Source: a virus | Strand: one strand, 5' to 3' | Length of the DNA stretch: 64,000 nucleotides | Virus record (IMG/VR): IMGVR_UViG_3300042559_000447 | Coordinates: 1-64,000 of that record | Shown: positions 1-64,000 of the stretch, one piece after another | Layout: the number at the start of each line of letters is the position of its first letter | Position numbering within the stretch: the stretch's first letter is position 1 | Position numbers and translations under genes: made by a program | Notes under the pieces: generated by a model | The model's database searches: none | The model's input: the letters and a program-made list of their open reading frames with translations, nothing else | Told to the model about the DNA's origin: nothing

Positions 1-313
1 CTACCACTTCCCAATCTTCTGGTAGATCTAAAAGACTAGAGAATATAATATATCTACCTTGAATCATATAATCAGGACCTTCAAAGTAGCAAGAACCTGC
101 TGTATTTTTTACTGATACCAATTTAGCAAAGTTACAAGGTAGTTTTGCTTTGTGACAATCAACTACTACATTTGAAGAATACATATCAAATTTAGTTGAT
201 GTGTTGTAGGTCATAATTGCTTGATCTATAAGCACTTCAAACCACAACGCGTTGTTCTCGTAACTTATACCCAACTCTTCGCAGGCCGCTGCTATTACTT
301 CTGCTTTCTTCAT
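1..313 (-). CDS. partial virion neck or head-tail protein (unrecognised)
   Basis: The first 104 codons are visible and the gene continues past the left edge of the window. It starts with MKKAEVIAAACEELG and its ATG overlaps the TGA of the preceding minus-strand gene (ATGA), so the two are translationally coupled. The visible part is a small soluble domain with no membrane segment or recognisable motif. It is the last gene seen in the head operon, so a head-tail connector or neck role is likely from position only. Confidence 0.6.
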   Translation of the reverse strand, partial: MKKAEVIAAACEELGISYENNALWFEVLIDQAIMTYNTSTKFDMYSSNVVVDCHKAKLPCNFAKLVSVKNTAGSCYFEGPDYMIQGRYIIFSSLLDLPEDWEVV

Positions 314-954
314 TTAGTTGTTGGTTTATCTTGGCTATCTGAAATATAGTCCGGTAAGGTTCTGGTTTTCTTAATCAAGTCTAGAGTAACCATTTCAACT
401 ATATCTCTTTTAACATTGGCATCAACAGGATACCAATCAGTATCTTTTCTAAATCCAGGAACTTCAACTGGGTTGTTAAATATGCCACGAATTTGAATGT
501 ATTCTAATTTAGTGTTATTGTGAATAATCACTTGTTGTTTGTTCATTTCAAGATTCTTCCAATCCCAGAATATCTGAGTAGAGTTCTTGAATACCCTGTG
601 CATTGTCAAAGTAGTGAAAGACTTTCTAAGGCGAATAAATGGCTTCAATCCATCTGCTGTTCCTACGTATACAAAGCCGTCATTGTGTGAGTCGATTGAG
701 ATAACAGAAGGACATTCAAACTTTACAATCTTGCATTCTTTATCTCTCTCTATAAAAGAAAGGTCTACAGTCTGTACCCAGCTATCATTTAACCAATCTA
801 TATTGCCTTTGTTTACATAGTTTGAAATGATTACCGATCTCGCTCCGGCTATCTTTGTTTCTATGTACAAGTCCTCAAAACGAGATTCATCTGAAGATAC
901 TCCATTTGATAATTCCTTTTTAATCTCGTCTACTATTTCAGATAACAAAAACAT
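310..954 (-). CDS. putative virion neck/connector protein
   Basis: A 214-residue soluble protein of no family I can name. The middle is rich in aromatic and basic residues (FIRLRKSFTTLTMHR) and the C-terminus is polar (SQDKPTTK). Start and stop overlap both neighbours by a few bases, as in a packed structural operon. Its place after the portal, capsid and adaptor-like genes suggests a head-tail joining protein; this is inference from gene order. Confidence 0.6.
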   Translation of the reverse strand: MFLLSEIVDEIKKELSNGVSSDESRFEDLYIETKIAGARSVIISNYVNKGNIDWLNDSWVQTVDLSFIERDKECKIVKFECPSVISIDSHNDGFVYVGTADGLKPFIRLRKSFTTLTMHRVFKNSTQIFWDWKNLEMNKQQVIIHNNTKLEYIQIRGIFNNPVEVPGFRKDTDWYPVDANVKRDIVEMVTLDLIKKTRTLPDYISDSQDKPTTK

Positions 955-1739
955 TATGGGTTCTCAATTATTGTTTGTTGTGCAGATTGTTTGTTCGTAA
1001 AGTCTCTAGTTTCTGAGGCCACCGAATAAACACACTCATCCATCAATCTGTAAAGAAACTTCTGTGTATACGTATCCAACAGACTTATAACAGAGTTAGA
1101 TACATCAATATTCACAGGAGGAACGCTAACATAATCCATCAACACAGAATATGGAGCAGGACTCAAGTGAAATACTTTAGTTGTTCCACTAACCCCAGTC
1201 CAATATCTTGGGCTTTCTTTTACAGCCTTAGATAAAGATGGTTTCTTTTTATCAGATGTACTTGGAGATGCCTGAAAGGTTCTTACCAAATAAATATTAG
1301 CAGGGGTAGGAGAGAAAGCAGAATCAACTGTTACAGAACTTCCTGTAACGTGAGTAACTGTCTTCAAAGACCCAGATCCATCTGCGTTAACTGATATTTG
1401 ATCTCCGGGTCTCAGACCGTGAGCCGAAGCAGAGATAATATTATTTGATATGCTAGTGAAGGAGATTTGGTCAACATATTTGAAAGCCATCGAAAGTAGA
1501 TGTAAGTAGTCTGCTGGTTGAGTAGCAGTTCCTGTAGCAACCGCAACAGAAATATTATACTTAATCATTTCGCTTAGTTCATCGTACTCTTTTTGAGTAT
1601 CCATCACTGAGCATATTTTATCTACAAGGCGATACATGCCCTCTTTGATAAGTCGATTGGCTTTAGTAGTATCTAGATACTGACTATACGCCTTATCGTA
1701 CTTTTGTTGTAACTGTAGATAAAATTCAGCACCTGTCAT
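954..1739 (-). CDS. putative head-tail connector protein
   Basis: 261 residues with a helical N-terminal third (LQQKYDKAYSQYLDTTKANRL), a beta-rich centre (HGLRPGDQISVNADGSGS) and a helical C-terminus. The layout fits an adaptor or neck protein, but no family motif is decisive. Just upstream of the ATG is TATCTTCG on the minus strand, a near match to the TAnnTTTG promoter element, so it may also have its own promoter. It carries one reverse copy of the dispersed 10-bp motif at 1407-1416, encoding part of LRPGD. Confidence 0.6.
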   Translation of the reverse strand: MTGAEFYLQLQQKYDKAYSQYLDTTKANRLIKEGMYRLVDKICSVMDTQKEYDELSEMIKYNISVAVATGTATQPADYLHLLSMAFKYVDQISFTSISNNIISASAHGLRPGDQISVNADGSGSLKTVTHVTGSSVTVDSAFSPTPANIYLVRTFQASPSTSDKKKPSLSKAVKESPRYWTGVSGTTKVFHLSPAPYSVLMDYVSVPPVNIDVSNSVISLLDTYTQKFLYRLMDECVYSVASETRDFTNKQSAQQTIIENP

Positions 1740-1764
1740 AGTACGAAGATACTAAAAAATTAAC

Positions 1765-2322
1765 TTAATCCCAAACGTTTAGTTTTTTGCGAAGTTTATC
1801 TACTTCTGCATCATAGTGTTTTATAAGATCTTCTAGATCAGCAACAATAAATTTATTCTGTTGTCTGGATAACGCAAGCATTCCTTCGGCTGTACCTTCT
1901 CCCAATAGTTCATCTAAACGTAACCCAAAGATGTATTGGTTTCCGCTCATCATGATATTGCAACCATAACACTGAACCATACAGTTGTGCTCGTGAAAAC
2001 GAGTTGACATATAACGCCTAGACATGAAATGACCGCACTGGGAACTTCTCCAATGCATTGTTTTGTCACAAGTGAAGCATTTTACCTCTCCTCCCCTTTT
2101 AGCGTATCTCAAGCGAATATAAACACTAAACACTCGGTCTAGTTTTTTTATTAAAGATGTGATAGATACTCTTTTTGTCTTAGCTGCAAATTCTTTCTTC
2201 TCTTTCTTCTTCTGTCTCTTCTCTTCAGTTACACAAGTTTGGCAAAGTTTTCTAGATTTAACAGCAAGGGTCTTTATCTTACCACATCCTTTACAGGTAT
2301 CCTTTAAGAGTTTTCCAATCAT
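1765..2322 (-). CDS. ninG: NinG-like recombination protein
   Basis: A 185-residue protein with two zinc-binding parts. An N-terminal knuckle has CKGCGK and CQTC, followed by a lysine-rich linker (about residues 35-55). Then comes a CFTC, CGHFMSRRY, HNCMVQCYGCN block, the signature of lambda NinG (Rap), a protein that binds branched DNA and acts in phage recombination. Cysteines and histidines are intact and the length is near the family norm. It lies inside the head operon, which is unusual because lambda ninG is a late-regulatory gene. A hairpin terminator precedes it. Confidence 0.8.
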   Translation of the reverse strand: MIGKLLKDTCKGCGKIKTLAVKSRKLCQTCVTEEKRQKKKEKKEFAAKTKRVSITSLIKKLDRVFSVYIRLRYAKRGGEVKCFTCDKTMHWRSSQCGHFMSRRYMSTRFHEHNCMVQCYGCNIMMSGNQYIFGLRLDELLGEGTAEGMLALSRQQNKFIVADLEDLIKHYDAEVDKLRKKLNVWD

Positions 2323-2331
2323 AATAAAAAT

Positions 2332-2348
2332 GGGGGTCAGAGACCCCC
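2332..2348 (-). terminator. hairpin terminator between two head-operon genes
   Basis: A 7-bp perfect stem, GGGGGTC with GACCCCC, and a 3-nt loop (AGA). On the minus strand the stem is followed by ATTTTTATT. It lies after the 292-residue gene and before ninG, so it could reduce expression of the distal genes. Confidence 0.65.
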
Positions 2349-2355
2349 GATTAAA

Positions 2356-3234
2356 TTAGTCTTCCTTTGGTTTTCTTCCTCTTGGTTTCTTTTCTGTAGG
2401 AATCATAGAGGGATCTGGAGCCAGCTCTTCTGAGCGTTCTTCAATCACCTGAGCAACAAGGCCTTCAACTTCGTAGTCATCTTTGCTTTCTTCTACGCCA
2501 GTGTCCAATCTGTTTACTTCAGGAACAACAAATCCACTAAAGAATTCTTTGTCACTTAAACATAAGTCAACAACATCTTTAGGACTTGTTCCAATCGTTC
2601 TTCCTCCTACTTTAAAGTAACCTTCTTGCAAAGTAATAATACCTAATGCAATAGCCTTATTGGCATAAACATAAGCCTTTTTGTTTGCGTCGAAAGAATT
2701 GTAGAAAATGTCAAATGTCTTAGCATCTGAAATAGCTGCACCTGTTAAGTTAGATCCAATCAATCTAACAACTAGATCTGAATGTGTCAATCCTCTAGGA
2801 TTTAAACCTAAAGCGAAAGCCAAGTTATATTTGTCTTCAAAAGACATGGACAACACTTTCAGAGTAATCTCAAGATTCTTTTCTAGTTTTTCAACTTCGT
2901 GTTCGATCTTTTCATGTTCCAAATGAACTCTGAAGATAGCACGAACAAAGTTGTGGTTTTCGTGACCATCTGTCAAGCAAAAAGGATGATTCTTGAAGAA
3001 ATCAATAATTGCTAATTCTGCTTTTGACTGGTCATCATATTCAATTGTAACGGGTTGTCCGTCAACAATTGTAACATTGTGCATCTTGTAATCATCGATT
3101 TCGTAATCGGTAACTACCTTTTTTCCTTCGTCAACTAAGAATAAATGTTTTCTTGTTTTTTTGTCTCGGTATTCACCTACCAGAGAAAAAGATCCTTTTG
3201 GTACAATCGGATCAATAATGAGTTTTCTTATCAT
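2356..3234 (-). CDS. conserved phage protein, possibly structural
   Basis: 292 residues, soluble and mostly charged. The N-terminal 75 residues look like a beta domain (GSFSLVGEYRDKKTRKHLFLVDEGKKVV), the middle has a coiled-coil-like run (EHEKIEHEVEKLEKNLEI), and the tail is low complexity and basic, ending TEKKPRGRKPKED. It is flanked on both sides by hairpin terminators, so it is a separately tuned unit in the head operon. I recognise no family. A role in assembly or as a head-completion factor is a guess from position. Confidence 0.55.
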   Translation of the reverse strand: MIRKLIIDPIVPKGSFSLVGEYRDKKTRKHLFLVDEGKKVVTDYEIDDYKMHNVTIVDGQPVTIEYDDQSKAELAIIDFFKNHPFCLTDGHENHNFVRAIFRVHLEHEKIEHEVEKLEKNLEITLKVLSMSFEDKYNLAFALGLNPRGLTHSDLVVRLIGSNLTGAAISDAKTFDIFYNSFDANKKAYVYANKAIALGIITLQEGYFKVGGRTIGTSPKDVVDLCLSDKEFFSGFVVPEVNRLDTGVEESKDDYEVEGLVAQVIEERSEELAPDPSMIPTEKKPRGRKPKED

Positions 3235-3261
3235 AGAGTTTTAAAATTGTTTCAAATAAAA

Positions 3262-3282
3262 GGGGCCCCAGGTTGAGGCCCC
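3262..3282 (-). terminator. GC-rich hairpin terminator
   Basis: Stem GGGGCC pairs with GGCCCC across a 9-nt loop. On the minus strand it is followed by TTTTATTT. It follows the stop of the 257-residue structural gene, so it probably reduces read-through from the abundant capsid transcript. Confidence 0.65.
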
Positions 3283-3297
3283 AGTTTAGGTAGCTAA

Positions 3298-4071
3298 TTA
3301 AGCCCCAGTGACATCATCCAAGTCATACTGACCAGGAGAAGCAAATGGGTTTGCGATGAAGGCATCCAACGCAGTGATAACAGTAGAACCAGCAGCACAA
3401 TAAAGTGTTACAGGTACGTTATCAATACGAGAAGATACAGCACCAGAAGTAACTGGATGTCCAGCGAAACCTTTGTAAATAGTATACAAAGTTCCACTAA
3501 CAGCACCAGTGATTCCTTGAGCAACCAAGTCAACACCTTTACCTTGTGGAGCAACATATGCTGCGGTAGCGTTGTTTACTCCCAACAAAGAACCAACCAA
3601 GCTAGAAGCTTTGAAGTCGAAGTCAGCGGTAACTGTAGTAGTGATAACAAAGTTAGTCCAAGCACCAGTAGAACCAGTCTTAGTTACAGTCAAACCGTTT
3701 GCAGAACCAGAAGCAGTAGCCTCAGGTAAACCTGGGATAATTGCAGAAGCAAGTCCTTGAACGATTTCAGTAACTGAACCAGAAGCATCTGAAGTAAAAA
3801 CAAACAACTTTTGATCAACAGCTGGTCCAAATGGGTTGTTCAACTCGTTTTTCAACAAAGTCAAAGCCAAACGATACTCAGTATTGTTTCCTGCTACAGG
3901 AGTAACAGTTACTTGACGAGAGGTTCCATTTGTTCCAACATATTTAACCAAGTTATTCACCAAAGGAATATCGATTCCTGGGAATTGTTCGTTAACACTT
4001 CCGGTAATGTACAACTTACCATTTGCGGTAGTTGCGGTACCGTTTCCGTTCCATAAAGCAGTAAATTCCAT
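3298..4071 (-). CDS. putative head decoration or minor structural protein
   Basis: 257 residues, almost entirely small and beta-prone residues (Gly, Ala, Thr, Val, Asn) with few charges, typical of an abundant virion surface protein. It sits 12 bp downstream of the major capsid gene and is followed by a strong terminator, so it shares the capsid transcript. The composition resembles immunoglobulin-like or tail-tube proteins, but I see no diagnostic motif. Decoration protein or tail tube are the main alternatives. Confidence 0.55.
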   Translation of the reverse strand: MEFTALWNGNGTATTANGKLYITGSVNEQFPGIDIPLVNNLVKYVGTNGTSRQVTVTPVAGNNTEYRLALTLLKNELNNPFGPAVDQKLFVFTSDASGSVTEIVQGLASAIIPGLPEATASGSANGLTVTKTGSTGAWTNFVITTTVTADFDFKASSLVGSLLGVNNATAAYVAPQGKGVDLVAQGITGAVSGTLYTIYKGFAGHPVTSGAVSSRIDNVPVTLYCAAGSTVITALDAFIANPFASPGQYDLDDVTGA

Positions 4072-4083
4072 TTTCTTAATCTA

Positions 4084-5427
4084 TTAGAGGACTAATTCAA
4101 TCAGACCCATGCGGTCAGCAGCAATATACACACCACAGTCAGACAAGATATGGAAATCAACACCGTCTACATCATTAGTTCCCAAAGAAACCAATTGAGA
4201 TCCTGCGATAGTTTGTTTTACAGTTGAAGGATCAGAACCTTCCAAACCGATCATACCAGGAACGTAGTTAGCGATCATTTCATCATTGTTGAAGTGATAC
4301 TTTTGGATAGCAGCCAAAGATCCGCTTCCGTCAGCAGCAGGCAAAGGAGTCAAATCCATCACGTAGATAGAGTGAGACATCTTAGGCTTACCGGTGATAG
4401 AAGACAATTCAACTTTGAACATATCGTCATCCAACAAAGACCAACGAACGAATTCGATAGTCAAACCTGCGTAGCTGTAGGTCATTACGTTCAAACCTTC
4501 TACAGATGCACCACCGAAAGTATTCTGGCTACCAGCATACTTGATGTAGTCACCTAAGATAGTTTGCAAACGAGCCATAGCAGCAGATCCCATCATAGCA
4601 ACCAAACGACGACCATTGTCAGCAGTCTTGCGAACCAAAGTTTCCAAGAAGTCGTTGAAAGCAGTTTGAGTCAACTCAGAAGTCAAAGGAAGGTAAGTAC
4701 CACCATTGTTGATGATAGACCAACGAAGACCAGCAGTAGAATAAGTTTCACCGTTAGGTCCAGCGAAGATTGAACGCTCAGAGAAAGCGTACTTGTACTC
4801 CAAAGACTTAGCAAATCTACGCAAAGTCAAATCGTCCCAAGAGCGATACCAGAAATCACCTTGCCATTTAACGAATGATTGAATTCTATCACGACGAGCC
4901 TGAGTAGAACTTTCACGAGTTACAGCGGTGTAAGTGAAGTCAGTGTTAGGAACAATGTTCAAAGCTGGCTTACCGTAAGAAAGACGGTTAGCAGAAGCAT
5001 CAAACATAACCTTTGCAATATGACCAGCCAAGAAGTGTAAAGAAGAACTCAAAGTAGTAGTTACGCTCTTAACACGGATTTGGTTAGCAGTTGCGGTTTT
5101 TTCGATAACAATACCTTGTACCAAGTTTGCGTCAGCGATAATATCACCAGGACGGAAGTTCTCAGCGTTAGCAAGAGTTACCAAAACCTCACCAGTAGCA
5201 CCAGCAGCAACAGCAGTTACAGCAGAGTATACAGAAAGGTTTCCAATAGAAGATACTTCAACTTTAGCTTGAGAAGTAGAGATAGACGAACCAAGCTTTG
5301 AAGTCAATTGAGTTAATACGTTATACCCATAATCTTGAGCATAAACCATTGCCATTTTGTTAGGCAATGAAAGACCCTTTAAAAGTAAGCTTTTGCTTAA
5401 ATCTAGGGTTGTTAAATTTCCAGCCAT
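4084..5427 (-). CDS. major capsid protein
   Basis: A 447-residue protein directly after portal and scaffold, the usual place of the major capsid protein. It has a helical N-arm (LDLSKSLLLKGLSLPNKMAM), an inserted beta domain rich in Val/Ala/Gly (about residues 55-130), and a region with RRDRIQSFVKWQGDFWYRSWDD. It lacks signal peptide and membrane segments. An HK97-type fold is expected from gene order and length, but I did not recognise it from sequence alone. The start ATG overlaps the scaffold stop codon. Confidence 0.75.
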   Translation of the reverse strand: MAGNLTTLDLSKSLLLKGLSLPNKMAMVYAQDYGYNVLTQLTSKLGSSISTSQAKVEVSSIGNLSVYSAVTAVAAGATGEVLVTLANAENFRPGDIIADANLVQGIVIEKTATANQIRVKSVTTTLSSSLHFLAGHIAKVMFDASANRLSYGKPALNIVPNTDFTYTAVTRESSTQARRDRIQSFVKWQGDFWYRSWDDLTLRRFAKSLEYKYAFSERSIFAGPNGETYSTAGLRWSIINNGGTYLPLTSELTQTAFNDFLETLVRKTADNGRRLVAMMGSAAMARLQTILGDYIKYAGSQNTFGGASVEGLNVMTYSYAGLTIEFVRWSLLDDDMFKVELSSITGKPKMSHSIYVMDLTPLPAADGSGSLAAIQKYHFNNDEMIANYVPGMIGLEGSDPSTVKQTIAGSQLVSLGTNDVDGVDFHILSDCGVYIAADRMGLIELVL

Positions 5428-6398
5428 TATTTCTTATTATTTAAATATTGTGTAAAGGCATCCGTAAACGTATCGTTGGAGAAACCAGAAGATACATTTG
5501 ACGAACCAAGTCCAGTAGAAGGATTCGTCGTTTGACGAAGAATCTCTTCCCTTCCCTCATTCTTCGCTCTGGTCACGTTAGCACGAACTAATTCTTTTCC
5601 GTACTTTAACCACAACGCTACATCGAGGAGGGTCTCGACATCAATTGATCCATCTTGCTTTGTAAAATTCATCTCTTCTGCAACGAACTTCTTTAGGTTT
5701 TTTGACATTTCATCTGTAACCTTCAATCCATAACGCTCCTGATTTGTGATTGCATTTACTGTGCTTTCTAGATCATTATTAAAACGTTCGGCCATTTGTT
5801 TTTGAGCCTGTTCAAATTTTGGGTCAACGTAAGAAAGTTTTTTCAACTTCTCTTCATTTACCTCATTGAATTTAGCTCTATACTCTTGGACTAGTTTTTT
5901 CTTTTGGAATAACGTCATCGACTCAACTTCTACTTTGGCATCTTCTAGATCGTCTCCAGAAAATCCTTCCAGCTCTTTTAGACCCAATTCAAGGATCTTG
6001 CTGTCATCTATAGAGTTGTAGTCTACAACATTATATTCTTTAACAAAGTCTTTTAACGACTTACCTTGTTTTTTGTATTCCTTAATCAGCTTTATATCTT
6101 CGTCCTCTTCAATTGTTGGTTGTTGAGGATCAGCTGGTTGGGTTTGGGTTTGGGTTGTTTGGGTAGGTTGTACAGGAGCGTCTTGTGCAGGTTCCTCATC
6201 TTCGTACCACTCTTTTTTAGACGGGTCTTCTTGAGAAGGCGTTGTCTGTGGTTCTGTTTGTTGTTGAGGTTCCTGTGGTTCTTGGGGCTGTTGCGGTTCC
6301 TGTTGACCTCCCGTGCTTGCATCTCCCGTTTCAGGAGCCTGCGGTTGTGGATCATTCTTTAAGATTTCATCCACAAGCGATTGGTATGCATTATTCAT
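5427..6398 (-). CDS. putative capsid scaffolding protein
   Basis: 323 residues with two halves. Residues about 12-100 are a very acidic, Gln/Pro/Glu-rich disordered segment (QQEPQQPQEPQEPQ and similar). The rest is a charged helical part with coiled-coil potential (LVQEYRAKFNEVNEEKLKKL). Acidic helical proteins coded between portal and capsid genes are typically scaffolds. No protease motif is visible, so I assume assembly scaffold rather than prohead protease. A TATATTTG promoter lies just upstream. Confidence 0.75.
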   Translation of the reverse strand: MNNAYQSLVDEILKNDPQPQAPETGDASTGGQQEPQQPQEPQEPQQQTEPQTTPSQEDPSKKEWYEDEEPAQDAPVQPTQTTQTQTQPADPQQPTIEEDEDIKLIKEYKKQGKSLKDFVKEYNVVDYNSIDDSKILELGLKELEGFSGDDLEDAKVEVESMTLFQKKKLVQEYRAKFNEVNEEKLKKLSYVDPKFEQAQKQMAERFNNDLESTVNAITNQERYGLKVTDEMSKNLKKFVAEEMNFTKQDGSIDVETLLDVALWLKYGKELVRANVTRAKNEGREEILRQTTNPSTGLGSSNVSSGFSNDTFTDAFTQYLNNKK

Positions 6399-6421
6399 AA
6401 AATTTTTTACAGTATTTTTGG

Positions 6422-6452
6422 CAAATATAGATAATTAAAACAAGACTTACAA
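6422..6452 (-). promoter_or_regulatory. Bacteroidota-type promoter for scaffold and capsid
   Basis: On the minus strand TATATTTG (6429-6422) matches TAnnTTTG, and a TTG (6452-6450) lies 20 nt upstream. It sits in the short gap between portal and scaffold genes, so scaffold and capsid can be transcribed above the portal level. Confidence 0.7.
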
Positions 6453-8636
6453 CTACATCGGCATCTGGCTTCCCTCTTCTACTGGAGCCTGTGCTTGTGG
6501 TTGTCTTGATGACGCTTGAACTTCTGCACGGTAGTTACTACCTTGCTCCTTCATAGAAGCCATATCTTGTTGTGCTTGTTGCTGTTGTTCCATCTGCGCC
6601 TGCATCATCATTGCTTGAATCTGCTGCTGCTTTTCAGCCTCTCTGATTTTCTTCTGTAAAGAGAACTTGAGTTGGTTGTAAAGTTCGCTATAGGTCTTAG
6701 CTGTTTCAATCTGCAAGTAGTCCAACATATCGATAGCCTGGTTTTGCATAGCTGCTTGTGCGATAAACAACAAACGCTCTTTTGCTTGCTCGTCGATAAA
6801 GTCTTTAATCTTAACGTATACTCCAAAGTCCTCAAACTTAAAGTCTTCGGTTACTTTTAGGTAATTCATTCCGCGGTCTCCGATCACAGGAATATCCTCA
6901 TCCCCATTAGCAAGTAAAGAAACTTTATACTGGTTAAGTGCATACTGCAAATCCTTTTCGATGAATCTAACAAAGCCTTGGTATAAGTATGAAGTACCCA
7001 AGTTTGACTGAGCGATAGAACCGGCTTGTGTTTTAGCACCAACGTATCCTTGTTGCTGACCCATAGCCACCTTTGGTACGTTAACAATCTCTTCCATGAT
7101 ACGCTCTTCTTCACGCTTCAAAGAAAGTAATTGTTGTACGTTTGGATCTAGAGTCATATCAACAACCTCAACAACACGATTGTTGTCTGCTGCGATTGGA
7201 TCTTCCCCGGTAGCGTTACCGTCCATAATGTGGATACCCATTCTCTCGAAGTCGTTCAATACTTCTTGAGCAGTAGATGTTCCAAGTTTATTCTTGTTTA
7301 AAACAAATACTTTACCTTTCGCTCTAGTAACGGCTTTGGTAATCTCGTTGTTTAAAAAGTCGATACGATCCTGATGCTTGTGTAATCTTGAGGCCACAGA
7401 ACGTGACTCTCCCATAACCATATTCGGAATGAATACGCTTATTGGAAGACTAACCTCGTTAAGATCATCAGATTTTCTAACAATATTGGTAACTTCTCCA
7501 AAGTCAACAATGTATTTGTTAGCAAGCAATGTGCCTTTATAGACAGTCTTAATCCAATATTGTGAAGTTGCATTTCCTTTAATTTTACCTAAGTGCGTGT
7601 TTCCGTACTTATCTTTTGTTTTCTCGTAACGGAGTTCTTTATAGCCAATCCAATAGCAAGTGGTCGCAGCAAGTGATGGAACACCGTTGTTGTTGTAGTA
7701 CCACTTAAGTTTGTTGGTTGTGATGTTGTCTTCTCCAAGTAACTTGTCGATATTGTCTGGAGTTAGCTTTTTGATTTCTTCTAACTGTTCGCTAGTCAAT
7801 TGACGGCTGTAGTAAGGATTAGAAATTACCTCACCTGGAGTTACCCAATCAATCTTACCTGAAAATCTAGCACCTTCGTTTAAATCGTCATCAAAGGTGT
7901 TATCCCAGATCAAGTTGTAAGGGAGTATAATTTTCTTTACCTGCTTTTTGTTTACGATTAGGTTTTCGATTCCGACAACCCCACCCAAAAGCGTATAGAA
8001 GAATGCTTGTTTATATTTATCTAAGAACCTGTTTCTGTGCAAGATATCCATAACCATGTCATATGCTACTTCTTCGCCTTGTTGTTTGTAGTCATACTGC
8101 ATGAATCTCATTACATCTTCAGGCATTTCAAAGTCTTGTTTGCCTAATGGGTTAACTGAAACCCCCATATCTTTTTCCATTTCTTCAAAGATGTTCTTGA
8201 ACTCTGTCTTCAACAAAGCAATAGTCATCTGAAGAGTCTTTTTGTTTACTGCGGTTCTTGAAATAGCCTTAGTTGTAGGTTCGATATTTTCGATCATCTT
8301 AATACCAGTACCCAACATAAAGTCGATCATCGATGTCAACTTTTGTCCAGCTATCCATACTGTAGGAAGTTCGCAACCGGTCTGGTCTTGAGTGGTATAG
8401 TAGTAGTCTCTGTTTTCCTGTTTGCCTAGGTAATACGTAAACATACGAAGCATTTCATCAATTGGCTTATCATAGTTTACAGTATTATTTCTAAATCCAA
8501 GAGAGTTGAATTGAGTATTATACTTAGATGCCACATATCTAACGTTCTCCGCAAACCATTCCTGGTCTTTTTTATTTTCGGGGACGAACTGATTTGGTTG
8601 CTCTCTGAGGTCGTGTCTCATGTTATTTAAATACAA
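6453..8636 (-). CDS. portal protein
   Basis: 727 residues. It is the first gene of the head operon and is followed by scaffold and capsid, the standard portal position. The sequence has long helices with an amphipathic block (KLTSMIDFMLGTGIKMIENI), a beta-rich wing and clip region, and a Gln-rich C-terminal tail of the kind seen in podovirus and crAss-like portals. The dodecameric portal forms the DNA channel at one capsid vertex and docks the terminase. The size is within the large-portal range. The assignment rests on position, length and composition; I saw no single decisive motif. Confidence 0.75.
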   Translation of the reverse strand: MYLNNMRHDLREQPNQFVPENKKDQEWFAENVRYVASKYNTQFNSLGFRNNTVNYDKPIDEMLRMFTYYLGKQENRDYYYTTQDQTGCELPTVWIAGQKLTSMIDFMLGTGIKMIENIEPTTKAISRTAVNKKTLQMTIALLKTEFKNIFEEMEKDMGVSVNPLGKQDFEMPEDVMRFMQYDYKQQGEEVAYDMVMDILHRNRFLDKYKQAFFYTLLGGVVGIENLIVNKKQVKKIILPYNLIWDNTFDDDLNEGARFSGKIDWVTPGEVISNPYYSRQLTSEQLEEIKKLTPDNIDKLLGEDNITTNKLKWYYNNNGVPSLAATTCYWIGYKELRYEKTKDKYGNTHLGKIKGNATSQYWIKTVYKGTLLANKYIVDFGEVTNIVRKSDDLNEVSLPISVFIPNMVMGESRSVASRLHKHQDRIDFLNNEITKAVTRAKGKVFVLNKNKLGTSTAQEVLNDFERMGIHIMDGNATGEDPIAADNNRVVEVVDMTLDPNVQQLLSLKREEERIMEEIVNVPKVAMGQQQGYVGAKTQAGSIAQSNLGTSYLYQGFVRFIEKDLQYALNQYKVSLLANGDEDIPVIGDRGMNYLKVTEDFKFEDFGVYVKIKDFIDEQAKERLLFIAQAAMQNQAIDMLDYLQIETAKTYSELYNQLKFSLQKKIREAEKQQQIQAMMMQAQMEQQQQAQQDMASMKEQGSNYRAEVQASSRQPQAQAPVEEGSQMPM

Positions 8637-8663
8637 ATATACAATTTTTTATCAACATTGCAA
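8634..8663 (-). promoter_or_regulatory. late promoter for the portal-capsid operon
   Basis: Minus-strand TATATTTG (8641-8634) with TTG (8663-8661) 19 nt upstream, the spacing known for the main Bacteroidota sigma factor. It points into the portal gene. Its TTG shares the palindrome TTGCAA (8658-8663) with the oppositely oriented promoter, so the two are back to back. Confidence 0.75.
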
Positions 8664-8690
8664 CAGATTACGAAATTTGTATTATATTTG
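8658..8690 (+). promoter_or_regulatory. divergent promoter for the folded RNA and early genes
   Basis: TTG (8658-8660) and TATATTTG (8683-8690) with 22 nt between them. Transcription would start near 8697 and run through the structured noncoding segment toward the early genes. The gap is slightly longer than typical. Confidence 0.65.
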
Positions 8691-8696
8691 CAAAAA

Positions 8697-8990
8697 ACAA
8701 AGTAAAAATAAGGACCTGATGTCGGACGGTGAATTACGGTGGCGGCCTCAGAAACGACTCTACCACGGGAACCCAATAAAGAGTCAACTCCGGTACTAAG
8801 ACATGGGGAGTAGATTGGGTGGGAGGCACAACTCTCAAAAGCAGATGTCACGTTGTAGCACTTGTGTGATTGACTACAATTTCTGAAAGGGGTATACGAA
8901 GCAAGTATATAAGCCAAGAAGAAGGTGAAAACTCATACTGTGGGTATGGGGAAGTATTCGTACTCTTCTTCTTGGGATACCAAAGCAAGC
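8697..8990 (+). ncRNA. structured noncoding RNA, about 290 nt
   Basis: No convincing gene fits here, but several clean helices do: CCCAAT 8772-8777 with ATTGGG 8814-8819 enclosing ACTCC 8787-8791 with GGAGT 8807-8811; CAGA 8842-8845 with TCTG 8882-8885 enclosing TTGTAG 8853-8858 with CTACAA 8874-8879; and GGTAT 8891-8895 with ATACC 8977-8981 enclosing an 11-bp stem 8914-8924 with 8965-8975, itself capped by CATAC/GTATG. A promoter points into it. It may be a leader of the early operon or a free RNA. It belongs to no family I recognise. Confidence 0.6.
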
Positions 8991-9047
8991 TAATTACTAG
9001 TAATTGTATTAAAATGTACTAAAAATGTATTTAAGAATGTATTTTAT

Positions 9048-9560
9048 ATGCAAAAAGACCCTAAAATTGTGAAAAAATCACAAAAAATGCTTTCGATCAA
9101 TGAAATATTTGAACTTAAGCCATCAGAGTTTGTACCAACAATCCTAAAACAGGGCAGAGCAACAAACGTACAGCAGCAAATGTTGCTTAGAGCCAAGCGC
9201 AAACTATTCCTTTTGGCTCGTGATAAGTTCTATGAAAGCATCACCCGGAACGTTTTGAACAACACAGACTACTTGAAGAACAAACACAACATGACTTTTG
9301 AGGAGTTTGATAGGTACGTTTCAAAAAACACGGTGATAAATAACATATCTAAGTACGATGCCAACACGATCAGGAAAGGATTCACTAGGCTTTCTGATGC
9401 CTATGAGTTTGCTTTTGTAGTTGGCTATGCTTTTAACGTGGACACCGACATCCTTTTACACCAAAATCTAGAATACTTAGATATGAAAGGCTTTGTAAGT
9501 GACTTTAAACAGTACGCTGCTAATGTTGAGGACATGAAAAAACTCAATAAAATGACATAA
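9048..9560 (+). CDS. hypothetical early protein
   Basis: 170 residues, basic at the N-terminus (KIVKKSQKM) and helical throughout, with no membrane segment. It is the first protein gene of the early plus-strand operon. Its job may be regulatory or host takeover, but no domain is recognisable. The ATG follows an AT-rich segment with no Shine-Dalgarno sequence, as is common in Bacteroidota. Confidence 0.65.
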   Translation: MQKDPKIVKKSQKMLSINEIFELKPSEFVPTILKQGRATNVQQQMLLRAKRKLFLLARDKFYESITRNVLNNTDYLKNKHNMTFEEFDRYVSKNTVINNISKYDANTIRKGFTRLSDAYEFAFVVGYAFNVDTDILLHQNLEYLDMKGFVSDFKQYAANVEDMKKLNKMT

Positions 9561-9569
9561 CTGTGACAA

Positions 9570-9596
9570 TTGAACTAAATTTATAAACTATATTTG
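9570..9596 (+). promoter_or_regulatory. promoter, near-leaderless
   Basis: TATATTTG (9589-9596) ends four bases before the ATG of the next gene, with TTG at 9570-9572 as a possible upstream element (short, 16-nt spacing). The transcript would start at or next to the start codon. Confidence 0.55.
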
Positions 9597-9600
9597 AATT

Positions 9601-9897
9601 ATGGAACTAAAAGGAAAACTAGAAAGAGTAAAATCACGAGAAGTCGCAAGACGGATTGGTGACGAGCTTGTTCCTACTATGCGTAAAGAAATCAATGTGT
9701 GGAAGTGCTGCGATATGATCCTAAAGTGTTTGGCTGTAGGAAAAGTAGAAGAAGCCGTAGAGATGTGTAACGTGTTATACAGAGAGAACACCATTGACCC
9801 AGTATCTGAGAATTTCTCAGACGTTAAAAGCAAGAAAATCAACGAGACCAGAAACATTGTAAACTTTTTTATCAGAGAAATATATAAAACCAATTAA
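9601..9897 (+). CDS. small early protein of unknown function
   Basis: 98 residues, charged and helical (ELKGKLERVKSREVARR at the N-terminus), with two cysteines in WKCCDM. It has its own promoter abutting the ATG and precedes the SSB-like gene by 11 bp, so it is probably part of the recombination operon. No family is recognised. Confidence 0.65.
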   Translation: MELKGKLERVKSREVARRIGDELVPTMRKEINVWKCCDMILKCLAVGKVEEAVEMCNVLYRENTIDPVSENFSDVKSKKINETRNIVNFFIREIYKTN

Positions 9898-9908
9898 TTT
9901 AAAATAAT

Positions 9909-10541
9909 ATGGCATTCGGAAAAAACACAAACTCACTTTACTTTTCTGTTAGAAATGGTAAGGTAATGCGCTACTCAAAAACGCAGGAAGACGGAACTAC
10001 AGTAATCCCAACCAAAGAGGGTCAACCAAGATTTTATTTTGTTTACGATTACATTGAGGGTTTGATCACCGGTTTCAGAACCAAAGAGGGAGAAATCATG
10101 GGTAAAACCAAAATGTTCTTTCAGATTTCTATGTCTGATAACGGAGAGAACTACACTGTAGAATTAGATGTAGACTCAAATTATTTCAGAGCGTTTGCAA
10201 TGACAGTATTGTCTGCTGATTCAAATCATCCTGTAAGACTTGCGCCATTCCAAAGAGAAGAGAACGGTGTAAAGAAAACAGGCTTATTTGTTATTCAGCA
10301 CGGTAAGCCCTGCAAGTACAAGTACACCAAAGAGAATCCAGGTAACATGCCTGACATCGAGGTGACTAAGAACAAAAAAGGAGAGATCGTTGATGTAGAT
10401 AGTGAAAAAAGAAATCATTTCTTGTTCAGTGAATTGAACACTTGGTTATCAGAAGCTATCGGTATGTCTTCTAAAACTTTCAAGGCTCCTGTAGTTTCTG
10501 AAAGTGAATTTGATGACATGGACTCAGATCTTCCATTTTAA
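9909..10541 (+). CDS. ssb: single-stranded DNA-binding protein (phage type)
   Basis: 210 residues ending in an acidic tail DDMDSDLPF, the tip by which SSB proteins recruit partners. The body is beta-rich (SLYFSVRNGKVMRY, GKTKMFFQISMSDNG), consistent with an OB fold. It sits two genes upstream of a YqaJ-type exonuclease, the usual pairing for phage recombination. It would coat single strands during replication and annealing. I infer the OB fold; the C-terminal tip is seen directly. Confidence 0.75.
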   Translation: MAFGKNTNSLYFSVRNGKVMRYSKTQEDGTTVIPTKEGQPRFYFVYDYIEGLITGFRTKEGEIMGKTKMFFQISMSDNGENYTVELDVDSNYFRAFAMTVLSADSNHPVRLAPFQREENGVKKTGLFVIQHGKPCKYKYTKENPGNMPDIEVTKNKKGEIVDVDSEKRNHFLFSELNTWLSEAIGMSSKTFKAPVVSESEFDDMDSDLPF

Positions 10542-10543
10542 TC

Positions 10544-10807
10544 ATGGCATCTAGAAAGATTCAAAATACTGAGTTAGCCAATCAGATTGCTGGGGTTTTG
10601 CAAAAAAGTGCAGAACCTTCGGCTTCTGAAGCCCCAACACACATTAAGCACTACCGCAACGAACAGCAGGCTATCATTAGACAGAGTTGTTTAAAGTCTG
10701 CTGTGCAGTTGATGGAAAGTAAGATAAACGGCAAAAGCAACATGCAGACTGCCATTCAAAACACATTAGAAATTGCCGAGATATTCGAGGCTTGGGTAAA
10801 CAGATGA
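10544..10807 (+). CDS. hypothetical protein between ssb and exonuclease
   Basis: 87 residues, helical, with N-terminal MASRKIQNTELANQIAG and C-terminal IAEIFEAWVNR. It starts 2 bp after the SSB gene and its TGA overlaps the ATG of the exonuclease (ATGA). The tight placement suggests a helper of recombination, such as a small annealing or loading factor, but nothing in the sequence proves this. Confidence 0.65.
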   Translation: MASRKIQNTELANQIAGVLQKSAEPSASEAPTHIKHYRNEQQAIIRQSCLKSAVQLMESKINGKSNMQTAIQNTLEIAEIFEAWVNR

Positions 10808-11796
10808 TAAGACTAGTTAACATTGACAAAGAAAAAGACTACGACGGGTGGTTAAACTTTCGTAGTTCTGGTATCGGTGCTTCCGATGTGGGAACGATAT
10901 TGGGCTTGAACCCATATAAATCATCTGCTGAACTATTCTATCAAAAGATAGGAAAGATCCCACAGAAGATCCAGGAGAACTTGGCCATGTTTATGGGAAC
11001 AAGGATGGAGCCATTAGTTGCTAGTCTTTGGGAGTACTATGACGTTGATGAGGACAAGATGATCCAAAACTACAACACCGGTGTGAAAACAAGACACGGT
11101 TCTGAGATTGTGGGATACTTGATCAACGACAAATACCCTCACTTGTTCTTTTCCCCCGACCGTCTTATTTGTAATAATTCTAAATTACCTGCTTATAGTA
11201 TTGATGGTGACATAGTTAGCCTAGATAATGTAAGGGGTATCTTGGAGATAAAGACCATTAGTGGGTTTGCCAGTAAGCAGTGGGAGGGTGGAGTACCGCC
11301 TTCATACGTGACGCAGCTGATGACATACTTGATGGGCTTGGAACTTAATTATGGCGAGATCGCCTTTTTTGAGGACGGTCGTAAGTTAAATGTCATAGAA
11401 ATGTCATTTAATGAGTCAATTGGGTCTCAGATCCTACAAAAAACAACCGAATTCTGGGAAAGAGTACAAGGAGCATTAGAAGACATAGAGAACTGCGAAT
11501 TATACGAACCAGAACCAGACGGAACAGAAGCATACGAATCATTCTTAAACAAGAAGTATTCACAGAGCCAAGAGTTAAAGATAAGTGGAACAGACGAGAT
11601 GTATCAGATAGCCCACAACCACAAGTTAATCTTAGACGAAATAAAAGACAAGGAATACGAAGCCAGAGAATGCACTAACAGGTTAAAGGACTTCATGGGA
11701 GAAGCTGAGGTGTTAGACTTCGGTGATTCTGGAAAGGTAACTTGGAAGAGCACAGTAAAGGGCAATCGTTTATTCAAAAACTCAATCAAATTATAA
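10804..11796 (+). CDS. YqaJ-like viral recombinase exonuclease
   Basis: About 330 residues of the lambda-exonuclease/YqaJ family, which digests one strand of double-stranded DNA to give 3-prime overhangs for annealing. Visible motifs are GIGASDVGTILGLNPYKS near residues 25-42, an acidic SPDRL near 120, and EIKT near 150, the usual Glu-x-Lys of PD-(D/E)XK nucleases. I chose the ATG that overlaps the upstream stop (ATGA) over a TTG four codons earlier. With SSB it forms a phage recombination pair. The C-terminal third is a charged helical extension. Confidence 0.85.
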   Translation: MIRLVNIDKEKDYDGWLNFRSSGIGASDVGTILGLNPYKSSAELFYQKIGKIPQKIQENLAMFMGTRMEPLVASLWEYYDVDEDKMIQNYNTGVKTRHGSEIVGYLINDKYPHLFFSPDRLICNNSKLPAYSIDGDIVSLDNVRGILEIKTISGFASKQWEGGVPPSYVTQLMTYLMGLELNYGEIAFFEDGRKLNVIEMSFNESIGSQILQKTTEFWERVQGALEDIENCELYEPEPDGTEAYESFLNKKYSQSQELKISGTDEMYQIAHNHKLILDEIKDKEYEARECTNRLKDFMGEAEVLDFGDSGKVTWKSTVKGNRLFKNSIKL

Positions 11797-11797
11797 T

Positions 11798-12052
11798 ATG
11801 GAAGGAACTTTAAAAGCAGACGGATTTGACGATGCGATAATCGGTGTAGACTTTAATTACGAACCGGCAAAGCTAGTGTACAGTAAGCAGGCAATGATCG
11901 AGGTGTTAATTGAAGACGGAATGTCTTTGGATGACGCTATTGAGTATTTAGAATACAATGTATTTTGTGCATATATCGGAGAAGGTACACCTATTTACAT
12001 AGACACCGGTACTCCAGGTGAGGTGTTGGATTTATTGGAGGCGTATTCATGA
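11798..12052 (+). CDS. hypothetical phage protein
   Basis: 84 residues, strongly acidic. It carries a motif seen in many small phage proteins: a regulator-like segment (MIEVLIEDGMSLDDAIEYLEYNV cut here to its key LIEDGMSLDDAIEYLEY part) followed by a short beta tail. It begins 2 bp after the exonuclease and overlaps the next gene by 4 bp. Function unknown. Confidence 0.65.
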   Translation: MEGTLKADGFDDAIIGVDFNYEPAKLVYSKQAMIEVLIEDGMSLDDAIEYLEYNVFCAYIGEGTPIYIDTGTPGEVLDLLEAYS

Positions 12053-12294
12053 CACAAAAGATACACAAGAAGCAGTACTTAAGGTACATGAAGACCTTTG
12101 TCTGGGCGATGAAGAAAAGCGCAGAGGATCTTAATAAGTCTATAGTTGACGGAAGGATGACAGACTACCCTGTTGACGCTGTGACGGTGGAAAATGCGAT
12201 CACTTTGGTGGAGGCAGGAGATTGTTTGCGTGAGACGAGAATGAGTAAGACGGATGTTTATGCCATAAAAGAGGCAATGAAACATTTGAATTAG
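12049..12294 (+). CDS. hypothetical basic protein
   Basis: 81 residues, basic at the N-terminus (MTQKIHKKQYLRYMK) and helical. The start overlaps the previous stop. No recognisable domain; it may be a nucleic-acid-binding or inhibitory peptide. Confidence 0.6.
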   Translation: MTQKIHKKQYLRYMKTFVWAMKKSAEDLNKSIVDGRMTDYPVDAVTVENAITLVEAGDCLRETRMSKTDVYAIKEAMKHLN

Positions 12295-12320
12295 TCAAAA
12301 TAAAGCCGTAAATTGTAGCC

Positions 12321-12653
12321 ATGTCTACTAGATTTTCTTTCGGTGCCGAATTCGTTGAAACTGAGCGCACTAACACTGAGGTTACGTTTAAATATGAAAA
12401 CTTGGTGGTTAAGATCTACAAATCTTGGCTACACGAGTTTGGTGGAATTGTGGGGGAGGACTCAGAACCCCTTTATTTCGACCTAACCCCCCACCTAAAA
12501 ATAATAACCGTAGTAGATAAAACACTAGTAGAAGAGATACTGCCATTCAATACCCTAGACAAAGCAAAAGACTTCTACAATAACATAACCCCAGACCAAA
12601 TACTAATCCTATACACAGCAATACTAGCATTCCAAACAGAACTACCAGAATAA
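12321..12653 (+). CDS. hypothetical protein with abrupt base-composition change
   Basis: 110 residues with a beta-rich N-half and helical C-half (ILILYTAILAFQTELPE). The coding strand changes near 12480 from G/T-rich to almost G-free and A/C-rich, and the change continues into the next gene. The reading frame is intact across it. No family recognised. Confidence 0.6.
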   Translation: MSTRFSFGAEFVETERTNTEVTFKYENLVVKIYKSWLHEFGGIVGEDSEPLYFDLTPHLKIITVVDKTLVEEILPFNTLDKAKDFYNNITPDQILILYTAILAFQTELPE

Positions 12654-12654
12654 T

Positions 12655-12984
12655 ATGTTATCCAAAGATCAAAAACAAGAAATATTCAACAAGGTATGCG
12701 ACTACCTACTATTAAAGCCCTATGAAGCAGGTGAACTAAATGTCGCAAATGAGCTGTTTACACGCCATTATATCATCCACGTGGTAGGAATGCCCATAGA
12801 CGCAGTTATATTGTCCTCAGAGGAAGAAAACGTGGTCTGTTTGACCAAGTATTCATCTCTGTTCAGAGTGTGGCCGGTAGACAATCGCTGGAACGCCATA
12901 AAATTCTTCTTTAAAGCCTGGAGAAAGGGTGCTTATTTTACCCATGTTTCCGTGACTTGGGAAGAAATCTACAAGTTTGGCTAA
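12655..12984 (+). CDS. hypothetical protein
   Basis: 109 residues with aromatic-rich C-terminal half (AIKFFFKAWRKGAYFTHVSVTWEEIYK). It begins one base after the previous stop and is the last gene of the early operon, followed by a terminator about 120 bp on. Its first 25 codons share the G-poor composition of the previous gene. Function unknown. Confidence 0.6.
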   Translation: MLSKDQKQEIFNKVCDYLLLKPYEAGELNVANELFTRHYIIHVVGMPIDAVILSSEEENVVCLTKYSSLFRVWPVDNRWNAIKFFFKAWRKGAYFTHVSVTWEEIYKFG

Positions 12985-13102
12985 AAGTTTGTCTCCACCG
13001 TGTGCAATTGTGTAAAACATCTGTACAACCTGTTGATAAACGCCCCCATTTTTAAAATATCCCCCCAACTGCCCCCAGAATTATTACACTGCGCCCAGAA
13101 TT

Positions 13103-13131
13103 CCCCCCTAATTACCCATAGGGGGTTTTTT
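13103..13131 (+). terminator. rho-independent terminator of the early operon
   Basis: CCCCC pairs with GGGGG across a 12-13-nt loop and is followed by TTTTTT. It closes the plus-strand run from 9.05 to 12.98 kb. Confidence 0.75.
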
Positions 13132-13680
13132 ATGTCCCCCTGTCCCCCGAGATATATTGTCCAAATTTAATAGTCGTGCAGGTGGTGGAGTCTAACGCTA
13201 GCGGATCGGGTCGATGGCGTCCAAAAAAATAGACCCCCCGTGTCTAATCGAGTGGACACGCCATTCCAATTTATTGGACAGTGGGCTGCAATTGTCCATT
13301 AAAATAGAAAATCGAAACGGCAAATGTCTACTTTATTGGTGTATACTGTGCTATACGAACAAATGTTAGTTTACCTGAGCGGTCGTATACGAAAAAAGAA
13401 TGAGATAAACAAGCCCAAAAAGAAATGTGACAGAAATGTGACAAAGCATATATATATATAAGGAACACGCGACGCGCGTATGATACTATCTAACAACCAA
13501 ACAACCAAATTTGGATCGTCAGTTTAATGTCACATTTTATTATTTTATATAGTTTTGTCAGAGTTGTGTCACAAAAACATTTTTTTAAAATTGTAAGTTA
13601 TTGATTTTCAATTACTTACAGATTAATTTCAAATTTCTTTAAAAATAATTTAAAAAAGTATTTGGTGATTCAACTTCTAT
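13132..13680. other. candidate replication origin
   Basis: Noncoding. It holds several short repeats: TGGACA/TGTCCA elements at 13158, 13275 and 13293 (with a fourth at 14057), a perfect 11-bp tandem repeat GAAATGTGACA at 13422-13443, and inverted relatives (TGTCACA) near 13528 and 13567. These are followed by about 90 bp of extreme A/T content with a hairpin, TGTAAGT 13592-13598 with ACTTACA 13614-13620. Iterons beside an A/T-rich stretch are the classical origin layout, and the phage codes a DnaA domain IV protein. No experiment supports it. Confidence 0.4.
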
Positions 13681-14400
13681 ACCTATCTTCGTAGTGTTGA
13701 AATAGAGTAAAGGAATTCATAAAGGTAGTGAGTAGTAAGTTTAGCCCGCAAGCGAGACCGAAAAACAGCCGATGGTTGAGGTGGGATTTCTATGTTCGTT
13801 TCACAAGTAAGGATAAGGGGTGACCTATCCCGGCAGGGATACCTATGCCTATAAATCTTGGCAGGTTTGCATACGACCTGGGCGGAAAAAGTATGCAGGT
13901 TTTATAAAGTATTGTACCTTACTAGTATGTGAGATATCAGTGTATTGCCTATCGGATAGGAAACACGCGTGTTGCAGCGTTGACATACTAAACAATAATT
14001 GATATATCCGTTGTGCATTAAAACAAATGCAGTGTGTAGACCGATGTCTAATTTATTGGACAACTCTATGCTATCGTTAGCCGATAGGGGCAACCGCTTG
14101 TAGTAAGCGAGTGTATGTAATAAACCATAATACATACCTGTAGAAGTATGCCTATCCCGTGTGGGTAGTGTGTATCGTAGTGACCAATCTACTTATTCTA
14201 TAAATACCTATAATATTTTATCTTATTCTATTGTTAGGGTGTTGGATATGTTCTGACACCCCAACAACTATTGGTGTACGTGGTATCTAGCGTTTAATTG
14301 TTGACAGGTCAACAGCATCAACTATTTTACCATCGGGGTAGGGACTGAACTATGTCAGTATGTGTCGAACGCACCCTATCCCACAACCATAAAACAAAAA
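13681..14400 (+). ncRNA. hairpin-dense noncoding segment
   Basis: No credible gene, but about ten short hairpins in 700 bp: GGATA/TATCC and ATCCC/GGGAT near 13811-13840; CAGGT/ACCTG near 13863; the palindrome AACACGCGTGTT at 13962-13973; CTATCG/CGATAG at 14070-14087; CGCTT/AAGCG at 14095-14109; GTATGTA/TACATAC near 14113-14137; CTATCCC/GGGTAG near 14151-14167; a 12-bp stem at 14231-14267; GTTGA/TCAAC near 14300; and a 9-bp stem from about 14336 to 14383. It may be a long leader for the accessory operon or one or more free RNAs. Confidence 0.45.
14231..14267 (+). terminator. hairpin, possible terminator or attenuator
   Basis: TTGTTAGGGTGT pairs with ACACCCCAACAA (12 bp with one G-T pair). The loop includes TTCTGACACCCC-type sequence, a variant of the dispersed motif. 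There is no clear T-run after it, so a regulatory hairpin is as likely as a terminator. Confidence 0.4.
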
Positions 14401-14404
14401 CATC

Positions 14405-14800
14405 ATGGAAACATCAAAAGTAATTGTGTCTAACAACGGCACTGATTGGGTATTTACCCTAGAACACGCAAGCAATCGTTCAGTGGACAGATTGCGTAAC
14501 AGGTTTGCCTATGAATTCATGGCTTATTACGACCTATGCCGCAAAATCAAAGCCAAAGGGTTTAATGCTACACTCCCCTTTGATTTCAAGATAGTCAGGA
14601 ACGGGTCTCTTGTGTTGGATACCCAAACTATGATCTCTACTGAGGCTAGACTGACCCTCAAGTTACAAAACAATGAGGTCGGTCGGGCTAGGTTTATCAA
14701 CAAATTAAAACTTATCTCTGACTATGCTCACAGACCGACCGATGAGAAGCAATTGCAAGACCAACTATTGGGTGAGGCAAAAGCACTATTAACCAAGTAA
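14405..14800 (+). CDS. hypothetical protein, first gene of the accessory operon
   Basis: 131 residues, mixed alpha/beta, basic (SNRSVDRLRNRFAYEF, LCRKIKAKGF). Start ATG follows AAAACATC with no Shine-Dalgarno. It lies directly after the hairpin-rich segment and before a tRNA-like minihelix. No family recognised. Confidence 0.65.
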   Translation: METSKVIVSNNGTDWVFTLEHASNRSVDRLRNRFAYEFMAYYDLCRKIKAKGFNATLPFDFKIVRNGSLVLDTQTMISTEARLTLKLQNNEVGRARFINKLKLISDYAHRPTDEKQLQDQLLGEAKALLTK

Positions 14801-14807
14801 TCACCCA

Positions 14808-14860
14808 ACCTACACTACTATAAAGTAGGAGTACTACCTGTTCGAGTCAGGTTGTAGGTT
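14808..14860 (+). ncRNA. tRNA-like minihelix
   Basis: A 53-nt element in the gap between two genes. ACCTACA (14808-14814) pairs perfectly with TGTAGGT (14853-14859), and directly inside lies a textbook T arm: ACCTG, loop TTCGAGT, CAGGT (14836-14852). A short hairpin CTACT-ATAA-AGTAG takes the place of the D arm and there is no anticodon arm. Acceptor plus T arm is the part of tRNA read by RNase P, EF-Tu and the CCA-adding enzyme. It could be a processing signal or a tRNA mimic. The pairing is seen; the function is inferred. Confidence 0.6.
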
Positions 14861-14878
14861 CAACCATAAAACAAAACT

Positions 14879-15061
14879 ATGTCAACCAACATTCATTTCG
14901 TGAAGTGTTATGCCGATGCGTATGACCTCACAGACATCAAACAAGCCAGAAAAGTTAAACGTATGATCAATGCTCGTGAGAGATTTGGTCGCTCATCTAA
15001 TGGCAAGCAAACCAAGTTAGTTAAATTAGGGTACAAAGGGTTCGATTTCTTATCTAGATAA
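14879..15061 (+). CDS. small basic protein
   Basis: 60 residues, strongly basic (ARKVKRMINARERFGRSSNGKQTK), no membrane segment. It starts 16 bp after the tRNA-like element. Size and charge fit a nucleic-acid-binding protein, but no family is recognised. Confidence 0.6.
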   Translation: MSTNIHFVKCYADAYDLTDIKQARKVKRMINARERFGRSSNGKQTKLVKLGYKGFDFLSR

Positions 15062-15063
15062 TT

Positions 15064-15282
15064 ATGGAACGTACTATTAAAGAACTTGCAAAGATCGTGA
15101 TATTGTTCTTTGCTACCTGTGTATTTACTGCACTGTTTAATGTTATCATCTCCGGGCTTATTGCCTTTGTCACATGGTCTTGGATGCCTGACATTATGAG
15201 GTCTGAAGGTATACTTGCCTTTACGGTATTGATATTCATTCTCTCTGGTATATTTTCTATAGCAAGATTAGGAGAAAAATAA
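15064..15282 (+). CDS. small membrane protein
   Basis: 72 residues with two hydrophobic stretches (about residues 10-35 and 50-67), so probably two membrane-spanning helices with a short polar end. It is 2 bp after the previous gene and before a strong terminator. A holin or a superinfection-exclusion protein would fit the size, but neither is shown. Confidence 0.65.
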   Translation: MERTIKELAKIVILFFATCVFTALFNVIISGLIAFVTWSWMPDIMRSEGILAFTVLIFILSGIFSIARLGEK

Positions 15283-15308
15283 AATTGTTGTTTTAGTTCA
15301 TATGGTTT

Positions 15309-15340
15309 AGCCTCACTCTTTTATTAGGGTGGGGCTTTTT
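15309..15340 (+). terminator. rho-independent terminator
   Basis: AGCCTCACTC pairs with GGGTGGGGCT (10 bp with two G-T pairs) around an 8-nt loop, followed by TTTT. It ends the three-gene unit starting at 14405. A copy of the dispersed motif lies directly after it. Confidence 0.8.
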
Positions 15341-15344
15341 ATGT

Positions 15345-15354
15345 TCTGAGACCC
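15345..15354. repeat. dispersed motif TCTGAGRCCC (representative copy)
   Basis: Representative of a family of 10-bp copies. Plus-strand copies start at 15345, 16789, 20960, 36652, 42137, 43712, 50366, 50750, 53013, 57462 and 62046; reverse copies span 1407-1416, 11422-11431 and 21390-21399. About ten near matches exist. Copies lie in genes of both strands and in noncoding DNA. The extended consensus is roughly GTTCTGAGRCCCCC. Confidence 0.8.
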
Positions 15355-15371
15355 CCAATAAAAATATTATC

Positions 15372-15674
15372 ATGAAAAAAATAACACAAAAAGCAATTGA
15401 AGCATTCTTGAATGCAAAGTCATTCAAAGGGTCAAACACACGAGTAGAAGTGCTACCAAATGTTACAGTTCTAAAACTATTTGGTAACGAAATCGCTTAT
15501 CTTTATAATGATCCAGAACGAACTCTGAGTATAACCAATGCAGGTTGGAAGTCTGTTACCACAAAAGAACGTCTCAATGCTATACCAAACGTATCAATTA
15601 GACAAATAAAAGGAAACTGGTATCTCAATGGTTTACTTTGGGATGGAAAACTAATCAACATTGGAGGCAAATAA
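15372..15674 (+). CDS. hypothetical protein
   Basis: 100 residues, basic, with a helical start (KKITQKAIEAFLNAKSFKG) and a beta-rich remainder ending WYLNGLLWDGKLINIGGK. This pattern, short helix then strand-rich domain, recurs in small phage proteins without known function. It follows the terminator at 15.3 kb. Confidence 0.6.
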   Translation: MKKITQKAIEAFLNAKSFKGSNTRVEVLPNVTVLKLFGNEIAYLYNDPERTLSITNAGWKSVTTKERLNAIPNVSIRQIKGNWYLNGLLWDGKLINIGGK

Positions 15675-15676
15675 GT

Positions 15677-15988
15677 ATGAAAAACTACATTGAAAAAGAC
15701 GGCTATCACTTGAAGGTTCAAGTTGATTACGAAAAAGGCGGCATGAATTATTTCTCAGGTCAGGAAAGTAGACGTGGGTACTACCTGTATGTATATCCTG
15801 TACAATTAGAGACCGTTGACGGTCGAGTTACTATTGAGTCCTTCACTATGTTTAGAGGCGGCAAGAAATTATTACTCGAAGTTACTCGCCAATCACAAAA
15901 GGCTTATGATAAAGCGTGCGCAATGTTACACGAACATCAAGATTTTATAGACAGAATAGATAACAAATATAAAAACCAAGAAGTATGA
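15677..15988 (+). CDS. hypothetical protein
   Basis: 103 residues, mostly beta (GYHLKVQVDYEKGGMNYFSG) with a helical C-terminus. I chose the ATG two bases after the upstream stop; an in-frame ATG 13 codons earlier lies inside the previous gene. The stop overlaps the next ATG. Function unknown. Confidence 0.65.
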   Translation: MKNYIEKDGYHLKVQVDYEKGGMNYFSGQESRRGYYLYVYPVQLETVDGRVTIESFTMFRGGKKLLLEVTRQSQKAYDKACAMLHEHQDFIDRIDNKYKNQEV

Positions 15989-16206
15989 TAAACAAGACAG
16001 AACTAAAACCTAACTACAGCCTTTTCGGTGGAAAGGGTGATGTATGGAGTAACACAGCTCACATCTACGAGAGCGGTAAAGGTAATCTATGTGGCAAACC
16101 TGCACTCAGTACTAACTGGGTTAGAATAGAAGAGATCGAAGTCGCAGGTTGTGAGCATTGTATCAAGTTATATAAAGAACAAAACAATTTAATTGAACAA
16201 GACTAA
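15985..16206 (+). CDS. hypothetical protein with single CxxC
   Basis: 73 residues, containing CGKPA and CEHCIKLYKEQ, two of the four ligands of a zinc site like those in many phage small proteins (AHIYESGKGNLCGKPALS... CEHC). Overlaps both neighbours. Function unknown. Confidence 0.6.
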   Translation: MINKTELKPNYSLFGGKGDVWSNTAHIYESGKGNLCGKPALSTNWVRIEEIEVAGCEHCIKLYKEQNNLIEQD

Positions 16207-16400
16207 TGCAGAACGCACCTAAAGACCTACTCGATATCATTCATCAACATATCGAATCAGAGAAAAGATTAAATAAAATCATAGAAGAACTACAAAAAAC
16301 AATTGAACAATATGAAAACACTATTGAGCAATGGCAACAGCAACGCCAAGACAAAGAAGAATCACAGACCGACCAGGATTCTGTACCTACATCCATCTAA
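16206..16400 (+). CDS. short coiled-coil protein
   Basis: 64 residues, nearly all charged and glutamine-rich heptads (EKRLNKIIEELQKTIEQYENT), predicted coiled coil. Its start overlaps the upstream stop (TAATG) and its last 89 bp overlap the next gene in another frame. Such a long overlap makes one of the two starts, or this small gene, less certain. Confidence 0.5.
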   Translation: MQNAPKDLLDIIHQHIESEKRLNKIIEELQKTIEQYENTIEQWQQQRQDKEESQTDQDSVPTSI

Positions 16401-17013
16401 TGTAGACGGCAAAGAGATGTGTCCTCATGCGTCCGACGGATGCCGGGCATCATGTCTCAACACTGCCGGTCGTGGGGCATTTAGTAATGTACAACTCGCA
16501 CGTGTCAATCGTACCAAGTTCTATGTCAATCATAGGCTTGAGTTCTACAACCTATTGCACAGCGAGATTTTAAAATTCGCACACTCATCTTCGCAGCCTG
16601 TCGCTATTCGTCTTAACGGTACATCTGATCAGCCTTTTGTTGAGACCTTAGTTGTGGCTCAGATGCGTGAGATACCTAGCAATGTTTTCTTCTACGACTA
16701 TACTAAGAATCCTAAAAAAGCAGGTACTCGTATCCTACCTAGTGGGCATCGTTATACTGTAGCGTATTCGTATTCAGAGAAAGAGGGTTCTGAGACCCAC
16801 GCCAAAAATATACTAGCCGACGGTGGTATTGTTGCAGTCGTATTCGACGAACTACCTGCCACACATTGGGGTTATCCAGTTGTTGATGGCGATGAGCGAG
16901 ACGATCTCATGCTAGACATTATGCCTAATATTGGAGGCACTATACTCGGACTCAAAGCAAAGGGTAAAGCCCGTAAAGATGTATCAGGATTTGTAATTAA
17001 ATTAAAAAGATAA
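16312..17013 (+). CDS. GP88/DUF7227-like phage protein
   Basis: 233 residues from the ATG that begins MKTLLSNGNSNAKTKK; a TTG lies three codons upstream. The N-terminal half has the family signature: ILYLHPSNVDG, CPHASDGCRASCLNTAGRG, then FSNVQLARVNRTKFYV. Clustered cysteines suggest a metal or Fe-S site. The family is widespread in phages of actinobacteria and others; its biochemical role is not known to me. A copy of the dispersed motif is coded as GSET in the C-terminal half. Confidence 0.75.
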   Translation: MKTLLSNGNSNAKTKKNHRPTRILYLHPSNVDGKEMCPHASDGCRASCLNTAGRGAFSNVQLARVNRTKFYVNHRLEFYNLLHSEILKFAHSSSQPVAIRLNGTSDQPFVETLVVAQMREIPSNVFFYDYTKNPKKAGTRILPSGHRYTVAYSYSEKEGSETHAKNILADGGIVAVVFDELPATHWGYPVVDGDERDDLMLDIMPNIGGTILGLKAKGKARKDVSGFVIKLKR

Positions 17014-17017
17014 TACC

Positions 17018-17374
17018 ATGAATCAAAATTTAGATCAAACATTTAACACCCTGTCAGTGGAACTGAACAAGGCAGAGAACTCAATTGCTGATGCGTTGTA
17101 CCTATGCAACAAAATCAGAAGAACTAACTATTTTCAACAGGAAGAACTACCCTCTTTTGAAAGTCAAGAACTCACTAGACAAATGTTCATGCAACTCAGA
17201 GATGATTTGCTAGACACTATCGAACTAGTAGACCCGGCAGGAATTGTAGAAATAAATACAATGATTGACCGTGACAATACTATTAGAATAGATCTTGAGT
17301 GGAGTTTGCTTAGAGAGGAACTTGCTGACAAAATATTAAACACCCTTATCAATTATTACAACCAAACAAAATAA
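17018..17374 (+). CDS. hypothetical helical protein
   Basis: 118 residues, acidic and helical throughout, no cysteine cluster or membrane segment. It lies 4 bp after the GP88-like gene and 4 bp before the DUF932 gene, so all three are probably co-expressed. Function unknown. Confidence 0.6.
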   Translation: MNQNLDQTFNTLSVELNKAENSIADALYLCNKIRRTNYFQQEELPSFESQELTRQMFMQLRDDLLDTIELVDPAGIVEINTMIDRDNTIRIDLEWSLLREELADKILNTLINYYNQTK

Positions 17375-17378
17375 CATC

Positions 17379-18293
17379 ATGACAAATTTAAATTCACAAA
17401 TCGAACAGTTTGAAAAAACTATGGCTCTCCTTATGGAGACAGGTCTTAATTGGGAAATTAAGAAAGAACAATTCACTCACCCTACTGGGTTGATTACTGA
17501 TCACTATGGTATCTTTAGATACGATCATGGTTCTGACACCCCCACATCTTGCCTTGGCTCTGTCAAGGGTAGGTACACAGAGTTATCTAACTTTGATTTA
17601 GCCGAGACTATCGTTAAGGCTACCGATTCAATTGGTATCAGTACCAATAGAGGTGGAGAACTACAAGGCGGTCGCAAGGTATTCCTTCAGGCACAGCTGC
17701 CCGACGAATACATTGGTAAGTCAGGCGTTAAGCGTTGGGTTACTGTACTTAACTCACACGATGGTTCATCTTCTATCTCGTTTGGTTCTAGTAACACAGT
17801 TGTTGTATGTGAGAATACATTCCATGCCGCACACAAAGAGGGTAGCAGGTTCAGACACACAGCCTCATCTAAAGAACGTATCGATCAGGCTATCAAAGAC
17901 TTCCGTCAGACAATCAAAGCCGACGAGCAGATGATGAAAGTATTCCACATCATGTCTGAGCAGAAGCCTACTGAATCACTGGTTACAAAAGTAATCGAGT
18001 CCATGTTTGAGATTGGCTCAGTTAAAGAAAGTGCAGATACCATCTCTACTCGTAAGAAGAATCAAGTACTTCAGTTTGCTGAGGCATACAACATCGAACG
18101 TCAACTTGAGGGCGATACAGTATGGGGATTGTTTAATGCGGTCACACGTTACACTAATCACATGGTCAGTACGTCTGATAGAAATCAGTACCTTATGACA
18201 GGCGGTGGAGCAGACATCAATAACAGCTCATACCAAACTATCTTGGCTTGGTTGGAACAACACACTATGTATAACGATCTTGTAACTATCTAA
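17379..18293 (+). CDS. DUF932 phage/plasmid-like protein
   Basis: 304 residues matching the DUF932 (TIGR03299-type) family found in phages and plasmids. Visible features are LGSVKGRYTELSNFDLAE near residue 50, GGRKVFLQAQLP near 95, and TVVVCENTFHAAHK with SRFRHTASS near 145-165. The role is unproven; links to DNA maintenance or host-range have been suggested for relatives. A hairpin terminator follows. Confidence 0.8.
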   Translation: MTNLNSQIEQFEKTMALLMETGLNWEIKKEQFTHPTGLITDHYGIFRYDHGSDTPTSCLGSVKGRYTELSNFDLAETIVKATDSIGISTNRGGELQGGRKVFLQAQLPDEYIGKSGVKRWVTVLNSHDGSSSISFGSSNTVVVCENTFHAAHKEGSRFRHTASSKERIDQAIKDFRQTIKADEQMMKVFHIMSEQKPTESLVTKVIESMFEIGSVKESADTISTRKKNQVLQFAEAYNIERQLEGDTVWGLFNAVTRYTNHMVSTSDRNQYLMTGGGADINNSSYQTILAWLEQHTMYNDLVTI

Positions 18294-18303
18294 TTAAAAT
18301 TCA

Positions 18304-18322
18304 GGGGGGTTTCTGACCCCCC
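18304..18322 (+). terminator. hairpin terminator
   Basis: GGGGGGT pairs with ACCCCCC around the loop TTCTG. It follows the DUF932 stop by about ten bases. The T-run is weak. The loop and 3-prime arm form TTCTGACCCCCC, a variant of the dispersed motif. Confidence 0.65.
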
Positions 18323-18338
18323 ATTTAAAATTAAAACT

Positions 18339-18968
18339 ATGGCAAATCATTGTTGGAACTACGCAGTATTCACAGGAAGCGAGTCAGCGTTACAAAAACT
18401 TATTGACAACCTCAACAAAGTTAGAGAAGACTTTATCAAAGAACATCGTCCGCTACCGGAACAACAGGCTTGGATATACGGACAGAACGGACACATTGTT
18501 GCGTTAACTGAAGAACCACCTATCGTTGATGGTATCTTTTCAATTGATCCTTATGATGCTTACGGAAGTAAGTGGTATGAGTGTGACTGGGAGGTTGAGG
18601 AGGACGACGGAAAGATAAAGTCAGTTACATTACAAGGTTCAAGTGCATGGAGTCCTGCTCACCCTTTGTTTGAGAAGATATGTATCAACTACGGCTTGAG
18701 TTGTTGGGGTAATTACGATGAGTCAGGCAATGACTTTGCAGGAGACTTTGAGATAACTCCTAATGGAACTACAACACATAACGAAATGACCTATCGTCAG
18801 TACATGGCTACCAATCACCCAGAAGCATTTTGGGAAGACAGAGTTAACGACATAGTTGATGGGGCATACGATTCTTTCGAGGATGTCCTTGCTGACTTTG
18901 AACACGTTGATTGGACACTGACAATGGCAGAGCAATCAGAACTAGAACAATTATTTAATAAAGATTAA
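18339..18968 (+). CDS. Api92/DUF1281-like ferredoxin-fold protein
   Basis: 209 residues starting MANHCWNYAVFTGSE, the opening shared by the Api92-like/DUF1281 group (MANWCxNxxxFxG) found in phages and mobile elements. The C-terminal part is acidic, with WGTPWN-like elements replaced by SSAWSPAHPLFEKIC and SCWGNYDESGNDFAGD. The family is predicted to have a ferredoxin-like fold with unknown activity. It starts a fresh unit after the terminator. Confidence 0.65.
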   Translation: MANHCWNYAVFTGSESALQKLIDNLNKVREDFIKEHRPLPEQQAWIYGQNGHIVALTEEPPIVDGIFSIDPYDAYGSKWYECDWEVEEDDGKIKSVTLQGSSAWSPAHPLFEKICINYGLSCWGNYDESGNDFAGDFEITPNGTTTHNEMTYRQYMATNHPEAFWEDRVNDIVDGAYDSFEDVLADFEHVDWTLTMAEQSELEQLFNKD

Positions 18969-18969
18969 T

Positions 18970-19158
18970 ATGCAACTAAGAGAAGGAACTTTAGAAAACG
19001 CAGCGGCTTGGTTTGAGTCGTTAGGGTATTCGGTAACATTAAATGAAGCTTATGATACAATGTATCTTGAACTTGATGGGTTCTCAGTAGAACTATCTCA
19101 ATCAGAGATTGTATGTAGAGCCAATCAATGGGTACAACATCTTAAAAGAGAGGATTAA
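18970..19158 (+). CDS. hypothetical protein
   Basis: 62 residues, acidic, one small alpha/beta unit. It starts one base after the previous stop and is followed by TAATATG coupling to the next gene. No family recognised. Confidence 0.55.
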   Translation: MQLREGTLENAAAWFESLGYSVTLNEAYDTMYLELDGFSVELSQSEIVCRANQWVQHLKRED

Positions 19159-19159
19159 T

Positions 19160-19411
19160 ATGAATGCAATAGAAACCTGTACTATTTACTACAACGAGGT
19201 TGAATACGATTGCTATACTGTTTTCACCCCTGATGGCAGTGTGTATGGTATGTCACGAGATCCTTACTCTCCATTAGGATTCAACAACTACATCGGAGAA
19301 TCTGATGAGTATCTACACAGACACCATCTTGGCGAGATAGTACGATTAGAAGATTTAGAAGCAGATGTAATCAAAGCAATAACACACAGACTAGAACATG
19401 AGAACAATTAA
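19160..19411 (+). CDS. hypothetical protein
   Basis: 83 residues from the ATG right after the upstream stop (TTAATATG); a longer version from 19109 would overlap the previous gene needlessly. Sequence has a beta N-half (CTIYYNEVEYDCYTVF) and an acidic helical C-half. Function unknown. Confidence 0.6.
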   Translation: MNAIETCTIYYNEVEYDCYTVFTPDGSVYGMSRDPYSPLGFNNYIGESDEYLHRHHLGEIVRLEDLEADVIKAITHRLEHENN

Positions 19412-19646
19412 AATCACAACAACACAACACTACACTAAGACAGCAGTAGTAGAAATTCCATTTCCAGATGATATTCACAATTTGGATGAGGTAGCAGACT
19501 TTCTATATGACAATGAATATTTGTATAGAGATAAATTAGAAAAAGAATTTGCATCAATTCAACCTGAGTTTGATGCAGAACAATCTCGCTACGATGTAAT
19601 TGAAGAAGTAAAACTAACTAGACATTTATGGGGCGGTACACTATAA
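19398..19646 (+). CDS. hypothetical acidic protein
   Basis: 82 residues, acidic, beginning MRTIKITTTQHYTKTAVVEIPF, a beta hairpin, then a helical acidic part. It overlaps the previous gene by 14 bp. No recognisable domain. Confidence 0.6.
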   Translation: MRTIKITTTQHYTKTAVVEIPFPDDIHNLDEVADFLYDNEYLYRDKLEKEFASIQPEFDAEQSRYDVIEEVKLTRHLWGGTL

Positions 19647-19798
19647 AAAGAATAGTCTATGTATCTGAGAATCTCATAAAGTATGGGAAGAAAGAACAAC
19701 TCAGATCTTTCACTTGTGATTGCGGTGAATCGAAGGCTTTAGAAACTAAACGTACCGTGTGGGTACAATGTGCAACTTGTAAAAAACAATACCAATGA
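19628..19798 (+). CDS. small zinc-ribbon protein
   Basis: 56 residues: MGRYTIKRIVYVSENLIKYG, then CDCGESKAL, and CATCKKQYQ at the end. CxC and CxxC spaced by about 20 residues make a zinc-ribbon. It overlaps both neighbours (19 bp before, ATGA after), and is too short for usual gene-length cut-offs. It may bind nucleic acid. Confidence 0.65.
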   Translation: MGRYTIKRIVYVSENLIKYGKKEQLRSFTCDCGESKALETKRTVWVQCATCKKQYQ

Positions 19799-20064
19799 GA
19801 ACTGAAACATTAATCGCCAAAGTAAAAGAAAAGGGATTTGTTTTCCCAACTTGTTTACAATGGACCGGAGCCGACATTGATGCACGACTCCGGGCAATCG
19901 GACAAGGTGACCAAGTCAAATGCATCAGCCTAGAGAATAAGCAAATGCTTCTAGAAGATTTCTTCAACGAGTACGAAGATCAGATTTGTGAGTTCATAAA
20001 TCAGCAACTCGAAGAACATTTAGACAACCTAACAGATTTCAATCCATCAGATAAACCATTTTAA
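19795..20064 (+). CDS. hypothetical protein
   Basis: 89 residues with basic N-terminus (LIAKVKEKGFVFP) and acidic C-terminal helix (FFNEYEDQICEFINQQLEEHLDN). ATG overlaps the upstream TGA. Function unknown. Confidence 0.6.
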   Translation: MRTETLIAKVKEKGFVFPTCLQWTGADIDARLRAIGQGDQVKCISLENKQMLLEDFFNEYEDQICEFINQQLEEHLDNLTDFNPSDKPF

Positions 20065-20065
20065 T

Positions 20066-20380
20066 ATGAAGTACGACATCACCCAACTCAAACGCAACAG
20101 AATCTTAGATGTTGCTCTTAACTATACGAATGTATCAAAAGAAGATTTCTTTCAGCTCAGAAATAAAAAGAAATATGCCGGTATCAGAAATGTGTGTATA
20201 CATTTGATGTATGACAACGGAGTACACTACGAGGAGATTGCCAAGAGTTTGGGGATGTCGATACAAAACGTATACTACCAACTCAGAACCAAAGACAAGT
20301 GGAAACAATTCGAGAAGGATTTGTATGACACCATTGGTCAAGAGATCAAGAATGAAAAATCAGAACTAAGCCTATACTAA
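20066..20380 (+). CDS. helix-turn-helix protein
   Basis: 104 residues. The centre, CIHLMYDNGVHYEEIAKSLGM followed by SIQNVYYQLRTKDKW, has the layout of a helix-turn-helix, with the recognition helix at SIQNVYYQL. It could be a small transcription regulator or a replication-associated DNA binder. Overlap and spacing are tight with both neighbours. Confidence 0.6.
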   Translation: MKYDITQLKRNRILDVALNYTNVSKEDFFQLRNKKKYAGIRNVCIHLMYDNGVHYEEIAKSLGMSIQNVYYQLRTKDKWKQFEKDLYDTIGQEIKNEKSELSLY

Positions 20381-20381
20381 T

Positions 20382-20900
20382 ATGTTATTGATAGATAAAG
20401 ACTTACAAATATTTGAGGGTAAGCAAATCAAAAGACTCAGACCCTTTAAAAGATTAAGATATTTTGTTTACATTTCTGTGACAATAAATATCATACTTAT
20501 TGTAACTTTGTACAAGAGTTGCAATCAACAACCTGTTGTTATGGAGAGAATCATTAGAGATACTGTAATAAAACATCATGACATTACTCTGACAGACTCG
20601 GCTATACTTGATGAGTTAGTTGCACAGAAGTGCGTACTTCCTGCTGTTGCACTGGCTCAATTTAAAATAGAATCATCTCATTTCAAATCTGATATTTGCA
20701 AGGAGAATAAAAACATTGCTGGTATAAAGACCAGTAGATCTAAGTTTGTAGTAGGTACAAACAGAGGACACTGTGTATATAATACATATAGAGATTGTAT
20801 CAAAGATTATGTACGTATACAAAATCGTTATTTAAAATCCATCGAAGGCAAGTATGCTGAAGCCGGTGGATATGTAGAACTAATTAAAAATTTAAGATGA
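20382..20900 (+). CDS. membrane-anchored N-acetylglucosaminidase-like lysin
   Basis: 172 residues. After a basic N-terminus there is one hydrophobic segment (about residues 28-45, FVYISVTINIILIVTLY), then a glucosaminidase/lysozyme-like domain: AVALAQFKIESSHF contains the likely catalytic Glu, followed by NIAGIKTSRSK and CVYNTYRDCIKDYVR, as in the PF01832-type family. It would cut the glycan of peptidoglycan from the periplasmic side. The N-terminal anchor recalls signal-anchor-release endolysins. A second lysin, an amidase, is coded at 52 kb. Confidence 0.7.
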   Translation: MLLIDKDLQIFEGKQIKRLRPFKRLRYFVYISVTINIILIVTLYKSCNQQPVVMERIIRDTVIKHHDITLTDSAILDELVAQKCVLPAVALAQFKIESSHFKSDICKENKNIAGIKTSRSKFVVGTNRGHCVYNTYRDCIKDYVRIQNRYLKSIEGKYAEAGGYVELIKNLR

Positions 20901-21097
20901 GCAAATTGTTTGATTTGTTGTTTTGTTGTTTTCATGGTTTAATGTCTAAGGGGTCTTGTTCTGAGGCCCCCGACGACATTATGATACCAAGAGCAATGAG
21001 AACAACTCACCCAGACGAGCCGGTTGGCTATAATGAATTTCACACTAACTTAAGAGACCAAATTAAAAAACAATATGACACAGAAAGAAGCAATTAG
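20897..21097 (+). CDS. small protein with hydrophobic N-terminus
   Basis: 66 residues; the first 16 are hydrophobic and cysteine-bearing (KLFDLLFCCFHGLMS), the rest is polar. It overlaps the lysin stop, so a lysis-related role is possible but unproven. It holds one copy of the dispersed motif, coded as SEA. The next gene starts 23 bp before its end. Confidence 0.5.
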   Translation: MSKLFDLLFCCFHGLMSKGSCSEAPDDIMIPRAMRTTHPDEPVGYNEFHTNLRDQIKKQYDTERSN

Positions 21098-21326
21098 AAT
21101 AGCCAAGGAGTTTGGCTTTCAAAAGATCACTGTTCTCCCAGAAGAATCTGGGCAGTCAACATTTCATTATTTCGTACTAAAGCTAAAGGAAAAGCAGATT
21201 GAGTTTATGTTACACAACGATTGTTCATTTGATGACTGGGGTATGACAATAGAATTAGGAGATTATATTTACTATGACTATGAGTCTTGTATAAATATTT
21301 TAGTTGCGATTATTAATGGTCAGTAA
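21075..21326 (+). CDS. hypothetical protein
   Basis: 83 residues, alpha/beta, beginning MTQKEAIRIAKEFGFQKI. Overlaps both neighbours. No family recognised. Confidence 0.6.
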   Translation: MTQKEAIRIAKEFGFQKITVLPEESGQSTFHYFVLKLKEKQIEFMLHNDCSFDDWGMTIELGDYIYYDYESCINILVAIINGQ

Positions 21327-21534
21327 AGATATATATCAAAACATTGCAGAGTTAAATGCGTCAGTTAAGTATGACCCGATAACTTTGCTGGGTCTCAGAG
21401 TCGTACCTGCATTTGTAAATGGAGATTTTGTATATCGAATTTATAAAGACGCAGAACACAGAGCTGATCTCAAAACACTTACTGAAGCTAAGGTAACAAT
21501 TGAAGTATTAAAGAATGAGGATAGAAGTTTATAG
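21316..21534 (+). CDS. hypothetical protein
   Basis: 72 residues from the ATG starting MVSKDIYQNIAELNASV; a TTG four codons earlier is less likely. Mixed alpha/beta and basic at the end. It carries a reverse copy of the dispersed motif at 21390-21399. Function unknown. Confidence 0.55.
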   Translation: MVSKDIYQNIAELNASVKYDPITLLGLRVVPAFVNGDFVYRIYKDAEHRADLKTLTEAKVTIEVLKNEDRSL

Positions 21535-21709
21535 AAGTCAGATGCAAACCCCAATGGGAACGTACTATCTAAACCTTACACACCCTGTACCCATGCGGTA
21601 TGTAATGAAAGGAGAAGATGATATTGATACAGACTGGATTGAACAGAGACTGAATTTAATTGACGATGACATTTTAGAATTACAAGAATTAATAGAAGAC
21701 TTACAATAA
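21515..21709 (+). CDS. hypothetical protein
   Basis: 64 residues: a beta-rich start (YRSQMQTPMGTYYLNL) and an acidic coiled-coil end (DDDILELQELIEDLQ). It overlaps the previous gene by 20 bp. Function unknown. Confidence 0.55.
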   Translation: MRIEVYRSQMQTPMGTYYLNLTHPVPMRYVMKGEDDIDTDWIEQRLNLIDDDILELQELIEDLQ

Positions 21710-21713
21710 ACAA

Positions 21714-21944
21714 ATGAAACTATACACAGAAGAACAAGTAAAAACAATGCTAATTAAGATGGATGAATTTACGCTACTGCATATTAACCGTCTTATGGAT
21801 GAATTGACACCCATCGAACTACCAAGTGATGAGGGTGTAGAGGAAATGGGCAAAGATGTAATTGTTTACAACGATACCAAGCGTGGTTGGTTTGTAGAGG
21901 GATTAAGGTTTATGCGTGATAAAATACAAGGAGGTAACAAGTGA
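21714..21944 (+). CDS. hypothetical acidic protein ending GGNK
   Basis: 76 residues, helical and acidic. The last codons (GGNK) are spelled by GGAGGTAACAAGTGA, which is also a strong ribosome-binding site for the next gene. Function unknown. Confidence 0.6.
   Translation: MKLYTEEQVKTMLIKMDEFTLLHINRLMDELTPIELPSDEGVEEMGKDVIVYNDTKRGWFVEGLRFMRDKIQGGNK
21930..21944 (+). promoter_or_regulatory. overlapping Shine-Dalgarno junction
   Basis: GGAGGTAACAAGTGA: Shine-Dalgarno, stop codon and the GTG start of the next gene overlap. One of five near-identical copies. Confidence 0.75.
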
Positions 21945-22315
21945 ATAAAGAATTTATACCCTACAAAGAAGCATTCGAGTTAAAGCAACTTGGATTTGAT
22001 GAACCTTGTTTAAGTTATTATGAAGGAGAGTCATTCTCATATCATTTAGCATCAATAAAAGGAGATGATTACATTATCCCAGCACCACTATTCCAACAAG
22101 TCTTTCGATGGTTTAGAGATAAAAAACTATCAGATATGTGTGTTTGTAGGTATCAAGGTCGAGACGATGGTGGTGTTTATTATTATTACTCTATAACAAA
22201 AGATTTTGGGATTGAAGAAACAAGACACTTCAAAGAAGGGTTTTTTACCTACGAAGAAGCCGAACTTGCTTGTCTTAGAGCAATGATTAAACTAGTTAAA
22301 GGAGGCAACAAATGA
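21941..22315 (+). CDS. hypothetical protein
   Basis: 124 residues from a GTG start preceded by a strong Shine-Dalgarno sequence. Aromatic-rich (SYYEGESFSYHL, GVYYYYSITKDF) and mixed alpha/beta. It ends LVKGGNK, whose codons form the binding site for the next start. Function unknown; its 5-prime and 3-prime junctions match those of other small cassettes in the region. Confidence 0.6.
   Translation: MNKEFIPYKEAFELKQLGFDEPCLSYYEGESFSYHLASIKGDDYIIPAPLFQQVFRWFRDKKLSDMCVCRYQGRDDGGVYYYYSITKDFGIEETRHFKEGFFTYEEAELACLRAMIKLVKGGNK
22301..22315 (+). promoter_or_regulatory. overlapping Shine-Dalgarno junction
   Basis: GGAGGCAACAAATGA joins the end of one gene with the ATG of the next, second of five copies. 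Confidence 0.75.
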
Positions 22316-22548
22316 CACCAAAAGAACAAGCAAAAGAACTAATAAATAAATTTCAAATACAATATGTAAGCCCAATGTATCTATTATCAGCAAAAGCCCA
22401 TTCTAAACAATGTGCATTAATTGCAGTAGATGGGATAATTGATGCACTTTCAGAATATGACAATAGAAATAATACTTATGAACTTCAAAATATGGATAGG
22501 GATTTTAATTATTGGCAACAAGTAAAACAAGAAATAGAAAAACTATGA
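22312..22548 (+). CDS. small protein, paralogue of the gene at 30.1 kb
   Basis: 78 residues. Matches the 80-residue protein at 30086 at both ends: an EKAKELxxx-type start, a central CALIAVD segment, and the shared end VKQEIEKL. The duplicated pair sits in two different accessory clusters. No function known. Confidence 0.65.
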   Translation: MTPKEQAKELINKFQIQYVSPMYLLSAKAHSKQCALIAVDGIIDALSEYDNRNNTYELQNMDRDFNYWQQVKQEIEKL

Positions 22549-22754
22549 CAAATAACAAACAACAAACAACAGTAGATTGGATTGAACAAGAAATGTTGAA
22601 AGGAAATTTAAGCCTGAAAGAAATACTTGAACAAGCCAAAGAAATGGATAAAAAACAAAGTATCAATGACTTTGTTGCGGGGAATAAATTGGACTTTTAC
22701 GATGGTACAGAAAAAGAATGTGCCGAACACTACTACAACGAAACATTTAAATAA
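22545..22754 (+). CDS. hypothetical acidic helical protein
   Basis: 69 residues from the ATG overlapping the upstream TGA; a version starting earlier would run deep into the previous gene. Helical, Gln/Glu/Lys-rich (IEQEMLKGNLSLKEILEQAK). Function unknown. Confidence 0.55.
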   Translation: MTNNKQQTTVDWIEQEMLKGNLSLKEILEQAKEMDKKQSINDFVAGNKLDFYDGTEKECAEHYYNETFK

Positions 22755-22756
22755 AT

Positions 22757-22975
22757 ATGAAATACCCAGAACTATTTTATTACGACGGAAAAAACGTAGA
22801 AGATCTAGCACAGTTCATAGGCTTAGATGAAGATGACTACACAACACAGGAACTTAAAGATGGATTGTTTATGCTATTCTTTGATGGTCTGTATGTAGCA
22901 CCCATGAGTGTGGTAAGATACGACCCAGAGACAGACATGTTAGATTTGTTTGTATATGAGAAAAGCAACAGATGA
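22757..22975 (+). CDS. hypothetical acidic protein
   Basis: 72 residues, acidic (LAQFIGLDEDDYTTQELKDG), with a beta end. It is 2 bp after the previous gene and overlaps the next (ATGA). Function unknown. Confidence 0.55.
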   Translation: MKYPELFYYDGKNVEDLAQFIGLDEDDYTTQELKDGLFMLFFDGLYVAPMSVVRYDPETDMLDLFVYEKSNR

Positions 22976-23256
22976 AAAAGATATTTAACTACATTAAGAT
23001 GATTCCACATAACCATGTGGATTGGGTTCCTTTTGAACCAAAACCCATGCCTTACTTTACTTTAGATGTAGACGCAAGAGATGACTGGTATGCAAGACAA
23101 CACACAGAACATTGTAAAAAACTAACTCTCAAAAAGCCTCTTAGGGCCAAGATAGATAGAACAATTTGGTTTTTGGTTTATTCGTCGTTTATGTTAGGTA
23201 TTATGTTTCTCACAGAATATCTATTTGAAATGCTGTACAAATATTATCATCCATGA
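22972..23256 (+). CDS. small membrane protein
   Basis: 94 residues with a polar N-terminal 60, then one or two membrane-spanning stretches near the end (IWFLVYSSFMLGIMFLTEYLF). It overlaps the recombinase gene by 4 bp. Function unknown. Confidence 0.6.
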   Translation: MKKIFNYIKMIPHNHVDWVPFEPKPMPYFTLDVDARDDWYARQHTEHCKKLTLKKPLRAKIDRTIWFLVYSSFMLGIMFLTEYLFEMLYKYYHP

Positions 23257-23945
23257 AAAGAGCAGCGATTTACACAAGGGTATCTCACACTAACCAGGTG
23301 GAGGACGGATCATCTATAGAGAATCAAACAGAAAAGTTAAATGCTTTCTGTAAGGTAAAGAACTATAAAATAGTTGCAGACCTGAGCGATGCCGGTATCT
23401 CTGGTAGAAAGTTTGAAACTCGCCAAAACTTCATGAAGATGATGGATATGGCGAAGAATAAACAGATAGACGCTGTAGTTGTTTACTCTCTATCTCGTTT
23501 TGGTAGAAACTTAAAGGATACACTTAAGTGGATTGAATATCTAGAGAAGCTAGGGGTATCGTTCTACACACAAGACTTTCAGGTAGACACCACAACATCT
23601 CATGGTAAACTGATGCTTCAAATGATAGCAGCCTTTGCAGAGTTTGAGTCTAATCAGAGATCTGAACTTATTACATCTGTAATGTCTCATCTTAAGAAGA
23701 ACAAGAAAGTGTACTGTGGTCCTACTCCATTAGGCTTTGATAAAGTTGGAGATGATTTGGTTCCGAACCCCCAGGAACTTTTGATAGTCAGAAGGATTTA
23801 CCGGATGCGAGAAGAAGGCGATCATCTTGAGGTTATAGCCAATACTCTTAATGATGAAGGCTTAATTGGTAAAAAGGGTGGGCGGTTTCAGAAGATGACA
23901 ATATCAAAAATATTAAACAACAGCATTTATAATGAATACAGATAA
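23253..23945 (+). CDS. serine recombinase (truncated large type)
   Basis: 230 residues. The resolvase domain is intact: AAIYTRVSHTNQ with catalytic Ser11, then YSLSRFGRNLKDTLKWIEYL near residue 78, and GKLMLQMIAAFAEFESNQRSE near 120. After it comes the start of the recombinase domain (PLGFDKVGDDL, and a helix-turn-helix-like LEVIANTLNDEGLIGKKGG), but the zinc ribbon and coiled coil of phage integrases are missing. It may invert or resolve DNA rather than integrate. No matching inverted repeats were seen nearby. Confidence 0.85.
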   Translation: MKRAAIYTRVSHTNQVEDGSSIENQTEKLNAFCKVKNYKIVADLSDAGISGRKFETRQNFMKMMDMAKNKQIDAVVVYSLSRFGRNLKDTLKWIEYLEKLGVSFYTQDFQVDTTTSHGKLMLQMIAAFAEFESNQRSELITSVMSHLKKNKKVYCGPTPLGFDKVGDDLVPNPQELLIVRRIYRMREEGDHLEVIANTLNDEGLIGKKGGRFQKMTISKILNNSIYNEYR

Positions 23946-24259
23946 TGGAAGAGTTAGTAATGCACCTAGCAAGAATCATCTACAGGTTAAATGGTCTTTC
24001 ACAAGAAGATAAAGATAAAATTATTGAACTTGTAGAGGAAACTAAAAAGAAAAGTAGTAAATTTGTCCCCCCTACAATAGAGGAGGTAACACAATATCTT
24101 AAATCAGAAAACTATTCAAGCCCATATAAATATGCAGAGCAGTTTGTATCTTTCTATGGAGCGAAGGGTTGGATGATAGGGAAAAACAAAATGAAAAATT
24201 GGAAATTAGCAACTAAACAATGGAAAGAATGGGAGAAGAAAACAAAAGTATTGGTTTAA
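23945..24259 (+). CDS. replication-associated DNA-binding-like protein
   Basis: 104 residues. The C-terminal 50, PTIEEVTQYLKSENYSS then FYGAKGWMIGKNKMKNWK, is a segment often seen at the ends of replication proteins in Bacteroidota phages and conjugative elements. It precedes the DnaA domain IV gene and overlaps it by 40 bp, consistent with a replication start role. This is inferred. Confidence 0.55.
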   Translation: MEELVMHLARIIYRLNGLSQEDKDKIIELVEETKKKSSKFVPPTIEEVTQYLKSENYSSPYKYAEQFVSFYGAKGWMIGKNKMKNWKLATKQWKEWEKKTKVLV

Positions 24260-24639
24260 TCGTGGAAGCGTTAACCAAAAAAGTAGACGAGCTTAACAAG
24301 AGAATCGCAGAACTTGAATCAAAAACAAACATCATTCCTGATGTCTTTAACTTTCAAATGAAGTTTGATCAGCTGGTCGATGAAACCTGTAAGGTTATTT
24401 CAATTAGTAGAGAAGAACTAATGACTAGAAAAAGAACCAGGCATGCTGTATTGGGTAGACAGATCATCAGTTACATCGCTGTAAGACATATGGCAATGGC
24501 CACTACTGAAGTTGCCAGACGTATAAACAGAGATCACAGTAGCATCATACATCTTAAGAATACATTTTCAGATTATTTAGATGCTGAGTATGACATGGAA
24601 ACAAAGTATTATAGGGCTGTGCTTAATGCAATAGTGTAA
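24220..24639 (+). CDS. DnaA domain IV-like protein
   Basis: 139 residues. An N-terminal coiled coil (ALTKKVDELNKRIAELESK) leads to a DNA-binding domain like the DnaA C-terminus: SREELMTRKRTRHAVLGRQ, YIAVRHMAMATTEVARRI, then NRDHSSIIHLKNTF, where the RDHSS run is the hallmark of DnaA-box recognition. The ATPase domain is absent, so it could bind DnaA boxes to start phage replication or to compete with host DnaA. The coiled coil implies dimers. Confidence 0.8.
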   Translation: MERMGEENKSIGLIVEALTKKVDELNKRIAELESKTNIIPDVFNFQMKFDQLVDETCKVISISREELMTRKRTRHAVLGRQIISYIAVRHMAMATTEVARRINRDHSSIIHLKNTFSDYLDAEYDMETKYYRAVLNAIV

Positions 24640-24800
24640 TGAAAGAACTAATGTTTATCGTACTGAGTATCGGGGGGTTGTCAGAATCTAAAATGAAAAC
24701 CTGCACAGCAGTAGAAATAACCTCTAAAGATACCGGTACTCTTTTTATACAAAAAAGTAATTTACATGTTGGGGATACAATTGTAATTACAAAAAGATGA
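24639..24800 (+). CDS. short protein
   Basis: 53 residues in the gap between two larger genes; the start overlaps the upstream stop (TAATG) and the stop overlaps the next start (ATGA). The N-terminus is hydrophobic (MKELMFIVLSIGGL), the rest a beta-rich domain ending GDTIVITKR. Function unknown. Confidence 0.6.
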   Translation: MKELMFIVLSIGGLSESKMKTCTAVEITSKDTGTLFIQKSNLHVGDTIVITKR

Positions 24801-25450
24801 ACAAGTTTTACATAAAAAAGACAAAAAGAAATAGGATTGAAGACATTAAATACCTATTTTTGTTCTGGAAAGGTAGAAAAAAAGGAATGATATACACTAG
24901 AGACATAACATTAAGTGACTTGAGGCTTATATTCTTTCCTAAAAACTTCTACGAGAAGTATAGCTACTTGGGTTCTGTTCCTTACCTTGAGGAAAAGAAT
25001 ATGCTACACGCCCTGACAATGGCTTTAGACGGTGAGGCTAAGCCAGGTTGGTGTCCGAGATGGTTCCTCAGGTTTACTCATTTGTTTGGTAACGACAAAT
25101 CATTAGTAAGAGTTCGCAACTGGTTCTGGCATAATCTACACCGCAAGATAACTAAGGGCGTTGTGTTCTTTGACTACAAGACTAAGTGGTCTCACTATGA
25201 CTTGAGGCTTAGCGTACACGGACCAATGTACTTGCAGGATTTGGCTGAAGCTATCGAGTTGTACACCTACAGGACCGGAAGAAGAGAAGAGCTGTTGAGT
25301 ATACTTTCTAACATCTCTGAGATGGAGGGGAAGTATAATCATTTCGACACACTAAGAGACCTTGAGAATAAGTATGAAGAGTATCTGAATAAGTATGAAG
25401 AGTATCTTGACAAAGAAGTGCAAAGCGTGCAGTCAGACAAAAACAACTGA
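24797..25450 (+). CDS. hypothetical protein with tandem C-terminal repeat
   Basis: 217 residues, basic N-terminus (KKTKRNRIEDIKYLFLFWKGRKKG), aromatic centre (RNWFWHNLHRKITKGVVFFDYK) and acidic C-terminus. Near the end the peptide NKYEEYL occurs twice, coded by two tandem 21-bp repeats differing at one base. The second repeat contains the ATG of the next gene. Aromatic and basic content suggests RNA or membrane contact, but no family is recognised. Confidence 0.6.
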   Translation: MNKFYIKKTKRNRIEDIKYLFLFWKGRKKGMIYTRDITLSDLRLIFFPKNFYEKYSYLGSVPYLEEKNMLHALTMALDGEAKPGWCPRWFLRFTHLFGNDKSLVRVRNWFWHNLHRKITKGVVFFDYKTKWSHYDLRLSVHGPMYLQDLAEAIELYTYRTGRREELLSILSNISEMEGKYNHFDTLRDLENKYEEYLNKYEEYLDKEVQSVQSDKNN

Positions 25451-25619
25451 CCTGTTCTATAGGCACAAGTTTAATCTGGACGGACTCATGGGTAAGTGTA
25501 TCGACTGCTTCAACAAGGCAAACAAGTTATACTACATCGAGCACAAGTGTACGCCAGAGCAGAGAATGAGGCAGAGAGAACGTTCTAGAATTTATAGAGA
25601 AAAAACAAACCAAAAATAA
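25395..25619 (+). CDS. zinc-knuckle (HNH-like) small protein
   Basis: 74 residues: KKCKACSQTKTTDLFYRHK then LDGLMGKCIDCFNKANK, two CxxC pairs in the pattern of small phage zinc proteins related to HNH endonuclease N-termini, then a basic helix (RERSRIYREKTNQK). It overlaps the previous gene by 56 bp, using a start created by the 21-bp repeat. No catalytic His-Asn-His is seen. Confidence 0.65.
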   Translation: MKSILTKKCKACSQTKTTDLFYRHKFNLDGLMGKCIDCFNKANKLYYIEHKCTPEQRMRQRERSRIYREKTNQK

Positions 25620-25620
25620 T

Positions 25621-25929
25621 ATGTTTACATTAAAAATTACAAACAAAAATGGATTTGTAGAACAAATCTTATTAGGGACAAAGTATCATTACATCCTAAA
25701 ATCAGACAGAGAGCAATTCAATGATTGGGAAACTATCTTTGGAGAGCAATCAAGAGAAGACAGACCACCATTTGACGATGAGTATGGGGTTTTATGTGCA
25801 GGAGTACAGCGCATTATTCTTACGGAAGGGAATCTATATGAAATTAATGTATGGGATTCGCATTACAAAGAAGAGGGTGCAGACTTTAACACTATTTATG
25901 ATGGATTTGCAAGGGGTTGCGTTGAGTAA
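25621..25929 (+). CDS. hypothetical protein
   Basis: 102 residues, beta-rich (MFTLKITNKNGFVEQILLG) then acidic, ending IYDGFARGCVE. It starts one base after the previous stop (TAATATG). Function unknown. Confidence 0.6.
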   Translation: MFTLKITNKNGFVEQILLGTKYHYILKSDREQFNDWETIFGEQSREDRPPFDDEYGVLCAGVQRIILTEGNLYEINVWDSHYKEEGADFNTIYDGFARGCVE

Positions 25930-25950
25930 CCCCCTATTAAAAAAACACGC

Positions 25951-25965
25951 GGAGGTAACAAATGA
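25951..25965 (+). promoter_or_regulatory. Shine-Dalgarno junction
   Basis: GGAGGTAACAAATGA, third copy; here it is a free leader between two genes, so the repeat is not forced by the coding sequence. Confidence 0.75.
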
Positions 25966-26321
25966 GCAATGAGAAAGAAAAGGAATTAATTTTTCACATA
26001 GCAATAGTTTGCCATCAAGCCAACAAACAATGGTGTGAATCTAATTATGACTATTCACAAAAAGATTGGAAAGATGCGGAACAATGGCAAAGAGATTCGG
26101 CTATTAAAGGAGTTAAATTCCGTTTAGAAAATCCAAATGCTAAAGAAGATGCTCAACACAATGCTTGGATGGAAGACAGAATCAAAGATGGTTGGGTCTA
26201 TGGAGATGTTAAGGATGCTGAGAAAAAAACTCACCCTTGCTTAGTTCCATTTGACCAATTACCTTTGTTTCAGCAAAAGAAAGACAAGCTATTCTGTGCA
26301 ATAGTTGATGCTTTAAAATAG
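25962..26321 (+). CDS. hypothetical phage protein
   Basis: 119 residues, Trp-rich and acidic, with a pattern common in Bacteroidota phage genes: ICHQANKQWCESNYDYSQ-type start (AIVCHQANKQW), DWKDAEQWQRDSAIKGVKF, then HNAWMEDRIKDGWVYGDV. Members resemble RyR-domain-like phage proteins in the run WQRDSAIKGVKF. The gene is the last before the tRNA-like cluster. Confidence 0.65.
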   Translation: MSNEKEKELIFHIAIVCHQANKQWCESNYDYSQKDWKDAEQWQRDSAIKGVKFRLENPNAKEDAQHNAWMEDRIKDGWVYGDVKDAEKKTHPCLVPFDQLPLFQQKKDKLFCAIVDALK

Positions 26322-26441
26322 TTAGCCAGCAGGCCACTGGATCGAAAACAAGGAAGCTTCCCATAAGAACAGCAGACCTTCTGAATCGTTAGTCAGCATA
26401 GTTATCAGGTTCTATGGATGCTTAATGCAAAAACCTGGCAT
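26322..26441 (+). other. noncoding segment before the first tRNA-like unit
   Basis: No gene. It has limited folding: CATAG near 26397 pairs with CTATG near 26412, and GCCAG near 26325 with CTGGC at 26435-26439 could close the segment. It may be an RNA unit like its neighbours, but no acceptor or T arm is clear. Confidence 0.35.
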
Positions 26442-26527
26442 ACCAGAGTGGTGGAATTGGTAGACACATGCGGTGGATTTTAATTGGAATTGCTGCTAAA
26501 TTACAGGTTCGAGTCCTGTTTCTGGTA
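26442..26527 (+). tRNA. tRNA-like unit 1 (leucine-type body)
   Basis: Acceptor ACCAGAG (26442-26448) pairs with TTCTGGT (26520-26526). TG follows, then a leucine-like D arm GTG-GAATTGGTAGA-CAC, and a perfect T arm ACAGG-TTCGAGT-CCTGT (26503-26519). The total length fits a long-variable-arm tRNA. However, no 5-bp stem with a 7-nt anticodon loop can be drawn. The best fit is GCGGT/ATTGC around a 14-nt loop containing TTTTAA. It may be tRNA-Leu(UAA) with extra bases or a mimic. Confidence 0.55.
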
Positions 26528-26528
26528 C

Positions 26529-26666
26529 AAAAAGAATTAGAAGGTAAACGTGAAATGAAGAATTGGAGAATAGGAAGCTGATATTAGTATCAGAAGTTCG
26601 CTGGGCTACCCATCCAGACTGCTAAGCAGATAAATCCTCTCACCTATAAGGAATCTAATTCTTTTT
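26529..26666 (+). ncRNA. folded RNA closed by a 13-bp stem
   Basis: AAAAAGAATTAGA (26529-26541) is perfectly complementary to the sequence at 26654-26666. Inside are CTGATA/TATCAG (26578-26593, loop TTAG), CTGG/CCAG (26601-26617) and CTGC/GCAG (26619-26629). The final T-run could also end a transcript. No T arm or gene is present. Confidence 0.5.
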
Positions 26667-26672
26667 TTAAAT

Positions 26673-26847
26673 AGTCAGGTGGCGGAATTGGTATACGCAG
26701 TGGTGTGTTAAATGTGGGAATAGACATAATCCCTAACCTGATTAACCAACCGATACAACATAAGAAATTAGGTTGTTCATTTGCAGGAAGGTTATTCAGG
26801 CTAACTGCTTGTCTTTTATGTAGGTTTGAATCCTACCCTGACTGCCA
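26673..26847 (+). tRNA. tRNA-like unit 2 with encoded CCA and about 90-nt insertion
   Basis: Acceptor AGTCAGG (26673-26679) pairs with CCTGACT (26837-26843), followed by G and an encoded CCA (26845-26847). TG, then D arm GCG-GAATTGGTATA-CGC, and T arm GTAGG-TTTGAAT-CCTAC (26820-26836). Between D and T arms are about 120 nt instead of 23-35. GTGGT (26700-26704) can pair with ACTGC (26804-26808), putting GTTAAA in an oversized loop. An intron at the anticodon is possible; no group I core was recognised. Confidence 0.6.
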
Positions 26848-26898
26848 AGTTAACCCACTAAGACAAGAAACGGGTGACTGCTGGAAAGACAGCAAATT

Positions 26899-27001
26899 CT
26901 ATAGGTAGTTTAACATGGTAAAACACTATGACACTTGTATCGCCTGGTGAGTACTAACCCGAATACAAGAAGAGTATGCTGGTTCAATCCCAGCCCTATG
27001 G
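26899..27001 (+). tRNA. tRNA-like unit 3
   Basis: Acceptor CTATAGG (26899-26905) with CCTATGG (26994-27000); TA; D arm GTTT-AACATGGTA-AAAC; T arm GCTGG-TTCAATC-CCAGC (26978-26994 region). The middle is about 53 nt and holds a 7-bp stem CTTGTAT/ATACAAG (26934-26940 with 26963-26969) around a 22-nt loop instead of a regular anticodon arm. No CCA is encoded. Confidence 0.5.
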
Positions 27002-27076
27002 ACAAAAAATCGTAGTACCGTGAGGGAACAATATGGTAGAAATAACCATAGCAGGTTAAGCGATATCCTGCAACAT

Positions 27077-27146
27077 AGCCAGGTGGTGTAATGATAAACA
27101 CAACCAGTTTTTGGGAGGGTAGCAGGTTTAATTCCTGCCCTGGCTA
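27077..27146 (+). tRNA. tRNA-like unit 4, compact
   Basis: Only 70 nt. Acceptor AGCCAGG (27077-27083) with CCTGGCT (27139-27145), TG, D arm GTGT-AATGATAA-ACAC, T arm GCAGG-TTTAATT-CCTGC (27122-27138). The 20 nt between D and T arms are too few for a normal anticodon arm plus variable loop; only ACC/GGT pairs around a 12-nt loop with TTTTTGG. All other arms are perfect. Confidence 0.5.
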
Positions 27147-27262
27147 CGAGTGGTGAGAACATCAGTTGCAGCCATAATAGATAAGAGGAAAAGCTTTTAG
27201 GAAGCAAGTCCAAATTGATGCGCAAAATGCGAGGTGTGACGAACGGGGAGAGACCCGTACAT
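27147..27262 (+). other. noncoding folded spacer
   Basis: No gene. CATCA near 27160 can pair with TGATG near 27216, followed by CGC/GCG and by ACGGG/CCCGT (about 27243-27259). It is one of the non-tRNA segments between tRNA-like units. Confidence 0.35.
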
Positions 27263-27425
27263 AGTCAGATAGCACAGGAGTGCACACAATAGACCGCAAG
27301 TCTTTTATTACTGAAGGGAGGTAAGCGGACCTTCAGTAGGAGTGGCCAAACGCTGGTGGTACCTTTGCAAGGGTAGATTAGAGAAAACCACAAATGGTGT
27401 GGGGGTTCAAGTCCCCCTCTGACTT
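27263..27425 (+). tRNA. tRNA-like unit 5 with large insertion
   Basis: Acceptor AGTCAGA (27263-27269) pairs with TCTGACT (27418-27424). TA, a very short D arm GCAC-AGGA-GTGC, and T arm GGGGG-TTCAAGT-CCCCC (27401-27417). The 116 nt between D and T arms include ACAC/GTGT at the junction, an 8-bp hairpin ACTGAAGG/CCTTCAGT (27310-27337) and ACCTT/AAGGGT. No normal anticodon stem-loop is found. The 4-nt D loop matches the minihelix at 14.8 kb. Confidence 0.5.
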
Positions 27426-27620
27426 CAAAGAGAAGTAGTGAAGCTGTAGTAGTATTTAGTAGGCCCCAGCATGAAAAAGGGTTTAGAGTAATGTGCCAAC
27501 CGTTAACTAATACTATCAGTAACCCTGAAAGACCCGAAGCTTCTTTTAAATAGGTGATCTGATACTGACATTAAGTTGGGTGTGAAAGCAGATTAATGAC
27601 TACATCGTAACAGCCTATTT
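27426..27620 (+). ncRNA. two folded segments after the tRNA-like units
   Basis: First, TAGTATT (27450-27456) pairs with AATACTA (27509-27515). Second, AAATAGG (27548-27554) pairs with CCTATTT (27614-27620), followed inside by TG and then ATCTG/CAGAT (27557-27561 with 27589-27593). The second segment looks like a 7-bp acceptor with bases 8-9 but has no T arm. No gene. Confidence 0.4.
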
Positions 27621-27632
27621 TATTTATAACCC

Positions 27633-27665
27633 CGCCAAAACTCATAAAATTTGTTTGTTTTGGCG
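27633..27665 (+). terminator. hairpin ending the RNA cluster
   Basis: CGCCAAAAC pairs perfectly with GTTTTGGCG (9 bp) around a 15-nt loop. It lies between the RNA cluster and the next gene. The T-run is weak, so terminator or processing stem are both possible. Confidence 0.55.
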
Positions 27666-27694
27666 TAAAATAATGAACAATAAATACAGAAATT

Positions 27695-28126
27695 ATGGCA
27701 TCAATAAGATTAACAGAAGAACAATTAAGAATTATTCAAGAAGCACTTGACTTTTACTCACGAGTGGGTATAGGTCAATTTAATGTAATTAAGGAACATC
27801 CTACATTTGAAAATCAGTTAAAAAAAGAATTTAGAGATGAAGAAGGAAAAGTAGACTACAATAGATATCATGAAGTAAGAGACAATGTAGATTTAATGTT
27901 AGTACAACCAAGAAACATGCTACTTAATGACCTTACTTTACCTAAAAATGCAAGTTGGGGTATATATAACCCAGATGTAGATGAATCATGTAGAGTTGCT
28001 TATGACTTAATACAAGTAATTAGACATGAATTTTGGTTAGCAAACCCAGATAGATCAGAACATGTTGTAATGGCATCTGTACATTTAACAACTGAAGATT
28101 CATATAAAATAAAAGTAAAATTATGA
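27695..28126 (+). CDS. hypothetical protein
   Basis: 143 residues, beginning MASIRLTEEQLRIIQEALDF, a helix common at the start of phage proteins that measure or bind small ligands, with GIGQFNVIKEHPTF after it. It is markedly A/T-rich compared with the replication genes and is the first gene after the RNA cluster. Function unknown. Confidence 0.65.
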   Translation: MASIRLTEEQLRIIQEALDFYSRVGIGQFNVIKEHPTFENQLKKEFRDEEGKVDYNRYHEVRDNVDLMLVQPRNMLLNDLTLPKNASWGIYNPDVDESCRVAYDLIQVIRHEFWLANPDRSEHVVMASVHLTTEDSYKIKVKL

Positions 28127-28413
28127 TATACCCACACGGATTTACGCAACAAGGATGGGAGTGTCCTAAATGCGGCAGAGTTTATTCACCAACCACAATA
28201 ATGTGTTTAGGTTGTCCACAAGAGGTAAAAACCAATATCACTACTAATACTCCTTGGAAGACAGTTACAGTACCAAATAATACTAGTAGAACTACTACTC
28301 ACACTACTGCCACTTGTTCTGGTTTTGTAAATGATACAGTAAACACAAGTAGCACTAAATGTATGAAATGTGGTTTGGAAAAATGGCAACATCCTATCAT
28401 TACTAATTTATGA
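28123..28413 (+). CDS. zinc-ribbon protein with threonine-rich linker
   Basis: 96 residues with two zinc elements: CPKCGRVYSPTTIMCLGC near residue 10-27 and CSGFVND...CMKCG near 65-85, joined by a Thr/Asn-rich linker. The start overlaps the previous stop. Small zinc-ribbon proteins of this type are common in phages; the target is unknown. Confidence 0.65.
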   Translation: MIYPHGFTQQGWECPKCGRVYSPTTIMCLGCPQEVKTNITTNTPWKTVTVPNNTSRTTTHTTATCSGFVNDTVNTSSTKCMKCGLEKWQHPIITNL

Positions 28414-28643
28414 ATAAAGACATACAAGTAATAAATACAGCTTTTGGACATACAACTATAGGACCTTCACAACTAGTTTTTTATACTATAACACCATACC
28501 TTAGATATGCTAAAAAATTAATAATTGAAGGTGAAAACTCTAGAGAAGAATTAAGATTAGAGCAAAAATGGATAGGTAGAGATGGAAGTGAAGAATGGAG
28601 GTGGGTTGAAGAAGTTAAAATTAATGAAGGAGGTAACAAATGA
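28410..28643 (+). CDS. hypothetical protein ending GGNK
   Basis: 77 residues, mixed alpha/beta. Ends EGGNK, coded by the Shine-Dalgarno junction of the next gene. Overlaps its upstream neighbour by 4 bp. Function unknown. Confidence 0.6.
   Translation: MNKDIQVINTAFGHTTIGPSQLVFYTITPYLRYAKKLIIEGENSREELRLEQKWIGRDGSEEWRWVEEVKINEGGNK
28629..28643 (+). promoter_or_regulatory. overlapping Shine-Dalgarno junction
   Basis: GGAGGTAACAAATGA, fourth copy, joining a stop codon and the next ATG. Confidence 0.75.
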
Positions 28644-29215
28644 AACTATTACAATTAATAAACAGTCCCTTTAAAAGACCAAAATTAAAATGGTATTTTG
28701 GTAAGATTGTTATTGGTACACCATACTTTCTTCCTAGAAGATTTGTAAACCCTACACATGAGATGGTAATGGAAGCAGCTATGGCTGAAATTGCAGACGC
28801 TGAAGATTGGAATAATGAAAATCCAAACTCTACTTTTAAGCGCACGGTAAGACCATTAGATGAAGTCTATGAAGAAAAGTTAAGACATCAATTTGCAATA
28901 CCCAAGAAAATAGGATTTGACTTTGTTGGGCTGGGATGGAAAACAAAATGGGATGATACTGACTACAGATTTGAGTGGGCACCATTAGCATCTTTTGTAT
29001 TCTTTAAGTGGCAATTTGCTGTTATTGTAAGTGCACCAGAACCATCTAGATTCTGGGAAACATGGTTATACTATTGTAGAAACACTAAAGGAACTAAGCG
29101 TGAAAGGATTGAGCAATGTAAAAAAGAATTTCCATTAGACTATACAGTTACAAAAGATGGTGTAACAACAAAAGTAAACTACTATGATTTAATTTTAAAA
29201 GATAAATACAAATGA
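28640..29215 (+). CDS. conserved phage protein of unknown function
   Basis: 191 residues. The centre has a motif I associate with a group of Bacteroidota phage proteins: FVGLGWKTKWDDTDYRFEW, then ASFVFFKWQFAVIV, followed by SRFWETWLYY and a basic helix (TKRERIEQCKKEF). The aromatic core suggests a compact beta domain. No enzyme motif is seen. Confidence 0.65.
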   Translation: MKLLQLINSPFKRPKLKWYFGKIVIGTPYFLPRRFVNPTHEMVMEAAMAEIADAEDWNNENPNSTFKRTVRPLDEVYEEKLRHQFAIPKKIGFDFVGLGWKTKWDDTDYRFEWAPLASFVFFKWQFAVIVSAPEPSRFWETWLYYCRNTKGTKRERIEQCKKEFPLDYTVTKDGVTTKVNYYDLILKDKYK

Positions 29216-29219
29216 AATT

Positions 29220-29414
29220 ATGACAAATGATAATAAAAATTTTCAAGTTTATTCTTTACAAACAGTAGACGAAGGTAAAGAAAATAAGTATGTGCATTGG
29301 GCTGATGGCTTAACCATGTACATTATTAAAGATAATGTAACAATGAAGTTGAATGAAAATGAAATTCAGCAATTAATTAAAGCATTACCTAAAACAATAG
29401 GAGGAACATATTAA
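29220..29414 (+). CDS. hypothetical protein
   Basis: 64 residues, a beta domain with acidic end (MKLNENEIQQLIKALPK). Near neighbours are within 4 bp on both sides. Function unknown. Confidence 0.55.
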   Translation: MTNDNKNFQVYSLQTVDEGKENKYVHWADGLTMYIIKDNVTMKLNENEIQQLIKALPKTIGGTY

Positions 29415-29722
29415 TGACAAACGATAAACAACAACGAGAAATGACATCTTTTAGAGAATTCAAAAAGCAGCATAAACTGAAATACTATCTTGGAGAAGAT
29501 AGTGTTGGAAACAAGCTATATGCCGGAGATGAAGTAGAGCTTTCTGTGCCGTTTGAAACAAGAACTCCTTGGAAAAGTAGAATCTATTGGAACCCTATTG
29601 ATGGTGCATTTGTAGATGCTCATCCTGCTCATAAACAAATGGGTATAGGTGATGATAGAGGACTAAGAGGAATTCTTGTAAACGGAAAAGTAGTTAAGGT
29701 AAAAGAATTTTATAAGCTTTAA
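29414..29722 (+). CDS. hypothetical protein
   Basis: 102 residues: polar helical start (KQQREMTSFREFKKQHKL), then a beta domain with GNKLYAGDEVELSVPFET, which resembles small barrel domains that mark metabolic or binding proteins of phages. No conserved catalytic residues. The start overlaps the upstream stop (TAATG). Confidence 0.55.
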   Translation: MTNDKQQREMTSFREFKKQHKLKYYLGEDSVGNKLYAGDEVELSVPFETRTPWKSRIYWNPIDGAFVDAHPAHKQMGIGDDRGLRGILVNGKVVKVKEFYKL

Positions 29723-29733
29723 CACCAACAAAA

Positions 29734-29766
29734 ATGAAAAACGAAACATACGGAGGTGACAAATGA
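29734..29766 (+). CDS. 10-codon leader peptide MKNETYGGDK
   Basis: A tiny gene whose last codons and stop form the Shine-Dalgarno junction for the next gene, just as GGNK ends two longer genes. It may couple translation, or be the leftover end of a lost gene. Confidence 0.45.
   Translation: MKNETYGGDK
29752..29766 (+). promoter_or_regulatory. overlapping Shine-Dalgarno junction
   Basis: GGAGGTGACAAATGA, fifth copy; joins a 10-codon leader to the next gene. Confidence 0.7.
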
Positions 29767-30089
29767 GCGGAGGACACTTTAACTACGACCAGTACAAAAT
29801 CGGTTACATAGCCGATAGCATAGAGCAGGAGATAGAACGCAACGGAAGAGAGAAGACTCGTGAGGAAATGAAAGCCGAAGGGTGGAAAGATCCTAATTGG
29901 TATGAAAGATACCCAGAAGATAAGTTCTACTATGAATATCCTCCAGAGGTAATAGAACAATTCAAGATAGCAGTACAGAAACTTCGTGAGGCCCAAGTAT
30001 ATGCACACAGGGTAGACTGGCTATTATCATCGGACGATGGAGAGGAATCATTCTTGAGCAGACTAAAAGAAGACTTAAAGAAATTATGA
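29763..30089 (+). CDS. conserved phage protein (SGGHFNY family)
   Basis: 108 residues starting MSGGHFNYDQYKIGYIADSI, a conserved opening shared by many small phage proteins, and ending with a typical VYAHRVDWLLSSDDGEESF segment. The family is widespread in phages of several phyla and has no established function. The length is normal. It is preceded by the fifth Shine-Dalgarno junction. Confidence 0.75.
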   Translation: MSGGHFNYDQYKIGYIADSIEQEIERNGREKTREEMKAEGWKDPNWYERYPEDKFYYEYPPEVIEQFKIAVQKLREAQVYAHRVDWLLSSDDGEESFLSRLKEDLKKL

Positions 30090-30328
30090 GCAGCCCACAA
30101 GAAAAAGCGAAAGAGTTAGTATCGGCATACGCAAGGATTGACGGCTACATTGATAGCATTGATTTGAGCAAGTGCGAGTTTGAAAAGAAATGTGCATTGA
30201 TTGCCGTTGATGAGATATTGGAATTAACAAAAAGACCAACATACAACCCATTTGATTGGAATGAGGTAACGGGAGTGCGTTATGATAAATATTGGCTTGA
30301 AGTTAAACAAGAAATAGAAAAACTATGA
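30086..30328 (+). CDS. small protein, paralogue of the gene at 22.3 kb
   Basis: 80 residues. The matching positions with the 78-residue protein at 22312 are EKAKEL near the start, KKCALIAVDEI in the middle and VKQEIEKL at the end. It overlaps its neighbours at both ends by 4 bp. No function known. Confidence 0.65.
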   Translation: MSSPQEKAKELVSAYARIDGYIDSIDLSKCEFEKKCALIAVDEILELTKRPTYNPFDWNEVTGVRYDKYWLEVKQEIEKL

Positions 30329-30645
30329 GCAAAATACCACAAAATAAAATACCTATAGCGGATTTCAAGGTAAACTGGAAGCTTGTTAGGGAAAGCGATG
30401 GACTAACTAAAGCATCGGAAGACATTGGATGGATAGAGTTTGACGATACAGGGAGGGCAAAGAAAATACACAAGTACCCTGCTGTTGGATATTCACTTAT
30501 CATGTCTCCATTTAACTGGTTCTTCACCTGGCAGACAACTGTTTTAACGGAAATCCTATATATGGCAGAGGATGGATCAATGAGATTCAAAACAGAAAAC
30601 TCAGTTTACACACTAACTAAAATAGAAGATGAAAGCAATACTTGA
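30325..30645 (+). CDS. hypothetical protein
   Basis: 106 residues, a beta-rich protein with LIMSPFNWFFTWQTTVLTEI in the middle, an aromatic stretch reminiscent of the previous cluster, and an acidic end. Overlaps both neighbours. No family recognised. Confidence 0.6.
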   Translation: MSKIPQNKIPIADFKVNWKLVRESDGLTKASEDIGWIEFDDTGRAKKIHKYPAVGYSLIMSPFNWFFTWQTTVLTEILYMAEDGSMRFKTENSVYTLTKIEDESNT

Positions 30646-30868
30646 ATTTGATTTTGACAAAGAGGACAGCGATGACCGTTCTCAGTTTCAGGATGCCGTA
30701 AACGGTAGTAAAATGAAAGCAATGATGTGGGAGTTCGACCAGTGGCTTAGGTCTAAGACTAAGTATGCAAGCGATGCAACCCCAGAAGACTATACACAAG
30801 CACTGTATGATGCAAGAGATAAGTTCTATGAATTTTTAGGAAAGTACTCAATAGACATAAACGAATGA
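30629..30868 (+). CDS. hypothetical protein
   Basis: 79 residues, helical: EFDFDKEDSDDRSQFQDAVNG then MMWEFDQWLRSKTKYA, a pattern I have seen in small phage proteins near replication genes. It overlaps the previous gene by 17 bp. Function unknown. Confidence 0.6.
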   Translation: MKAILEFDFDKEDSDDRSQFQDAVNGSKMKAMMWEFDQWLRSKTKYASDATPEDYTQALYDARDKFYEFLGKYSIDINE

Positions 30869-31278
30869 TATTTATAAATAGATACGGAGACAGATTCAGA
30901 TTTGAATTAGACTCTGACGGAAACATCTTATGGAAAGGTGATTTTAAACATTGCAGATTTGGCTGGCCAAATGATTACACAGAAGCATATAACAAGTATG
31001 TAACTGAAGATTGCGATAGTAGTTCTATGATGACAATGGGAGAATTTAAAACTGCGGTACACGAATACAAGGACGGAGAGTTTACAGACCTTGCTAAAAA
31101 GTATATGGGTTACGTTAAATCTAATATGTCTGTAATAGATATGTTAGATCCCAGCGGAGGACCTTACCTTGCAGCAGGAAGAGATATGGGTTACATCGAT
31201 GACTCATTTGAAGGAATGAAAGTAAAAGAATTTCAACTTGTCGATGACAACACTTGGAAAATAATTATTGAAAAATGA
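30865..31278 (+). CDS. hypothetical protein upstream of the helicase
   Basis: 137 residues: a beta hairpin start (MIFINRYGDRFRFELDSDGN), then an acidic alpha/beta region. The stop overlaps the ATG of the primase-helicase, so the two are co-translated. No family recognised. Confidence 0.6.
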   Translation: MIFINRYGDRFRFELDSDGNILWKGDFKHCRFGWPNDYTEAYNKYVTEDCDSSSMMTMGEFKTAVHEYKDGEFTDLAKKYMGYVKSNMSVIDMLDPSGGPYLAAGRDMGYIDDSFEGMKVKEFQLVDDNTWKIIIEK

Positions 31279-32960
31279 GCCATTACAAAGAACTACAACA
31301 ATTAGGAATAGATACAAAAAATCAGTTCTCCGGTACAATTAAGACGAAATGTCCAAAGTGTTCTGGAGAACGTAAGAAACAAAGCGACCCAGCTTTGTCA
31401 GTAAACATAGACACTGGTTTATACAAGTGTCACCATTGCGGATGGAAGGGTTCTGTTACAAGTAAACAGTATGCTCTTCCAGAAGCTAGAAAGGAGGGCC
31501 CTGATGGTAAAATAGGCAAATACTTTGAGGCTCGGAAGATTAATATGGACACAGTAGTCCACTTCCGAGTTACTCAGGGTAACGAACTGATGCCGCAAGA
31601 CGGACAGTATTACAAAGTTATTTGCTTTAACTATTACCAAGATGACCTATTGGTCAATATAAAGTTTAAGACTGCCGATAAGAAATTTAAAATGGTATCG
31701 GGAGCAAGAAAGATTCCTTATAATCTTAATTCGATTAAGGGGTCTGACTATGTTATTATTTGTGAGGGAGAAGAGGAATGTATGGTATGGCATCAGTGCG
31801 GTTATCCACACGTTGTGTCTTGTCCAAACGGAGCGAGCCCTAATGCGAACAATCTTGAGTGGCTAGATGCTACCTATGATTACTTTAAAGATAAGAAAGT
31901 TATACTAGCCACAGACAACGATGTTCCTGGTAAGAAATTAAGAGAAGACTTGTCTAGACGATTTGAATCTACAGATGTTTACATAGTAGAGTTTCCAGAA
32001 GACTGTAAGGATAGCAATGATGTTCTGAAAAACCACGGAGAATCTGCGGTACAGGAGATGTTCAATAATGCTAAGCCTATACCAATCAAGGAGTTAGCCG
32101 AAGCAATAGACTTTAGAGAAAGCATCTTTCAGTACTGGCAAGAAGGTTATCCCAAGGGACAAGAGGTCGGGATGTCTGATACAGATAAGCTGATGAGTTG
32201 GAGCAGAGGAGAACTTGTAACCGTAACAGGTGTACCGGGGTCATCAAAGAGTACGTACTTGGATTACGTATTTATACGTATGGCTCTGATGTGTGACTGG
32301 AAGGTTGGTATCTTTTCTCCTGAGAATGAGCCTAGCCTAAAGATAATGAGAATGGTTGAGCAGTTCTTGGGCGTACCGATATCTAGAGTAAACGAAGACC
32401 AAGTAGAGTTTGCCGTTAACTTTATTCAGAATCATTTCTATTTCTTTAACGTACAAGAAATGGATTCGTTTAAGGTTGGTCACATCCTTGACTTGGGTAA
32501 GACAATGATTAAGAGATATGGTATAGATTGTCTTTGTCTCGACCCGTTTAACTATTTGGAGCTGGAGGGAAGCAAAGACACGCAGCACGAGAACATAGGA
32601 GAACTGCTAAGATCTCTCAAGAAGTTTGCAGTCAGACACAATGTAAACGTAACGCTTGTGGCTCACCCAAGAAAGATGGAGAAGAACGCAGGAGAATATA
32701 AAGTTCCTACCCTATACGACATAGCACAGTCTTCTCACTTCTTCAACGCCACAGATGTAGGTATGGTTATCCACAGAAAGTTTAACGCAGACCCGGGGGA
32801 GCCTCAGAACCAAATGTACATACAGAAAATGAAGTACCACTTCAGAGGTAAACTAGGAATGGTAGAATACTTCTTTGACCCAGAAACAGGAAGATACTCA
32901 GAGACAGGGATGTACGATAACTTAACAGATGTTCTATTTAAACAAAACTCATTGTTCTAA
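31275..32960 (+). CDS. bifunctional primase-helicase (T7 gp4/Twinkle type)
   Basis: 561 residues, in order: a zinc-binding domain (C26, C29, C52, C55; CPKCSGE and CHHCGWKG), a TOPRIM primase core (VIICEGEEECMVW near 165, LATDNDVPGKKL near 213), and a RecA-type helicase with Walker A GVPGSSKSTYLDY near 319 and a Walker B region (CLDPFNYLELEGS) near 420. It unwinds the fork and makes RNA primers. It overlaps its neighbours and lies three genes upstream of the polymerase region. Confidence 0.9.
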   Translation: MSHYKELQQLGIDTKNQFSGTIKTKCPKCSGERKKQSDPALSVNIDTGLYKCHHCGWKGSVTSKQYALPEARKEGPDGKIGKYFEARKINMDTVVHFRVTQGNELMPQDGQYYKVICFNYYQDDLLVNIKFKTADKKFKMVSGARKIPYNLNSIKGSDYVIICEGEEECMVWHQCGYPHVVSCPNGASPNANNLEWLDATYDYFKDKKVILATDNDVPGKKLREDLSRRFESTDVYIVEFPEDCKDSNDVLKNHGESAVQEMFNNAKPIPIKELAEAIDFRESIFQYWQEGYPKGQEVGMSDTDKLMSWSRGELVTVTGVPGSSKSTYLDYVFIRMALMCDWKVGIFSPENEPSLKIMRMVEQFLGVPISRVNEDQVEFAVNFIQNHFYFFNVQEMDSFKVGHILDLGKTMIKRYGIDCLCLDPFNYLELEGSKDTQHENIGELLRSLKKFAVRHNVNVTLVAHPRKMEKNAGEYKVPTLYDIAQSSHFFNATDVGMVIHRKFNADPGEPQNQMYIQKMKYHFRGKLGMVEYFFDPETGRYSETGMYDNLTDVLFKQNSLF

Positions 32961-33271
32961 TGAACTACTTCGTACTAAAGGCTATAAGACTAGCCAAACA
33001 TATCATAGAGTATAACCTATCGGTAGAGTATGTATCAATGAACGATTACCTCTTCCACGAATTCAAAACACACGTTACTAAAAAGGATGACATTTTTGTG
33101 ACAGAAGAAGGTAGCTTCTGGTATGTACTTTCAATAAAGGGGATTGAAATCCGTTTCGTTTGCGAAAACTGGCATCATGACCCAGTAAATAAAATATCAA
33201 CTAAAAAGATATCTACACCTGCCAACACATATCTTGTTATGGATATGTACATTAAACTATTAGAAGAATGA
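32960..33271 (+). CDS. hypothetical protein between helicase and polymerase
   Basis: 103 residues, aromatic and basic (NWHHDPVNKISTKKIS). It is fully embedded between helicase and polymerase genes with overlapping starts and stops, so a replication role is plausible. No domain recognised. Confidence 0.6.
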   Translation: MNYFVLKAIRLAKHIIEYNLSVEYVSMNDYLFHEFKTHVTKKDDIFVTEEGSFWYVLSIKGIEIRFVCENWHHDPVNKISTKKISTPANTYLVMDMYIKLLEE

Positions 33272-35136
33272 AAAAAGTTATTTATGACATTGAAACGCTG
33301 AGTAATTTATTCAGCTATACAGACATTGACCTAGAAGACAATGTAAATGTATTTGTTGTACACGAATCTAGAAACGAACTACCTCAGTTCTTTGAGTACT
33401 TACTTGAGGACTTAGAGCAGATAGGGTATAACAACTTAAGGTTTGACTCTGTTGTTCTGGCTTGGATGTTTGGTAATCGTAAGGTCCTACTTGAATGTTC
33501 AGCTTCTGAGGCCACCCGTAAGATTTATAACTTTGTTCAATCGTTTATCAACTCGGACGAACCTTTAAACATAAAACCTTTACACAAACAAATTGATTTG
33601 TTTTTAATCAATCACTTCAACAATAGGGCAAGGTCTACATCTCTTAAGGCGTTGCAATGCTCTATGTACTGGCACAATGTACAGGACATGCCATTCTCTC
33701 ACAATCATCATGTGTTGGACAGCGAGGTTGAAGATGTACTGTCGTATAATATGAACGATGTACTTTCAACAAGAGCGTTCTACTATCTTAACGAACAAAA
33801 CATTTCTATCAGAGAGACGTTCTCAGAACTATACGGAAAAGACTTTACCAATAAATCTAGCATTGCCATAGGAGAGGAAATCTTTTTGTACTACATCAAG
33901 AAGGCCGGAGGGATGACAAAGAAAGATCTACAAGAAAAAGTAATTCATCACAAGAAAATTATTCTTTCGTACTGCATTCTTCCGTACATTAAGTTCAATA
34001 GTCCTCAATTCAAAGCCCTCTTACAGGACATTAAGAAAACGGTAATTGATTCTGAGACCAAATTTAAACAGAAGATTAAGTATAAAGGCTTTCACTTTGA
34101 CTTTGGCGTAGGTGGTATTCACGGATGCGTACCGTCTGGGGTATACAGAGCCGAAGAAGATGAGGTTATCATTGACTATGATGTGAAGTCTTACTACCCT
34201 AACTTGGCTATCCAAAATGGATTTCATCCAATGCACATAGACAAGGAGGTATTTTGTAGTACATACAGCCAGATATTTGAGGAGAGGGTTCAGAAACAAA
34301 AAGAAGGTAAGGATGCGGAGCAAGCAGGACTAAAGTTGTCACTAAATGGAATCTTTGGAAAAAGCGGAGAAGATACCAGCGCATTCCACGACAGGTACTT
34401 TTTCTACAAGATTACACTTAACGGACAGCTGTCTTTGGCAATGTTAGCTGAGGCATTCTTGGACTTTGTTCCCGGTCTTCAGTTGTTGCAAATCAACACA
34501 GATGGTCTTACTGTAAAGATAAAGAAGTCTGAGTTAGCAAAATGCGACCACATAGTAGAGAAGTTTATGGAGAAAACCAAACTAATTATGGAGCAAGTGG
34601 AGTATAAAGCAATGTATATCAGAGATGTAAACAATTACATAGGTCAATATGCAGACCCCTTGAAAAAACCAAAATTAAAAGGTATCTTTGCAACCTCTGT
34701 CGAGTGGCATCAGAACAACTCTTTCTTAGCAATACCAAAAGCTGTAAATGAGTACTTCCTGAACGGAACCCCGATAGAGAAAACCCTAAAAGAAAATACT
34801 AATATATATGATTTTTGTGGCAGATATAAAGCGACTAAGGGATGGTCAGCCCGTTACCAAACGACTAAAGAGGACCAAAATGGCGACTTCAATCTGCACA
34901 TTGAAAACTTTGGTAAAATTCTTAGGTTTTACCCGACAACAGAAAAGAAAGGAACTGCGGTAAAAGTGCACAACGACGGTAGAGTAATCAGTTTATTGTC
35001 TGGCTGGTCAACACAACCATTCAATGTTTACGAAGAAAAACCATTTGACCAATACAAGGTTGATTATAGATACTTTATCTCAGAATGTAAAAAGACTATT
35101 GGAGAGATAGAATCACAACAACTAACCCTATTTTAA
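33268..35136 (+). CDS. family B DNA polymerase
   Basis: 622 residues with 3-prime exonuclease and polymerase domains. The exonuclease begins at once with VIYDIETLS (Asp7, Glu9); an ExoIII-like element is LSYNMNDVLSTRAFYYL. The palm shows motif A DYDVKSYYPNLAI near 302, motif B KLSLNGIFGKSG near 355, and motif C INTDGL near 410, where the usual DTDS is a shorter TDG. The motif C change is unusual but keeps one Asp. It is compact for the family and copies the phage genome. Confidence 0.9.
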   Translation: MKKVIYDIETLSNLFSYTDIDLEDNVNVFVVHESRNELPQFFEYLLEDLEQIGYNNLRFDSVVLAWMFGNRKVLLECSASEATRKIYNFVQSFINSDEPLNIKPLHKQIDLFLINHFNNRARSTSLKALQCSMYWHNVQDMPFSHNHHVLDSEVEDVLSYNMNDVLSTRAFYYLNEQNISIRETFSELYGKDFTNKSSIAIGEEIFLYYIKKAGGMTKKDLQEKVIHHKKIILSYCILPYIKFNSPQFKALLQDIKKTVIDSETKFKQKIKYKGFHFDFGVGGIHGCVPSGVYRAEEDEVIIDYDVKSYYPNLAIQNGFHPMHIDKEVFCSTYSQIFEERVQKQKEGKDAEQAGLKLSLNGIFGKSGEDTSAFHDRYFFYKITLNGQLSLAMLAEAFLDFVPGLQLLQINTDGLTVKIKKSELAKCDHIVEKFMEKTKLIMEQVEYKAMYIRDVNNYIGQYADPLKKPKLKGIFATSVEWHQNNSFLAIPKAVNEYFLNGTPIEKTLKENTNIYDFCGRYKATKGWSARYQTTKEDQNGDFNLHIENFGKILRFYPTTEKKGTAVKVHNDGRVISLLSGWSTQPFNVYEEKPFDQYKVDYRYFISECKKTIGEIESQQLTLF

Positions 35137-35139
35137 TTT

Positions 35140-35547
35140 ATGCATATTAAACAACTAATCAAGAAGAGCCACGACATGGCTAGGGAGAAGGGCTTCTGGG
35201 AAGACCCCAATCGAAATGTCTCTGAAATGTTAATGTTAATCGTAAGTGAACTTGCTGAGGCTCAAGAAGCGTTAAGAAAGGATCACTATGCTGTACAAAC
35301 AACAGCTTCAGATCTTCACAGGGACCTAGAGGTAAAACTTTATGATGAAGAATTTGATTACAACCCACAACAGTGGAAAGAAGCATTTGAATCAACTATC
35401 AAAAACAGCTTTGAAGATGAGTTGGCAGATGTGGCAATCCGCTTGTTTGACTTGTGCGGAGGATTAAATATCGATCTATTTAAGCACATCGAGTTGAAGA
35501 TGCACTACAACTCCACGAGAGGACAGAAGCACGGTAAAAAATTCTAA
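35140..35547 (+). CDS. MazG-like nucleotide pyrophosphohydrolase
   Basis: 135 residues. The MazG/all-alpha NTP-pyrophosphatase pattern is visible: a helix with LIVSELAEAQEALRKD (the ExxE part) and a second with FEDELADVAIRLFDLC (the ExxD part), which bind magnesium. Phage MazG-like enzymes hydrolyse NTPs or alarmones. Its place next to the polymerase and ribonucleotide reductase suggests nucleotide-pool control. Length is normal. Confidence 0.85.
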   Translation: MHIKQLIKKSHDMAREKGFWEDPNRNVSEMLMLIVSELAEAQEALRKDHYAVQTTASDLHRDLEVKLYDEEFDYNPQQWKEAFESTIKNSFEDELADVAIRLFDLCGGLNIDLFKHIELKMHYNSTRGQKHGKKF

Positions 35548-35548
35548 C

Positions 35549-37420
35549 ATGAATAAAGAACACGAAATATTATCAGAGGTTGTTACTTGGATGAAATACT
35601 CCAAGTACATACCTGAATTGAATAGAAGAGAGACCTGGGAAGAACTGATAACCAGGAACATGAACATGCACATCGCAAAGTTCCCAGATTTGGAACTTAT
35701 GATTAGAGCAAACTACAAGTATGTATTTGAGAAGAAAGTATTGCCTTCAATGCGTTCTTTACAGTTCGCTGGTAAGCCAATCGAAGTAAACAATGTTCGT
35801 TTGTTCAACTGTAGTTATTTGGCTATTGACGATTACAGAGCCTTCAGTGAAACAATGTTTTTGTTGTTGAGCGGAACTGGTGTAGGATATTCTGTTCAGA
35901 AACATCACATTGCCAAACTTCCACCAATCAAGCATGCTGAGAAACACAGAAGATATTTGATCGGAGATAGCATTGAGGGATGGGCTGATGCAATTAAAGT
36001 AATGGTAAAGAGCCACTTTGGATTAAGTTCTTGGAAGCCCAACTTTGACTTCAGAGCTATTCGTCCAAAGGGAGAAAGACTAATCACATCAGGTGGAGTT
36101 GCTCCCGGTCCCGAACCATTGCGTATCTGCTTGGCTCATATCGAATCAATTTTTGAACGCAAAAAAGATGGAGAAAAATTAACTCCTCTTGAGTGTCACG
36201 ATATTCTTTGTCACATTGCCAATGCTGTTTTGGCTGGGGGCATCAGAAGATCAGCAATGATATCGTTGTTTGATAAGGACGATGAAGAGATGTTGACTTG
36301 TAAGTTTGGTAAGTGGTACGAGACCAACCCACAACGTGGACGCGCTAACAACTCTGCTGTATTACTTCGTGGGAACATCTGTCCTACAAGCGAAACAATT
36401 AGCAAAGAGCAGTTCTTAGATCTTTGGAAGAAAGTAGAACTATCCAACAGCGGAGAGCCAGGGTTTTACTTTACAGACAATAAAGAACTTGGAACCAACC
36501 CTTGCTGTGAGATTAGCTTGAACTCTTTTCAGTTCTGTAACTTAGTGGAAATCAATGCGTCAGACATCAAAGACCAAGATGATTTAAACGAAAGAGTAGA
36601 GGCTGCTGCCTTCATCGGTACTCTACAGGCTTCTTATACAGATTTTCATTATCTGAGACCCCAGTGGAAAAAGGTAACCGAGAAAGAAGCACTGCTTGGA
36701 GTTGGTATGACAGGTATCGCTAGCGGAAAGGTTTTAAAGTTAGACCTAGAAGAGGCTGCTGAAAGATCAATCAACATGAACCGCTTTGTAGCCAAGATGC
36801 TTAAGATTAAACCGGCAGCTCGTGTAACTTGCATTAAGCCTTCTGGAACATCTTCTTTAGTGTTGGGTACATCTAGTGGAGTGCATGCATGGCATGACCA
36901 GTACTACATTCGTCGTATCAGAATCGGAAAGAACGAAGCAATCTACACCTATCTTTCTATCTATCACCCAGATATGATCGAGGAGGATGCTTTGAATAGT
37001 TCACAAGTAGTATTCTCTGTTCCTGTTGCTGCGCCACAAGGTGCGATAACTAGGTCTTCAGAAACCGCTATCGACTTCTTAGAGAGAGTTAAGTTCCTTC
37101 ACGGGGCTTGGATTAAACCGGGTCACAATTTTGGGGACAATACCCACAATGTGTCGGCAACTGTCACAGTTAAGTCACACGAATGGGAAGAAGTTGGAGA
37201 ATGGCTATGGGCTAACCAAGACCACTACAACGGATTGTCTTTCCTTCCAGAAGATCTAGGTTCATATCCTCAGACTCCTTTTGAAACAATTACAAAAGAG
37301 CAGTATGAAGAACTTGTAACAAATGTTCACAGTTTGGATGTAACTAAAATCATCGAGACGAGCGACAACACAAATCTCAATGACCAAGTTGCCTGCGGCG
37401 GAGCAGGATGCGAAATTTAA
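35549..37420 (+). CDS. nrdJ: class II (B12-dependent) ribonucleotide reductase
   Basis: 623 residues. Features: RLFNCSYLAIDD with Cys88, GTGVGYSVQ near 110, the radical-site loop NPCCEISLNSFQFCN, IKPSGTSSLVLGTSSGVH for the phosphate-binding site, and a C-terminal Cys616/Cys621 pair (CGGAGCEI) for disulfide shuttling. This is the monomeric adenosylcobalamin-dependent layout with no small subunit nearby. It makes deoxynucleotides for phage DNA. The NPCC in place of the usual NPCG is notable. A hairpin terminator follows. Confidence 0.9.
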   Translation: MNKEHEILSEVVTWMKYSKYIPELNRRETWEELITRNMNMHIAKFPDLELMIRANYKYVFEKKVLPSMRSLQFAGKPIEVNNVRLFNCSYLAIDDYRAFSETMFLLLSGTGVGYSVQKHHIAKLPPIKHAEKHRRYLIGDSIEGWADAIKVMVKSHFGLSSWKPNFDFRAIRPKGERLITSGGVAPGPEPLRICLAHIESIFERKKDGEKLTPLECHDILCHIANAVLAGGIRRSAMISLFDKDDEEMLTCKFGKWYETNPQRGRANNSAVLLRGNICPTSETISKEQFLDLWKKVELSNSGEPGFYFTDNKELGTNPCCEISLNSFQFCNLVEINASDIKDQDDLNERVEAAAFIGTLQASYTDFHYLRPQWKKVTEKEALLGVGMTGIASGKVLKLDLEEAAERSINMNRFVAKMLKIKPAARVTCIKPSGTSSLVLGTSSGVHAWHDQYYIRRIRIGKNEAIYTYLSIYHPDMIEEDALNSSQVVFSVPVAAPQGAITRSSETAIDFLERVKFLHGAWIKPGHNFGDNTHNVSATVTVKSHEWEEVGEWLWANQDHYNGLSFLPEDLGSYPQTPFETITKEQYEELVTNVHSLDVTKIIETSDNTNLNDQVACGGAGCEI

Positions 37421-37429
37421 ATTTAAAGA

Positions 37430-37452
37430 GGGGTCAAATATGGCCCCTTTTT
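37430..37452 (+). terminator. hairpin terminator after the ribonucleotide reductase
   Basis: GGGGTC pairs with GGCCCC (with one G-T pair) around a 6-nt loop, followed by TTTTT. It separates the replication unit from the spanin candidate. Confidence 0.8.
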
Positions 37453-37454
37453 AT

Positions 37455-37462
37455 TATCTTTG
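37455..37462 (+). promoter_or_regulatory. near-leaderless promoter element TATCTTTG
   Basis: TATCTTTG matches TAnnTTTG and ends 6 bp before the ATG. Its upstream TTG is not clear, so it could be weak or activator-dependent. Confidence 0.5.
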
Positions 37463-37468
37463 TAGCAT

Positions 37469-37930
37469 ATGTCAAGAAATAAATATAAGTCCTATACCTA
37501 CCTTTTTATTGTAGGATATTTGGCCGCAATTCTAATTGCTGTTTTCTCTAGTTGTCAGATGACTTATCCTAGAGCAAAAAAAAAGTTCGACAAACTCGTC
37601 ATCCTCTACCCGGAGCTTATCACAAAAGATACCTTTATAATCAGAGATACGATTATATCCCTGAAGAAAGTGGTTGTCCCTAAATACAGAGATTCTTTTA
37701 TAATTAAAAAAGATACGATCATTGAAACAAAGAAATTTATCATAGAAAAAAGAGGAGATGAATTTGATGTAACTGTAAAGCCAGATACAATAGAATTAAA
37801 AGATACACTTTATTTAAGCCTTCCTGTTCCAGGGATAGTTATAAAAGAACGCAACTGGACAGAGTTAATTTACGCCTTTGTTGCAGGCATTCTTTTACTA
37901 CTCCTACTCTACTTCATCAGGGGGAAGTAG
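37469..37930 (+). CDS. candidate unimolecular spanin (lysis)
   Basis: 153 residues. N-terminal positive-hydrophobic signal (YLFIVGYLAAILIAVF) ending in SSCQM, a plausible lipobox with Cys at about 29, a long beta-type periplasmic middle (repeated xxDTIxx units such as KDTFIIRDTIISLKK), and a C-terminal membrane helix LIYAFVAGILLLLLLYFIRGK. A lipoprotein anchor at one end and an inner-membrane helix at the other is the u-spanin layout, which bridges inner and outer membranes at lysis. The lipobox is weak (Phe at -3). Confidence 0.55.
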   Translation: MSRNKYKSYTYLFIVGYLAAILIAVFSSCQMTYPRAKKKFDKLVILYPELITKDTFIIRDTIISLKKVVVPKYRDSFIIKKDTIIETKKFIIEKRGDEFDVTVKPDTIELKDTLYLSLPVPGIVIKERNWTELIYAFVAGILLLLLLYFIRGK

Positions 37931-37933
37931 TGC

Positions 37934-37964
37934 TTGCTTTTATCGGTAAAAGGCTTTATATTTG
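37934..37964 (+). promoter_or_regulatory. promoter for phosphoesterase-terminase genes
   Basis: TTG (37934-37936) and TATATTTG (37957-37964) with 20 nt between, the ideal Bacteroidota spacing. It drives the unit that ends with the terminase. Confidence 0.75.
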
Positions 37965-37988
37965 TAAAGTCAACATTCAATTTTACAA

Positions 37989-38996
37989 ATGAATTCTTTG
38001 AAAAACGATATAGTTAAGAACTATATCAACCAGTTCCCAGAGATTCCAAACAAGTTATTAGCCGAGCTAATCTTCACAAAGGAAGAGGGATTATTTTCCA
38101 CGAAAGAAGCAGCTAGATCTGCAATTCGTTATTTAAAAGGTGCAGCAGGGGAGTTCAATAGAGTTTCTGCAAAAAACGCTGGACACTTTGAAGAACCCAC
38201 AATCTCAACCATCAAGGAAGGGTTACACAAACTAGGAATTATTTCTAGAGCGGAGGCCCCAGAACATCTTGAACTTGGCGAAGGAAAATATCTGATCCTT
38301 TCAGACGTACACATTCCTTTTCAAGACGACGATGCCTTAGCTTGTGCTTTAGAGTGGGGTCTCAAAAATAACGTAACAAAAATTATCTTAAATGGAGACA
38401 TCATGGATACCTACGGGGCATCTAGATATCCAAAAGAAATCAAGAGACCAACAATCTCAGAAGAACTGGAAATGACCAGAAACTTCTTCACCTATTTAAG
38501 AGGAATCTTTATTGATCAGCCGATCTATTACAAGATGGGCAATCACGAAGAAAGGATGAGGGCTTTTGTGTTGAGAAACGCAAGAGAACTTGCCGACCTA
38601 GAAGACATCTCATTGGAGGCTCTTTTGAAAATAGAAGAGTTTGGTATTCAATCTGTTGGAAGAGAGATGATTAAGATAGGTAAGCTGATTGTAATTCACG
38701 GACACGAACTAGGAGAATCAGTTTTCAGCCCAGTAAACCCTGCAAGGGGAATGTTCTTGAAAGCAAAGGCTTCTGTTCTGTTTGGTCACAATCATCAAGT
38801 GTCTCACCACAGTGAGAATAATTTACACGCAGAGCAAGTAGGTGTATGGTCTACCGGCTGTCTGTGTGAATTGACTCCAGAGTACAGACCTTACGGATAT
38901 ACAAAGTGGAGCCACGGATTTGCTTGCGTTGATGTAAACGCAGACGGAACCTTCCACGTTAACAACATGAAGATTCTTAATGGAAAAATTATATGA
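37989..38996 (+). CDS. calcineurin-like metallophosphoesterase
   Basis: 335 residues. The two-metal site is complete: LSDVHIPF near 103, NGDIMDTYG near 138, GNHEERMR near 183, and IHGHEL and FGHNHQVS near 240-265. An N-terminal extension of about 95 residues is helical, possibly DNA- or partner-binding. Such enzymes in phages cut phosphodiesters or phosphorylated nucleotides; the actual substrate is not evident. Confidence 0.85.
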   Translation: MNSLKNDIVKNYINQFPEIPNKLLAELIFTKEEGLFSTKEAARSAIRYLKGAAGEFNRVSAKNAGHFEEPTISTIKEGLHKLGIISRAEAPEHLELGEGKYLILSDVHIPFQDDDALACALEWGLKNNVTKIILNGDIMDTYGASRYPKEIKRPTISEELEMTRNFFTYLRGIFIDQPIYYKMGNHEERMRAFVLRNARELADLEDISLEALLKIEEFGIQSVGREMIKIGKLIVIHGHELGESVFSPVNPARGMFLKAKASVLFGHNHQVSHHSENNLHAEQVGVWSTGCLCELTPEYRPYGYTKWSHGFACVDVNADGTFHVNNMKILNGKII

Positions 38997-39283
38997 CAAA
39001 AGACAACATTAATCCATCACACTACAAGAAGGGAAAGATAGAAGCTATCGACGCAATTGAAGCAGCAGTAGTTGGTAAGTCTGGCCCAGAGGCAATAAAC
39101 GTGGCAAATGTAATCAAATACTTGTGGCGTTACGAAGACAAGAACGGTCTTGAGGATGTAAATAAAGCCAAATGGTATCTGGAAAGATTGATCACAGTAC
39201 TAGAACAAATGCCCAAAGAAAGCAACACAAGATTTGTTAAAATTGAACCATCTTCAACCGAACACATATGGAGCAAATTATAA
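38993..39283 (+). CDS. DUF3310 phage protein
   Basis: 96 residues matching the DUF3310 family found in T7-like and other phages (NPSHYKKGKIEAIDAIEA; NVIKYLWRYEDKNGLEDVNKA; WYLERLI). The family has been linked to nucleotide kinase-like partners but has no proven activity. The start overlaps the upstream stop. Confidence 0.85.
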   Translation: MTKDNINPSHYKKGKIEAIDAIEAAVVGKSGPEAINVANVIKYLWRYEDKNGLEDVNKAKWYLERLITVLEQMPKESNTRFVKIEPSSTEHIWSKL

Positions 39284-39441
39284 GAAACGAACTGACTAAG
39301 CTAGAGAAACTGTTCTGCTGGTTTGAATTTTACAGCCAGAACAACAACGAGATAGAAGCAAACAAATGCCAAAAGCAAATCGAAGAGCAGAAGCGCAATT
39401 TGAAAGTCTTAAAGTCTTCTCGTCATGCAAAGTTTAAGTAA
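39268..39441 (+). CDS. small coiled-coil protein
   Basis: 57 residues: MEQIIRNELTKLEKLFCWF then an Asn-, Glu- and Lys-rich helix, ending HAKFK. It overlaps the DUF3310 stop and the terminase small subunit start, so it is embedded in the packaging operon. Function unknown. Confidence 0.55.
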   Translation: MEQIIRNELTKLEKLFCWFEFYSQNNNEIEANKCQKQIEEQKRNLKVLKSSRHAKFK

Positions 39442-39748
39442 ATACATGAAAGAAAATAACCTGTCTGAGCAAGATGTCTTGGACAGGTTAAAGATACAGG
39501 AGTTAGATCCAGCAAAGGATCTTTATACCACATTGGTCGAGGCATCAAAAGACTTAACGAAATCCGTTAAGAATAAGACCCTTGACCTTATAGATGATAC
39601 ATATTTTAAGAGTTTGTTTCAACTTCTTCAAGCCGGAGATAAGATTAATAAATCTTTGAAGCTGGCAAAACTTGAGGCGTATGCTTCACAGGAGGAAGAA
39701 GATGATGATGACTCTTCGTTTTTAGATAGAACCGCAAGCAAAAGATAA
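39425..39748 (+). CDS. putative terminase small subunit
   Basis: 107 residues: a helical DNA-binding-like start (YMKENNLSEQDVLDRLKI), a coiled-coil middle (LLQAGDKINKSLKLAKLEAYAS) and an acidic end (EEEDDDDSSF). It lies directly before the large subunit with a one-base overlap, the standard place of TerS. The helix-turn-helix is not certain, so position is the main support. Confidence 0.65.
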   Translation: MQSLSKYMKENNLSEQDVLDRLKIQELDPAKDLYTTLVEASKDLTKSVKNKTLDLIDDTYFKSLFQLLQAGDKINKSLKLAKLEAYASQEEEDDDDSSFLDRTASKR

Positions 39749-41610
39749 TGGAAATACTACCAAGTTTACTAGACAGACATCCGAAGTTTGACTTCGACGT
39801 ATGGAATAAAAAGTTCGGATTAGACCCCAACGCAACCCGTAGAGAGAAAGACGTATGGTGGGGAAATGAAAGAGAGCATTGGATGAAAGGTAGATTTGGT
39901 TTGACTGGTCCGCATTACTTTGCGCTGACACAAGCCACGATTAAGGATGCAACTGGTTACAGGATGAAACCCGTTTGGAGGGATCTTGATGATCTTATCT
40001 ATGGGGCTTATGATAAAGCCAGATCAACATCGTGGGACTTGATGGTAACAAAGCGTCGTGAGGCAGGACTTTCATTAACTTTTGGGGGCATCATTCCTAC
40101 ATGGGTAGCATTGACTCACCCGGGTTCTACGTCTCTATTGACATCTGCTGACAAGACTCGTCTAGAGGAAATGTACAAAGACAAGCTTCGTGTAGTGTAT
40201 GACGGACTAGATGATTACATCCGACCGGGAGTTATCTCTACTCGTCAGGCTGGTTATTTACACATGGGTAAACTAGATAACAAGACAGGGGGAATCTCTG
40301 GACTTGACTCTAAGATAGTAACTCGTGAAACTGTAGATAGTCCAACTGCACTTGAGGCGTATCGTGCAATGCACATTTTCTTGGACGAGTTCTTCCTTCA
40401 CCCTAAAGCAGATAAGGTTTATAGATCTGCACAGGCATCTGCCAAAAAGGGATTCTTAAAAGTGGCTCCTATTGTTATGGGAGGAAGTGCCGGGGAATCA
40501 TCGGTAGAAGGTCAAAAGAAAGGAGCTGAACTTTGGAAGAACGCTGAGATAATCAAGATGCTCACAGTATTCCTTCCGGGGTGGATGGGAATCATGGCTG
40601 CTCCAGAACTTGATGACACAGGAAAAGAAACAGGTAACATTGTTAACTTCTGTCCTAATGGTCACTCAGATCAAAAAGCAGCTACCGAATGGATTGAAAA
40701 AACCAGAGATAATTTAAATAAACTTGAAGACAAGTCTCACTTAGAGAACTTTATTAAGCAGTACCCCATAGATATTCAAGAAGTATTTAACGCCAATGCT
40801 AAAGGAGCACTTCCACAGGACGTTATTCACCGCTTGAATGAGCAAGAAAGGATACTGCTCGGAAACCCCCCACCAGTCGAAAGAGCAAACATTATATTAA
40901 CAAATGATGCGTCTGAGAATCGAATATTTAATATTCACCCGAGTAAGAGTGGGAAGTTTGTAATTCTTGAAAGGCCCAAAAATGACCATTTTTACATAGC
41001 TGGGATGGACCCGATTCCATTTACGAGTGCGAAGCTAAATGATGGGTCTGACAACTGTATTACCATAAAAGATGTCGATACAAATCGTTATGTGGCTTTC
41101 TATAAAGAACGAGCCATCGATCCAGATGTCATAATGGAAAACAACATCCGACTTCAGGATGCTTATCTTGGGGCTAAGGTTATGGTCGAGGCAAACAGAG
41201 GAGGAGTTATCATCGATCAGTACAAGCAAAGAGGAAGAACTGACTTACTTGCCAGAAGACCTACGTTATTGGGTAAGACATTTGCAGCGACAATGAACGA
41301 TGCTCTTGCTTGGGGTTGGCATAAGAACGATCACACAGCGGAGAGGGCAAACTCATACATCATCGATTACCTCAGAAAGAACTGGGACCAAGTATACTTC
41401 CAAGAAATAATCGACGAGGCCAAAAACTATTTGGTTGATAATACGGACTTATTAGATGCCGTGATCTCTTGTGAAATCTATCATAAGAACTTGGTAGAGA
41501 AGAATAAGAAAACCGTCCCAGTTGAGACGGTTAAAAAGATGATTCCGGTTATTGAGTATATTAATGGTAGAGCCGTGAAGGTCTGGAAAGAGGTAAGGAT
41601 TACTTCTTAG
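39748..41610 (+). CDS. terL: terminase large subunit
   Basis: 620 residues. The ATPase is shown by an unusual Walker A, TKRREAGLS (residues 101-109, with Arg-Arg-Glu-Ala-Gly before Leu-Ser instead of GKS/T) and a Walker B MHIFLDEF near 211. The nuclease is shown by FYIAGMDPIPFT near 410 and by VEANRGGVIIDQYKQ near 480. It packages DNA into the prohead and cuts it. It is on the plus strand, unlike the portal and capsid, and its end overlaps the convergent minus-strand gene by 11 bp. Confidence 0.85.
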   Translation: MEILPSLLDRHPKFDFDVWNKKFGLDPNATRREKDVWWGNEREHWMKGRFGLTGPHYFALTQATIKDATGYRMKPVWRDLDDLIYGAYDKARSTSWDLMVTKRREAGLSLTFGGIIPTWVALTHPGSTSLLTSADKTRLEEMYKDKLRVVYDGLDDYIRPGVISTRQAGYLHMGKLDNKTGGISGLDSKIVTRETVDSPTALEAYRAMHIFLDEFFLHPKADKVYRSAQASAKKGFLKVAPIVMGGSAGESSVEGQKKGAELWKNAEIIKMLTVFLPGWMGIMAAPELDDTGKETGNIVNFCPNGHSDQKAATEWIEKTRDNLNKLEDKSHLENFIKQYPIDIQEVFNANAKGALPQDVIHRLNEQERILLGNPPPVERANIILTNDASENRIFNIHPSKSGKFVILERPKNDHFYIAGMDPIPFTSAKLNDGSDNCITIKDVDTNRYVAFYKERAIDPDVIMENNIRLQDAYLGAKVMVEANRGGVIIDQYKQRGRTDLLARRPTLLGKTFAATMNDALAWGWHKNDHTAERANSYIIDYLRKNWDQVYFQEIIDEAKNYLVDNTDLLDAVISCEIYHKNLVEKNKKTVPVETVKKMIPVIEYINGRAVKVWKEVRITS

Positions 41611-41875
41611 TAGATTTCCCATTAGAACCGTTACGAGCACGATTCTTGCTTCTAGATTCGGTTACAAGTTTACCACTTTTTGTATGGCTAAGATCTACGC
41701 CACTAGCATGACGCTTTCCATATATTCCACGCTTGCGAGCCTCACGATTTAGTTCAACTCTTTTCTTAACCTCAGAAGGTTTCTTGTTGTATTCCTTCTG
41801 ATAGGACAAATCTCTACCAGTAGCTTTATTGCTTCCTGGTCTAGTATTCTTTCCAACAATCTTATTTCGTGGCAC
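41600..41875 (-). CDS. small basic HNH-like/virion-associated protein
   Basis: 91 residues, very basic: GKNTRPGSNKATGRDLSYQK then KKPSEVKKRVELNREARKRG and HASGVDLSHTKSGKLV. It resembles small phage proteins whose full versions carry an HNH-like DHK-type site; here only the HASGVDLSH part is left, so nuclease activity is doubtful. It overlaps the terL stop tail to tail and the next gene at its start. It may be a capsid or DNA-associated protein. Confidence 0.55.
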   Translation of the reverse strand: MPRNKIVGKNTRPGSNKATGRDLSYQKEYNKKPSEVKKRVELNREARKRGIYGKRHASGVDLSHTKSGKLVTESRSKNRARNGSNGKSTKK

Positions 41876-42206
41876 TTATTATCTCCTTTTGATTAGTTGC
41901 TAACTTAAAAGTTATATCGGCTTCCCATCTCTTTACTTCTTTACCGTCCTTATAAAGAATCAAAGTAGGTAAGGAGTGAATGTTTGCCAATTTCTTAAAC
42001 TCTGGTCTCTTGTCTAAATCTACATAGTGATAACGCACAAAGGCACTATTCTGCCAAGCGTAATCATTTTTCTTATTGAATGATGCGTTATATTGTACTA
42101 CCCATAGACCTTGTCTGAAGTTAGGCTCAGGTTGTTTCTGAGACCCCCCTACAAACACTAGTGCAGCAAGTGTTGCACTAATTGCAAAAGCAAGTATTGT
42201 TTTCAT
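41862..42206 (-). CDS. thioredoxin-fold secreted protein lacking the CXXC site
   Basis: 114 residues with an N-terminal signal peptide (LAFAISATLAALVFVGG). The remainder has the thioredoxin outline: WVVQYNASFNKKNDY (where FYAxWCxxC would be), YHYVDLDKRPEFKKLANIHSLPTLILYKDGKEV with the conserved cis-Pro LPT. Both active-site cysteines are replaced. It may act as a chaperone or periplasmic binding protein. A copy of the dispersed motif is coded as GSQ after the signal peptide. Confidence 0.65.
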   Translation of the reverse strand: MKTILAFAISATLAALVFVGGSQKQPEPNFRQGLWVVQYNASFNKKNDYAWQNSAFVRYHYVDLDKRPEFKKLANIHSLPTLILYKDGKEVKRWEADITFKLATNQKEIISATK

Positions 42207-42478
42207 TTGAGTAGTTTTTCCTCTATGCGATCTAGTCTCTTATTGATTTCCTCAATATTCTTTTGAGTATTCATAACAGACTCACGAATCAATTGGTCTT
42301 TCAACTCCCACTCTGTTTTCGTGACAGGAGGTTGTGGTAAACGCTTTGCTTCATCGATGTCTTGACTCAACTTGTAGTAGACACCCATAGTTGAGATGAC
42401 CCCGGAGATAATTACGATGAGTAATTCCAAAGTAATGTTAAAGCGAGTGCCTTTGTCAAGTTTTATTTCGTTTTCCAT
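42203..42478 (-). CDS. membrane protein with C-terminal coiled coil
   Basis: 91 residues: one membrane helix (ITLELLIVIISGVISTMGVYY) and a long coiled coil (NTQKNIEEINKRLDRIEEKLL). The layout recalls XhlA-type or Rz-helper lysis proteins, but no family match is firm. Start and stop overlap its neighbours. Confidence 0.6.
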   Translation of the reverse strand: MENEIKLDKGTRFNITLELLIVIISGVISTMGVYYKLSQDIDEAKRLPQPPVTKTEWELKDQLIRESVMNTQKNIEEINKRLDRIEEKLLK

Positions 42479-42483
42479 AGTTA

Positions 42484-42738
42484 TTATTGAGAAATGTAAT
42501 CAGGTCCGCTAAAAACAACATCAAACTCTTCTGGTTCTCCCAGGATTTCCAACATTGATTTGTCGTACCGTATAAAGTAGAAAATTGGATTGTTTAGATT
42601 TGCGATTTCATATTCGCACCAATTCTTTGTTACTGAATCTTCAGAAACTGGTATGCCATAAAATACATCTAGTTGCTCTATAGCAGCCGATGCACTTTCA
42701 GAATCATTATACTTATAACCAGTTATTTTCTGTATCAT
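42484..42738 (-). CDS. hypothetical protein
   Basis: 84 residues, acidic, alpha/beta (AIEQLDVFYGIPVSEDSV). It lies next to tail proteins and may be a tail-fibre chaperone or completion factor. No family recognised. Confidence 0.5.
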   Translation of the reverse strand: MIQKITGYKYNDSESASAAIEQLDVFYGIPVSEDSVTKNWCEYEIANLNNPIFYFIRYDKSMLEILGEPEEFDVVFSGPDYISQ

Positions 42739-43568
42739 ATTCTATAGTAAGTTTTTTGATTTATCATTATGTCAGAATGTTCTGCTCCCACTTTCTTATC
42801 TGAATACCCAATTATCTCTGGCATCCACCCTGTAAGCGGAGACCCTGCCCAAAACGACATAACCCCTACAATGTTAAATGATGCATTGGCGTTTATTGAG
42901 TATCCGAATACACCATCCTTCCACCCTTCTACAGTAGTTCCATTTGATAAGGCAGATAGTCCTGCTAGGTAGTTTTCACCCTTATCTATTATTAGTTGAT
43001 ATGAGCCACCAAACCAAAAATAACCACCAAAATTATGAAATATAAAACCATTACCTCCATTATCACTTACAATACCTCCAAATCCAGACGCAAATGCCTC
43101 AAACTGAATATTCAACACAGGATAAAAAGACCAAGTATTTCTAACTTGTGGGGTCACAAATGTTAAAAATGAATTACCAAAAAAATATGGAGAATTTACA
43201 AAATTCCCTTTTTTGTTTTGTATACCAATTACCCCACTTGAATAAATCAAGGGTTGTTGTAATACATTTGTTTGTTGGAGATCATTTCCTACAGTACTCT
43301 GATCATAAAACCTTACTAAATATCCTTCACCGGCCCCACAAAAACTGACAAGGTCGGCAATGTCTAAATACCCATCAGAAAATCCAATATTTTTTTCAGT
43401 ATTGTCTGTTGATCTTCTTATCCTTATGCAACTACCAGTATATGCAGTTCTCAGTTTTCTATATGAGAATCCAAATAACTGGTTGGAAGAAACAACATCA
43501 AAAACAGGAGAAACCTCTAGAGAGTTTCTGTAGCGATTTAAACCAAGACCTACACCAACTCCAATCAT
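42735..43568 (-). CDS. tail protein with arabinofuranosidase-like (concanavalin) domain
   Basis: 277 residues. The sequence follows the alpha-L-arabinofuranosidase B catalytic-domain pattern used in phage receptor-binding proteins: YRKLRTAYTGSCIRIRRSTD, FSDGYLDIADLVSFCGAGEG, VRFYDQSTVGNDLQQ, then QQPLIYSSG. It is followed by a beta-sandwich second half (FGGYFWFGGSYQL, EGWKDGVFGY). It likely binds or cuts surface polysaccharide. Whether the catalytic residues are kept cannot be told. Confidence 0.7.
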   Translation of the reverse strand: MIGVGVGLGLNRYRNSLEVSPVFDVVSSNQLFGFSYRKLRTAYTGSCIRIRRSTDNTEKNIGFSDGYLDIADLVSFCGAGEGYLVRFYDQSTVGNDLQQTNVLQQPLIYSSGVIGIQNKKGNFVNSPYFFGNSFLTFVTPQVRNTWSFYPVLNIQFEAFASGFGGIVSDNGGNGFIFHNFGGYFWFGGSYQLIIDKGENYLAGLSALSNGTTVEGWKDGVFGYSINANASFNIVGVMSFWAGSPLTGWMPEIIGYSDKKVGAEHSDIMINQKTYYRI

Positions 43569-43616
43569 CTTAACGAATTATTATATTACATGAACCAATT
43601 CTGAAACCCATGTTCA

Positions 43617-43892
43617 TTAGATTCCGTAAGCAATTAAAGACCCACTTAATAAGGTGATTGATGTTAAATAGCTTCCTTTTGGCATTACCCAATATGCTCC
43701 TTGGTAAAGGGTCTGAGACCCAAACTGAGATACGATATTGTTTCCATTTCTATCGATTGCTGCTGCAATAACTGCATCACTATTGACAATGAAACTCTGG
43801 AAAGATCCTGTAATTGCAGATGTGCCATATACCATTGTAGAACCTGTTAGTCCAGCTGAGTAATCTAGAGTTCTTGAAAATACTTCTTGCAT
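43617..43892 (-). CDS. short copy of the tail-protein N-domain
   Basis: 91 residues from the ATG beginning MQEVFSRTLDYSAG. It matches the first 90 residues of the 353-residue gene at 44186-45247 (GSQT versus GGQT, LSGSLIAYG shared) but ends before the variable domain. The promoter element TATCTTTG abuts its start. It may be a leftover after domain loss or a small adaptor. Confidence 0.65.
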   Translation of the reverse strand: MQEVFSRTLDYSAGLTGSTMVYGTSAITGSFQSFIVNSDAVIAAAIDRNGNNIVSQFGSQTLYQGAYWVMPKGSYLTSITLLSGSLIAYGI

Positions 43893-43897
43893 AATAA

Positions 43898-43905
43898 CAA
43901 AGATA
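43898..43905 (-). promoter_or_regulatory. promoter element TATCTTTG, near-leaderless
   Basis: The minus-strand TATCTTTG is followed by TTATTATG. The same element with the same spacing lies before the long paralogue at 45252-45259. Confidence 0.5.
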
Positions 43906-43926
43906 ATAAATTTATACAAAAAAGAA

Positions 43927-43946
43927 AAGCGAGATTATCCTCGCTT
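43927..43946 (-). terminator. terminator AAGCGAG hairpin
   Basis: AAGCGAG pairs with CTCGCTT around a 6-nt loop; on the minus strand TTCTTTTTT follows. Duplicated at 45281-45300. Confidence 0.75.
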
Positions 43947-43961
43947 CCTTATGTGGTTTTA

Positions 43962-44189
43962 TTATTCGTTGCTGGGGAAAGGTGGTGATGGTTTAGGGAT
44001 GTACTCGCCTTCGGACAAGTTTAGAATCCAAGACCACTCGGTTGACGCTATTTGCTCTTTATCTTGGTCAGATAAAAACAAAAACCAAATATCATTGATG
44101 TCCTGTACACAATTAAAGAGCTCATAAGGCGCATAAAATTGACCTTGTACTTGAGTGTATTGTTCAGTAGTTAAAATATATCCTATCAT
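43962..44189 (-). CDS. small tail-associated protein
   Basis: 75 residues, acidic, Trp/Tyr/Phe-rich (EWSWILNLSEGEYIPKPSPPF), no membrane segment. It overlaps the start of the downstream side of the tail gene by 4 bp and ends in the terminator. A tail-fibre assembly chaperone is plausible by position. Confidence 0.55.
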   Translation of the reverse strand: MIGYILTTEQYTQVQGQFYAPYELFNCVQDINDIWFLFLSDQDKEQIASTEWSWILNLSEGEYIPKPSPPFPSNE

Positions 44190-45247
44190 ACCACTTGTCT
44201 TGTTAAGGTTGTTTGGAATGCCTGTACCGCATCGTAGAACTTTTCAGCCTCTAGATCACTTAGTCCTTCCCCTATTGAAGCAAAGCTAATTTGGTAGGCT
44301 GCACTATTTCCGTGAGATATTGAGTCAAAAAAAGCCCCGATTGGTATATTTGTGTTAGGAAGATACGCCTGAGTTTGTGTTGATGTGTTTGAACCAAATA
44401 AATTCCTGTTCTTAAACACCTTAGCCATTGAAGCGGATGTTCTAGTTGCTATATAAAATCCTTTTGTTACAGTGTTTGTAACCGAAATTCTGTTGTTAAA
44501 GTCAGAAAGGTCTACCAATAAATTTCCATTTGTAAACCTTGGATATAGCTGAATAATTGGCAAATATGTAGTATTGTTATCAGAGTTACCCATTAATACG
44601 CCACTAGAAGCAGGAGCATCTGTTCTTGTGTATATTGAAATATGAAAATCATTAACCGCCAAATTGTTTCTAGTATTTAAACCGGTGAGCATATATGTAC
44701 TCGCTCCGTTACCCTCTACTCCTTGCTCACTTATTGCCCAACCACTGCTAAAAGTTCCGGTAAAGTCAGAACTCATTAAATTCTGCGCACATGATGCTGC
44801 ACTTGCCCCTACCATAGGATATACGGCTTTCATTTTACTCCAAATACCATCAGCTTTCATTTGAATCACAATGGTATCAATAGCCGCTTGTTGAGTTGTC
44901 GATAACGTACCTCCAGCCGTTGCAACTCTATTAAAAAATGCTTGTGCGTCAGCATCGAACGGAGAAGTTGTCCGAACTCCATAAGCAATCAATGAGCCAC
45001 TTGAAAGAGTTATCGATGTGAAATATTTGCCCTTGGGTAATCCCCAGTATAACCCTCGCTTTAAGGTCTGACCACCAAACTGAGACACGACATTATTTCC
45101 ATTTTCATCCAATGCGGCTGAAATTATTGCATTGTTGTTAACACTAAAACCTTGAAATACTCCGGTAACAGGAGAAGTTCCGCTTATTACAACAGAACCT
45201 ACTAACCCTACTGAATAATCTAAACTATTAGAAAAGATTTCTCTCAC
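44186..45247 (-). CDS. tail fibre or receptor-binding protein
   Basis: 353 residues from a GTG start. Residues 1-90 are the domain shared with the short gene at 43617; a small helical linker (DADAQAFFNRVATAGGTLS) leads to a lectin-like jelly-roll part (DFHISIYTRTDAPASSGVLMG, GFYIATRTSASMAKVFKNRN, ISFASIGEGLSDLEAEKFYDAVQAFQ). This arrangement is common in Bacteroidota phage tail fibres and prophage adhesins. It is likely host-range determining. Confidence 0.7.
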   Translation of the reverse strand: MREIFSNSLDYSVGLVGSVVISGTSPVTGVFQGFSVNNNAIISAALDENGNNVVSQFGGQTLKRGLYWGLPKGKYFTSITLSSGSLIAYGVRTTSPFDADAQAFFNRVATAGGTLSTTQQAAIDTIVIQMKADGIWSKMKAVYPMVGASAASCAQNLMSSDFTGTFSSGWAISEQGVEGNGASTYMLTGLNTRNNLAVNDFHISIYTRTDAPASSGVLMGNSDNNTTYLPIIQLYPRFTNGNLLVDLSDFNNRISVTNTVTKGFYIATRTSASMAKVFKNRNLFGSNTSTQTQAYLPNTNIPIGAFFDSISHGNSAAYQISFASIGEGLSDLEAEKFYDAVQAFQTTLTRQVV

Positions 45248-45251
45248 TTAA

Positions 45252-45259
45252 CAAAGATA
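45252..45259 (-). promoter_or_regulatory. promoter element TATCTTTG for the tail fibre gene
   Basis: Five bases separate it from the GTG start. It is the second copy of the promoter plus terminator unit at 43898-43946. Confidence 0.5.
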
Positions 45260-45280
45260 ATAAATTTATGTAAAAAAGAA

Positions 45281-45300
45281 AAGCGAGATTATCCTCGCTT
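45281..45300 (-). terminator. terminator AAGCGAG hairpin (second copy)
   Basis: The same 7-bp hairpin followed on the minus strand by a T-rich run. The stop codon of the small gene at 45289 lies in its loop, so this gene and the terminator are fused. Confidence 0.7.
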
Positions 45301-45438
45301 CTTTGCTGTCTTTGCAGACTGCTTAAATGCTTTGCTTGTGGGAGCACCTTTTGAACCAGGCTTTCTCATCTTCTCCCCACTACCTTCTGCTATTCTTTTG
45401 CGTTTGGCGTGGATGTTTGCGTATAGTCCTGCTTTCAT
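45289..45438 (-). CDS. small lysine-rich protein, phage family
   Basis: 49 residues: MKAGLYANIHAKRKRIAEGS then GEKMRKPGSKGAPTSKAFKQ. This opening, MKxGLYxNIHAKRKRI, is typical of a widespread set of small phage proteins near structural genes. Very basic; probably virion- or DNA-associated. Its ATG overlaps the next gene's TGA. Confidence 0.7.
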   Translation of the reverse strand: MKAGLYANIHAKRKRIAEGSGEKMRKPGSKGAPTSKAFKQSAKTAKKRG

Positions 45439-45572
45439 TTGCCTTGCCCATTATATGGTTTTACATAGTTTTTGCTAGACTTAGACTTACTAGCCTTTGT
45501 CTTAGCATGGACTCCGGGTCTCTTGATAGAGGGTTTCGGAGTCCACTTGCTGACAGAAGTGGTTTTTGCCAT
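45435..45572 (-). CDS. small lysine-rich protein
   Basis: 45 residues: MAKTTSVSKWTPKPSIKRPG then a Ser/Lys-rich end (KASKSKSSKNYVK). Very basic and unstructured. It overlaps both neighbours. The prolines and lysines suggest a DNA- or capsid-surface-binding peptide. Confidence 0.6.
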   Translation of the reverse strand: MAKTTSVSKWTPKPSIKRPGVHAKTKASKSKSSKNYVKPYNGQGK

Positions 45573-45694
45573 TACTTCTTTTTAGACATTTTCTTAGCCA
45601 TTACTTTCTTAGCAGCAGCTTTAGCCATTGGCTTTTCCATCATCTTACCAGGCTTAGACATCATCTTAGCACTAGTTTTCTTACCGTACATCAT
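45572..45694 (-). CDS. small lysine/methionine-rich protein
   Basis: 40 residues, almost all Lys, Met, Ala and Ser (MMYGKKTSAKMMSKPGKMME at the start; MAKAAAKKVMAKKMSKKK at the end), reminiscent of histone-H1-like tails. It has its own promoter element just upstream. It could condense DNA in the capsid. Confidence 0.6.
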   Translation of the reverse strand: MMYGKKTSAKMMSKPGKMMEKPMAKAAAKKVMAKKMSKKK

Positions 45695-45697
45695 ATA

Positions 45698-45705
45698 CAA
45701 ATATA
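45698..45705 (-). promoter_or_regulatory. TATATTTG element before the small basic genes
   Basis: Minus-strand TATATTTG three bases upstream of the ATG of the lysine-rich gene. No clear TTG at the right distance. Confidence 0.45.
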
Positions 45706-45706
45706 A

Positions 45707-45898
45707 TTATTTTTTTCGTTTAGAAAGCCCTTTTGAAACAGCGGAGGTAATCATCTTCTCCATCTTCTTCATCTTAGCTGCTTTTTCTGCCTTTTCTTTC
45801 TTCTTGTAGGCAGCACTTTCTTCTTTCTCGATCTCGATTTTCATACCCTTGGGTACGCTAATGGATCTACTTGCGGATTTCTTTATAGATTTTTTCAT
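45707..45898 (-). CDS. lysine-rich protein
   Basis: 63 residues, about a third lysine (MKKSIKKSASRSISVPKGMK; AAYKKKEKAEKAAKMKKMEK), coiled-coil-like in the second half. Fourth in the run of basic proteins. No family recognised. Confidence 0.6.
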   Translation of the reverse strand: MKKSIKKSASRSISVPKGMKIEIEKEESAAYKKKEKAEKAAKMKKMEKMITSAVSKGLSKRKK

Positions 45899-45899
45899 A

Positions 45900-46205
45900 T
45901 TAACTTCCCTTCTTCCATTTTTTGCTTGGAGAAGCAGTCTTACTCGGACTCCATTTTACTTTGTCAGCCCAATAGGCAGCAGACATCTTTCCCTTAGAAA
46001 TGTTCTTGGCATGACGAGATTTAAACGCCTCACGCTGACCAGCAGTTTGATTTGTTTTAACGCCTTGTTGTCCAAAGCGAAGAGTCTTCACTTTGTCACC
46101 TTCTTTTGCCACTACTATGTGACTTTTCTTGGGATGACTAGGAGTGGCCTTGGGTTTATTATAACCTGAGACCCCAGCCCTTGCTAATCTAGGATCCTTT
46201 TTCAT
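45900..46205 (-). CDS. DUF6321 family protein
   Basis: 101 residues matching DUF6321, a family of basic phage proteins: KKDPRLARAGVSGYNKPKAT, PSHPKKSHIVVAKEGDKVKT, LRFGQQGVKTNQTAGQREAF, HAKNISKGKMSAAYWADKVK. Members are often coded near structural genes; DNA or capsid association is suspected but the role is unknown. The motif variant CCTGAGACCCC is coded as GVSG. Confidence 0.85.
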   Translation of the reverse strand: MKKDPRLARAGVSGYNKPKATPSHPKKSHIVVAKEGDKVKTLRFGQQGVKTNQTAGQREAFKSRHAKNISKGKMSAAYWADKVKWSPSKTASPSKKWKKGS

Positions 46206-46398
46206 ATCTTCTTACAAATTTTTCTGCAACAGAACCGGCAACCATTGTCATGGTCACAAACTCAACAGCCTCTACAGCTTCATTCTTTTCTGTTTTAAAC
46301 ATAAAAACAATGATGCATAGAAACCCAATAGTCCCTAAAACTCTCTTATGTGACACACCGTCACTCCCAGAGAACATTTCTTTTATAAATTGTTTCAT
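46189..46398 (-). CDS. candidate holin
   Basis: 69 residues with two hydrophobic stretches (RVLGTIGFLCIIVFMF and AVEFVTMTMVAGSVAEKF) and basic ends, a class II-like holin layout. It resembles short holins of Flavobacterium and related phages and sits near other lysis and tail genes. It would open the inner membrane for the endolysin. Function is inferred from topology. Confidence 0.65.
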   Translation of the reverse strand: MKQFIKEMFSGSDGVSHKRVLGTIGFLCIIVFMFKTEKNEAVEAVEFVTMTMVAGSVAEKFVRRYEKGS

Positions 46399-46399
46399 A

Positions 46400-48217
46400 T
46401 TATAATAATGCCGATAATTGGTCTCCGGTACTATCTACAGTAGCAGCATTCTTTAAACGCTTTCCTATAGATCCAGCCGTATTTAATGTACTAGTCTGCA
46501 CGTTCCACACGTCTTGAGGTGAAAGCACAGCCGTTCCAATTGTGTTGTCTACAGGTACACCGAACGCTACAGACGCAGGACTAGGCATCCGCAATGTCCC
46601 TGTCAATGTTCCAGACGCATACACAGTATTAAATCTTACGTTATTTACAGCAGGAGCATCTACAGCATAACCGGGTTGTAACATCCGTGCGGCTGGGGCA
46701 ATTGCACCAGGCTGTACCGCACCATTAGTGGTTTCATCTCTAAACTCAAAGTAAGAAGTATTTGATGGTATTAAGTGCATTCGGACACATTGAAATGGCA
46801 CGAATCCATATTCATTACACACAAACGGCCCCGACAATAAGTTTATAGCAGAGGCGTTAGACGAAACAAAACCTACCGAGTTTCTACCTGCATAAATAGC
46901 ACCTACTTGATTTATGTAAGAGGCGGTGGTACAGTTTATTGCTTGATAATTATTTGTACCGGCAGAGTTTCCTGCATATAAATTACCTGTAATATAAACA
47001 GTTGCAATCCCTGTTATTTGTATTCCCCAATCACTAGCCCCAAGATTTTCACCGCCATATACGTTCCCAGTAATATTTAAATTACCTACGTTAAAAATAA
47101 TTCCGTAACCATTATTATTAAATGAAGAACTTCCATAAACATTTCCGGTAACATTCAATGTGCCTCCTGCACCAAACCAAATACCTGCTACTGGTCCGTT
47201 AGTTATAGACCCCAGCACATTACCAATAACAGTCAAAGTGCAAGACACATCTGTAAATATAGCATTTGAAAATCCACCGTATACTCTTCCTGTTACATTG
47301 ACAACTGCTCCTGCTGTTGTTGTAATATATAAATTTCTACTATTGCCGTTAGTAGCAGCTGGCTCTAAATTACCTGTTATATTTAATGTTCCTCCCGCTG
47401 TTACCTTTATTGTAGATGCCACAGTTGTATTTATTGTAGGTCTAAGTATATTTCCAGTACCACAGTTTATTGTTGCCGTACCATTGCTTGAAAAAGTAAT
47501 TAAGTCAGTAGACGCAGCAGATAATCCTGTTGTTCCTGTAGTAGTTACTGTAATGCCAGAAGGTAATATAAATCCCCCTCCTGCTACTGCATTTTGCATA
47601 TAGGAGGCACTACTAAACATTCTAATTTCACTAATACCGTAGTTACTAATTGAATTATCTCTTGCAGAAGTGAACACAATTCTATATTTAAAATAAGAAG
47701 TAGTGTTGGTTATGGTATAACTTAAGGTAGTAGCTGAATTAAATAGTTGGTTTATTTGCGTATCTAGTATAACCCAATCAGTCCCATTCCATGCTTGAAA
47801 TGTCCAGTTCCTAGGGTTTAAATTACTGTAACCTGCCACACTTACACTGTAAATTGTAATCGTTTTTGCAATTGGAAATTCATAACCAAGCCATACTGTC
47901 CCCCCACTGAGTGATGTCCAGTTGTTTCCGATTCCGCTAGCAGGTGCTGGAGTATCAAAAGCCGCAAAGGGGTTATTACCATACCCCACATCACTAGCAG
48001 TTACAATTCCTGACGGAGTAGTATTGCTAGTCATTGCTGGATTCTCACTCGTATAATTTTGTGCTGTATTTGTTAGTCCCAGAGCGGTTATATTCTGGTC
48101 TATAGTTACCGTAAAACCATTTGTTGCTACAAAGTCATCAGACAAGGGTAATATGCCTGCACTCCACGTTGCTGGGTTAGACCAGTTTCCATTTGCAACT
48201 GCTACTTTTAATCCCAT
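46400..48217 (-). CDS. tail protein with discoidin domain and beta repeats (copy 1)
   Basis: 605 residues. In order: a conserved N-part (MGLKVAVANGNWSNPATWSA), a discoidin/F5-8C-like carbohydrate-binding domain (about residues 60-215: WLGYEFPIAKTITIYSVSVA, WTFQAWNGTDWVILDT), then about 20 repeats of the type NITGNVYGG/NVTGNVYGS, as in beta-helices, and a conserved C-end (DDVWNVQTSTLNTAGSIGKR). Beta-helix plus lectin domain is typical of tail spikes. It is a tandem paralogue of the next gene. Confidence 0.7.
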   Translation of the reverse strand: MGLKVAVANGNWSNPATWSAGILPLSDDFVATNGFTVTIDQNITALGLTNTAQNYTSENPAMTSNTTPSGIVTASDVGYGNNPFAAFDTPAPASGIGNNWTSLSGGTVWLGYEFPIAKTITIYSVSVAGYSNLNPRNWTFQAWNGTDWVILDTQINQLFNSATTLSYTITNTTSYFKYRIVFTSARDNSISNYGISEIRMFSSASYMQNAVAGGGFILPSGITVTTTGTTGLSAASTDLITFSSNGTATINCGTGNILRPTINTTVASTIKVTAGGTLNITGNLEPAATNGNSRNLYITTTAGAVVNVTGRVYGGFSNAIFTDVSCTLTVIGNVLGSITNGPVAGIWFGAGGTLNVTGNVYGSSSFNNNGYGIIFNVGNLNITGNVYGGENLGASDWGIQITGIATVYITGNLYAGNSAGTNNYQAINCTTASYINQVGAIYAGRNSVGFVSSNASAINLLSGPFVCNEYGFVPFQCVRMHLIPSNTSYFEFRDETTNGAVQPGAIAPAARMLQPGYAVDAPAVNNVRFNTVYASGTLTGTLRMPSPASVAFGVPVDNTIGTAVLSPQDVWNVQTSTLNTAGSIGKRLKNAATVDSTGDQLSALL

Positions 48218-48218
48218 A

Positions 48219-49955
48219 TTATATTAGTGCTGCTAGTTGATTCCCTGTTGAATCAACAGTACTTGTATTTTTTAATCTTTCGCCTATACTACCAGAAGTG
48301 TTTAAACCGCTAGTCAAAACATTCCAAACATCATCCGCTGTTATTGCCCCTGTACCTATCGTATTGTCAACGTCTACACCTAATCTTACATTGCTAGCTG
48401 CTGGTACTCTCATCGTTCCTGTAAATGAACCTACGCCATATACTACCCCAAATCTCACGTTAGATACAGATGGTAAGTCTGATACCACTTCTGGAGAACT
48501 CATCCGTATTGCAGGGGCAGGAGCAGCAGGAGGCAATGCTCCGTTGGTAGAACTGTTTCTAAATTCGTAGTAGGAGCCAAGGGTTCTTTGGTAGTTCATC
48601 CGAGTAACGTACAAAGGAAGAATTGCATTTGAGCTAGAAATAAAAGGCCCTGTCAATATATTAATGGCACCAGCTCCTATAGAGAAAAATCCAGATCGTG
48701 CCGGGCCTGCTTGTATTGTCCCAATGACTTTAATATAACTATTTGCGGTTGCATTTATACCTGAATAACTACTGTTTGAAGTTCCACAAACATTACCCAC
48801 AACATTGAGAGTACTATTGTTATTCAAATTAATACCGTGAGATATACTGTCAGTAGTATTAAGCGGAAATACATTTCCCGTCATATTAACGATAGCACTT
48901 ACCGCAGTGATGTTAACAATAGCAGTAAATGTACTACCTCCTGCTACTGGAAAAATATTGCCTGTAATGTTGACAGTTGCATTACCACTTATAGTAACTC
49001 CAATGCCAGAGTTACCCCCATAAATATCTCCAACTATATTACAAGTACTTATATTCGTAATGCTTAAAGCGGTGTTAACTTGAAGACCAAAAATAGTTCC
49101 AGTAAAATTTAATGTCCCTGTTCCTGAAAACAAAACAGTAGGACCTCTTGTTACGCTTGTCGCAATATTTAATATGTTACCATTAAGATTTAGAGTACCC
49201 GAACCGCTATAAATTAATCCAGAGACCCCTGCTGCATTGTTATTTGCAGGAAGTATACTAGCATTAATAGTAGATATTCCTGAACCAGAGTATCTTAAAC
49301 AAGTAGTAGTACCCGTAATCACCCCATTAGTACCAGTACAAGTAACAGTTAATCCATCATTAAGTATAAATCCTCCTCCTGCTACTGCTGGTGATGTACA
49401 TAGGTATTCGTAAAAATTTATCTCCCTTATCCTTCTACTAGTACCACTATTTGTAATATTTAGTCGGTATTTTGCATATGGAGTAGAGTTTCCAATTAAC
49501 GGACTAGTATATGTGCTTGCGTTTGTACCCGAATGTAAAACAATCCAATTTGTACCATCCCATGCGTCAAAAGTCCAAGATGGAATTGTTGTCTCTGAAA
49601 AGAAATAGTATTGGTCAATTGCTATAGGAGCAGCAAACTCGTAAGCTACCCATGCACTATTATCATACCTCCACTCCAAGGAGTTGCCGCCATCAAAAGC
49701 GTGCCAACCGGGGTAACCAGAAACCGACATAGACTCTGTGACTACTCCGATAGGAGTGGTATATCCAGTCATATTTGGAACTGCATCAACTATAGCCTGT
49801 GCGGTATTTGTAAGAGTATCTACATTTATATTTTGATCAATAGTTACAGTAAAGTTATTGGACGCAACAATATCTCCAGAATTAGGTAAAACGCCTCCAT
49901 TCCAAGTAGATGGATTACTCCAGTTACCATTTGCAACAGCTACTCTTAATGCCAT
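48219..49955 (-). CDS. tail protein with discoidin domain and beta repeats (copy 2)
   Basis: 578 residues. Same architecture as its neighbour: MALRVAVANGNWSNPSTWNG, a discoidin-like domain (AWVAYEFAAPIAIDQYYFFS, WTFDAWDGTNWIVLHSGT), repeats NMTGNVFPL, NITGNIFPV, NVVGNVCGT, and the shared C-end (DDVWNVLTSGLNTSGSIGER). The duplicated pair may let the virion carry two receptor specificities. N- and C-ends are most conserved; the lectin part differs most. Confidence 0.7.
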   Translation of the reverse strand: MALRVAVANGNWSNPSTWNGGVLPNSGDIVASNNFTVTIDQNINVDTLTNTAQAIVDAVPNMTGYTTPIGVVTESMSVSGYPGWHAFDGGNSLEWRYDNSAWVAYEFAAPIAIDQYYFFSETTIPSWTFDAWDGTNWIVLHSGTNASTYTSPLIGNSTPYAKYRLNITNSGTSRRIREINFYEYLCTSPAVAGGGFILNDGLTVTCTGTNGVITGTTTCLRYSGSGISTINASILPANNNAAGVSGLIYSGSGTLNLNGNILNIATSVTRGPTVLFSGTGTLNFTGTIFGLQVNTALSITNISTCNIVGDIYGGNSGIGVTISGNATVNITGNIFPVAGGSTFTAIVNITAVSAIVNMTGNVFPLNTTDSISHGINLNNNSTLNVVGNVCGTSNSSYSGINATANSYIKVIGTIQAGPARSGFFSIGAGAINILTGPFISSSNAILPLYVTRMNYQRTLGSYYEFRNSSTNGALPPAAPAPAIRMSSPEVVSDLPSVSNVRFGVVYGVGSFTGTMRVPAASNVRLGVDVDNTIGTGAITADDVWNVLTSGLNTSGSIGERLKNTSTVDSTGNQLAALI

Positions 49956-49957
49956 GA

Positions 49958-50248
49958 TTAAAGACCTTTATCAGTTATAAATTCTTGTAGTATATTCATA
50001 ATCCCTGTCACCGCTTTCTCGAATGCAGGGTCGCTCTCTGCTACCTCGAATACGTCTAGTATGGACACAGCCTTAGCGTAGTCAGGTTGAGCCTCTATTC
50101 CTCCCAGCTCCAAGTCTCTATATGGAGTTAATCTCAACGCAACAGACGCTCCCCTTGGAGGATCGTATGGGCTGATAGAAAGGTTTACCAAAAAGTAAGG
50201 GTACTCTACCCCGTCTACTATTGTTGGATTTGAACTTATTAATGGCAT
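49958..50248 (-). CDS. small virion or tail-assembly protein
   Basis: 96 residues, acidic, alpha/beta: PLISSNPTIVDGVEYPYFLV then PRGASVALRLTPYRDLELGG. It is 2-3 bp from both neighbours in the tail operon. Short proteins with this pattern accompany tail-fibre genes. No function established. Confidence 0.55.
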   Translation of the reverse strand: MPLISSNPTIVDGVEYPYFLVNLSISPYDPPRGASVALRLTPYRDLELGGIEAQPDYAKAVSILDVFEVAESDPAFEKAVTGIMNILQEFITDKGL

Positions 50249-50250
50249 AA

Positions 50251-50652
50251 TTATGTGTATATATGTGTGTATCTTCCGGTCCAGTTTACGTTATTTGCTG
50301 TTGTAACAGTTGTTGTTCCGTCATCTAGTATCTGTATTCTTGTTACAAGCCATACATTTGATGATTCTGAGGCCCCAGCATCTGCCTTACCACAATAAGA
50401 GTAAGGAGACACAAAATCTTGTCTCAATTCCTTTTCTAGAGCAGGAGGTGGTCCACCATATGTCAACTCACCAGTTGCTGGATTATAGTAAACCAAACTT
50501 CCGGTTGTGCCAGATGGTAGATTTGTACTAGTCTCGTCAGTAACGGCCAAAGATCCACCGACAGTCATCTGACCAGCAACATCCATCTCACCGCCAACGT
50601 TTACCTGACCTTCGACTTCTAGCTGTCCATATAGTTTATGTCTCTGTCCCAT
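50251..50652 (-). CDS. tail/baseplate-type protein
   Basis: 133 residues: repeats GQLEVEGQVNVGGEMDVAGQ near the start, then a beta region (TGSLVYYNPATGELTYGGPP). Such VxGxVxVGG tandem turns occur in baseplate or fibre adaptors. It contains one copy of the dispersed motif, coded as GASES. Confidence 0.55.
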   Translation of the reverse strand: MGQRHKLYGQLEVEGQVNVGGEMDVAGQMTVGGSLAVTDETSTNLPSGTTGSLVYYNPATGELTYGGPPPALEKELRQDFVSPYSYCGKADAGASESSNVWLVTRIQILDDGTTTVTTANNVNWTGRYTHIYT

Positions 50653-51974
50653 TAGTATGTAGCCTCCACTATTTCTAGTTTAGATATTGCATTTATCTGT
50701 ACTGATCCTGCTCCTGCAAAGGTAGGGAATTGGAATTGTAAGTTCAAGTTCTGAGACCCCCCGACAGAATAGTTCATCAATGCTGTGGTCATAGACGCAT
50801 CAAATCCAGCCTCAGAAGACACGATAGCAACCAAAGTGGATATTCCACCTATTCTCTTAAACACAAGCCTTGTGGTCTCAGAATAAGTATCCCCAATTGA
50901 CATCCCAGGAGCATCACCAATAACATTTATTACCGTAGCAATAGTATCAATGGTTACATTCCAAGTGGCGTTGGGAACTGATGGTTCTATCAGCCCAGTA
51001 ACTCCTGTACCATCTAAACTCAAATCCATAAATGTTCCACTCGGTTGTAACATGGTTCTATAAGCAACCAAGGTCTTTGTGTAAAGGACGCTACCCCCGT
51101 CCCCATTCTCCCATACACCAAGAGACTGATTATACTTTAATACCTGTCCGTCCGTTGGAGAACTTATTAATACGTTGTGTAACTCGTCTAGCTCATAACC
51201 GTTATCTACCTTTACGAATATCTTACCTTGATTGGCATGAGCGTAAACAACATATCCAACAATAAGGGTATGCTGTGGGGCTTGTGGCTTTACTTTAGTA
51301 AGAGCACCTGGGGTTGTTGGACTTAAATAAAGAACATCTCCGTCCACCCAAGTCTCACCCTGAAGAGAACCTGTAGTGTTTATCTTGTTTACGTTTCCAA
51401 AGACGGTTATAAAACCTTCTTGGTTATTATCTATGTTTTCAGTAACAATCCCTAATGTAGTTGCTGAGTCTGGATCATTGTCACCCTGTGCTAAAACAAC
51501 AGCAAGTCTTTGACCCTGAGCCCCACCCTCTGAGGCAAGCCTGACCCTAACTACTTTGTACTGAGACTCTAATAAATTAGCACCTGTTTTATTTACAACA
51601 CGAACTACAGTTTCTTGACCTACCTGTAATGTAACATTGCCTCCCTTTAATCTCAAGTCAGCAGTTCCGTCTACATCATTCCAAGCAAACATACCGGTCT
51701 GAAGTGCAGGGGTTGCTGCCGTGTCTAACTGAACATAGTCGGTAGTAATTCCACCCGTATCAATAGCATTAGTTGTGGTCGAACCTAAGTCAGTTACGTC
51801 TTGTAGGTCCTGAGTCCCACCCCCACCGCCTATTACAATGGTTTCTAACTCAGCAACAATTCGTCTGAGTCTATTCTCTTCGTCTTTGTATTTTTGGTCA
51901 CGAGTCTGCTTGTATAATCTTAAAAGATCATTAGCCTGTTTTAGTATCTCTTGTCTCGTAACATCAAACGCCAT
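50652..51974 (-). CDS. large tail protein (structural)
   Basis: 440 residues, starting with a coiled coil (LKQANDLLRLYKQTRDQKYK), a Gly-rich linker (VIGGGGGTQDLQ), then a beta-rich body. Segments such as WVDGDVLYLSPTTPGALTKV and QHTLIVGYVVYAHANQGKIF are shared by structural proteins of many tailed phages. Trimeric fibre is likely. One copy of the dispersed motif codes for GGSQN near the C-terminus. Confidence 0.65.
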   Translation of the reverse strand: MAFDVTRQEILKQANDLLRLYKQTRDQKYKDEENRLRRIVAELETIVIGGGGGTQDLQDVTDLGSTTTNAIDTGGITTDYVQLDTAATPALQTGMFAWNDVDGTADLRLKGGNVTLQVGQETVVRVVNKTGANLLESQYKVVRVRLASEGGAQGQRLAVVLAQGDNDPDSATTLGIVTENIDNNQEGFITVFGNVNKINTTGSLQGETWVDGDVLYLSPTTPGALTKVKPQAPQHTLIVGYVVYAHANQGKIFVKVDNGYELDELHNVLISSPTDGQVLKYNQSLGVWENGDGGSVLYTKTLVAYRTMLQPSGTFMDLSLDGTGVTGLIEPSVPNATWNVTIDTIATVINVIGDAPGMSIGDTYSETTRLVFKRIGGISTLVAIVSSEAGFDASMTTALMNYSVGGSQNLNLQFQFPTFAGAGSVQINAISKLEIVEATY

Positions 51975-52624
51975 TATAAAGTTTTAAGCATTTCAATCAA
52001 TTCGGGCTGAGGAAACACATCGCTCTTATCGTAGCGGACACTAACGTGGGAGTAAACTCCGGGTTCACCACGTAACGCCTTAGGATATACGTCCCAAATC
52101 TTTTCGTCATACGTAAGAGGAATATTTAACTTCTGACCCCAGAATAATAATAATTTGCGAGTACTCTCGATTTGTTCTTTTGTATACTTGTGCCAAAATC
52201 TGCTACCTCTGAACTCAAATGGTAAAACGCAAACATCGTCTGGTTCTATTATCTGTCCGTAAATAGTTTTATAATTCAAACCAAATGGAACAACAGGACC
52301 GTAAGAACATAACTCTATACCTATGGATATTTTGTCCAAAGAAACATAAGGTAAACCGTGCTTCTCAAATACGCCTTCTTTTAAGCCTAAATGAAATGCC
52401 CAATACTTAGATGAGAACGCTTGAACAATCTTACCATCACGGGATATGCACACCGCTGTTCCGATTTTAATCTTATCGTTTTTCCAAATATCAATAGTCT
52501 TCTCACCGCTTGGGCCTCCGACTGTATGATGCAAGTAAATCTGTTTCTTAACAGTCTCCTGCTTCACGTACTGATCGTCTGGAAGCGGATGCATTACGAT
52601 ATTTAATTCTTCAAACTTTATCAT
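51974..52624 (-). CDS. N-acetylmuramoyl-L-alanine amidase (endolysin)
   Basis: 216 residues of the Amidase_2 family. Zinc ligand region YLHHTVGGPSGEKT near 30, KYWAFHLGLKEG near 72 and SHVSVRYDKSDVFPQPEL near the end give the two His and the Asp/Glu framework. It cuts the amide bond between sugar and peptide in peptidoglycan. No signal peptide, so it needs a holin. Its start overlaps the next tail gene by 4 bp, and it lies in the tail operon. Confidence 0.85.
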   Translation of the reverse strand: MIKFEELNIVMHPLPDDQYVKQETVKKQIYLHHTVGGPSGEKTIDIWKNDKIKIGTAVCISRDGKIVQAFSSKYWAFHLGLKEGVFEKHGLPYVSLDKISIGIELCSYGPVVPFGLNYKTIYGQIIEPDDVCVLPFEFRGSRFWHKYTKEQIESTRKLLLFWGQKLNIPLTYDEKIWDVYPKALRGEPGVYSHVSVRYDKSDVFPQPELIEMLKTL

Positions 52625-53328
52625 AATACGTCTCCTGATACCATAAATGTATTTGCATCAATGCACACAATCTCAACTCTTCTACCACCAGTTATTCTTC
52701 CGGGAAGAGATACGTTACCTGTTGTGTTAGGTCCTAAAATCAAACCTGCTGCGCTGCTAATCAAAACATCTCCTACCGATCTTGTACAAATGGTAAAGAA
52801 AGCACCAGGGCTTATTGTGGGTTCTAATGTAAATATTGCTGTTCCTGTAGTATGACTAGTTACAAATACCACACGACTTTGCAAGTCTGTAAGAGATACG
52901 CCTGTACCAGTTAGAACAGGAGTTACTACTCTTCTATTTCTTGCTACAATTGAAGGGATACGATTGTTGTCTATCTCTCCACTTGCTATGTTACTAGCGT
53001 TTAGGTTAGTGATCTGAGACCCATCGTTAGATGGATACTTACCTGTGTTATCTAGTTTAACTAGTTGATTAGTGCCGTTGAAAGTATTTCCTTGAAGAGT
53101 TACACTTGCGCTCAAACGAGAGTTTGATAACGTACCACTTGTAATGTCACCAGCATCAATTGGACCACCTCCACCGAATAAAACGAGTAAATCGGCATGG
53201 CTTATCTTTTTAGTCTTACCTTGAATTCCTTCTGTGTTATCAGAAGAATCAAGAATTATATAGTAGTCATCATTTGCTACTACACTTATTGAGTCTAACT
53301 CGCTTATTCTTTTTGGTTCAAATGCCAT
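52621..53328 (-). CDS. tail fibre-like structural protein
   Basis: 235 residues from the ATG overlapping the upstream stop (TAATG), which reads MAFEPKRISELDSISVVA; a longer start would run 40 bp into the neighbour. A PKRISELxx opening followed by a Gly-linked beta region and repeated NNRIPSIVARN elements is typical of tail-fibre proteins. One copy of the dispersed motif codes for DGSQI. Confidence 0.65.
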   Translation of the reverse strand: MAFEPKRISELDSISVVANDDYYIILDSSDNTEGIQGKTKKISHADLLVLFGGGGPIDAGDITSGTLSNSRLSASVTLQGNTFNGTNQLVKLDNTGKYPSNDGSQITNLNASNIASGEIDNNRIPSIVARNRRVVTPVLTGTGVSLTDLQSRVVFVTSHTTGTAIFTLEPTISPGAFFTICTRSVGDVLISSAAGLILGPNTTGNVSLPGRITGGRRVEIVCIDANTFMVSGDVL

Positions 53329-53714
53329 TATAATATAATTTGATATCCGTTTTCTTGTAACAACCAAGTTCCGTTCTGTAGAAGAATGAATCCTCCAAGA
53401 TCTGCCTTAGCCGCAAGTTCCTCGCCCTTCTCTGTTAAAAGAAAAGCATCTATTTCTGCCTGACTAACTGAGCAGCTAGCACAATTCTTACTCCATCTAT
53501 TGGCCACAGAGATTACCTTGTCCACACTCTCATCATAGCAGTCTATGTTTTCTAAACACCAAAGTAAGAACAAACCTTTCTTTTGGCTTTTTTCAATTTC
53601 ACAACAAGGCTTGTCATACTTCTTAGCAGTCGAAATTTTCTGCTCGGCTTCCACCAAAGCATTACGAACAACCAAGTAAGTTCCAATATAGCTATATAGA
53701 GTAGCAAAAATCAT
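53328..53714 (-). CDS. hypothetical tail-associated protein
   Basis: 128 residues with a hydrophobic N-terminus (MIFATLYSYIGTYLVVRNAL), a cysteine pair (CCEIEKSQ) and a beta-type C-end (GFILLQNGTWLLQENGYQI). Overlaps both neighbours. Function unknown. Confidence 0.55.
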   Translation of the reverse strand: MIFATLYSYIGTYLVVRNALVEAEQKISTAKKYDKPCCEIEKSQKKGLFLLWCLENIDCYDESVDKVISVANRWSKNCASCSVSQAEIDAFLLTEKGEELAAKADLGGFILLQNGTWLLQENGYQIIL

Positions 53715-54259
53715 TAGCAGTTACAATTGTAGGAATAGGGTGAACAATCTGTGAGCATATCACTAATCTCCTCATACAACTCTTGCGCTAGTATATACTC
53801 TTCGCATAGGAACGCCTGAACCATTTTATCGTACATTGTCTTAATCTCCTCGAAGTTGTTTGTATCCATATCTCCGAGAGCTAAGGCTCCAATTTGGCAC
53901 TTCAAGTCGTTATCACGCAATGCATACTTTGTTACTGTATAGGCTACTGAGCTTATTGTGTAAGTTACTACGTATCTCCATACTCCGTCTTGTACTGTTA
54001 CACCAGAGGTTAAGTTATACGCTCTGTCTACAGTTGTGAAGAATGATGTTGACAATAAGTTTAAAGCCGTTATGTTTGGAGTTGCGCTTCCTGGATAAAA
54101 GATATTTAAAGTTATTGCTGTTACCGGAGGGTTGGTGTAGGCAGGGTTCGGAGACCCCCACCCACCTACGTTAGTTACCGCATTATAGTTGCCAGTATCC
54201 TCAGTGATAATGATGCTATCTTTATTGTTGAGGATACCTATTTTCAAATCGAGTGCCAT
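53714..54259 (-). CDS. tail structural protein
   Basis: 181 residues, beta-rich N-half (LKIGILNNKDSIIITEDTGN, NPPVTAITLNIFYPGSATP), then a helical, cysteine-containing C-end (MLTDCSPYSYNCNC). The pattern is seen in phage tail-tube and stalk proteins. A TATATTTG promoter precedes it, so it starts the tail operon. Confidence 0.6.
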   Translation of the reverse strand: MALDLKIGILNNKDSIIITEDTGNYNAVTNVGGWGSPNPAYTNPPVTAITLNIFYPGSATPNITALNLLSTSFFTTVDRAYNLTSGVTVQDGVWRYVVTYTISSVAYTVTKYALRDNDLKCQIGALALGDMDTNNFEEIKTMYDKMVQAFLCEEYILAQELYEEISDMLTDCSPYSYNCNC

Positions 54260-54263
54260 AGTA

Positions 54264-54294
54264 CAAATATAATCAATTTTGTTTCAAATACCAA
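54264..54294 (-). promoter_or_regulatory. promoter of the tail operon
   Basis: Minus-strand TATATTTG (54271-54264) with TTG (54294-54292) 20 nt upstream, an ideal match. It lies between the giant gene and the tail genes, four bases before the ATG region. Confidence 0.75.
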
Positions 54295-54295
54295 C

Positions 54296-57200
54296 CTAGT
54301 CAACAATCTCGTCTGTGATAGTAGTTCCGAATTCGTCTTCCGGCATTTGTTGTTGACCTTGTTGTTCTGGTTGCTCAGATAACAATTCAGATTTAACAAT
54401 TTCCTTCAATTGAGAGATAGCGTCTTTATCTTCATAAAACTCTCCAATTAAATCCCCTAAAACATTTTCCTTCTTGATTTTATCAATCACCGCTTTTTCT
54501 TCGGGGGTCAATTCAGAAAGTCTCTTATTTACAATTACCGGACCAAGTGTTTCCTTTATTACATTGTCAACAGAAGAGTATATCTTTCCGAGCATTTTAC
54601 CAGCAATCACATAACCAAGGAGTTGATTTTTATCTCCATAAGTTATCCTAGATCCGTCTTCATTTCTGTTTTCTGGGCCGTTTAAATCCAATAGTTGTTT
54701 GAAGATATCGCTATCTGACTCAAATATAGAACCTATGATTTCATTTCTCAAAAAGTTTCTTTTATTTCTAAACTCATCCATCTCCTCCTTGTTTAAAGAA
54801 ACTCGGAACAATTCAGTTTCAATTGACTTTGGTACGTCTGGAGGAATAACTTCTTTTACGTTACCGTATGCGAAAGTCAAGTAGATTACATCTTTCCAAT
54901 CTAAATCTTTTTTAGAATTGTTTATCTTCTCATAGATTTGTTTTGTGTAATCGAAAGCCCCACCGTCTTTTGAAATACCTCTATAGTCTCTTCTTGGAAC
55001 GTCTACGCCCATTAGTTCAAAAACAGAATCTAATGTTTTAGGAGTCTGTCTTCTCGGCATTCCTGTGATGTCGTACTGATAAAGATAATTGTTATCAAAA
55101 TAGAAAGGAACCTTTTCCTTTAAACGATTGCTCAGAGTGTTTACAGTAAGTTCTCCAAATCCCATGCTTGCTTTTTCATCTGGTGTAGCCTTGTAGCTAG
55201 ATTCAAACTCTCTGTTGAACTTAGTAAAAGTATTCAAGTGATTTGGGGCAAAAGCAGTAACCACAGTATTAAAATACCCTGCTGCAAAATCAGAAAATGC
55301 ATTTATGTTTCCACTCTTTGTGATTTCAGTTATTGCTGTAAACGCATCCCCTAAGTTTTTAACCATTGTTTGGTCTAAAAGATAAGGGAAAATTAAAGCA
55401 CTACCCATCATCGAAACAGAACCCTCTCCAACTTCTGTATTTATTTTAGATAGATTTATTTTTTCTTCAGATCTGTTTTTTGTTTCAACCTCTGTTTTCT
55501 TCATTGAAAGAATTGCACCAAATACACCAAAGGTTCTCAAGTCAAAAGTCTGATCCCCTTTAATCCAGTCCTTAGATTTATTTTTCTTGCCCCAGTTTCT
55601 CATCAACAATGAAACGTTTATTTGATCAGCCGGCATGAAGTCTTTCTTCCATTGTCTTTCTTTTTCGTCAACCCCTGCGGCAGGAGAAGCCGATCCAGAG
55701 ACAGCGAGATTTTCAATAATTAAAGTAGCAGCATACTGAAGACCTATTGAAATTAGCATTCTAGACATTGCCATATCAGAATCTCTTAGAGCCTTTCTTC
55801 TATCTTCAATTAGTTTTTTCTTTGTGCTTGGATTTCTAGTTTTTTCTATTTCATCCTTAAGTTCTGATGCTTTTCTCATATGATAAATACTAGCAACAAA
55901 AGAAACGGTAGGAGATGCAAATTGAACAAATTCTTCAGCAACGTTTGTTGGAATCTTCTGATAAGGAACAAGAGTTGTAACAGCTGATTTTCCAAGATCT
56001 TCACTTCCGTATGTTTTCTTAACTCCACCAAAGAATTTTTGAATTACGTTCTTATACAATAGACCATCGTTGGCGTAAATCAATCGCATTGCCTCGTCCA
56101 TTGCTGGTTGATTACTATAGTCAGAGTTTAATTTGATAAATATTTCCATTTCTGACATTCCATTTAAGGATGGTTTTTTTTCTTCGCTTAGACCCAATAC
56201 TTTTCCTTGTTCATACAACGCACCAAAGTATGCAGTAGTTCTAAAGAAAGCATCTGGCCCACCCAAAAGTCTAAAGTTTGCTTCAGCAACCGCCCCGAAA
56301 GTTCCTTCCATTGCTCTTAAAATTTTGTCCTTTGTTGGTATCTTTCCAGCTTTGTTTAGTGGATAGTTGTATTTGGTAGCCATTTCCTCTTCGCTCATAT
56401 TACTAAGAGCATAGTCATACAACATACCAAAGGTATCTCTGAATGCCCTGAAACCATTAAATCCTCTTGAGATTTGTAATCCGTTTGCATCCTCAACAAC
56501 AGAACCTTGACTTATTGCTTTCCAACCTTCCTTGAACGCCTGTTTGTATTTACTAGTAATAGATCCATAATAACCGGCTCCTCTGTAGGTAACTCTCTCA
56601 GATTGTTTACCCCTAAGAGCATTAACTTGGTTTCTTGTGATACCAACTCCCGTTGCCACAATGTTCAAAGGCAAGTTGATTAATGTCTTAATCGCACTCG
56701 ATGTTAAGTTGATAACTTGAGAACCAAGAGTCAAGAGGTTACCTCTAACCAAAGTATCATAAAGATCTGTGAAAGAAGAATTTCTAGCATATGGTTTCAA
56801 TGCTTTGTAGAAAGCAATTCTAGCAGCATCATAGTTTTGTTGAGCAACAAAAGCATACTCCAAGTTTGTCATGTTTGGATTGTTTCTGTTCATCTGTGTT
56901 GGATACAATGTTGCTTCTGACTTGGCCTGCTCATACTCTGCTTTCTTTTTGTCCATATCTACAGCCAATATCTTTAATTCTTTTTCTTTAGCTGTTGGAA
57001 TCTTTCTATCTGCCTTGTTGTATTTTTTAATTGCCTCGTACAACTTATACTGACCTTGTTGCTGAGACAATAATTTCATTCTTTGTAAGACACGACCAGC
57101 ATTTGTTCCTGTTTGAACCGCTTGAGCAAATAAAGAAGTTACATCTGTTCCAGCATTCAGACCCTCTTGTATCTTTTGGATAAGGGCAACTAGAGCAACG

Positions 57201-60200
57201 TCCATGTTCTCCATGTCTTTTAGGTCTGACATTAGATCGTTTAGTTCTGTAGGACTCAATTCATTTAGAATAGAAACTACCTCTCCGAGTGTTCTTTGGA
57301 TTGTTACTGCATCTTGTTCAATGCTTCTAGCTAATCCTTGGAATTCGTTTGATTCTTTCTCTAGTATTTTTGCTACTGTTTGTTTTGTTCTTGCTTGGAA
57401 GAACTCTGTTACGTCTTGAGGAGTGAATCCTGCTTTTATTAAGCCGTAGTAAATGTCTTGTTCTGAGACCCCGGCCGCTCTTTGCTGATTGATGATGTCT
57501 TCTATCTCTTTATCTTGCGGATCAATCTCTTCTTCGATCTTCTCCTCTGTTGCGCCTTCACCAAAGATAGTATTGTAGATAGACTTCATCTGTGGGTTCA
57601 ACTCTTTACCAAGATTACCCAAGCCCAAAGCAGTGTAGATTTCTGTTAACCACGCTTTAAACTTTTCAAACACCGCTTTTAGTTTGTTATTTGGAGCAAC
57701 GCCCTCGTAAAGGTATCTCTCAAAGCCTCTAGCAAATGTCTCAGACGCATTAGTATTCCAATCAGTTTCACCAGCAAAGTCTAGAACGGTCTGCTTTTCT
57801 TCATCAGAAAGGTAGTTTTCTAAAACGTGAGCCATCTCGTGTAAAGGTGAAGATACGTTAGGGTCAGTAACTGCATAAATAATTGCTGTACCGTCGTCTT
57901 TCAAATGCACCGCTGCACGAATAGTTCCTGGATCTTTTTGGAATAAAGTATAGTCTTTTAATAAAACCTGATCATTTTTATAGGTTATGTAAACATTTCC
58001 TGGGGTTTGAGATCTTCCAACTTTTCCATATTGAGCATAGTCAACGACATTCTTAATGATAACACCATCTGGGGCTTTGTTTGGGTCTTTTACTTTAGTT
58101 TTAACCCAATTAGTTAACTCCACAGGACTAAGACCAAATCTATTCTGAAGTTTTTCAAAATCATTGTCATTTAAACCCAACAAAAGAATATCTAAATCTC
58201 TTGTTGTAAGATTATAATTTTGACTACCTTTTCCAAATAAATTGTATACAGTGCTGACATTTTGCCAATCGTTACCCTTAGCGTCTATAACAATTGGATT
58301 TTCTATTTTTAAATATGCCCTTCTTATGTTGTTTCTAGCGTCAGAATTATCTTTTAAATAAGAAAACGCCTTAGTTGGTAGGTCCGAATAATAGATTGCC
58401 CCACCAATATCTCCAGCATTATGATCCAATACACCGTAGTTTTCTTTTCCGTAAAGTTTTGCAGTACCCCTAAATGCATCTAAAGGTTCTCCGTTTTCAT
58501 CAAGCACTTCAGAATTTCCAAACCAATTCTTGAATTCTTCGCTTTTTGTATCCTTAGCTAGTTTGACTTGTTCTTCTAATTCTTCAAGCAATTGTTCTCT
58601 TATTGCTTTATTTTCCTCTTGTTTTTTTGTTAACTGGTCTTTGAATGGAATTTTTTCTCCTATCCTTTTGTTTTTAATAAATTCAATAGGATCTTTTATA
58701 ATTGCCGAATTTGCTTTTTCTGGATTTATAACAACATATTCGTTCTCAGATACACTAAAAGCATCGTAACCAGCATCTTTGAACATTTGCGACCACAATT
58801 TATTATAATCCCACTTTATAAAATCTCCCATTCTAAGCCTAGCTTCGTTCAATGTCATACCCTCGAAGTCCTTTAACTTAGACAAAAATAAATCATAGTA
58901 TGGGTTTTGTATAGAATTTTCTTCTAGTGCTTGTTTTATTTCAAACACAAAGCCTGAAGGTATTCTGTCGTTTACGTTTAAAGAATTTAATTTATTTCTA
59001 TCTACAAATGTTACGGTTTTTCCGTATTCACTTGCCTTGTATGGCACAGGTGTAAAATATATACCCCAGCCATAATTTGCTCTAACTCCTCCTTTTACTT
59101 TATCAGGGTCAAAAGATTTTATTTTTTGATCACCACCATGAAAAACTACACCTTCTTTTGATAATTCAGAAAATAATTTTTGCTTGTTTTCATCCTTCAT
59201 GTAATCCTCAAGAGTAAGTTCTTCAGGCATTAAATCATTTGATAGTTTCACCATCTCCTTATAGATAATATCGGAGTTTGAAAATTCACCACCTAAATCT
59301 CTTCTTGCGATAAAGTCAATTCCCATACCGCTACCGGACACCTCTATCAAATAATTATATTCAATATCTTGAAAAGCCTTTATTAGAGGGTACAACTTAG
59401 AATCTTTTCCTAGTTCGAGAATATCAAAATCATTAAGAGTTGTTTTTCCTATTTCGTATTCATTTTCAATTCTTTCGGAAAGCTTCAAAAGATTTTCTTT
59501 TTGTATTGCTGTTAAATCGCCTTTCGGTGTTGTGGCGTTTATTAATTGTATAATATCTCTCTTTGTTTTAAAATCTGCATCTCTTAGTTTACCCAAAGCC
59601 TCTTTATAATTTTTAACCAACTCTCCAAAATTGCTTTGCATTTCTTCATACGTAGCCGGTCTTTCATATATTAATTCTAAAGCACTTTCCATACTCGAAA
59701 TAAACCCATTCGATTTCATATAAGAAATAGGGTCTGCTTTATACTTTGGATCGGATCTTTTAAAGTTAAAGTTGATTTTTACAGCGTATAGTTTATTTAC
59801 AATATCAGACAATATCAATACGGCTTCCTTGTCCTTATTTAAAAGAGGTTCTATTTTTTCATGCAACTGCTCAATAAGTTCATCTGTATTGTATCCAAAG
59901 CTAGTATACCTATACTCATCAATAAGTTCGTCCGTTATTTTTTGTACGTTTTGGTTATTTGAATTTTCATAAGGAACCATTAATTGACTCAACATTGGAC
60001 CAAGTTCTTTTTCTGAAATAAGGTTTTTTAATCCAATTTGTTTCTTTATTTCATATCTTATAATTCCATTTAATATGTTATTCCTAATCTCTATGGGTTT
60101 AGAGTTAAAACTAAAATCTACTGGTAGATTTATTTTAACATTCTCAAGTTCTGGGAACAACTCAAAAAGAGCATCTGCTTCTAATACATCACCCCAAGTA

Positions 60201-63200
60201 GATACTCCAGGTTGAATATCAACCCCCTCTTTTAATTTAGGATATGCAGGATGAGTATCTCCATACATCCAAATACCATCTTTACTTTGAAACCAACCTC
60301 TAGCAAAATAAACCGTAAGAGGATCTACCCCGTTCTTAAGATCTTCTTCTGCCAATATTTTATCATCCAATGCTCTTCCAGAAGAAAGTTCTGGGTCATT
60401 TTTAACTGTATTCTGAAGAGCGATCCTTCCCTGATTAGATTGAATCACCTGAGACATACCTGCAACAATTGTTTGCTGGTCTATCTTTTCAAATGACAAC
60501 ATTGTTTCCAAGAACACATCGGGATCCAAACCTGAACGAATAGCAGCGAACTCAATCATTGTATTCATCAAGTTTGCAGCGTAGTTCTTTTGTTGTCTTA
60601 GTTTTCTAGGACCGGTAACTTTAGATTTAATTGCTGCAACGATAGGGTTGTCGTTTGGATTTGCAGCATCTGTTCCGTATAACTTTAAATCAAATGCCTT
60701 ATCGAAGGCGGCTGTTTTAAGTCTCTTAATTCTTTCTTTTCTGGTAGATGCAAATGATTCATACTTTTCTTTGAAGTCCATGAATGTGTCATATACACCA
60801 AGAGCATCAGCTTTTTGTTTAGCTATATCTTGTATCTGCTGTTCTGTAAGATTAGTTGTATCTTGTCCTATGATATCTAGAAAGTCTTGTGCAGGAATCT
60901 TTCCTTGTAGGAATCTGATAGCCCCCACTTCTTCTGGCTTATACTCAGTACCCCTAGCTGTCTTAGAAATATTCTGAATCTGTTGCTTCTCCTGTTGTGC
61001 AAGAACAAATTCCTTCGCCTTCATGTTCATCTCACGCTTAGATAAGCCAGCACGAACATCTTTCATCTTTGTATTGTAGAAAGCGTAGGTATTGTTTGCA
61101 GTTTCCTTACCGGTATATTCTCTAGCAACAAACTCGTTTAAACTTTGTCTAAATGCCAACAAATCATTTTTCTGCAATTGTTCATCACCGAACACCTCAG
61201 ACAATACTGACTCGTGATTGATAAGTAGGTTTGCAATGAATGTATCAGCGGCATCTGACATTAAATTAGCACCGTTCAAAAAGTTAAGGTCTGAAGTAGA
61301 GAAAGCCTTTGTAAAGAAATCAGAGGATAACACAGCAGCCTTAACTTTGTTAAACATTGCTGTATTTTCAGTACTCATACTATTGAACTTCTCGATAAGG
61401 GGAGCCATATAGTTTGATACCCTAGCCATACCCTTTTGTCCGTCCGTATTTATCTTTGATCCTCCTAAAAAGAAAGAACCAAGATCCAATCTCATTTTAC
61501 CACCAAACGCATTACGAAGAGCATTCGCAAAAGCATTTGCCTGTGGGTCGTTTGTGTTCACCTGATCAACACCCTCAAACACATCAGAATCAACTTTTTG
61601 ACGATACTGCTTTATCTTACCCATAACGCCAGACGCTGTATTCTTTACTGTGGTTGCGTTTCTCTCGCTAAGTTGATTTACTGTATCTCTACTGTATAAT
61701 AACTTTCCGTCTTTCCAGATTAATTTAGAGTCATCCTCTATACCTAAATTAACCTTAGCAATTTCTTTAGCCTTGTCAGAAGAAAGCATTCCGTTATCTG
61801 TAACCTTTTGCTCTACTTGTGCCTTTAGGTCAGAGTTTACATCTTGCCAAGACTCATTGAATGAGCTGTATCCTTTTGATTGTAGGTTTCCTGTCTTAGG
61901 GTCGTATCTGTAAGTAGCACCTTTCTGAATCTCTCCGTCTGCCTCTACTACATAGAACTCTTCTCCTATGTCTGCTACTCTCTTTTCTACTTCTAGTTTT
62001 TCTTGTTTCTTTGTCTCTTCTACTTTTTCTTGAGGTATCTCTTGTTCTGAGGCCCCCGGCTCTTGTATAGGAGCGTCGCTCATAGGCGCAGGACCTGCTG
62101 GTACAGGAGGCTCTTCAATGTCAGTTACCAACGGACTAGGTTGTGACTTCTGATATTTGTTTTGTTCAATAGCAGCGTCCAACTGTCTGTCCATATCCAA
62201 AATCAAGGGATCAATAGATTGACCTTGTCTTGCTGCAATGTAATCAGTAAACTTTTGTTTTGATTTGACAAGCAAAGCGATATCACCAGGGGCGGTCAAC
62301 ATCAAAGAGGTAATACCAATTACTTCTAACTGACCTTCTTGTGTTGTTAAATCAAATGCCTTTTTAAAGTCGTACCCCTCGTTTGCCATTAAGTCAGCAA
62401 TACCACCAGAAACCTCAGCCAACGTTTCACCGACTGCTCCACTCAAATACTTACCAAGAACATATAACGCTCTGTTTCTTCCCTTGAGTAGTTTCTCCAT
62501 GCTCACTTTGCTCATTCCTGCCTCGTACAAAGACTCCGAAGCAATCTCACCCAATCCACCAGCAGCACTTTGGTCTGCTGCAACGTACGCCCCAGTTTTT
62601 GCTGCGGTTTTAAGTCCACCCTCTACGAATATCTCAAACGCTTTTACTGCTGTACTGTTAGTGCCATATCTTAACTTAAAGAATTCTTTAGCCTTTGTAA
62701 AGTATCTAGATGCAGCAACTACTCCACCTGCCTGATTTCCGATTGCCTCATATGCACCAATCTCAACCATTGCGCCCAAAGTAGGCAATAACCCATAACC
62801 AACTTGTTCACCAATGCTCATCCTAGTTGCTTCCATGTCCTGCTCGCTAACATAGTAGCCGTTCTTCTGCATGAACTCAGCAAAGTTTCCTGCCTCTTCT
62901 GCATAGGTAAGAGCCTGACTAGATTTCTTTAGTCCACCAAATGTATTGATTGCAACATATTGCTCAACACCAGAGGTAAAAGATGCATTCTGTCTCTTTA
63001 ATGGGTTTGAGTTGGTATAGATCCCTTTATTCAAAACGGAAAGTTCTGCTGTCTTTTCAGCAAATAACTTTTGGTTTGACTGTAATGTAATTAATTCTTC
63101 TTGTGAAGGTTGCCCAAAACCAGATGCAACTTTCTTTTCAATCTTTGCAGATTGGTCTAAAACCATTTGGCGAAGATCTTCAACATCATTAAATAGGATG

Positions 63201-64000
63201 TTTCTTTCTTTAACCATTGCACCTAAAAGATTTGAATTATAATATTCCTTTGAGTATTTTTGATTTGCCTTTGCGAATGCTGCACTTGTAACAGCTGGAT
63301 CCATTGGAAGCCTTGTTGTTGGATCATAAATAATCCCAGTAGCAATGTCTTCGTCTTTCTGTAACTTTTCAATTACTGATTTCTGCTGTTGAATTCTAGC
63401 ATTTACTTCGTTAAGTTTATCTACATTTGTGAATCCACTTACTGTCTTTTCAATTGCCTTTTTCTCAGCGTTTAATTGATCCAACTTAGTATATTCTTGT
63501 GATATTTTTTTGAGGGGCTCAGATAACATCTCAAAGCCTTTTTTATTCATATCGAATTGATACGAATTACCCTCTTTTGCACCGAGAGTAAAATCTGATT
63601 CTATTGCCTCTTGGTTCTTTTGTAAATCTAATTCAGCAAACTTTTGTTTTCTGTAAGCATCACGCTTTCTATTTATAAAGTTAAAGGCTTTCTCTTCGCT
63701 ATAACCTAGACTCTGAGCCGTAGCAAATACTTGCTCTATACCTACAGTATACTTTGTATTGAAGTCTCCCTCTTTTTCTAAACGATAAGCAGCGTCCTTG
63801 GCTATGTTATCAGACAACTCACCAATCTGTAAATCAGTTAAGCCATACTCAGTGGCTATTGTATTGGTAAGTTCTGCGTCTGGAAATTCTTGTTGAGTTG
63901 GTTGTACTGCTTTCTTTTCTGTTCTAGTATCAAACTCTCTATTTAAAACAAGACCCCTGTCTAATAACTCTTTTTGGTTTTGTTTTCTCCACTGTTCAAA
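54296..64000 (-). CDS. giant polyvalent virion protein (partial)
   Basis: More than 3,230 residues; the frame is open to the window edge, so the true start lies outside. A TTG at 63817 is not a convincing start because 61 more codons precede it. Counting from that TTG, an ADP-ribosyltransferase-like domain lies near residues 1550-1680 (FHGGDQKIKSFD, GWGIYFTP), a second near 1775-1900 (FRGTAKLYGKENYG, GGAIYYSD), and a zincin protease near 1960-2070 with HEMAH at 1993-1997 and ETFARGFERYL. The C-terminal half has a LPD38-type membrane-interacting region (VRGNLLTLGSQVINLTSSAI). Large polyvalent proteins are ejected with phage DNA to modify the host. Confidence 0.8.
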   Translation of the reverse strand, partial: FEQWRKQNQKELLDRGLVLNREFDTRTEKKAVQPTQQEFPDAELTNTIATEYGLTDLQIGELSDNIAKDAAYRLEKEGDFNTKYTVGIEQVFATAQSLGYSEEKAFNFINRKRDAYRKQKFAELDLQKNQEAIESDFTLGAKEGNSYQFDMNKKGFEMLSEPLKKISQEYTKLDQLNAEKKAIEKTVSGFTNVDKLNEVNARIQQQKSVIEKLQKDEDIATGIIYDPTTRLPMDPAVTSAAFAKANQKYSKEYYNSNLLGAMVKERNILFNDVEDLRQMVLDQSAKIEKKVASGFGQPSQEELITLQSNQKLFAEKTAELSVLNKGIYTNSNPLKRQNASFTSGVEQYVAINTFGGLKKSSQALTYAEEAGNFAEFMQKNGYYVSEQDMEATRMSIGEQVGYGLLPTLGAMVEIGAYEAIGNQAGGVVAASRYFTKAKEFFKLRYGTNSTAVKAFEIFVEGGLKTAAKTGAYVAADQSAAGGLGEIASESLYEAGMSKVSMEKLLKGRNRALYVLGKYLSGAVGETLAEVSGGIADLMANEGYDFKKAFDLTTQEGQLEVIGITSLMLTAPGDIALLVKSKQKFTDYIAARQGQSIDPLILDMDRQLDAAIEQNKYQKSQPSPLVTDIEEPPVPAGPAPMSDAPIQEPGASEQEIPQEKVEETKKQEKLEVEKRVADIGEEFYVVEADGEIQKGATYRYDPKTGNLQSKGYSSFNESWQDVNSDLKAQVEQKVTDNGMLSSDKAKEIAKVNLGIEDDSKLIWKDGKLLYSRDTVNQLSERNATTVKNTASGVMGKIKQYRQKVDSDVFEGVDQVNTNDPQANAFANALRNAFGGKMRLDLGSFFLGGSKINTDGQKGMARVSNYMAPLIEKFNSMSTENTAMFNKVKAAVLSSDFFTKAFSTSDLNFLNGANLMSDAADTFIANLLINHESVLSEVFGDEQLQKNDLLAFRQSLNEFVAREYTGKETANNTYAFYNTKMKDVRAGLSKREMNMKAKEFVLAQQEKQQIQNISKTARGTEYKPEEVGAIRFLQGKIPAQDFLDIIGQDTTNLTEQQIQDIAKQKADALGVYDTFMDFKEKYESFASTRKERIKRLKTAAFDKAFDLKLYGTDAANPNDNPIVAAIKSKVTGPRKLRQQKNYAANLMNTMIEFAAIRSGLDPDVFLETMLSFEKIDQQTIVAGMSQVIQSNQGRIALQNTVKNDPELSSGRALDDKILAEEDLKNGVDPLTVYFARGWFQSKDGIWMYGDTHPAYPKLKEGVDIQPGVSTWGDVLEADALFELFPELENVKINLPVDFSFNSKPIEIRNNILNGIIRYEIKKQIGLKNLISEKELGPMLSQLMVPYENSNNQNVQKITDELIDEYRYTSFGYNTDELIEQLHEKIEPLLNKDKEAVLILSDIVNKLYAVKINFNFKRSDPKYKADPISYMKSNGFISSMESALELIYERPATYEEMQSNFGELVKNYKEALGKLRDADFKTKRDIIQLINATTPKGDLTAIQKENLLKLSERIENEYEIGKTTLNDFDILELGKDSKLYPLIKAFQDIEYNYLIEVSGSGMGIDFIARRDLGGEFSNSDIIYKEMVKLSNDLMPEELTLEDYMKDENKQKLFSELSKEGVVFHGGDQKIKSFDPDKVKGGVRANYGWGIYFTPVPYKASEYGKTVTFVDRNKLNSLNVNDRIPSGFVFEIKQALEENSIQNPYYDLFLSKLKDFEGMTLNEARLRMGDFIKWDYNKLWSQMFKDAGYDAFSVSENEYVVINPEKANSAIIKDPIEFIKNKRIGEKIPFKDQLTKKQEENKAIREQLLEELEEQVKLAKDTKSEEFKNWFGNSEVLDENGEPLDAFRGTAKLYGKENYGVLDHNAGDIGGAIYYSDLPTKAFSYLKDNSDARNNIRRAYLKIENPIVIDAKGNDWQNVSTVYNLFGKGSQNYNLTTRDLDILLLGLNDNDFEKLQNRFGLSPVELTNWVKTKVKDPNKAPDGVIIKNVVDYAQYGKVGRSQTPGNVYITYKNDQVLLKDYTLFQKDPGTIRAAVHLKDDGTAIIYAVTDPNVSSPLHEMAHVLENYLSDEEKQTVLDFAGETDWNTNASETFARGFERYLYEGVAPNNKLKAVFEKFKAWLTEIYTALGLGNLGKELNPQMKSIYNTIFGEGATEEKIEEEIDPQDKEIEDIINQQRAAGVSEQDIYYGLIKAGFTPQDVTEFFQARTKQTVAKILEKESNEFQGLARSIEQDAVTIQRTLGEVVSILNELSPTELNDLMSDLKDMENMDVALVALIQKIQEGLNAGTDVTSLFAQAVQTGTNAGRVLQRMKLLSQQQGQYKLYEAIKKYNKADRKIPTAKEKELKILAVDMDKKKAEYEQAKSEATLYPTQMNRNNPNMTNLEYAFVAQQNYDAARIAFYKALKPYARNSSFTDLYDTLVRGNLLTLGSQVINLTSSAIKTLINLPLNIVATGVGITRNQVNALRGKQSERVTYRGAGYYGSITSKYKQAFKEGWKAISQGSVVEDANGLQISRGFNGFRAFRDTFGMLYDYALSNMSEEEMATKYNYPLNKAGKIPTKDKILRAMEGTFGAVAEANFRLLGGPDAFFRTTAYFGALYEQGKVLGLSEEKKPSLNGMSEMEIFIKLNSDYSNQPAMDEAMRLIYANDGLLYKNVIQKFFGGVKKTYGSEDLGKSAVTTLVPYQKIPTNVAEEFVQFASPTVSFVASIYHMRKASELKDEIEKTRNPSTKKKLIEDRRKALRDSDMAMSRMLISIGLQYAATLIIENLAVSGSASPAAGVDEKERQWKKDFMPADQINVSLLMRNWGKKNKSKDWIKGDQTFDLRTFGVFGAILSMKKTEVETKNRSEEKINLSKINTEVGEGSVSMMGSALIFPYLLDQTMVKNLGDAFTAITEITKSGNINAFSDFAAGYFNTVVTAFAPNHLNTFTKFNREFESSYKATPDEKASMGFGELTVNTLSNRLKEKVPFYFDNNYLYQYDITGMPRRQTPKTLDSVFELMGVDVPRRDYRGISKDGGAFDYTKQIYEKINNSKKDLDWKDVIYLTFAYGNVKEVIPPDVPKSIETELFRVSLNKEEMDEFRNKRNFLRNEIIGSIFESDSDIFKQLLDLNGPENRNEDGSRITYGDKNQLLGYVIAGKMLGKIYSSVDNVIKETLGPVIVNKRLSELTPEEKAVIDKIKKENVLGDLIGEFYEDKDAISQLKEIVKSELLSEQPEQQGQQQMPEDEFGTTITDEIVD

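Follow-up and report, generated by a model that had tools for sequence, protein, structure and literature searches.

Half-tRNA minihelices between genes of a tailed phage and its relatives as candidate phage t-elements

Between two genes of a tailed phage lies a short element that reproduces the acceptor stem and T arm of a tRNA while dispensing with the anticodon arm, and half-tRNAs of this kind stand before various genes in related viruses, such that host tRNA-trimming enzymes probably cut the viral messages at these points. The element occupies positions 14808-14859 of the window, by which is meant the 64-kb stretch analysed from a 71.7-kb virus record. The interpretation that we favour, with rather more belief than doubt, is that of a phage ‘t-element’: the acceptor/T half of a tRNA, placed between co-directional genes just 5' of a start codon, at which host RNase P, and perhaps RNase Z, would set the 5' ends of the mRNAs.

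By gene content the virus is a tailed phage, with a portal protein (of distant crAss-like likeness), a DNA polymerase, a primase/helicase and a ribonucleotide reductase; the window also holds a minus-strand ORF of 3173 aa (54296-63817), which is unusually long given a phage genome of 72 kb. Searches for the nearest relatives by DNA, or by the two proteins that flank the element, gave no match in a phage collection, in single-sequence IMG/VR scans or in genome contigs, and the exact letters of the minihelix had no match in IMG/VR. Relatives were recovered solely through alignments of the DNA polymerase, DUF932 and the 15372 protein in IMG/VR scans, the last two alignments bringing in related phages, L111, L156 and L157 among them.

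The minihelix sits between an ORF of 131 aa, ending at 14800, and one of 60 aa, starting at 14879, with the end of its helix 19 nt 5' of the latter ATG (Table 1). In full it runs ACCTACA CTACTATAAAGTAGGAGTACT ACCTG TTCGAGT CAGGT TGTAGGT TCAA, in which the 7-bp acceptor and 5-bp T stem form a single helix. The perfect 12-bp acceptor-T helix reported in the initial annotation is borne out, all 12 pairs being Watson-Crick, with A14807-T14860 as a thirteenth; the length of 53 nt that was given for it holds if T14860 is counted, the helix itself being 52 nt long. The same account described a short hairpin in place of the D arm and no anticodon arm, with which the minimum-free-energy fold agrees, being exactly the described shape (-17.3 kcal/mol; z -1.95, a modest value). 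It also noted a 4-nt D-like loop common to unit 5 of a tRNA-like cluster further along the window. Such a loop is indeed present there (GCAC-AGGA-GTGC, 27272-27283), but the likeness counts for little, since it does not extend to the letters and relatives do not conserve the D-like hairpin.

Table 1. Coordinates of the minihelix, its neighbours and other features of the window.
Feature	Position	Strand	Basis or remark
Second three-way junction; 9-bp stem GGGGTAGGG/CCCTATCCC, hairpins ACTGA-ACTATG-TCAGT and TGTGT-CGA-ACGCA	14335..14382	+	
First copy of leader CAACCATAAAACAAAA, 5' of ATG 14405	14384..14399	+	
Upstream ORF, 131 aa, without known family	14405..14800	+	~31% identical homologue in L111/L156/L157
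Predicted RNase P site	14807/14808 (or 14806/14807)	+	inference
Acceptor-stem 5' strand ACCTACA	14808..14814	+	sequence, fold
Short hairpin CTACT-ATAA-AGTAG (5 bp/4 nt) at D-arm position	14815..14828	+	not conserved among relatives
Linker GAGTACT, without anticodon arm	14829..14835	+	sequence, fold
T arm ACCTG-TTCGAGT-CAGGT (14836-14840/14848-14852; loop 14841-14847)	14836..14852	+	canonical TTCRANY loop
Acceptor-stem 3' strand TGTAGGT	14853..14859	+	sequence
Tail T-C-A-A, discriminator position followed by C-A-A	14860..14863	+	T14860 able to pair with A14807
Unstructured A-rich leader CAACCATAAAACAAAA, 5' of ATG 14879	14861..14876	+	
Downstream ORF, 60 aa, without known family	14879..15061	+	
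Serine recombinase	23253-23945		window
Five tRNA-like units (26442-26526, 26673-26843, 26899-27001, 27077-27145, 27263-27424)	26442..27424	+	cluster

A strict search, calling for a perfect 5-bp stem around TTCRANY, a perfect 7-bp acceptor and an insert of 9-35 nt, finds a single match in the window; 1500 Markov shuffles gave no match, and 0.00027 per strand are expected analytically. It is the combination of tRNA-specific letters and pairing that rules out chance for the minihelix, and the case rests on these because the fold energy alone is modest. The element is not a tRNA in the sense of the Rfam family, which has a cloverleaf with anticodon arm: RF00005 gives no match at 14808, neither at the gathering score nor at E<=10, and ARAGORN calls no tRNA there. 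As for a minimal RNase P substrate, the coaxial acceptor/T helix of ~12 bp and the T loop are in place and the 3' RCCA is not, the tail here being TCAA. There is no intrinsic terminator, that is a stem and then a T run, at 14808-14860, where the stem is followed by CAACCATAAAAC; the same scan found terminator-like sites at 15309, 13104 and 13250.

In three related phages, L111, L156 and L157, the gene for a homologue of the 131-aa protein is followed at the same place by a minihelix of the form TCCTATG CCATAGGGTTGCC GTCTG TTCAAGT CAGAC CATAGGA, which ends 6 nt 5' of the next ATG and is followed by a tail of GCAA in L111 and GCCA in L156. Between these and the window, five of the 12 pairs are changed on both sides, none on one side only, seven are unchanged and none is broken. 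The initial annotation had named retention of the flanking genes with loss of complementarity as the outcome that would speak against it; what is found instead is that the relatives keep both the upstream gene and the pairing, by way of five compensatory double changes. Such conservation points to selection on the structure, which is one of the marks of a t-element. The gene 3' of the minihelix in these phages is not homologous to the 60-aa ORF of the window, and because the following genes differ in this way the minihelix is a feature of the junction and not of the gene that comes after it. The minihelix of L111 is separated from the upstream gene by a terminator-like hairpin, and may therefore be part of the leader of its own transcript there, as opposed to a cut site between co-transcribed genes.

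Minihelices recur at other gene junctions in related phages. In L164 they occupy the gaps before four consecutive genes (4735; 5135; 6134; 6679), one to a gap; of these genes 5135 is of the DUF932 family and 6134 is homologous to the genes that in relatives correspond to the 18339 gene of the window. Gaps with a clear upstream stop measure 59-76 nt and consist essentially of the minihelix and a leader of 19-31 nt. Three of these elements are kept in L171 (before 1244, 1887 and 2885), and G014 has a minihelix at L125:3417-3462, 5' of a 37-codon ORF, together with a longer tRNA-like element 5' of the preceding gene, the counterpart of which in G023/G013 has two double changes in the acceptor. 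Every minihelix has a coaxial helix of 12-13 bp (split 7+5, 7+6 or 8+5), with inserts of 11-28 nt and loops of the form YTCRNNY, and the elements end 6-31 nt 5' of ATGs, adjoining gene boundaries in the manner of t-elements. A shape descriptor, applied to 2.6 Mb, finds seven elements near an ATG, whereas three shuffles of that sequence give none; the weight is on the shuffles and not on the count, as the descriptor was built after the first examples had been seen. Many relatives with the same core genes are without the elements, the function of which is therefore not essential to the group.

Other structures in these phages may be mentioned alongside. A hairpin at L122 7038 matched the shape and was dropped, having one loop mismatch and lying inside predicted ORFs. 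At L125 955-1015 (G014) there is a 61-nt tRNA-like unit with a D arm and a T arm and without an anticodon arm, which does not adjoin a gene start. Long leader hairpins (TATACCCC..GGGGTATA within an outer stem), followed by an A-rich leader and an ATG, are found at L128 ~10250-10330 and L145 ~13130-13210, and are a different leader structure within the same phage group.

Taken over all the related elements, the acceptor, T arm and tail are under selection and the decoding half is not. When every perfect intergenic T arm is taken with no acceptor required, and an acceptor is then sought within 180 nt, a full 7/7 acceptor accompanies 19 of the 21 T arms as compared with 17% of random positions (p ~ 4e-13), and an acceptor that is all Watson-Crick accompanies 12 (1.9% at random). 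Among 28 tRNA-like elements the length of the middle lies anywhere between 13 and 142 nt, just five elements being of ordinary tRNA size, and the discriminator is followed by C (C74) in 26 and, two further on, by A (A76) in 23; the N-C-N-A tail is present in 21, most commonly as CAA and as the full CCA (NCCA) in two. It is the acceptor/T-arm/tail part of a tRNA that is contacted by RNase P, RNase Z, the CCA-adding enzyme and EF-Tu. An ORF starts within 30 nt of 10 of the 28 elements (13% baseline, p = 0.002), most of the others being in clusters, and within 30 nt of four of the five short ones (p = 0.001). The tRNA-like traits of the elements are the T loop and the tail, and they share tails with the tRNA-like clusters; descent from a tRNA gene is a possibility, for which no parent tRNA was identified. 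The cluster in the window follows suit, its five units having fully paired acceptor/T halves and irregular middles of 38-140 nt, with just two of them reaching the Rfam tRNA cut-off. The minihelix had been described as separate from this cluster; the separation is real, but the cluster has the same design of an intact acceptor/T half and an irregular middle. Relatives G020/G025 have six comparable units (L131 916-2184).

The surroundings of the 131-aa gene have features of their own. Its two bracketing leaders are an exact 16-bp direct repeat, one copy before each ATG, as if element, leader and gene were a module. Upstream of the gene, and followed by the first copy of this leader, is a second three-way junction (14335-14382), which had been missed in the initial annotation; a comparable one is present in L111 (605-668). 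These two, and a junction at 13213, are possible kin of the minihelix. For the junctions at 14335 and L111 605 kinship is uncertain, since neither has a canonical T loop and a loose junction search with no T-loop rule is by itself too permissive, giving a match in 31 of 60 shuffles of 2.5 kb. The structure at 13213-13265 (stem GATGGCG/CGCCATT, hairpin TGTCTA-ATCGAG-TGGACA, tail CCAA) has a minihelix-like shape and is not 5' of a gene. The region 13068-14404 (~1.3 kb) abounds in hairpins and CCTATC repeats and has no convincing genes, nor did any emerge from 13.0-14.4 kb when TAG or TGA was treated as recoded; L111 has a similar non-coding stretch 5' of its homologue of the 131-aa gene. A promoter-like TTGACA-16-TATTTT lies at 14301-14328, its predicted start being close to the first base of the 14335 junction.

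Under the proposed mechanism, host RNase P would read the 12-bp helix and T loop as a minimal pre-tRNA and cut at ~14807/14808, so that the 5' end of the downstream mRNA would be paired and followed by an A-rich leader (~20 nt) and the ATG. RNase Z or exonucleases may in turn release an RNA of ~53 nt at 14860/14861, which would be able to receive CCA. In effect, neighbouring genes on one transcript would be uncoupled in their expression or stability. The RNase P cleavage and CCA addition that we infer are consistent with a 12-bp helix, a T loop and an N-C-N-A tail; a processing signal is the best account, and agrees with both the known t-elements and the behaviour of the enzyme. In this respect, RNase P and RNase Z are the enzymes that cut t-elements (PMC11658184, PMC4326828), RNase P seemingly can dispense with the D loop and needs the T loop (PMC4919913), and its substrates include mRNAs and the phage M3 and C4 RNAs (PMC11143913).

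Chief among the rival explanations is an uncut structured leader, in which the minihelix would shield the downstream mRNA at its 5' end or keep the ribosome-binding leader insulated, the tRNA likeness being no more than a borrowed stable fold. The short distance of 6-31 nt between elements and ATGs would suit it, as would the promoter-like sequence, from which a transcript would start at about the 14335 junction, the terminator-like hairpin 5' of the minihelix in L111 and the plain long leader hairpins that G015/G024 have at other genes. We consider it unlikely, however, in that a plain stabiliser needs no TTCRANY/YTCRNNY loop, no length of 12-13 bp and no N-C-N-A tail, all of which recur across the phages. 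That the element is a site for a phage or host RNA-binding protein (a tRNA-binding or -modifying enzyme, EF-Tu or the product of the adjacent gene) exerting translational control is improbable: the 131/130-aa gene is indeed flanked on each side by a structured element, both in the window and in L111, but the L164 elements precede unrelated genes, including that of the DUF932 family, and just the generic top half is kept, while the predicted fold of the 131-aa protein is of low confidence, too poor for a structure search and uninformative.

It is quite improbable that the released ~53-nt RNA is itself the product, as a tRNA mimic or a decoy for tRNA-targeting defences or tRNA enzymes. Phage tRNAs do evade such defences (PMC11555353) and clusters of tRNA-like units whose anticodon regions are irregular do occur in these phages, but a decoy has no need of a position just 5' of start codons or of recurrence in consecutive gaps, and one without an anticodon arm cannot mimic the substrates of anticodon nucleases. 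Decay of a tRNA gene that has lost its anticodon arm would be in keeping with the other tRNA-like units of the genome that have damaged anticodon regions; its acceptor and T stems should erode too, yet the intact acceptors and the double changes that restore pairing refute decay for the group of elements as a whole and make it very improbable for the minihelix. The earlier claim of a functional use, and not of tRNA decay, is well supported by the 19 T arms with full acceptors and by a coaxial length that stays at 12-13 bp throughout the minihelices. An element acting at the level of DNA, namely a site of attachment or recombination that arose from a tRNA gene and served as the entry route of gene cassettes, is hardly credible. 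A serine recombinase is present and the 16-bp direct repeat lies 3' of both elements, but the compensatory changes indicate RNA structure, and the idea of an attachment site found no support when tested, the 3' half of the minihelix being present just once in the window.

The phage t-element interpretation has its best-supported model for function in the t-elements known from mitochondrial mRNAs of plants (cox1 and ccmC among others) and the element 5' of the Haloferax 5S rRNA, which are likewise tRNA-like, at gene boundaries and non-decoding, with a homology to tRNA that is putative for the phage elements. In contrast to these, the phage elements are of 44-59 nt, without an anticodon arm and often without a D arm, and are repeated in consecutive gaps, their cleavage being predicted. 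The 12-bp coaxial helix, T loop and 3' overhang are those of the acceptor/T-arm model substrates of bacterial RNase P (pre-tRNA minihelices, external-guide-sequence design), which are laboratory constructs, whereas the phage shapes are natural and lie between genes. The M3 RNA, antisense C4 RNA and T4 dimeric pre-tRNAs are phage RNAs handled by host RNase P, as is predicted here, but are discrete small RNAs or true tRNA precursors and not gaps between genes in mRNA. Further afield, mascRNA/MALAT1 has a non-decoding tRNA-like fold processed by RNase P and RNase Z, but is eukaryotic, at the 3' end of a long noncoding RNA, with an anticodon region that is diverged but present; the plant-virus tRNA-like structures (TYMV, BMV) also have viral RNA mimicking tRNA, but in RNA viruses, at the genome 3' end and in some cases aminoacylated. 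Although t-elements are already known from plant mitochondria and Haloferax, no phage t-element was described in the open-access literature searched.

The punctuation of mRNAs by tRNAs is standard in animal mitochondria and takes the form of t-elements in those of plants. It is conceivable, at somewhat short of even confidence, that a lineage of dsDNA phages punctuates its polycistronic mRNAs with anticodon-less tRNAs, using host RNase P (and RNase Z) as the mRNA processor much as mitochondria do with whole tRNAs. If true, the same logic would have arisen in bacteria in a phage version cut down to the half that RNase P reads, and it would account for some of the phage tRNA-like genes that are unable to decode. 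The elements would then be a natural library of minimal RNase P substrates, and the oddly shaped phage ‘tRNAs’ missed by annotation programs would have a testable use.

Follow-up and report, generated by a model that had tools for sequence, protein, structure and literature searches.

The window analysed here comprises 64,000 nucleotides of a 71,661-base IMG/VR virus contig. Between a RyR-domain gene and the gene that starts at 27695 lies a 1.37-kb non-coding stretch, which contains an array of five tRNA-like units (U1-U5) together with a leader, spacers and two further RNAs (Table 1). A CrAss_Ring_2 domain (window:310-954, E 2.8e-9) was found among structural genes with crAss-type domains, where a crAss capsid also gave a weak match. 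Phages of flavobacteria contain relatives of the primase/helicase. Because of these crAss-type domains and flavobacterial-phage relatives, the host is probably a member of the Bacteroidota. One virus with a related helicase (L002) is without the window segment 24260-31270, which contains the array, and there the homologue of 23945-24259 directly adjoins the helicase. A serine recombinase gene (23253-23945) adjoins the same segment in the window. Another related virus (G004/L011), whose helicase is 43% identical, carries its own array of similar units. A crAss tail-ring gene was detected in 3 of 20 further carrier contigs, and some others are contigs of 165-373 kb.

Table 1. Features of the non-coding stretch and its flanking genes, in window positions.
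Feature	Position	Strand	Description
RyR-domain gene	25962-26321		gene 5' of the non-coding stretch
Leader RNA module	26322..26441	+	5' of U1; same sequence in L235 and L232
U1, tRNA-like unit	26442..26527	+	acceptor ACCAGAG/TTCTGGT, Leu-type D arm, T arm
s1, structured spacer RNA	26529..26672	+	closing stem AGAATTAGA/TCTAATTCT
U2, tRNA-like unit	26673..26847	+	AGTCAGG family; 121-nt insert 26699-26819
s2, spacer RNA	26848..26898	+	ends in hairpin GCTG-GAAAGA-CAGC (26880-26893) just 5' of U3
U3, tRNA-like unit	26899..27002	+	53-nt insert 26925-26977
s3, spacer	27003..27076	+	hairpins TATGGT/ACCATA and GCAGG/CCTGC, from folding
U4, tRNA-like unit	27077..27146	+	acceptor AGCCAGG/CCTGGCT; 20-nt middle 27102-27121
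s4, spacer	27147..27262	+	hairpins including ACGGG/CCCGT; folding z = -2.8
U5, tRNA-like unit	27263..27425	+	acceptor AGTCAGA/TCTGACT; 117-nt insert 27284-27400 with several helices
D, spacer RNA	27429..27547	+	closing stem AAAGAGAAG/CTTCTTTT
E, RNA	27548..27620	+	closing stem AAATAGG/CCTATTT
Next gene	starts 27695		gene 3' of the non-coding stretch

Both strands of the window were scanned for units with a fully paired acceptor (7/7), T at position 8, A or G at position 9, a D stem, a 5-bp T stem and the T-loop consensus. The scan returned exactly five units, starting at 26442, 26673, 26899, 27077 and 27263, and nothing else, whereas 30 dinucleotide shuffles of the window gave 2 units in total. 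Applied to 2.3 Mb of related viral loci, the same scan gave 507 units, normal tRNAs counted in, compared with 0 in one shuffle. These results bear out the sequence-only reading that had proposed five units with 7-bp acceptors and T arms: as in decoding tRNAs, U1-U5 all possess a 7-bp acceptor and a 5-bp T arm with the T-loop consensus. Its claim of intact D arms needs correcting for U5, where the D arm consists of a 4-bp stem closed by four loop nucleotides (AGGA), a truncated D loop without G18G19. Unlike U5, four of its relatives carry an ordinary Leu-type D arm.

A canonical anticodon arm (5-bp stem, 7-nt loop and U33) was present in none of the five window units, again as that reading had claimed. 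The Rfam tRNA model scored U1, U3 and U4 at 39.2, 37.1 and 41.3 bits (gathering cut-off 29), each time with an abnormal insert where the anticodon arm should be, and it did not find U2 or U5 as such. ARAGORN called U1 tRNA-Ser(GGA), with an anticodon stem that is unpaired on our reading, and misplaced U5 under the label 'tRNA-???'. The spans between the D and T arms measured 35, 121, 53, 20 and 117 nt in U1-U5, respectively. They had been described as wrong for a standard anticodon arm, a description that fails for U1, whose total length is that of a normal class-II tRNA; the abnormality of U1 is therefore the missing stem and not the span, its 35-nt middle (26468-26502) being without a canonical arm. 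An identical copy of U1 is present in L235. U2 alone encodes a 3' CCA (G-CCA at 26844-26847). The U3 insert contains a 7-bp stem (CTTGTAT/ATACAAG), and the 20-nt middle of U4, in which a canonical arm would not fit, is treated by the Rfam model as a defective anticodon arm. The independent support for U1 and U4 consists of their arms.

Relatives of U5 were found in six loci (L235, L232, L161, L225, L233 and L234). In the seven-member alignment (A1), 95% of the cells pair, and double-sided changes occur at 16 of the 40 pairs. The number of double-sided cells was 48, compared with 19.8 ± 3.2 after shuffling and at most 6 with the partners slid. These changes are located in the acceptor, the D stem, the T stem and three insert helices, and the unpaired insert segments CGCAAG, AGCGGAC, AGGAGTGGC and AGAGAAAACCACA are invariant across the alignment. 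U3 is 79% identical to a relative in L161, with both sides changed in three acceptor pairs and two insert-stem pairs.

The inserts were also compared between different tRNA bodies. U2 aligned with L216 in two stretches, one of 67 nt (1569-1503) with 98.5% identity and one of 36 nt with 92%; the outer insert is shared (92-98%), the inner insert is replaced, and the T stem is changed on both sides. L215 and L069 agree at 73 of 75 insert positions (97%) and at 6 of 14 acceptor positions. The corresponding values are 49/53 (92%) and 5/14 for L211 and L054, 70/81 (86%) and 4/14 for L162 and L141, and 80/109 (73%) and 4/14 for L221 and L035. Because inserts that are 73-97% identical sit in bodies with acceptor agreement of 4-6/14, these comparisons indicate, for a minority of inserts, that the cargo is conserved while the carrier is replaceable, which we regard as the key result. 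The restriction to a minority follows from clustering, which gave 21 clusters and 153 singletons among the 201 units examined, so that 153 of 201 inserts had no relative in the sample.

The viral collection was searched with general patterns whose counts are lower bounds, and the class is therefore larger than counted; two of the three general scans used a fixed D-arm pattern. One pattern, a Leu-type D arm followed by a T arm 48-78 nt later, gave at least 120 matches. Among 81 that were inspected, 71 combined a T stem paired throughout with an acceptor in which no more than one of the 7 pairs was missing. About one third of the pattern matches listed share one identical acceptor, AGTCAGG/CCTGACT. 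U2 belongs to this family, as do U4 and U5 with small changes. A 26-mer of the family, AGTCAGGTGGYGGAATTGGYANACRC, was present in at least 120 IMG/VR viral contigs, whereas 257 Gb of GTDB genomes contained it in only 3 contigs, a near-absence from bacterial genomes; all three contigs are small and come from assembled metagenome bins, and our guess is that they are of phage origin. A sample drawn on the 3' half alone contained 103 distinct units with a paired acceptor among the matches listed, with TG or TA at positions 8-9 in 93, a strict D arm in 58 and a canonical anticodon arm in 2. Since the remaining 45 failed the strict D-arm test and U5 is without the D-loop GG, the full tRNA elbow is not always kept. 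Units in L114, L204 and L212 carry an extra hairpin in the D loop.

In the AGTCAG family, C74 was present in 198 of 201 units, compared with 122 of the 130 normal tRNAs that share these loci, and this similar retention suggests that the family shares 3' maturation with the co-resident normal tRNAs. A73 was present in 175 of the 201 units. A single unit was found in 58 of 107 AGTCAG-family loci among the matches listed. The exact acceptor AGTCAGG and the T arm ACAGG/CCTGT recur with unrelated inserts (107 loci), for which a sequence-specific partner and gene conversion between units are candidate readings. In L166 (13030-13101) and L199, the AGTCAGG/CCTGACT acceptor belongs to tRNA-Lys(UUU) genes of normal appearance, whose anticodon stems covary (CCGAT/ATCGG versus CCGAC/GTCGG); this body also serves a few real tRNAs. 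Units of the form TCTGGGG...GCCA (L060, L071, L091, L106 and L108) were dropped, as they have normal anticodon arms and a long variable arm, and the similar L137 was dropped likewise (normal anticodon arms, Asn GTT where read).

The sequence-only reading had passed over the spacers, several of which are conserved RNAs and not empty sequence. The s1 spacer is 72% identical over 134 nt (E 5e-9) to L223 568-692, which is likewise a spacer, in a phage contig of 343 kb; its loop GCTACCCAT is identical there, while the stem is CTGG/CCAG in one and CCTG/CAGG in the other, and the s1 pattern was found in five viral contigs. The hairpin of s2, in the general form NNTG-GAAAGA-CANN, recurs at about 17 other sites, usually a few nucleotides 5' of tRNAs or tRNA-like units (in L157, L176, L202, L204, L208, L219, L221, L239 and others). 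Its stem covaries (CTTG/CAAG, GATG/CATC, CCTG/CAGG), and it may be a processing or regulatory element. Relatives of D were found in 16 further viral contigs; in the majority of these they sit between ordinary tRNA genes, bordered immediately by tRNA 3' and 5' ends. This family (L069, L236-L249) is about 120 nt long, with the closing stem AAGAAAAG...CTTTTCTT and the core TGAAAGACCCRAAGCTT; the window copy gave no Rfam match, and we consider D a separate new family of noncoding RNA. A closing pair of E changes from A-T in the window to G-T in L235. The 3' end of s3 matches L102 and L067, which supports an s3 RNA weakly, and no relative of s4 was found. The 15-nt segment AGTACCGTGAGGGAA in s3 (27013-27027) is either a recurrent loop-E plus GNRA motif or a chance occurrence; it presumably resembles a 23S rRNA hairpin.

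The order of these elements differs between related viruses. In the near relative L235, the leader lies 5' of U1, and leader-U1-s1-U2-s2 is followed by a normal tRNA-Gln(UUG) and U5. In L232, the leader directly adjoins U5, a border that is a precise module junction, and E follows directly 3' of U5. D is absent 3' of U5 in both viruses, and in L235 E lies 3' of a short gene. The make-up of L235 and L232 therefore shows that each unit and each spacer is a module of its own, whose gain or loss follows exact borders. The tRNA-Gln(UUG) of L235 replaces U3-s3-U4-s4 of the window after the same s2 spacer; tRNA-like units and true tRNAs are thus exchanged at one site, and the two are mixed in the same arrays.

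We compared the units with known systems, of which two come nearest to their design: transfer-messenger RNA (tmRNA, ssrA) and the engineered tRNA scaffold. The 'tRNA scaffold' of Ponchon and Dardel combines acceptor, T and D arms with an insertion region made from the anticodon arm and is stable in E. coli (PMC3753655). The window units likewise keep the tRNA body and carry an independent structured RNA, comparable to the hairpin-like cargo insert of the scaffold, instead of the anticodon arm; however, the scaffold is a man-made tool, whereas the units are natural, arrayed, hold many cargo families and change acceptors. In tmRNA, too, the top half resembles a tRNA and a large structured insert takes the place of the anticodon arm, but the window units measure 70-172 nt, occur with several different inserts per virus and show neither a tag reading frame nor a four-pseudoknot ring. 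Identity with tmRNA was rejected, as none of U1-U5 has G-U as pair 3-70 (the AGTCAG family has T-A there), and neither Rfam nor ARAGORN called a tmRNA in the window. Phage tRNA clusters share the arrays, the orientation and C74, and members are sometimes exchanged at the same site, yet the units differ by a structured insert in place of a canonical anticodon arm. GOLLD and ROOL are structured noncoding phage RNAs located near phage tRNA islands (PMC12286853), but they are single large RNAs in which no tRNA body closes each unit, and their Rfam models gave no match in the window or in 14 array loci. The 3' tRNA-like structures of plant RNA viruses are also viral tRNA mimicry; they terminate RNA genomes, whereas the units are encoded within dsDNA phage genomes.

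Single tRNA-like genes were also observed in described phages. The cultured Tenacibaculum phage pT24 (LC168164.1) has two near-identical 'tRNA-Undet' genes with an extended hairpin (192032-192110 and 192399-192477) together with a 'tRNA-Pro' whose anticodon loop measures 5 nt (TATAC-GCGGA-GTATA, 192195-192267). Crassphage cr4_1 (NC_055893.1) has an unannotated tRNA-like unit at about 67841-67920 with a 9-nt anticodon loop (CTAAC-ACTGATAAA-GTTAG); upstream of it, GGGGCATTATGGTTTTGACAGCG looks like a tmRNA start, for which ARAGORN makes no call. These genes share with the window units a tRNA body and an abnormal anticodon arm, but their inserts are small, their acceptors differ, and they are annotated without explanation (pT24) or unannotated (cr4_1). 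Rfam searches at the gathering cut-off and at E<=5 returned only tRNA and chance matches, and blastn of the array against INPHARED returned only tRNA-sized chance matches. No description of the class was found in Rfam 15, INPHARED annotation or the open-access literature. The class could thus be previously undescribed, with single cases such as pT24 annotated without explanation, and it could cautiously be filed as a variant of tRNA-like RNA.

Taken together, we consider it rather probable that the five units are members of a virus-specific class of tRNA-scaffolded noncoding RNAs, in which structured cargo is held on a tRNA carrier. The carrier is the tRNA top half, consisting of the 7-bp acceptor and the T arm, usually with positions 8-9 and the D arm, and a structured cargo RNA that differs in each unit takes the place of the anticodon arm (in some relatives also that of the D loop). 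The sequences themselves show this anatomy, the compensatory changes, the use of one cargo with several acceptor stems, the exchange with normal tRNAs and the rarity in bacterial genomes, whereas the processing and action described below are inferred. Being without an anticodon arm, the units should not decode. The acceptor/T-arm half is the part of a tRNA recognised by RNase P, RNase Z, the CCA-adding enzyme and EF-Tu; the array would therefore be processed as a tRNA precursor and its products would be stable. We propose that the array would be transcribed as one precursor, that RNase P would cut the units at the 5' end and RNase Z at the 3' end, and that the units would receive CCA like the neighbouring tRNAs. 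The tRNA fold would protect them from decay and the cargo would act on host or phage targets, while the spacer RNAs freed by the same cuts would perhaps act too. Charging by LeuRS is possible, given the Leu-type D arm and the frequency of A73. As a speculation, the wide variety of the inserts, which are also exchanged between phages, would fit a role as effectors in a contest with hosts.

The tRNA top half might instead be the active part, titrating or being charged by host factors (EF-Tu, an anticodon-independent aminoacyl-tRNA synthetase such as LeuRS, RNase P or the CCA enzyme) or decoying tRNA-directed defences, with the insert merely blocking decoding. The phage-specific distribution and the strong conservation of the acceptor AGTCAGG, A73 and the Leu-type D arm are consistent with this explanation. 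However, it leaves unexplained why inserts are conserved despite acceptor replacement and why their helices covary, and the D arm and D loop can be lost; we regard it as unlikely, though deserving some weight. The mimicry proposed in the sequence-only reading is thus matched by the architecture of the units but not by their conserved inserts. Its proposal of decoys against tRNA-cutting defences, which we retain within this same unlikely explanation, is weakened by the missing anticodon loop, as most known tRNA-cutting defences attack that loop. It is distinctly improbable that the units mainly mark the cuts that release s1, s2, D, E and the leader, on the model of the tRNA punctuation of mitochondria. 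Conserved spacer RNAs with closing stems do lie directly between units, and modules are gained and lost precisely, but a plain tRNA or minihelix would suffice for this role, conserved and covarying inserts would have no explanation, and loci with a single unit are frequent in the AGTCAG family.

An unusual intron near the anticodon had also been suggested, and normal anticodon arms after the removal of group I introns had been named as the outcome that would refute the observation. Such removal does not rescue the tRNAs, and an intron is not borne out as a general explanation. A canonical 27-31/39-43 stem spanning the insert was found in 10 of 173 units, compared with 5.5 ± 2.8 in shuffled sequences. 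Group I and II introns were rejected, as the inserts, at 20-121 nt, do not reach the length of known self-splicing introns, and no Rfam catalytic core scored above the cut-off; the sole intron match, group-II-D1D4-7, reached 16.4 bits against a cut-off of 34. A new type of small intron, whose removal would yield normal decoding tRNAs, would agree with the good 27-31 stem and enlarged loop in L101, L042 and L066, but no intronless allele was found and canonical arms were almost absent from the 3'-half sample, making this very unlikely. General intron removal therefore appears unsupported by these comparisons, and an intron may apply to a minority of single units. Decay of tRNA genes in a phage tRNA cluster would fit the labelling of the units as undetermined or defective tRNAs by the tools and the resemblance of U4 to a tRNA with a shortened anticodon arm. 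In contrast, the perfect arms, double-sided changes, shared inserts and hundreds of examples, with such units in more than 100 other viruses, argue strongly for selection, as originally proposed. Decay is already refuted for U5 and U3 and hardly tenable for the array, although U1 or U4 might still be decayed genes. We give almost no credence to a single ornate RNA of about 1.3 kb, of the GOLLD or ROOL sort, with tRNA-like arms. The stretch is densely structured and non-coding, and GOLLD and ROOL have phage tRNA islands as neighbours (PMC12286853); nevertheless, individual modules have been gained or lost independently of one another in L235 and L232 and occur on their own elsewhere, no Rfam match was obtained, and the folding energy of the whole stretch is unexceptional (z -1.6).

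For the tRNA-scaffolded class, a wider statement can be made to which we assign an even chance: that large dsDNA phages, crAss-like ones among them, harbour an extensive and previously undescribed class of natural tRNA-scaffolded RNAs, in modular arrays with hundreds of cargo families, which would be exchanged between viruses like accessory genes and would serve as RNA effectors during infection. As one cargo is reused with different acceptors, carrier and cargo can be tested separately. If the class is real, its members would be natural, ready-made tRNA scaffolds for the expression of RNA in cells. Genome annotation discards such units as pseudo-tRNAs or undetermined tRNAs, and a layer of phage noncoding RNA may therefore be overlooked. 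If the cargo acts in infection, these RNAs would be the counterparts of the small accessory anti-host proteins of phages, with built-in maturation and protection.
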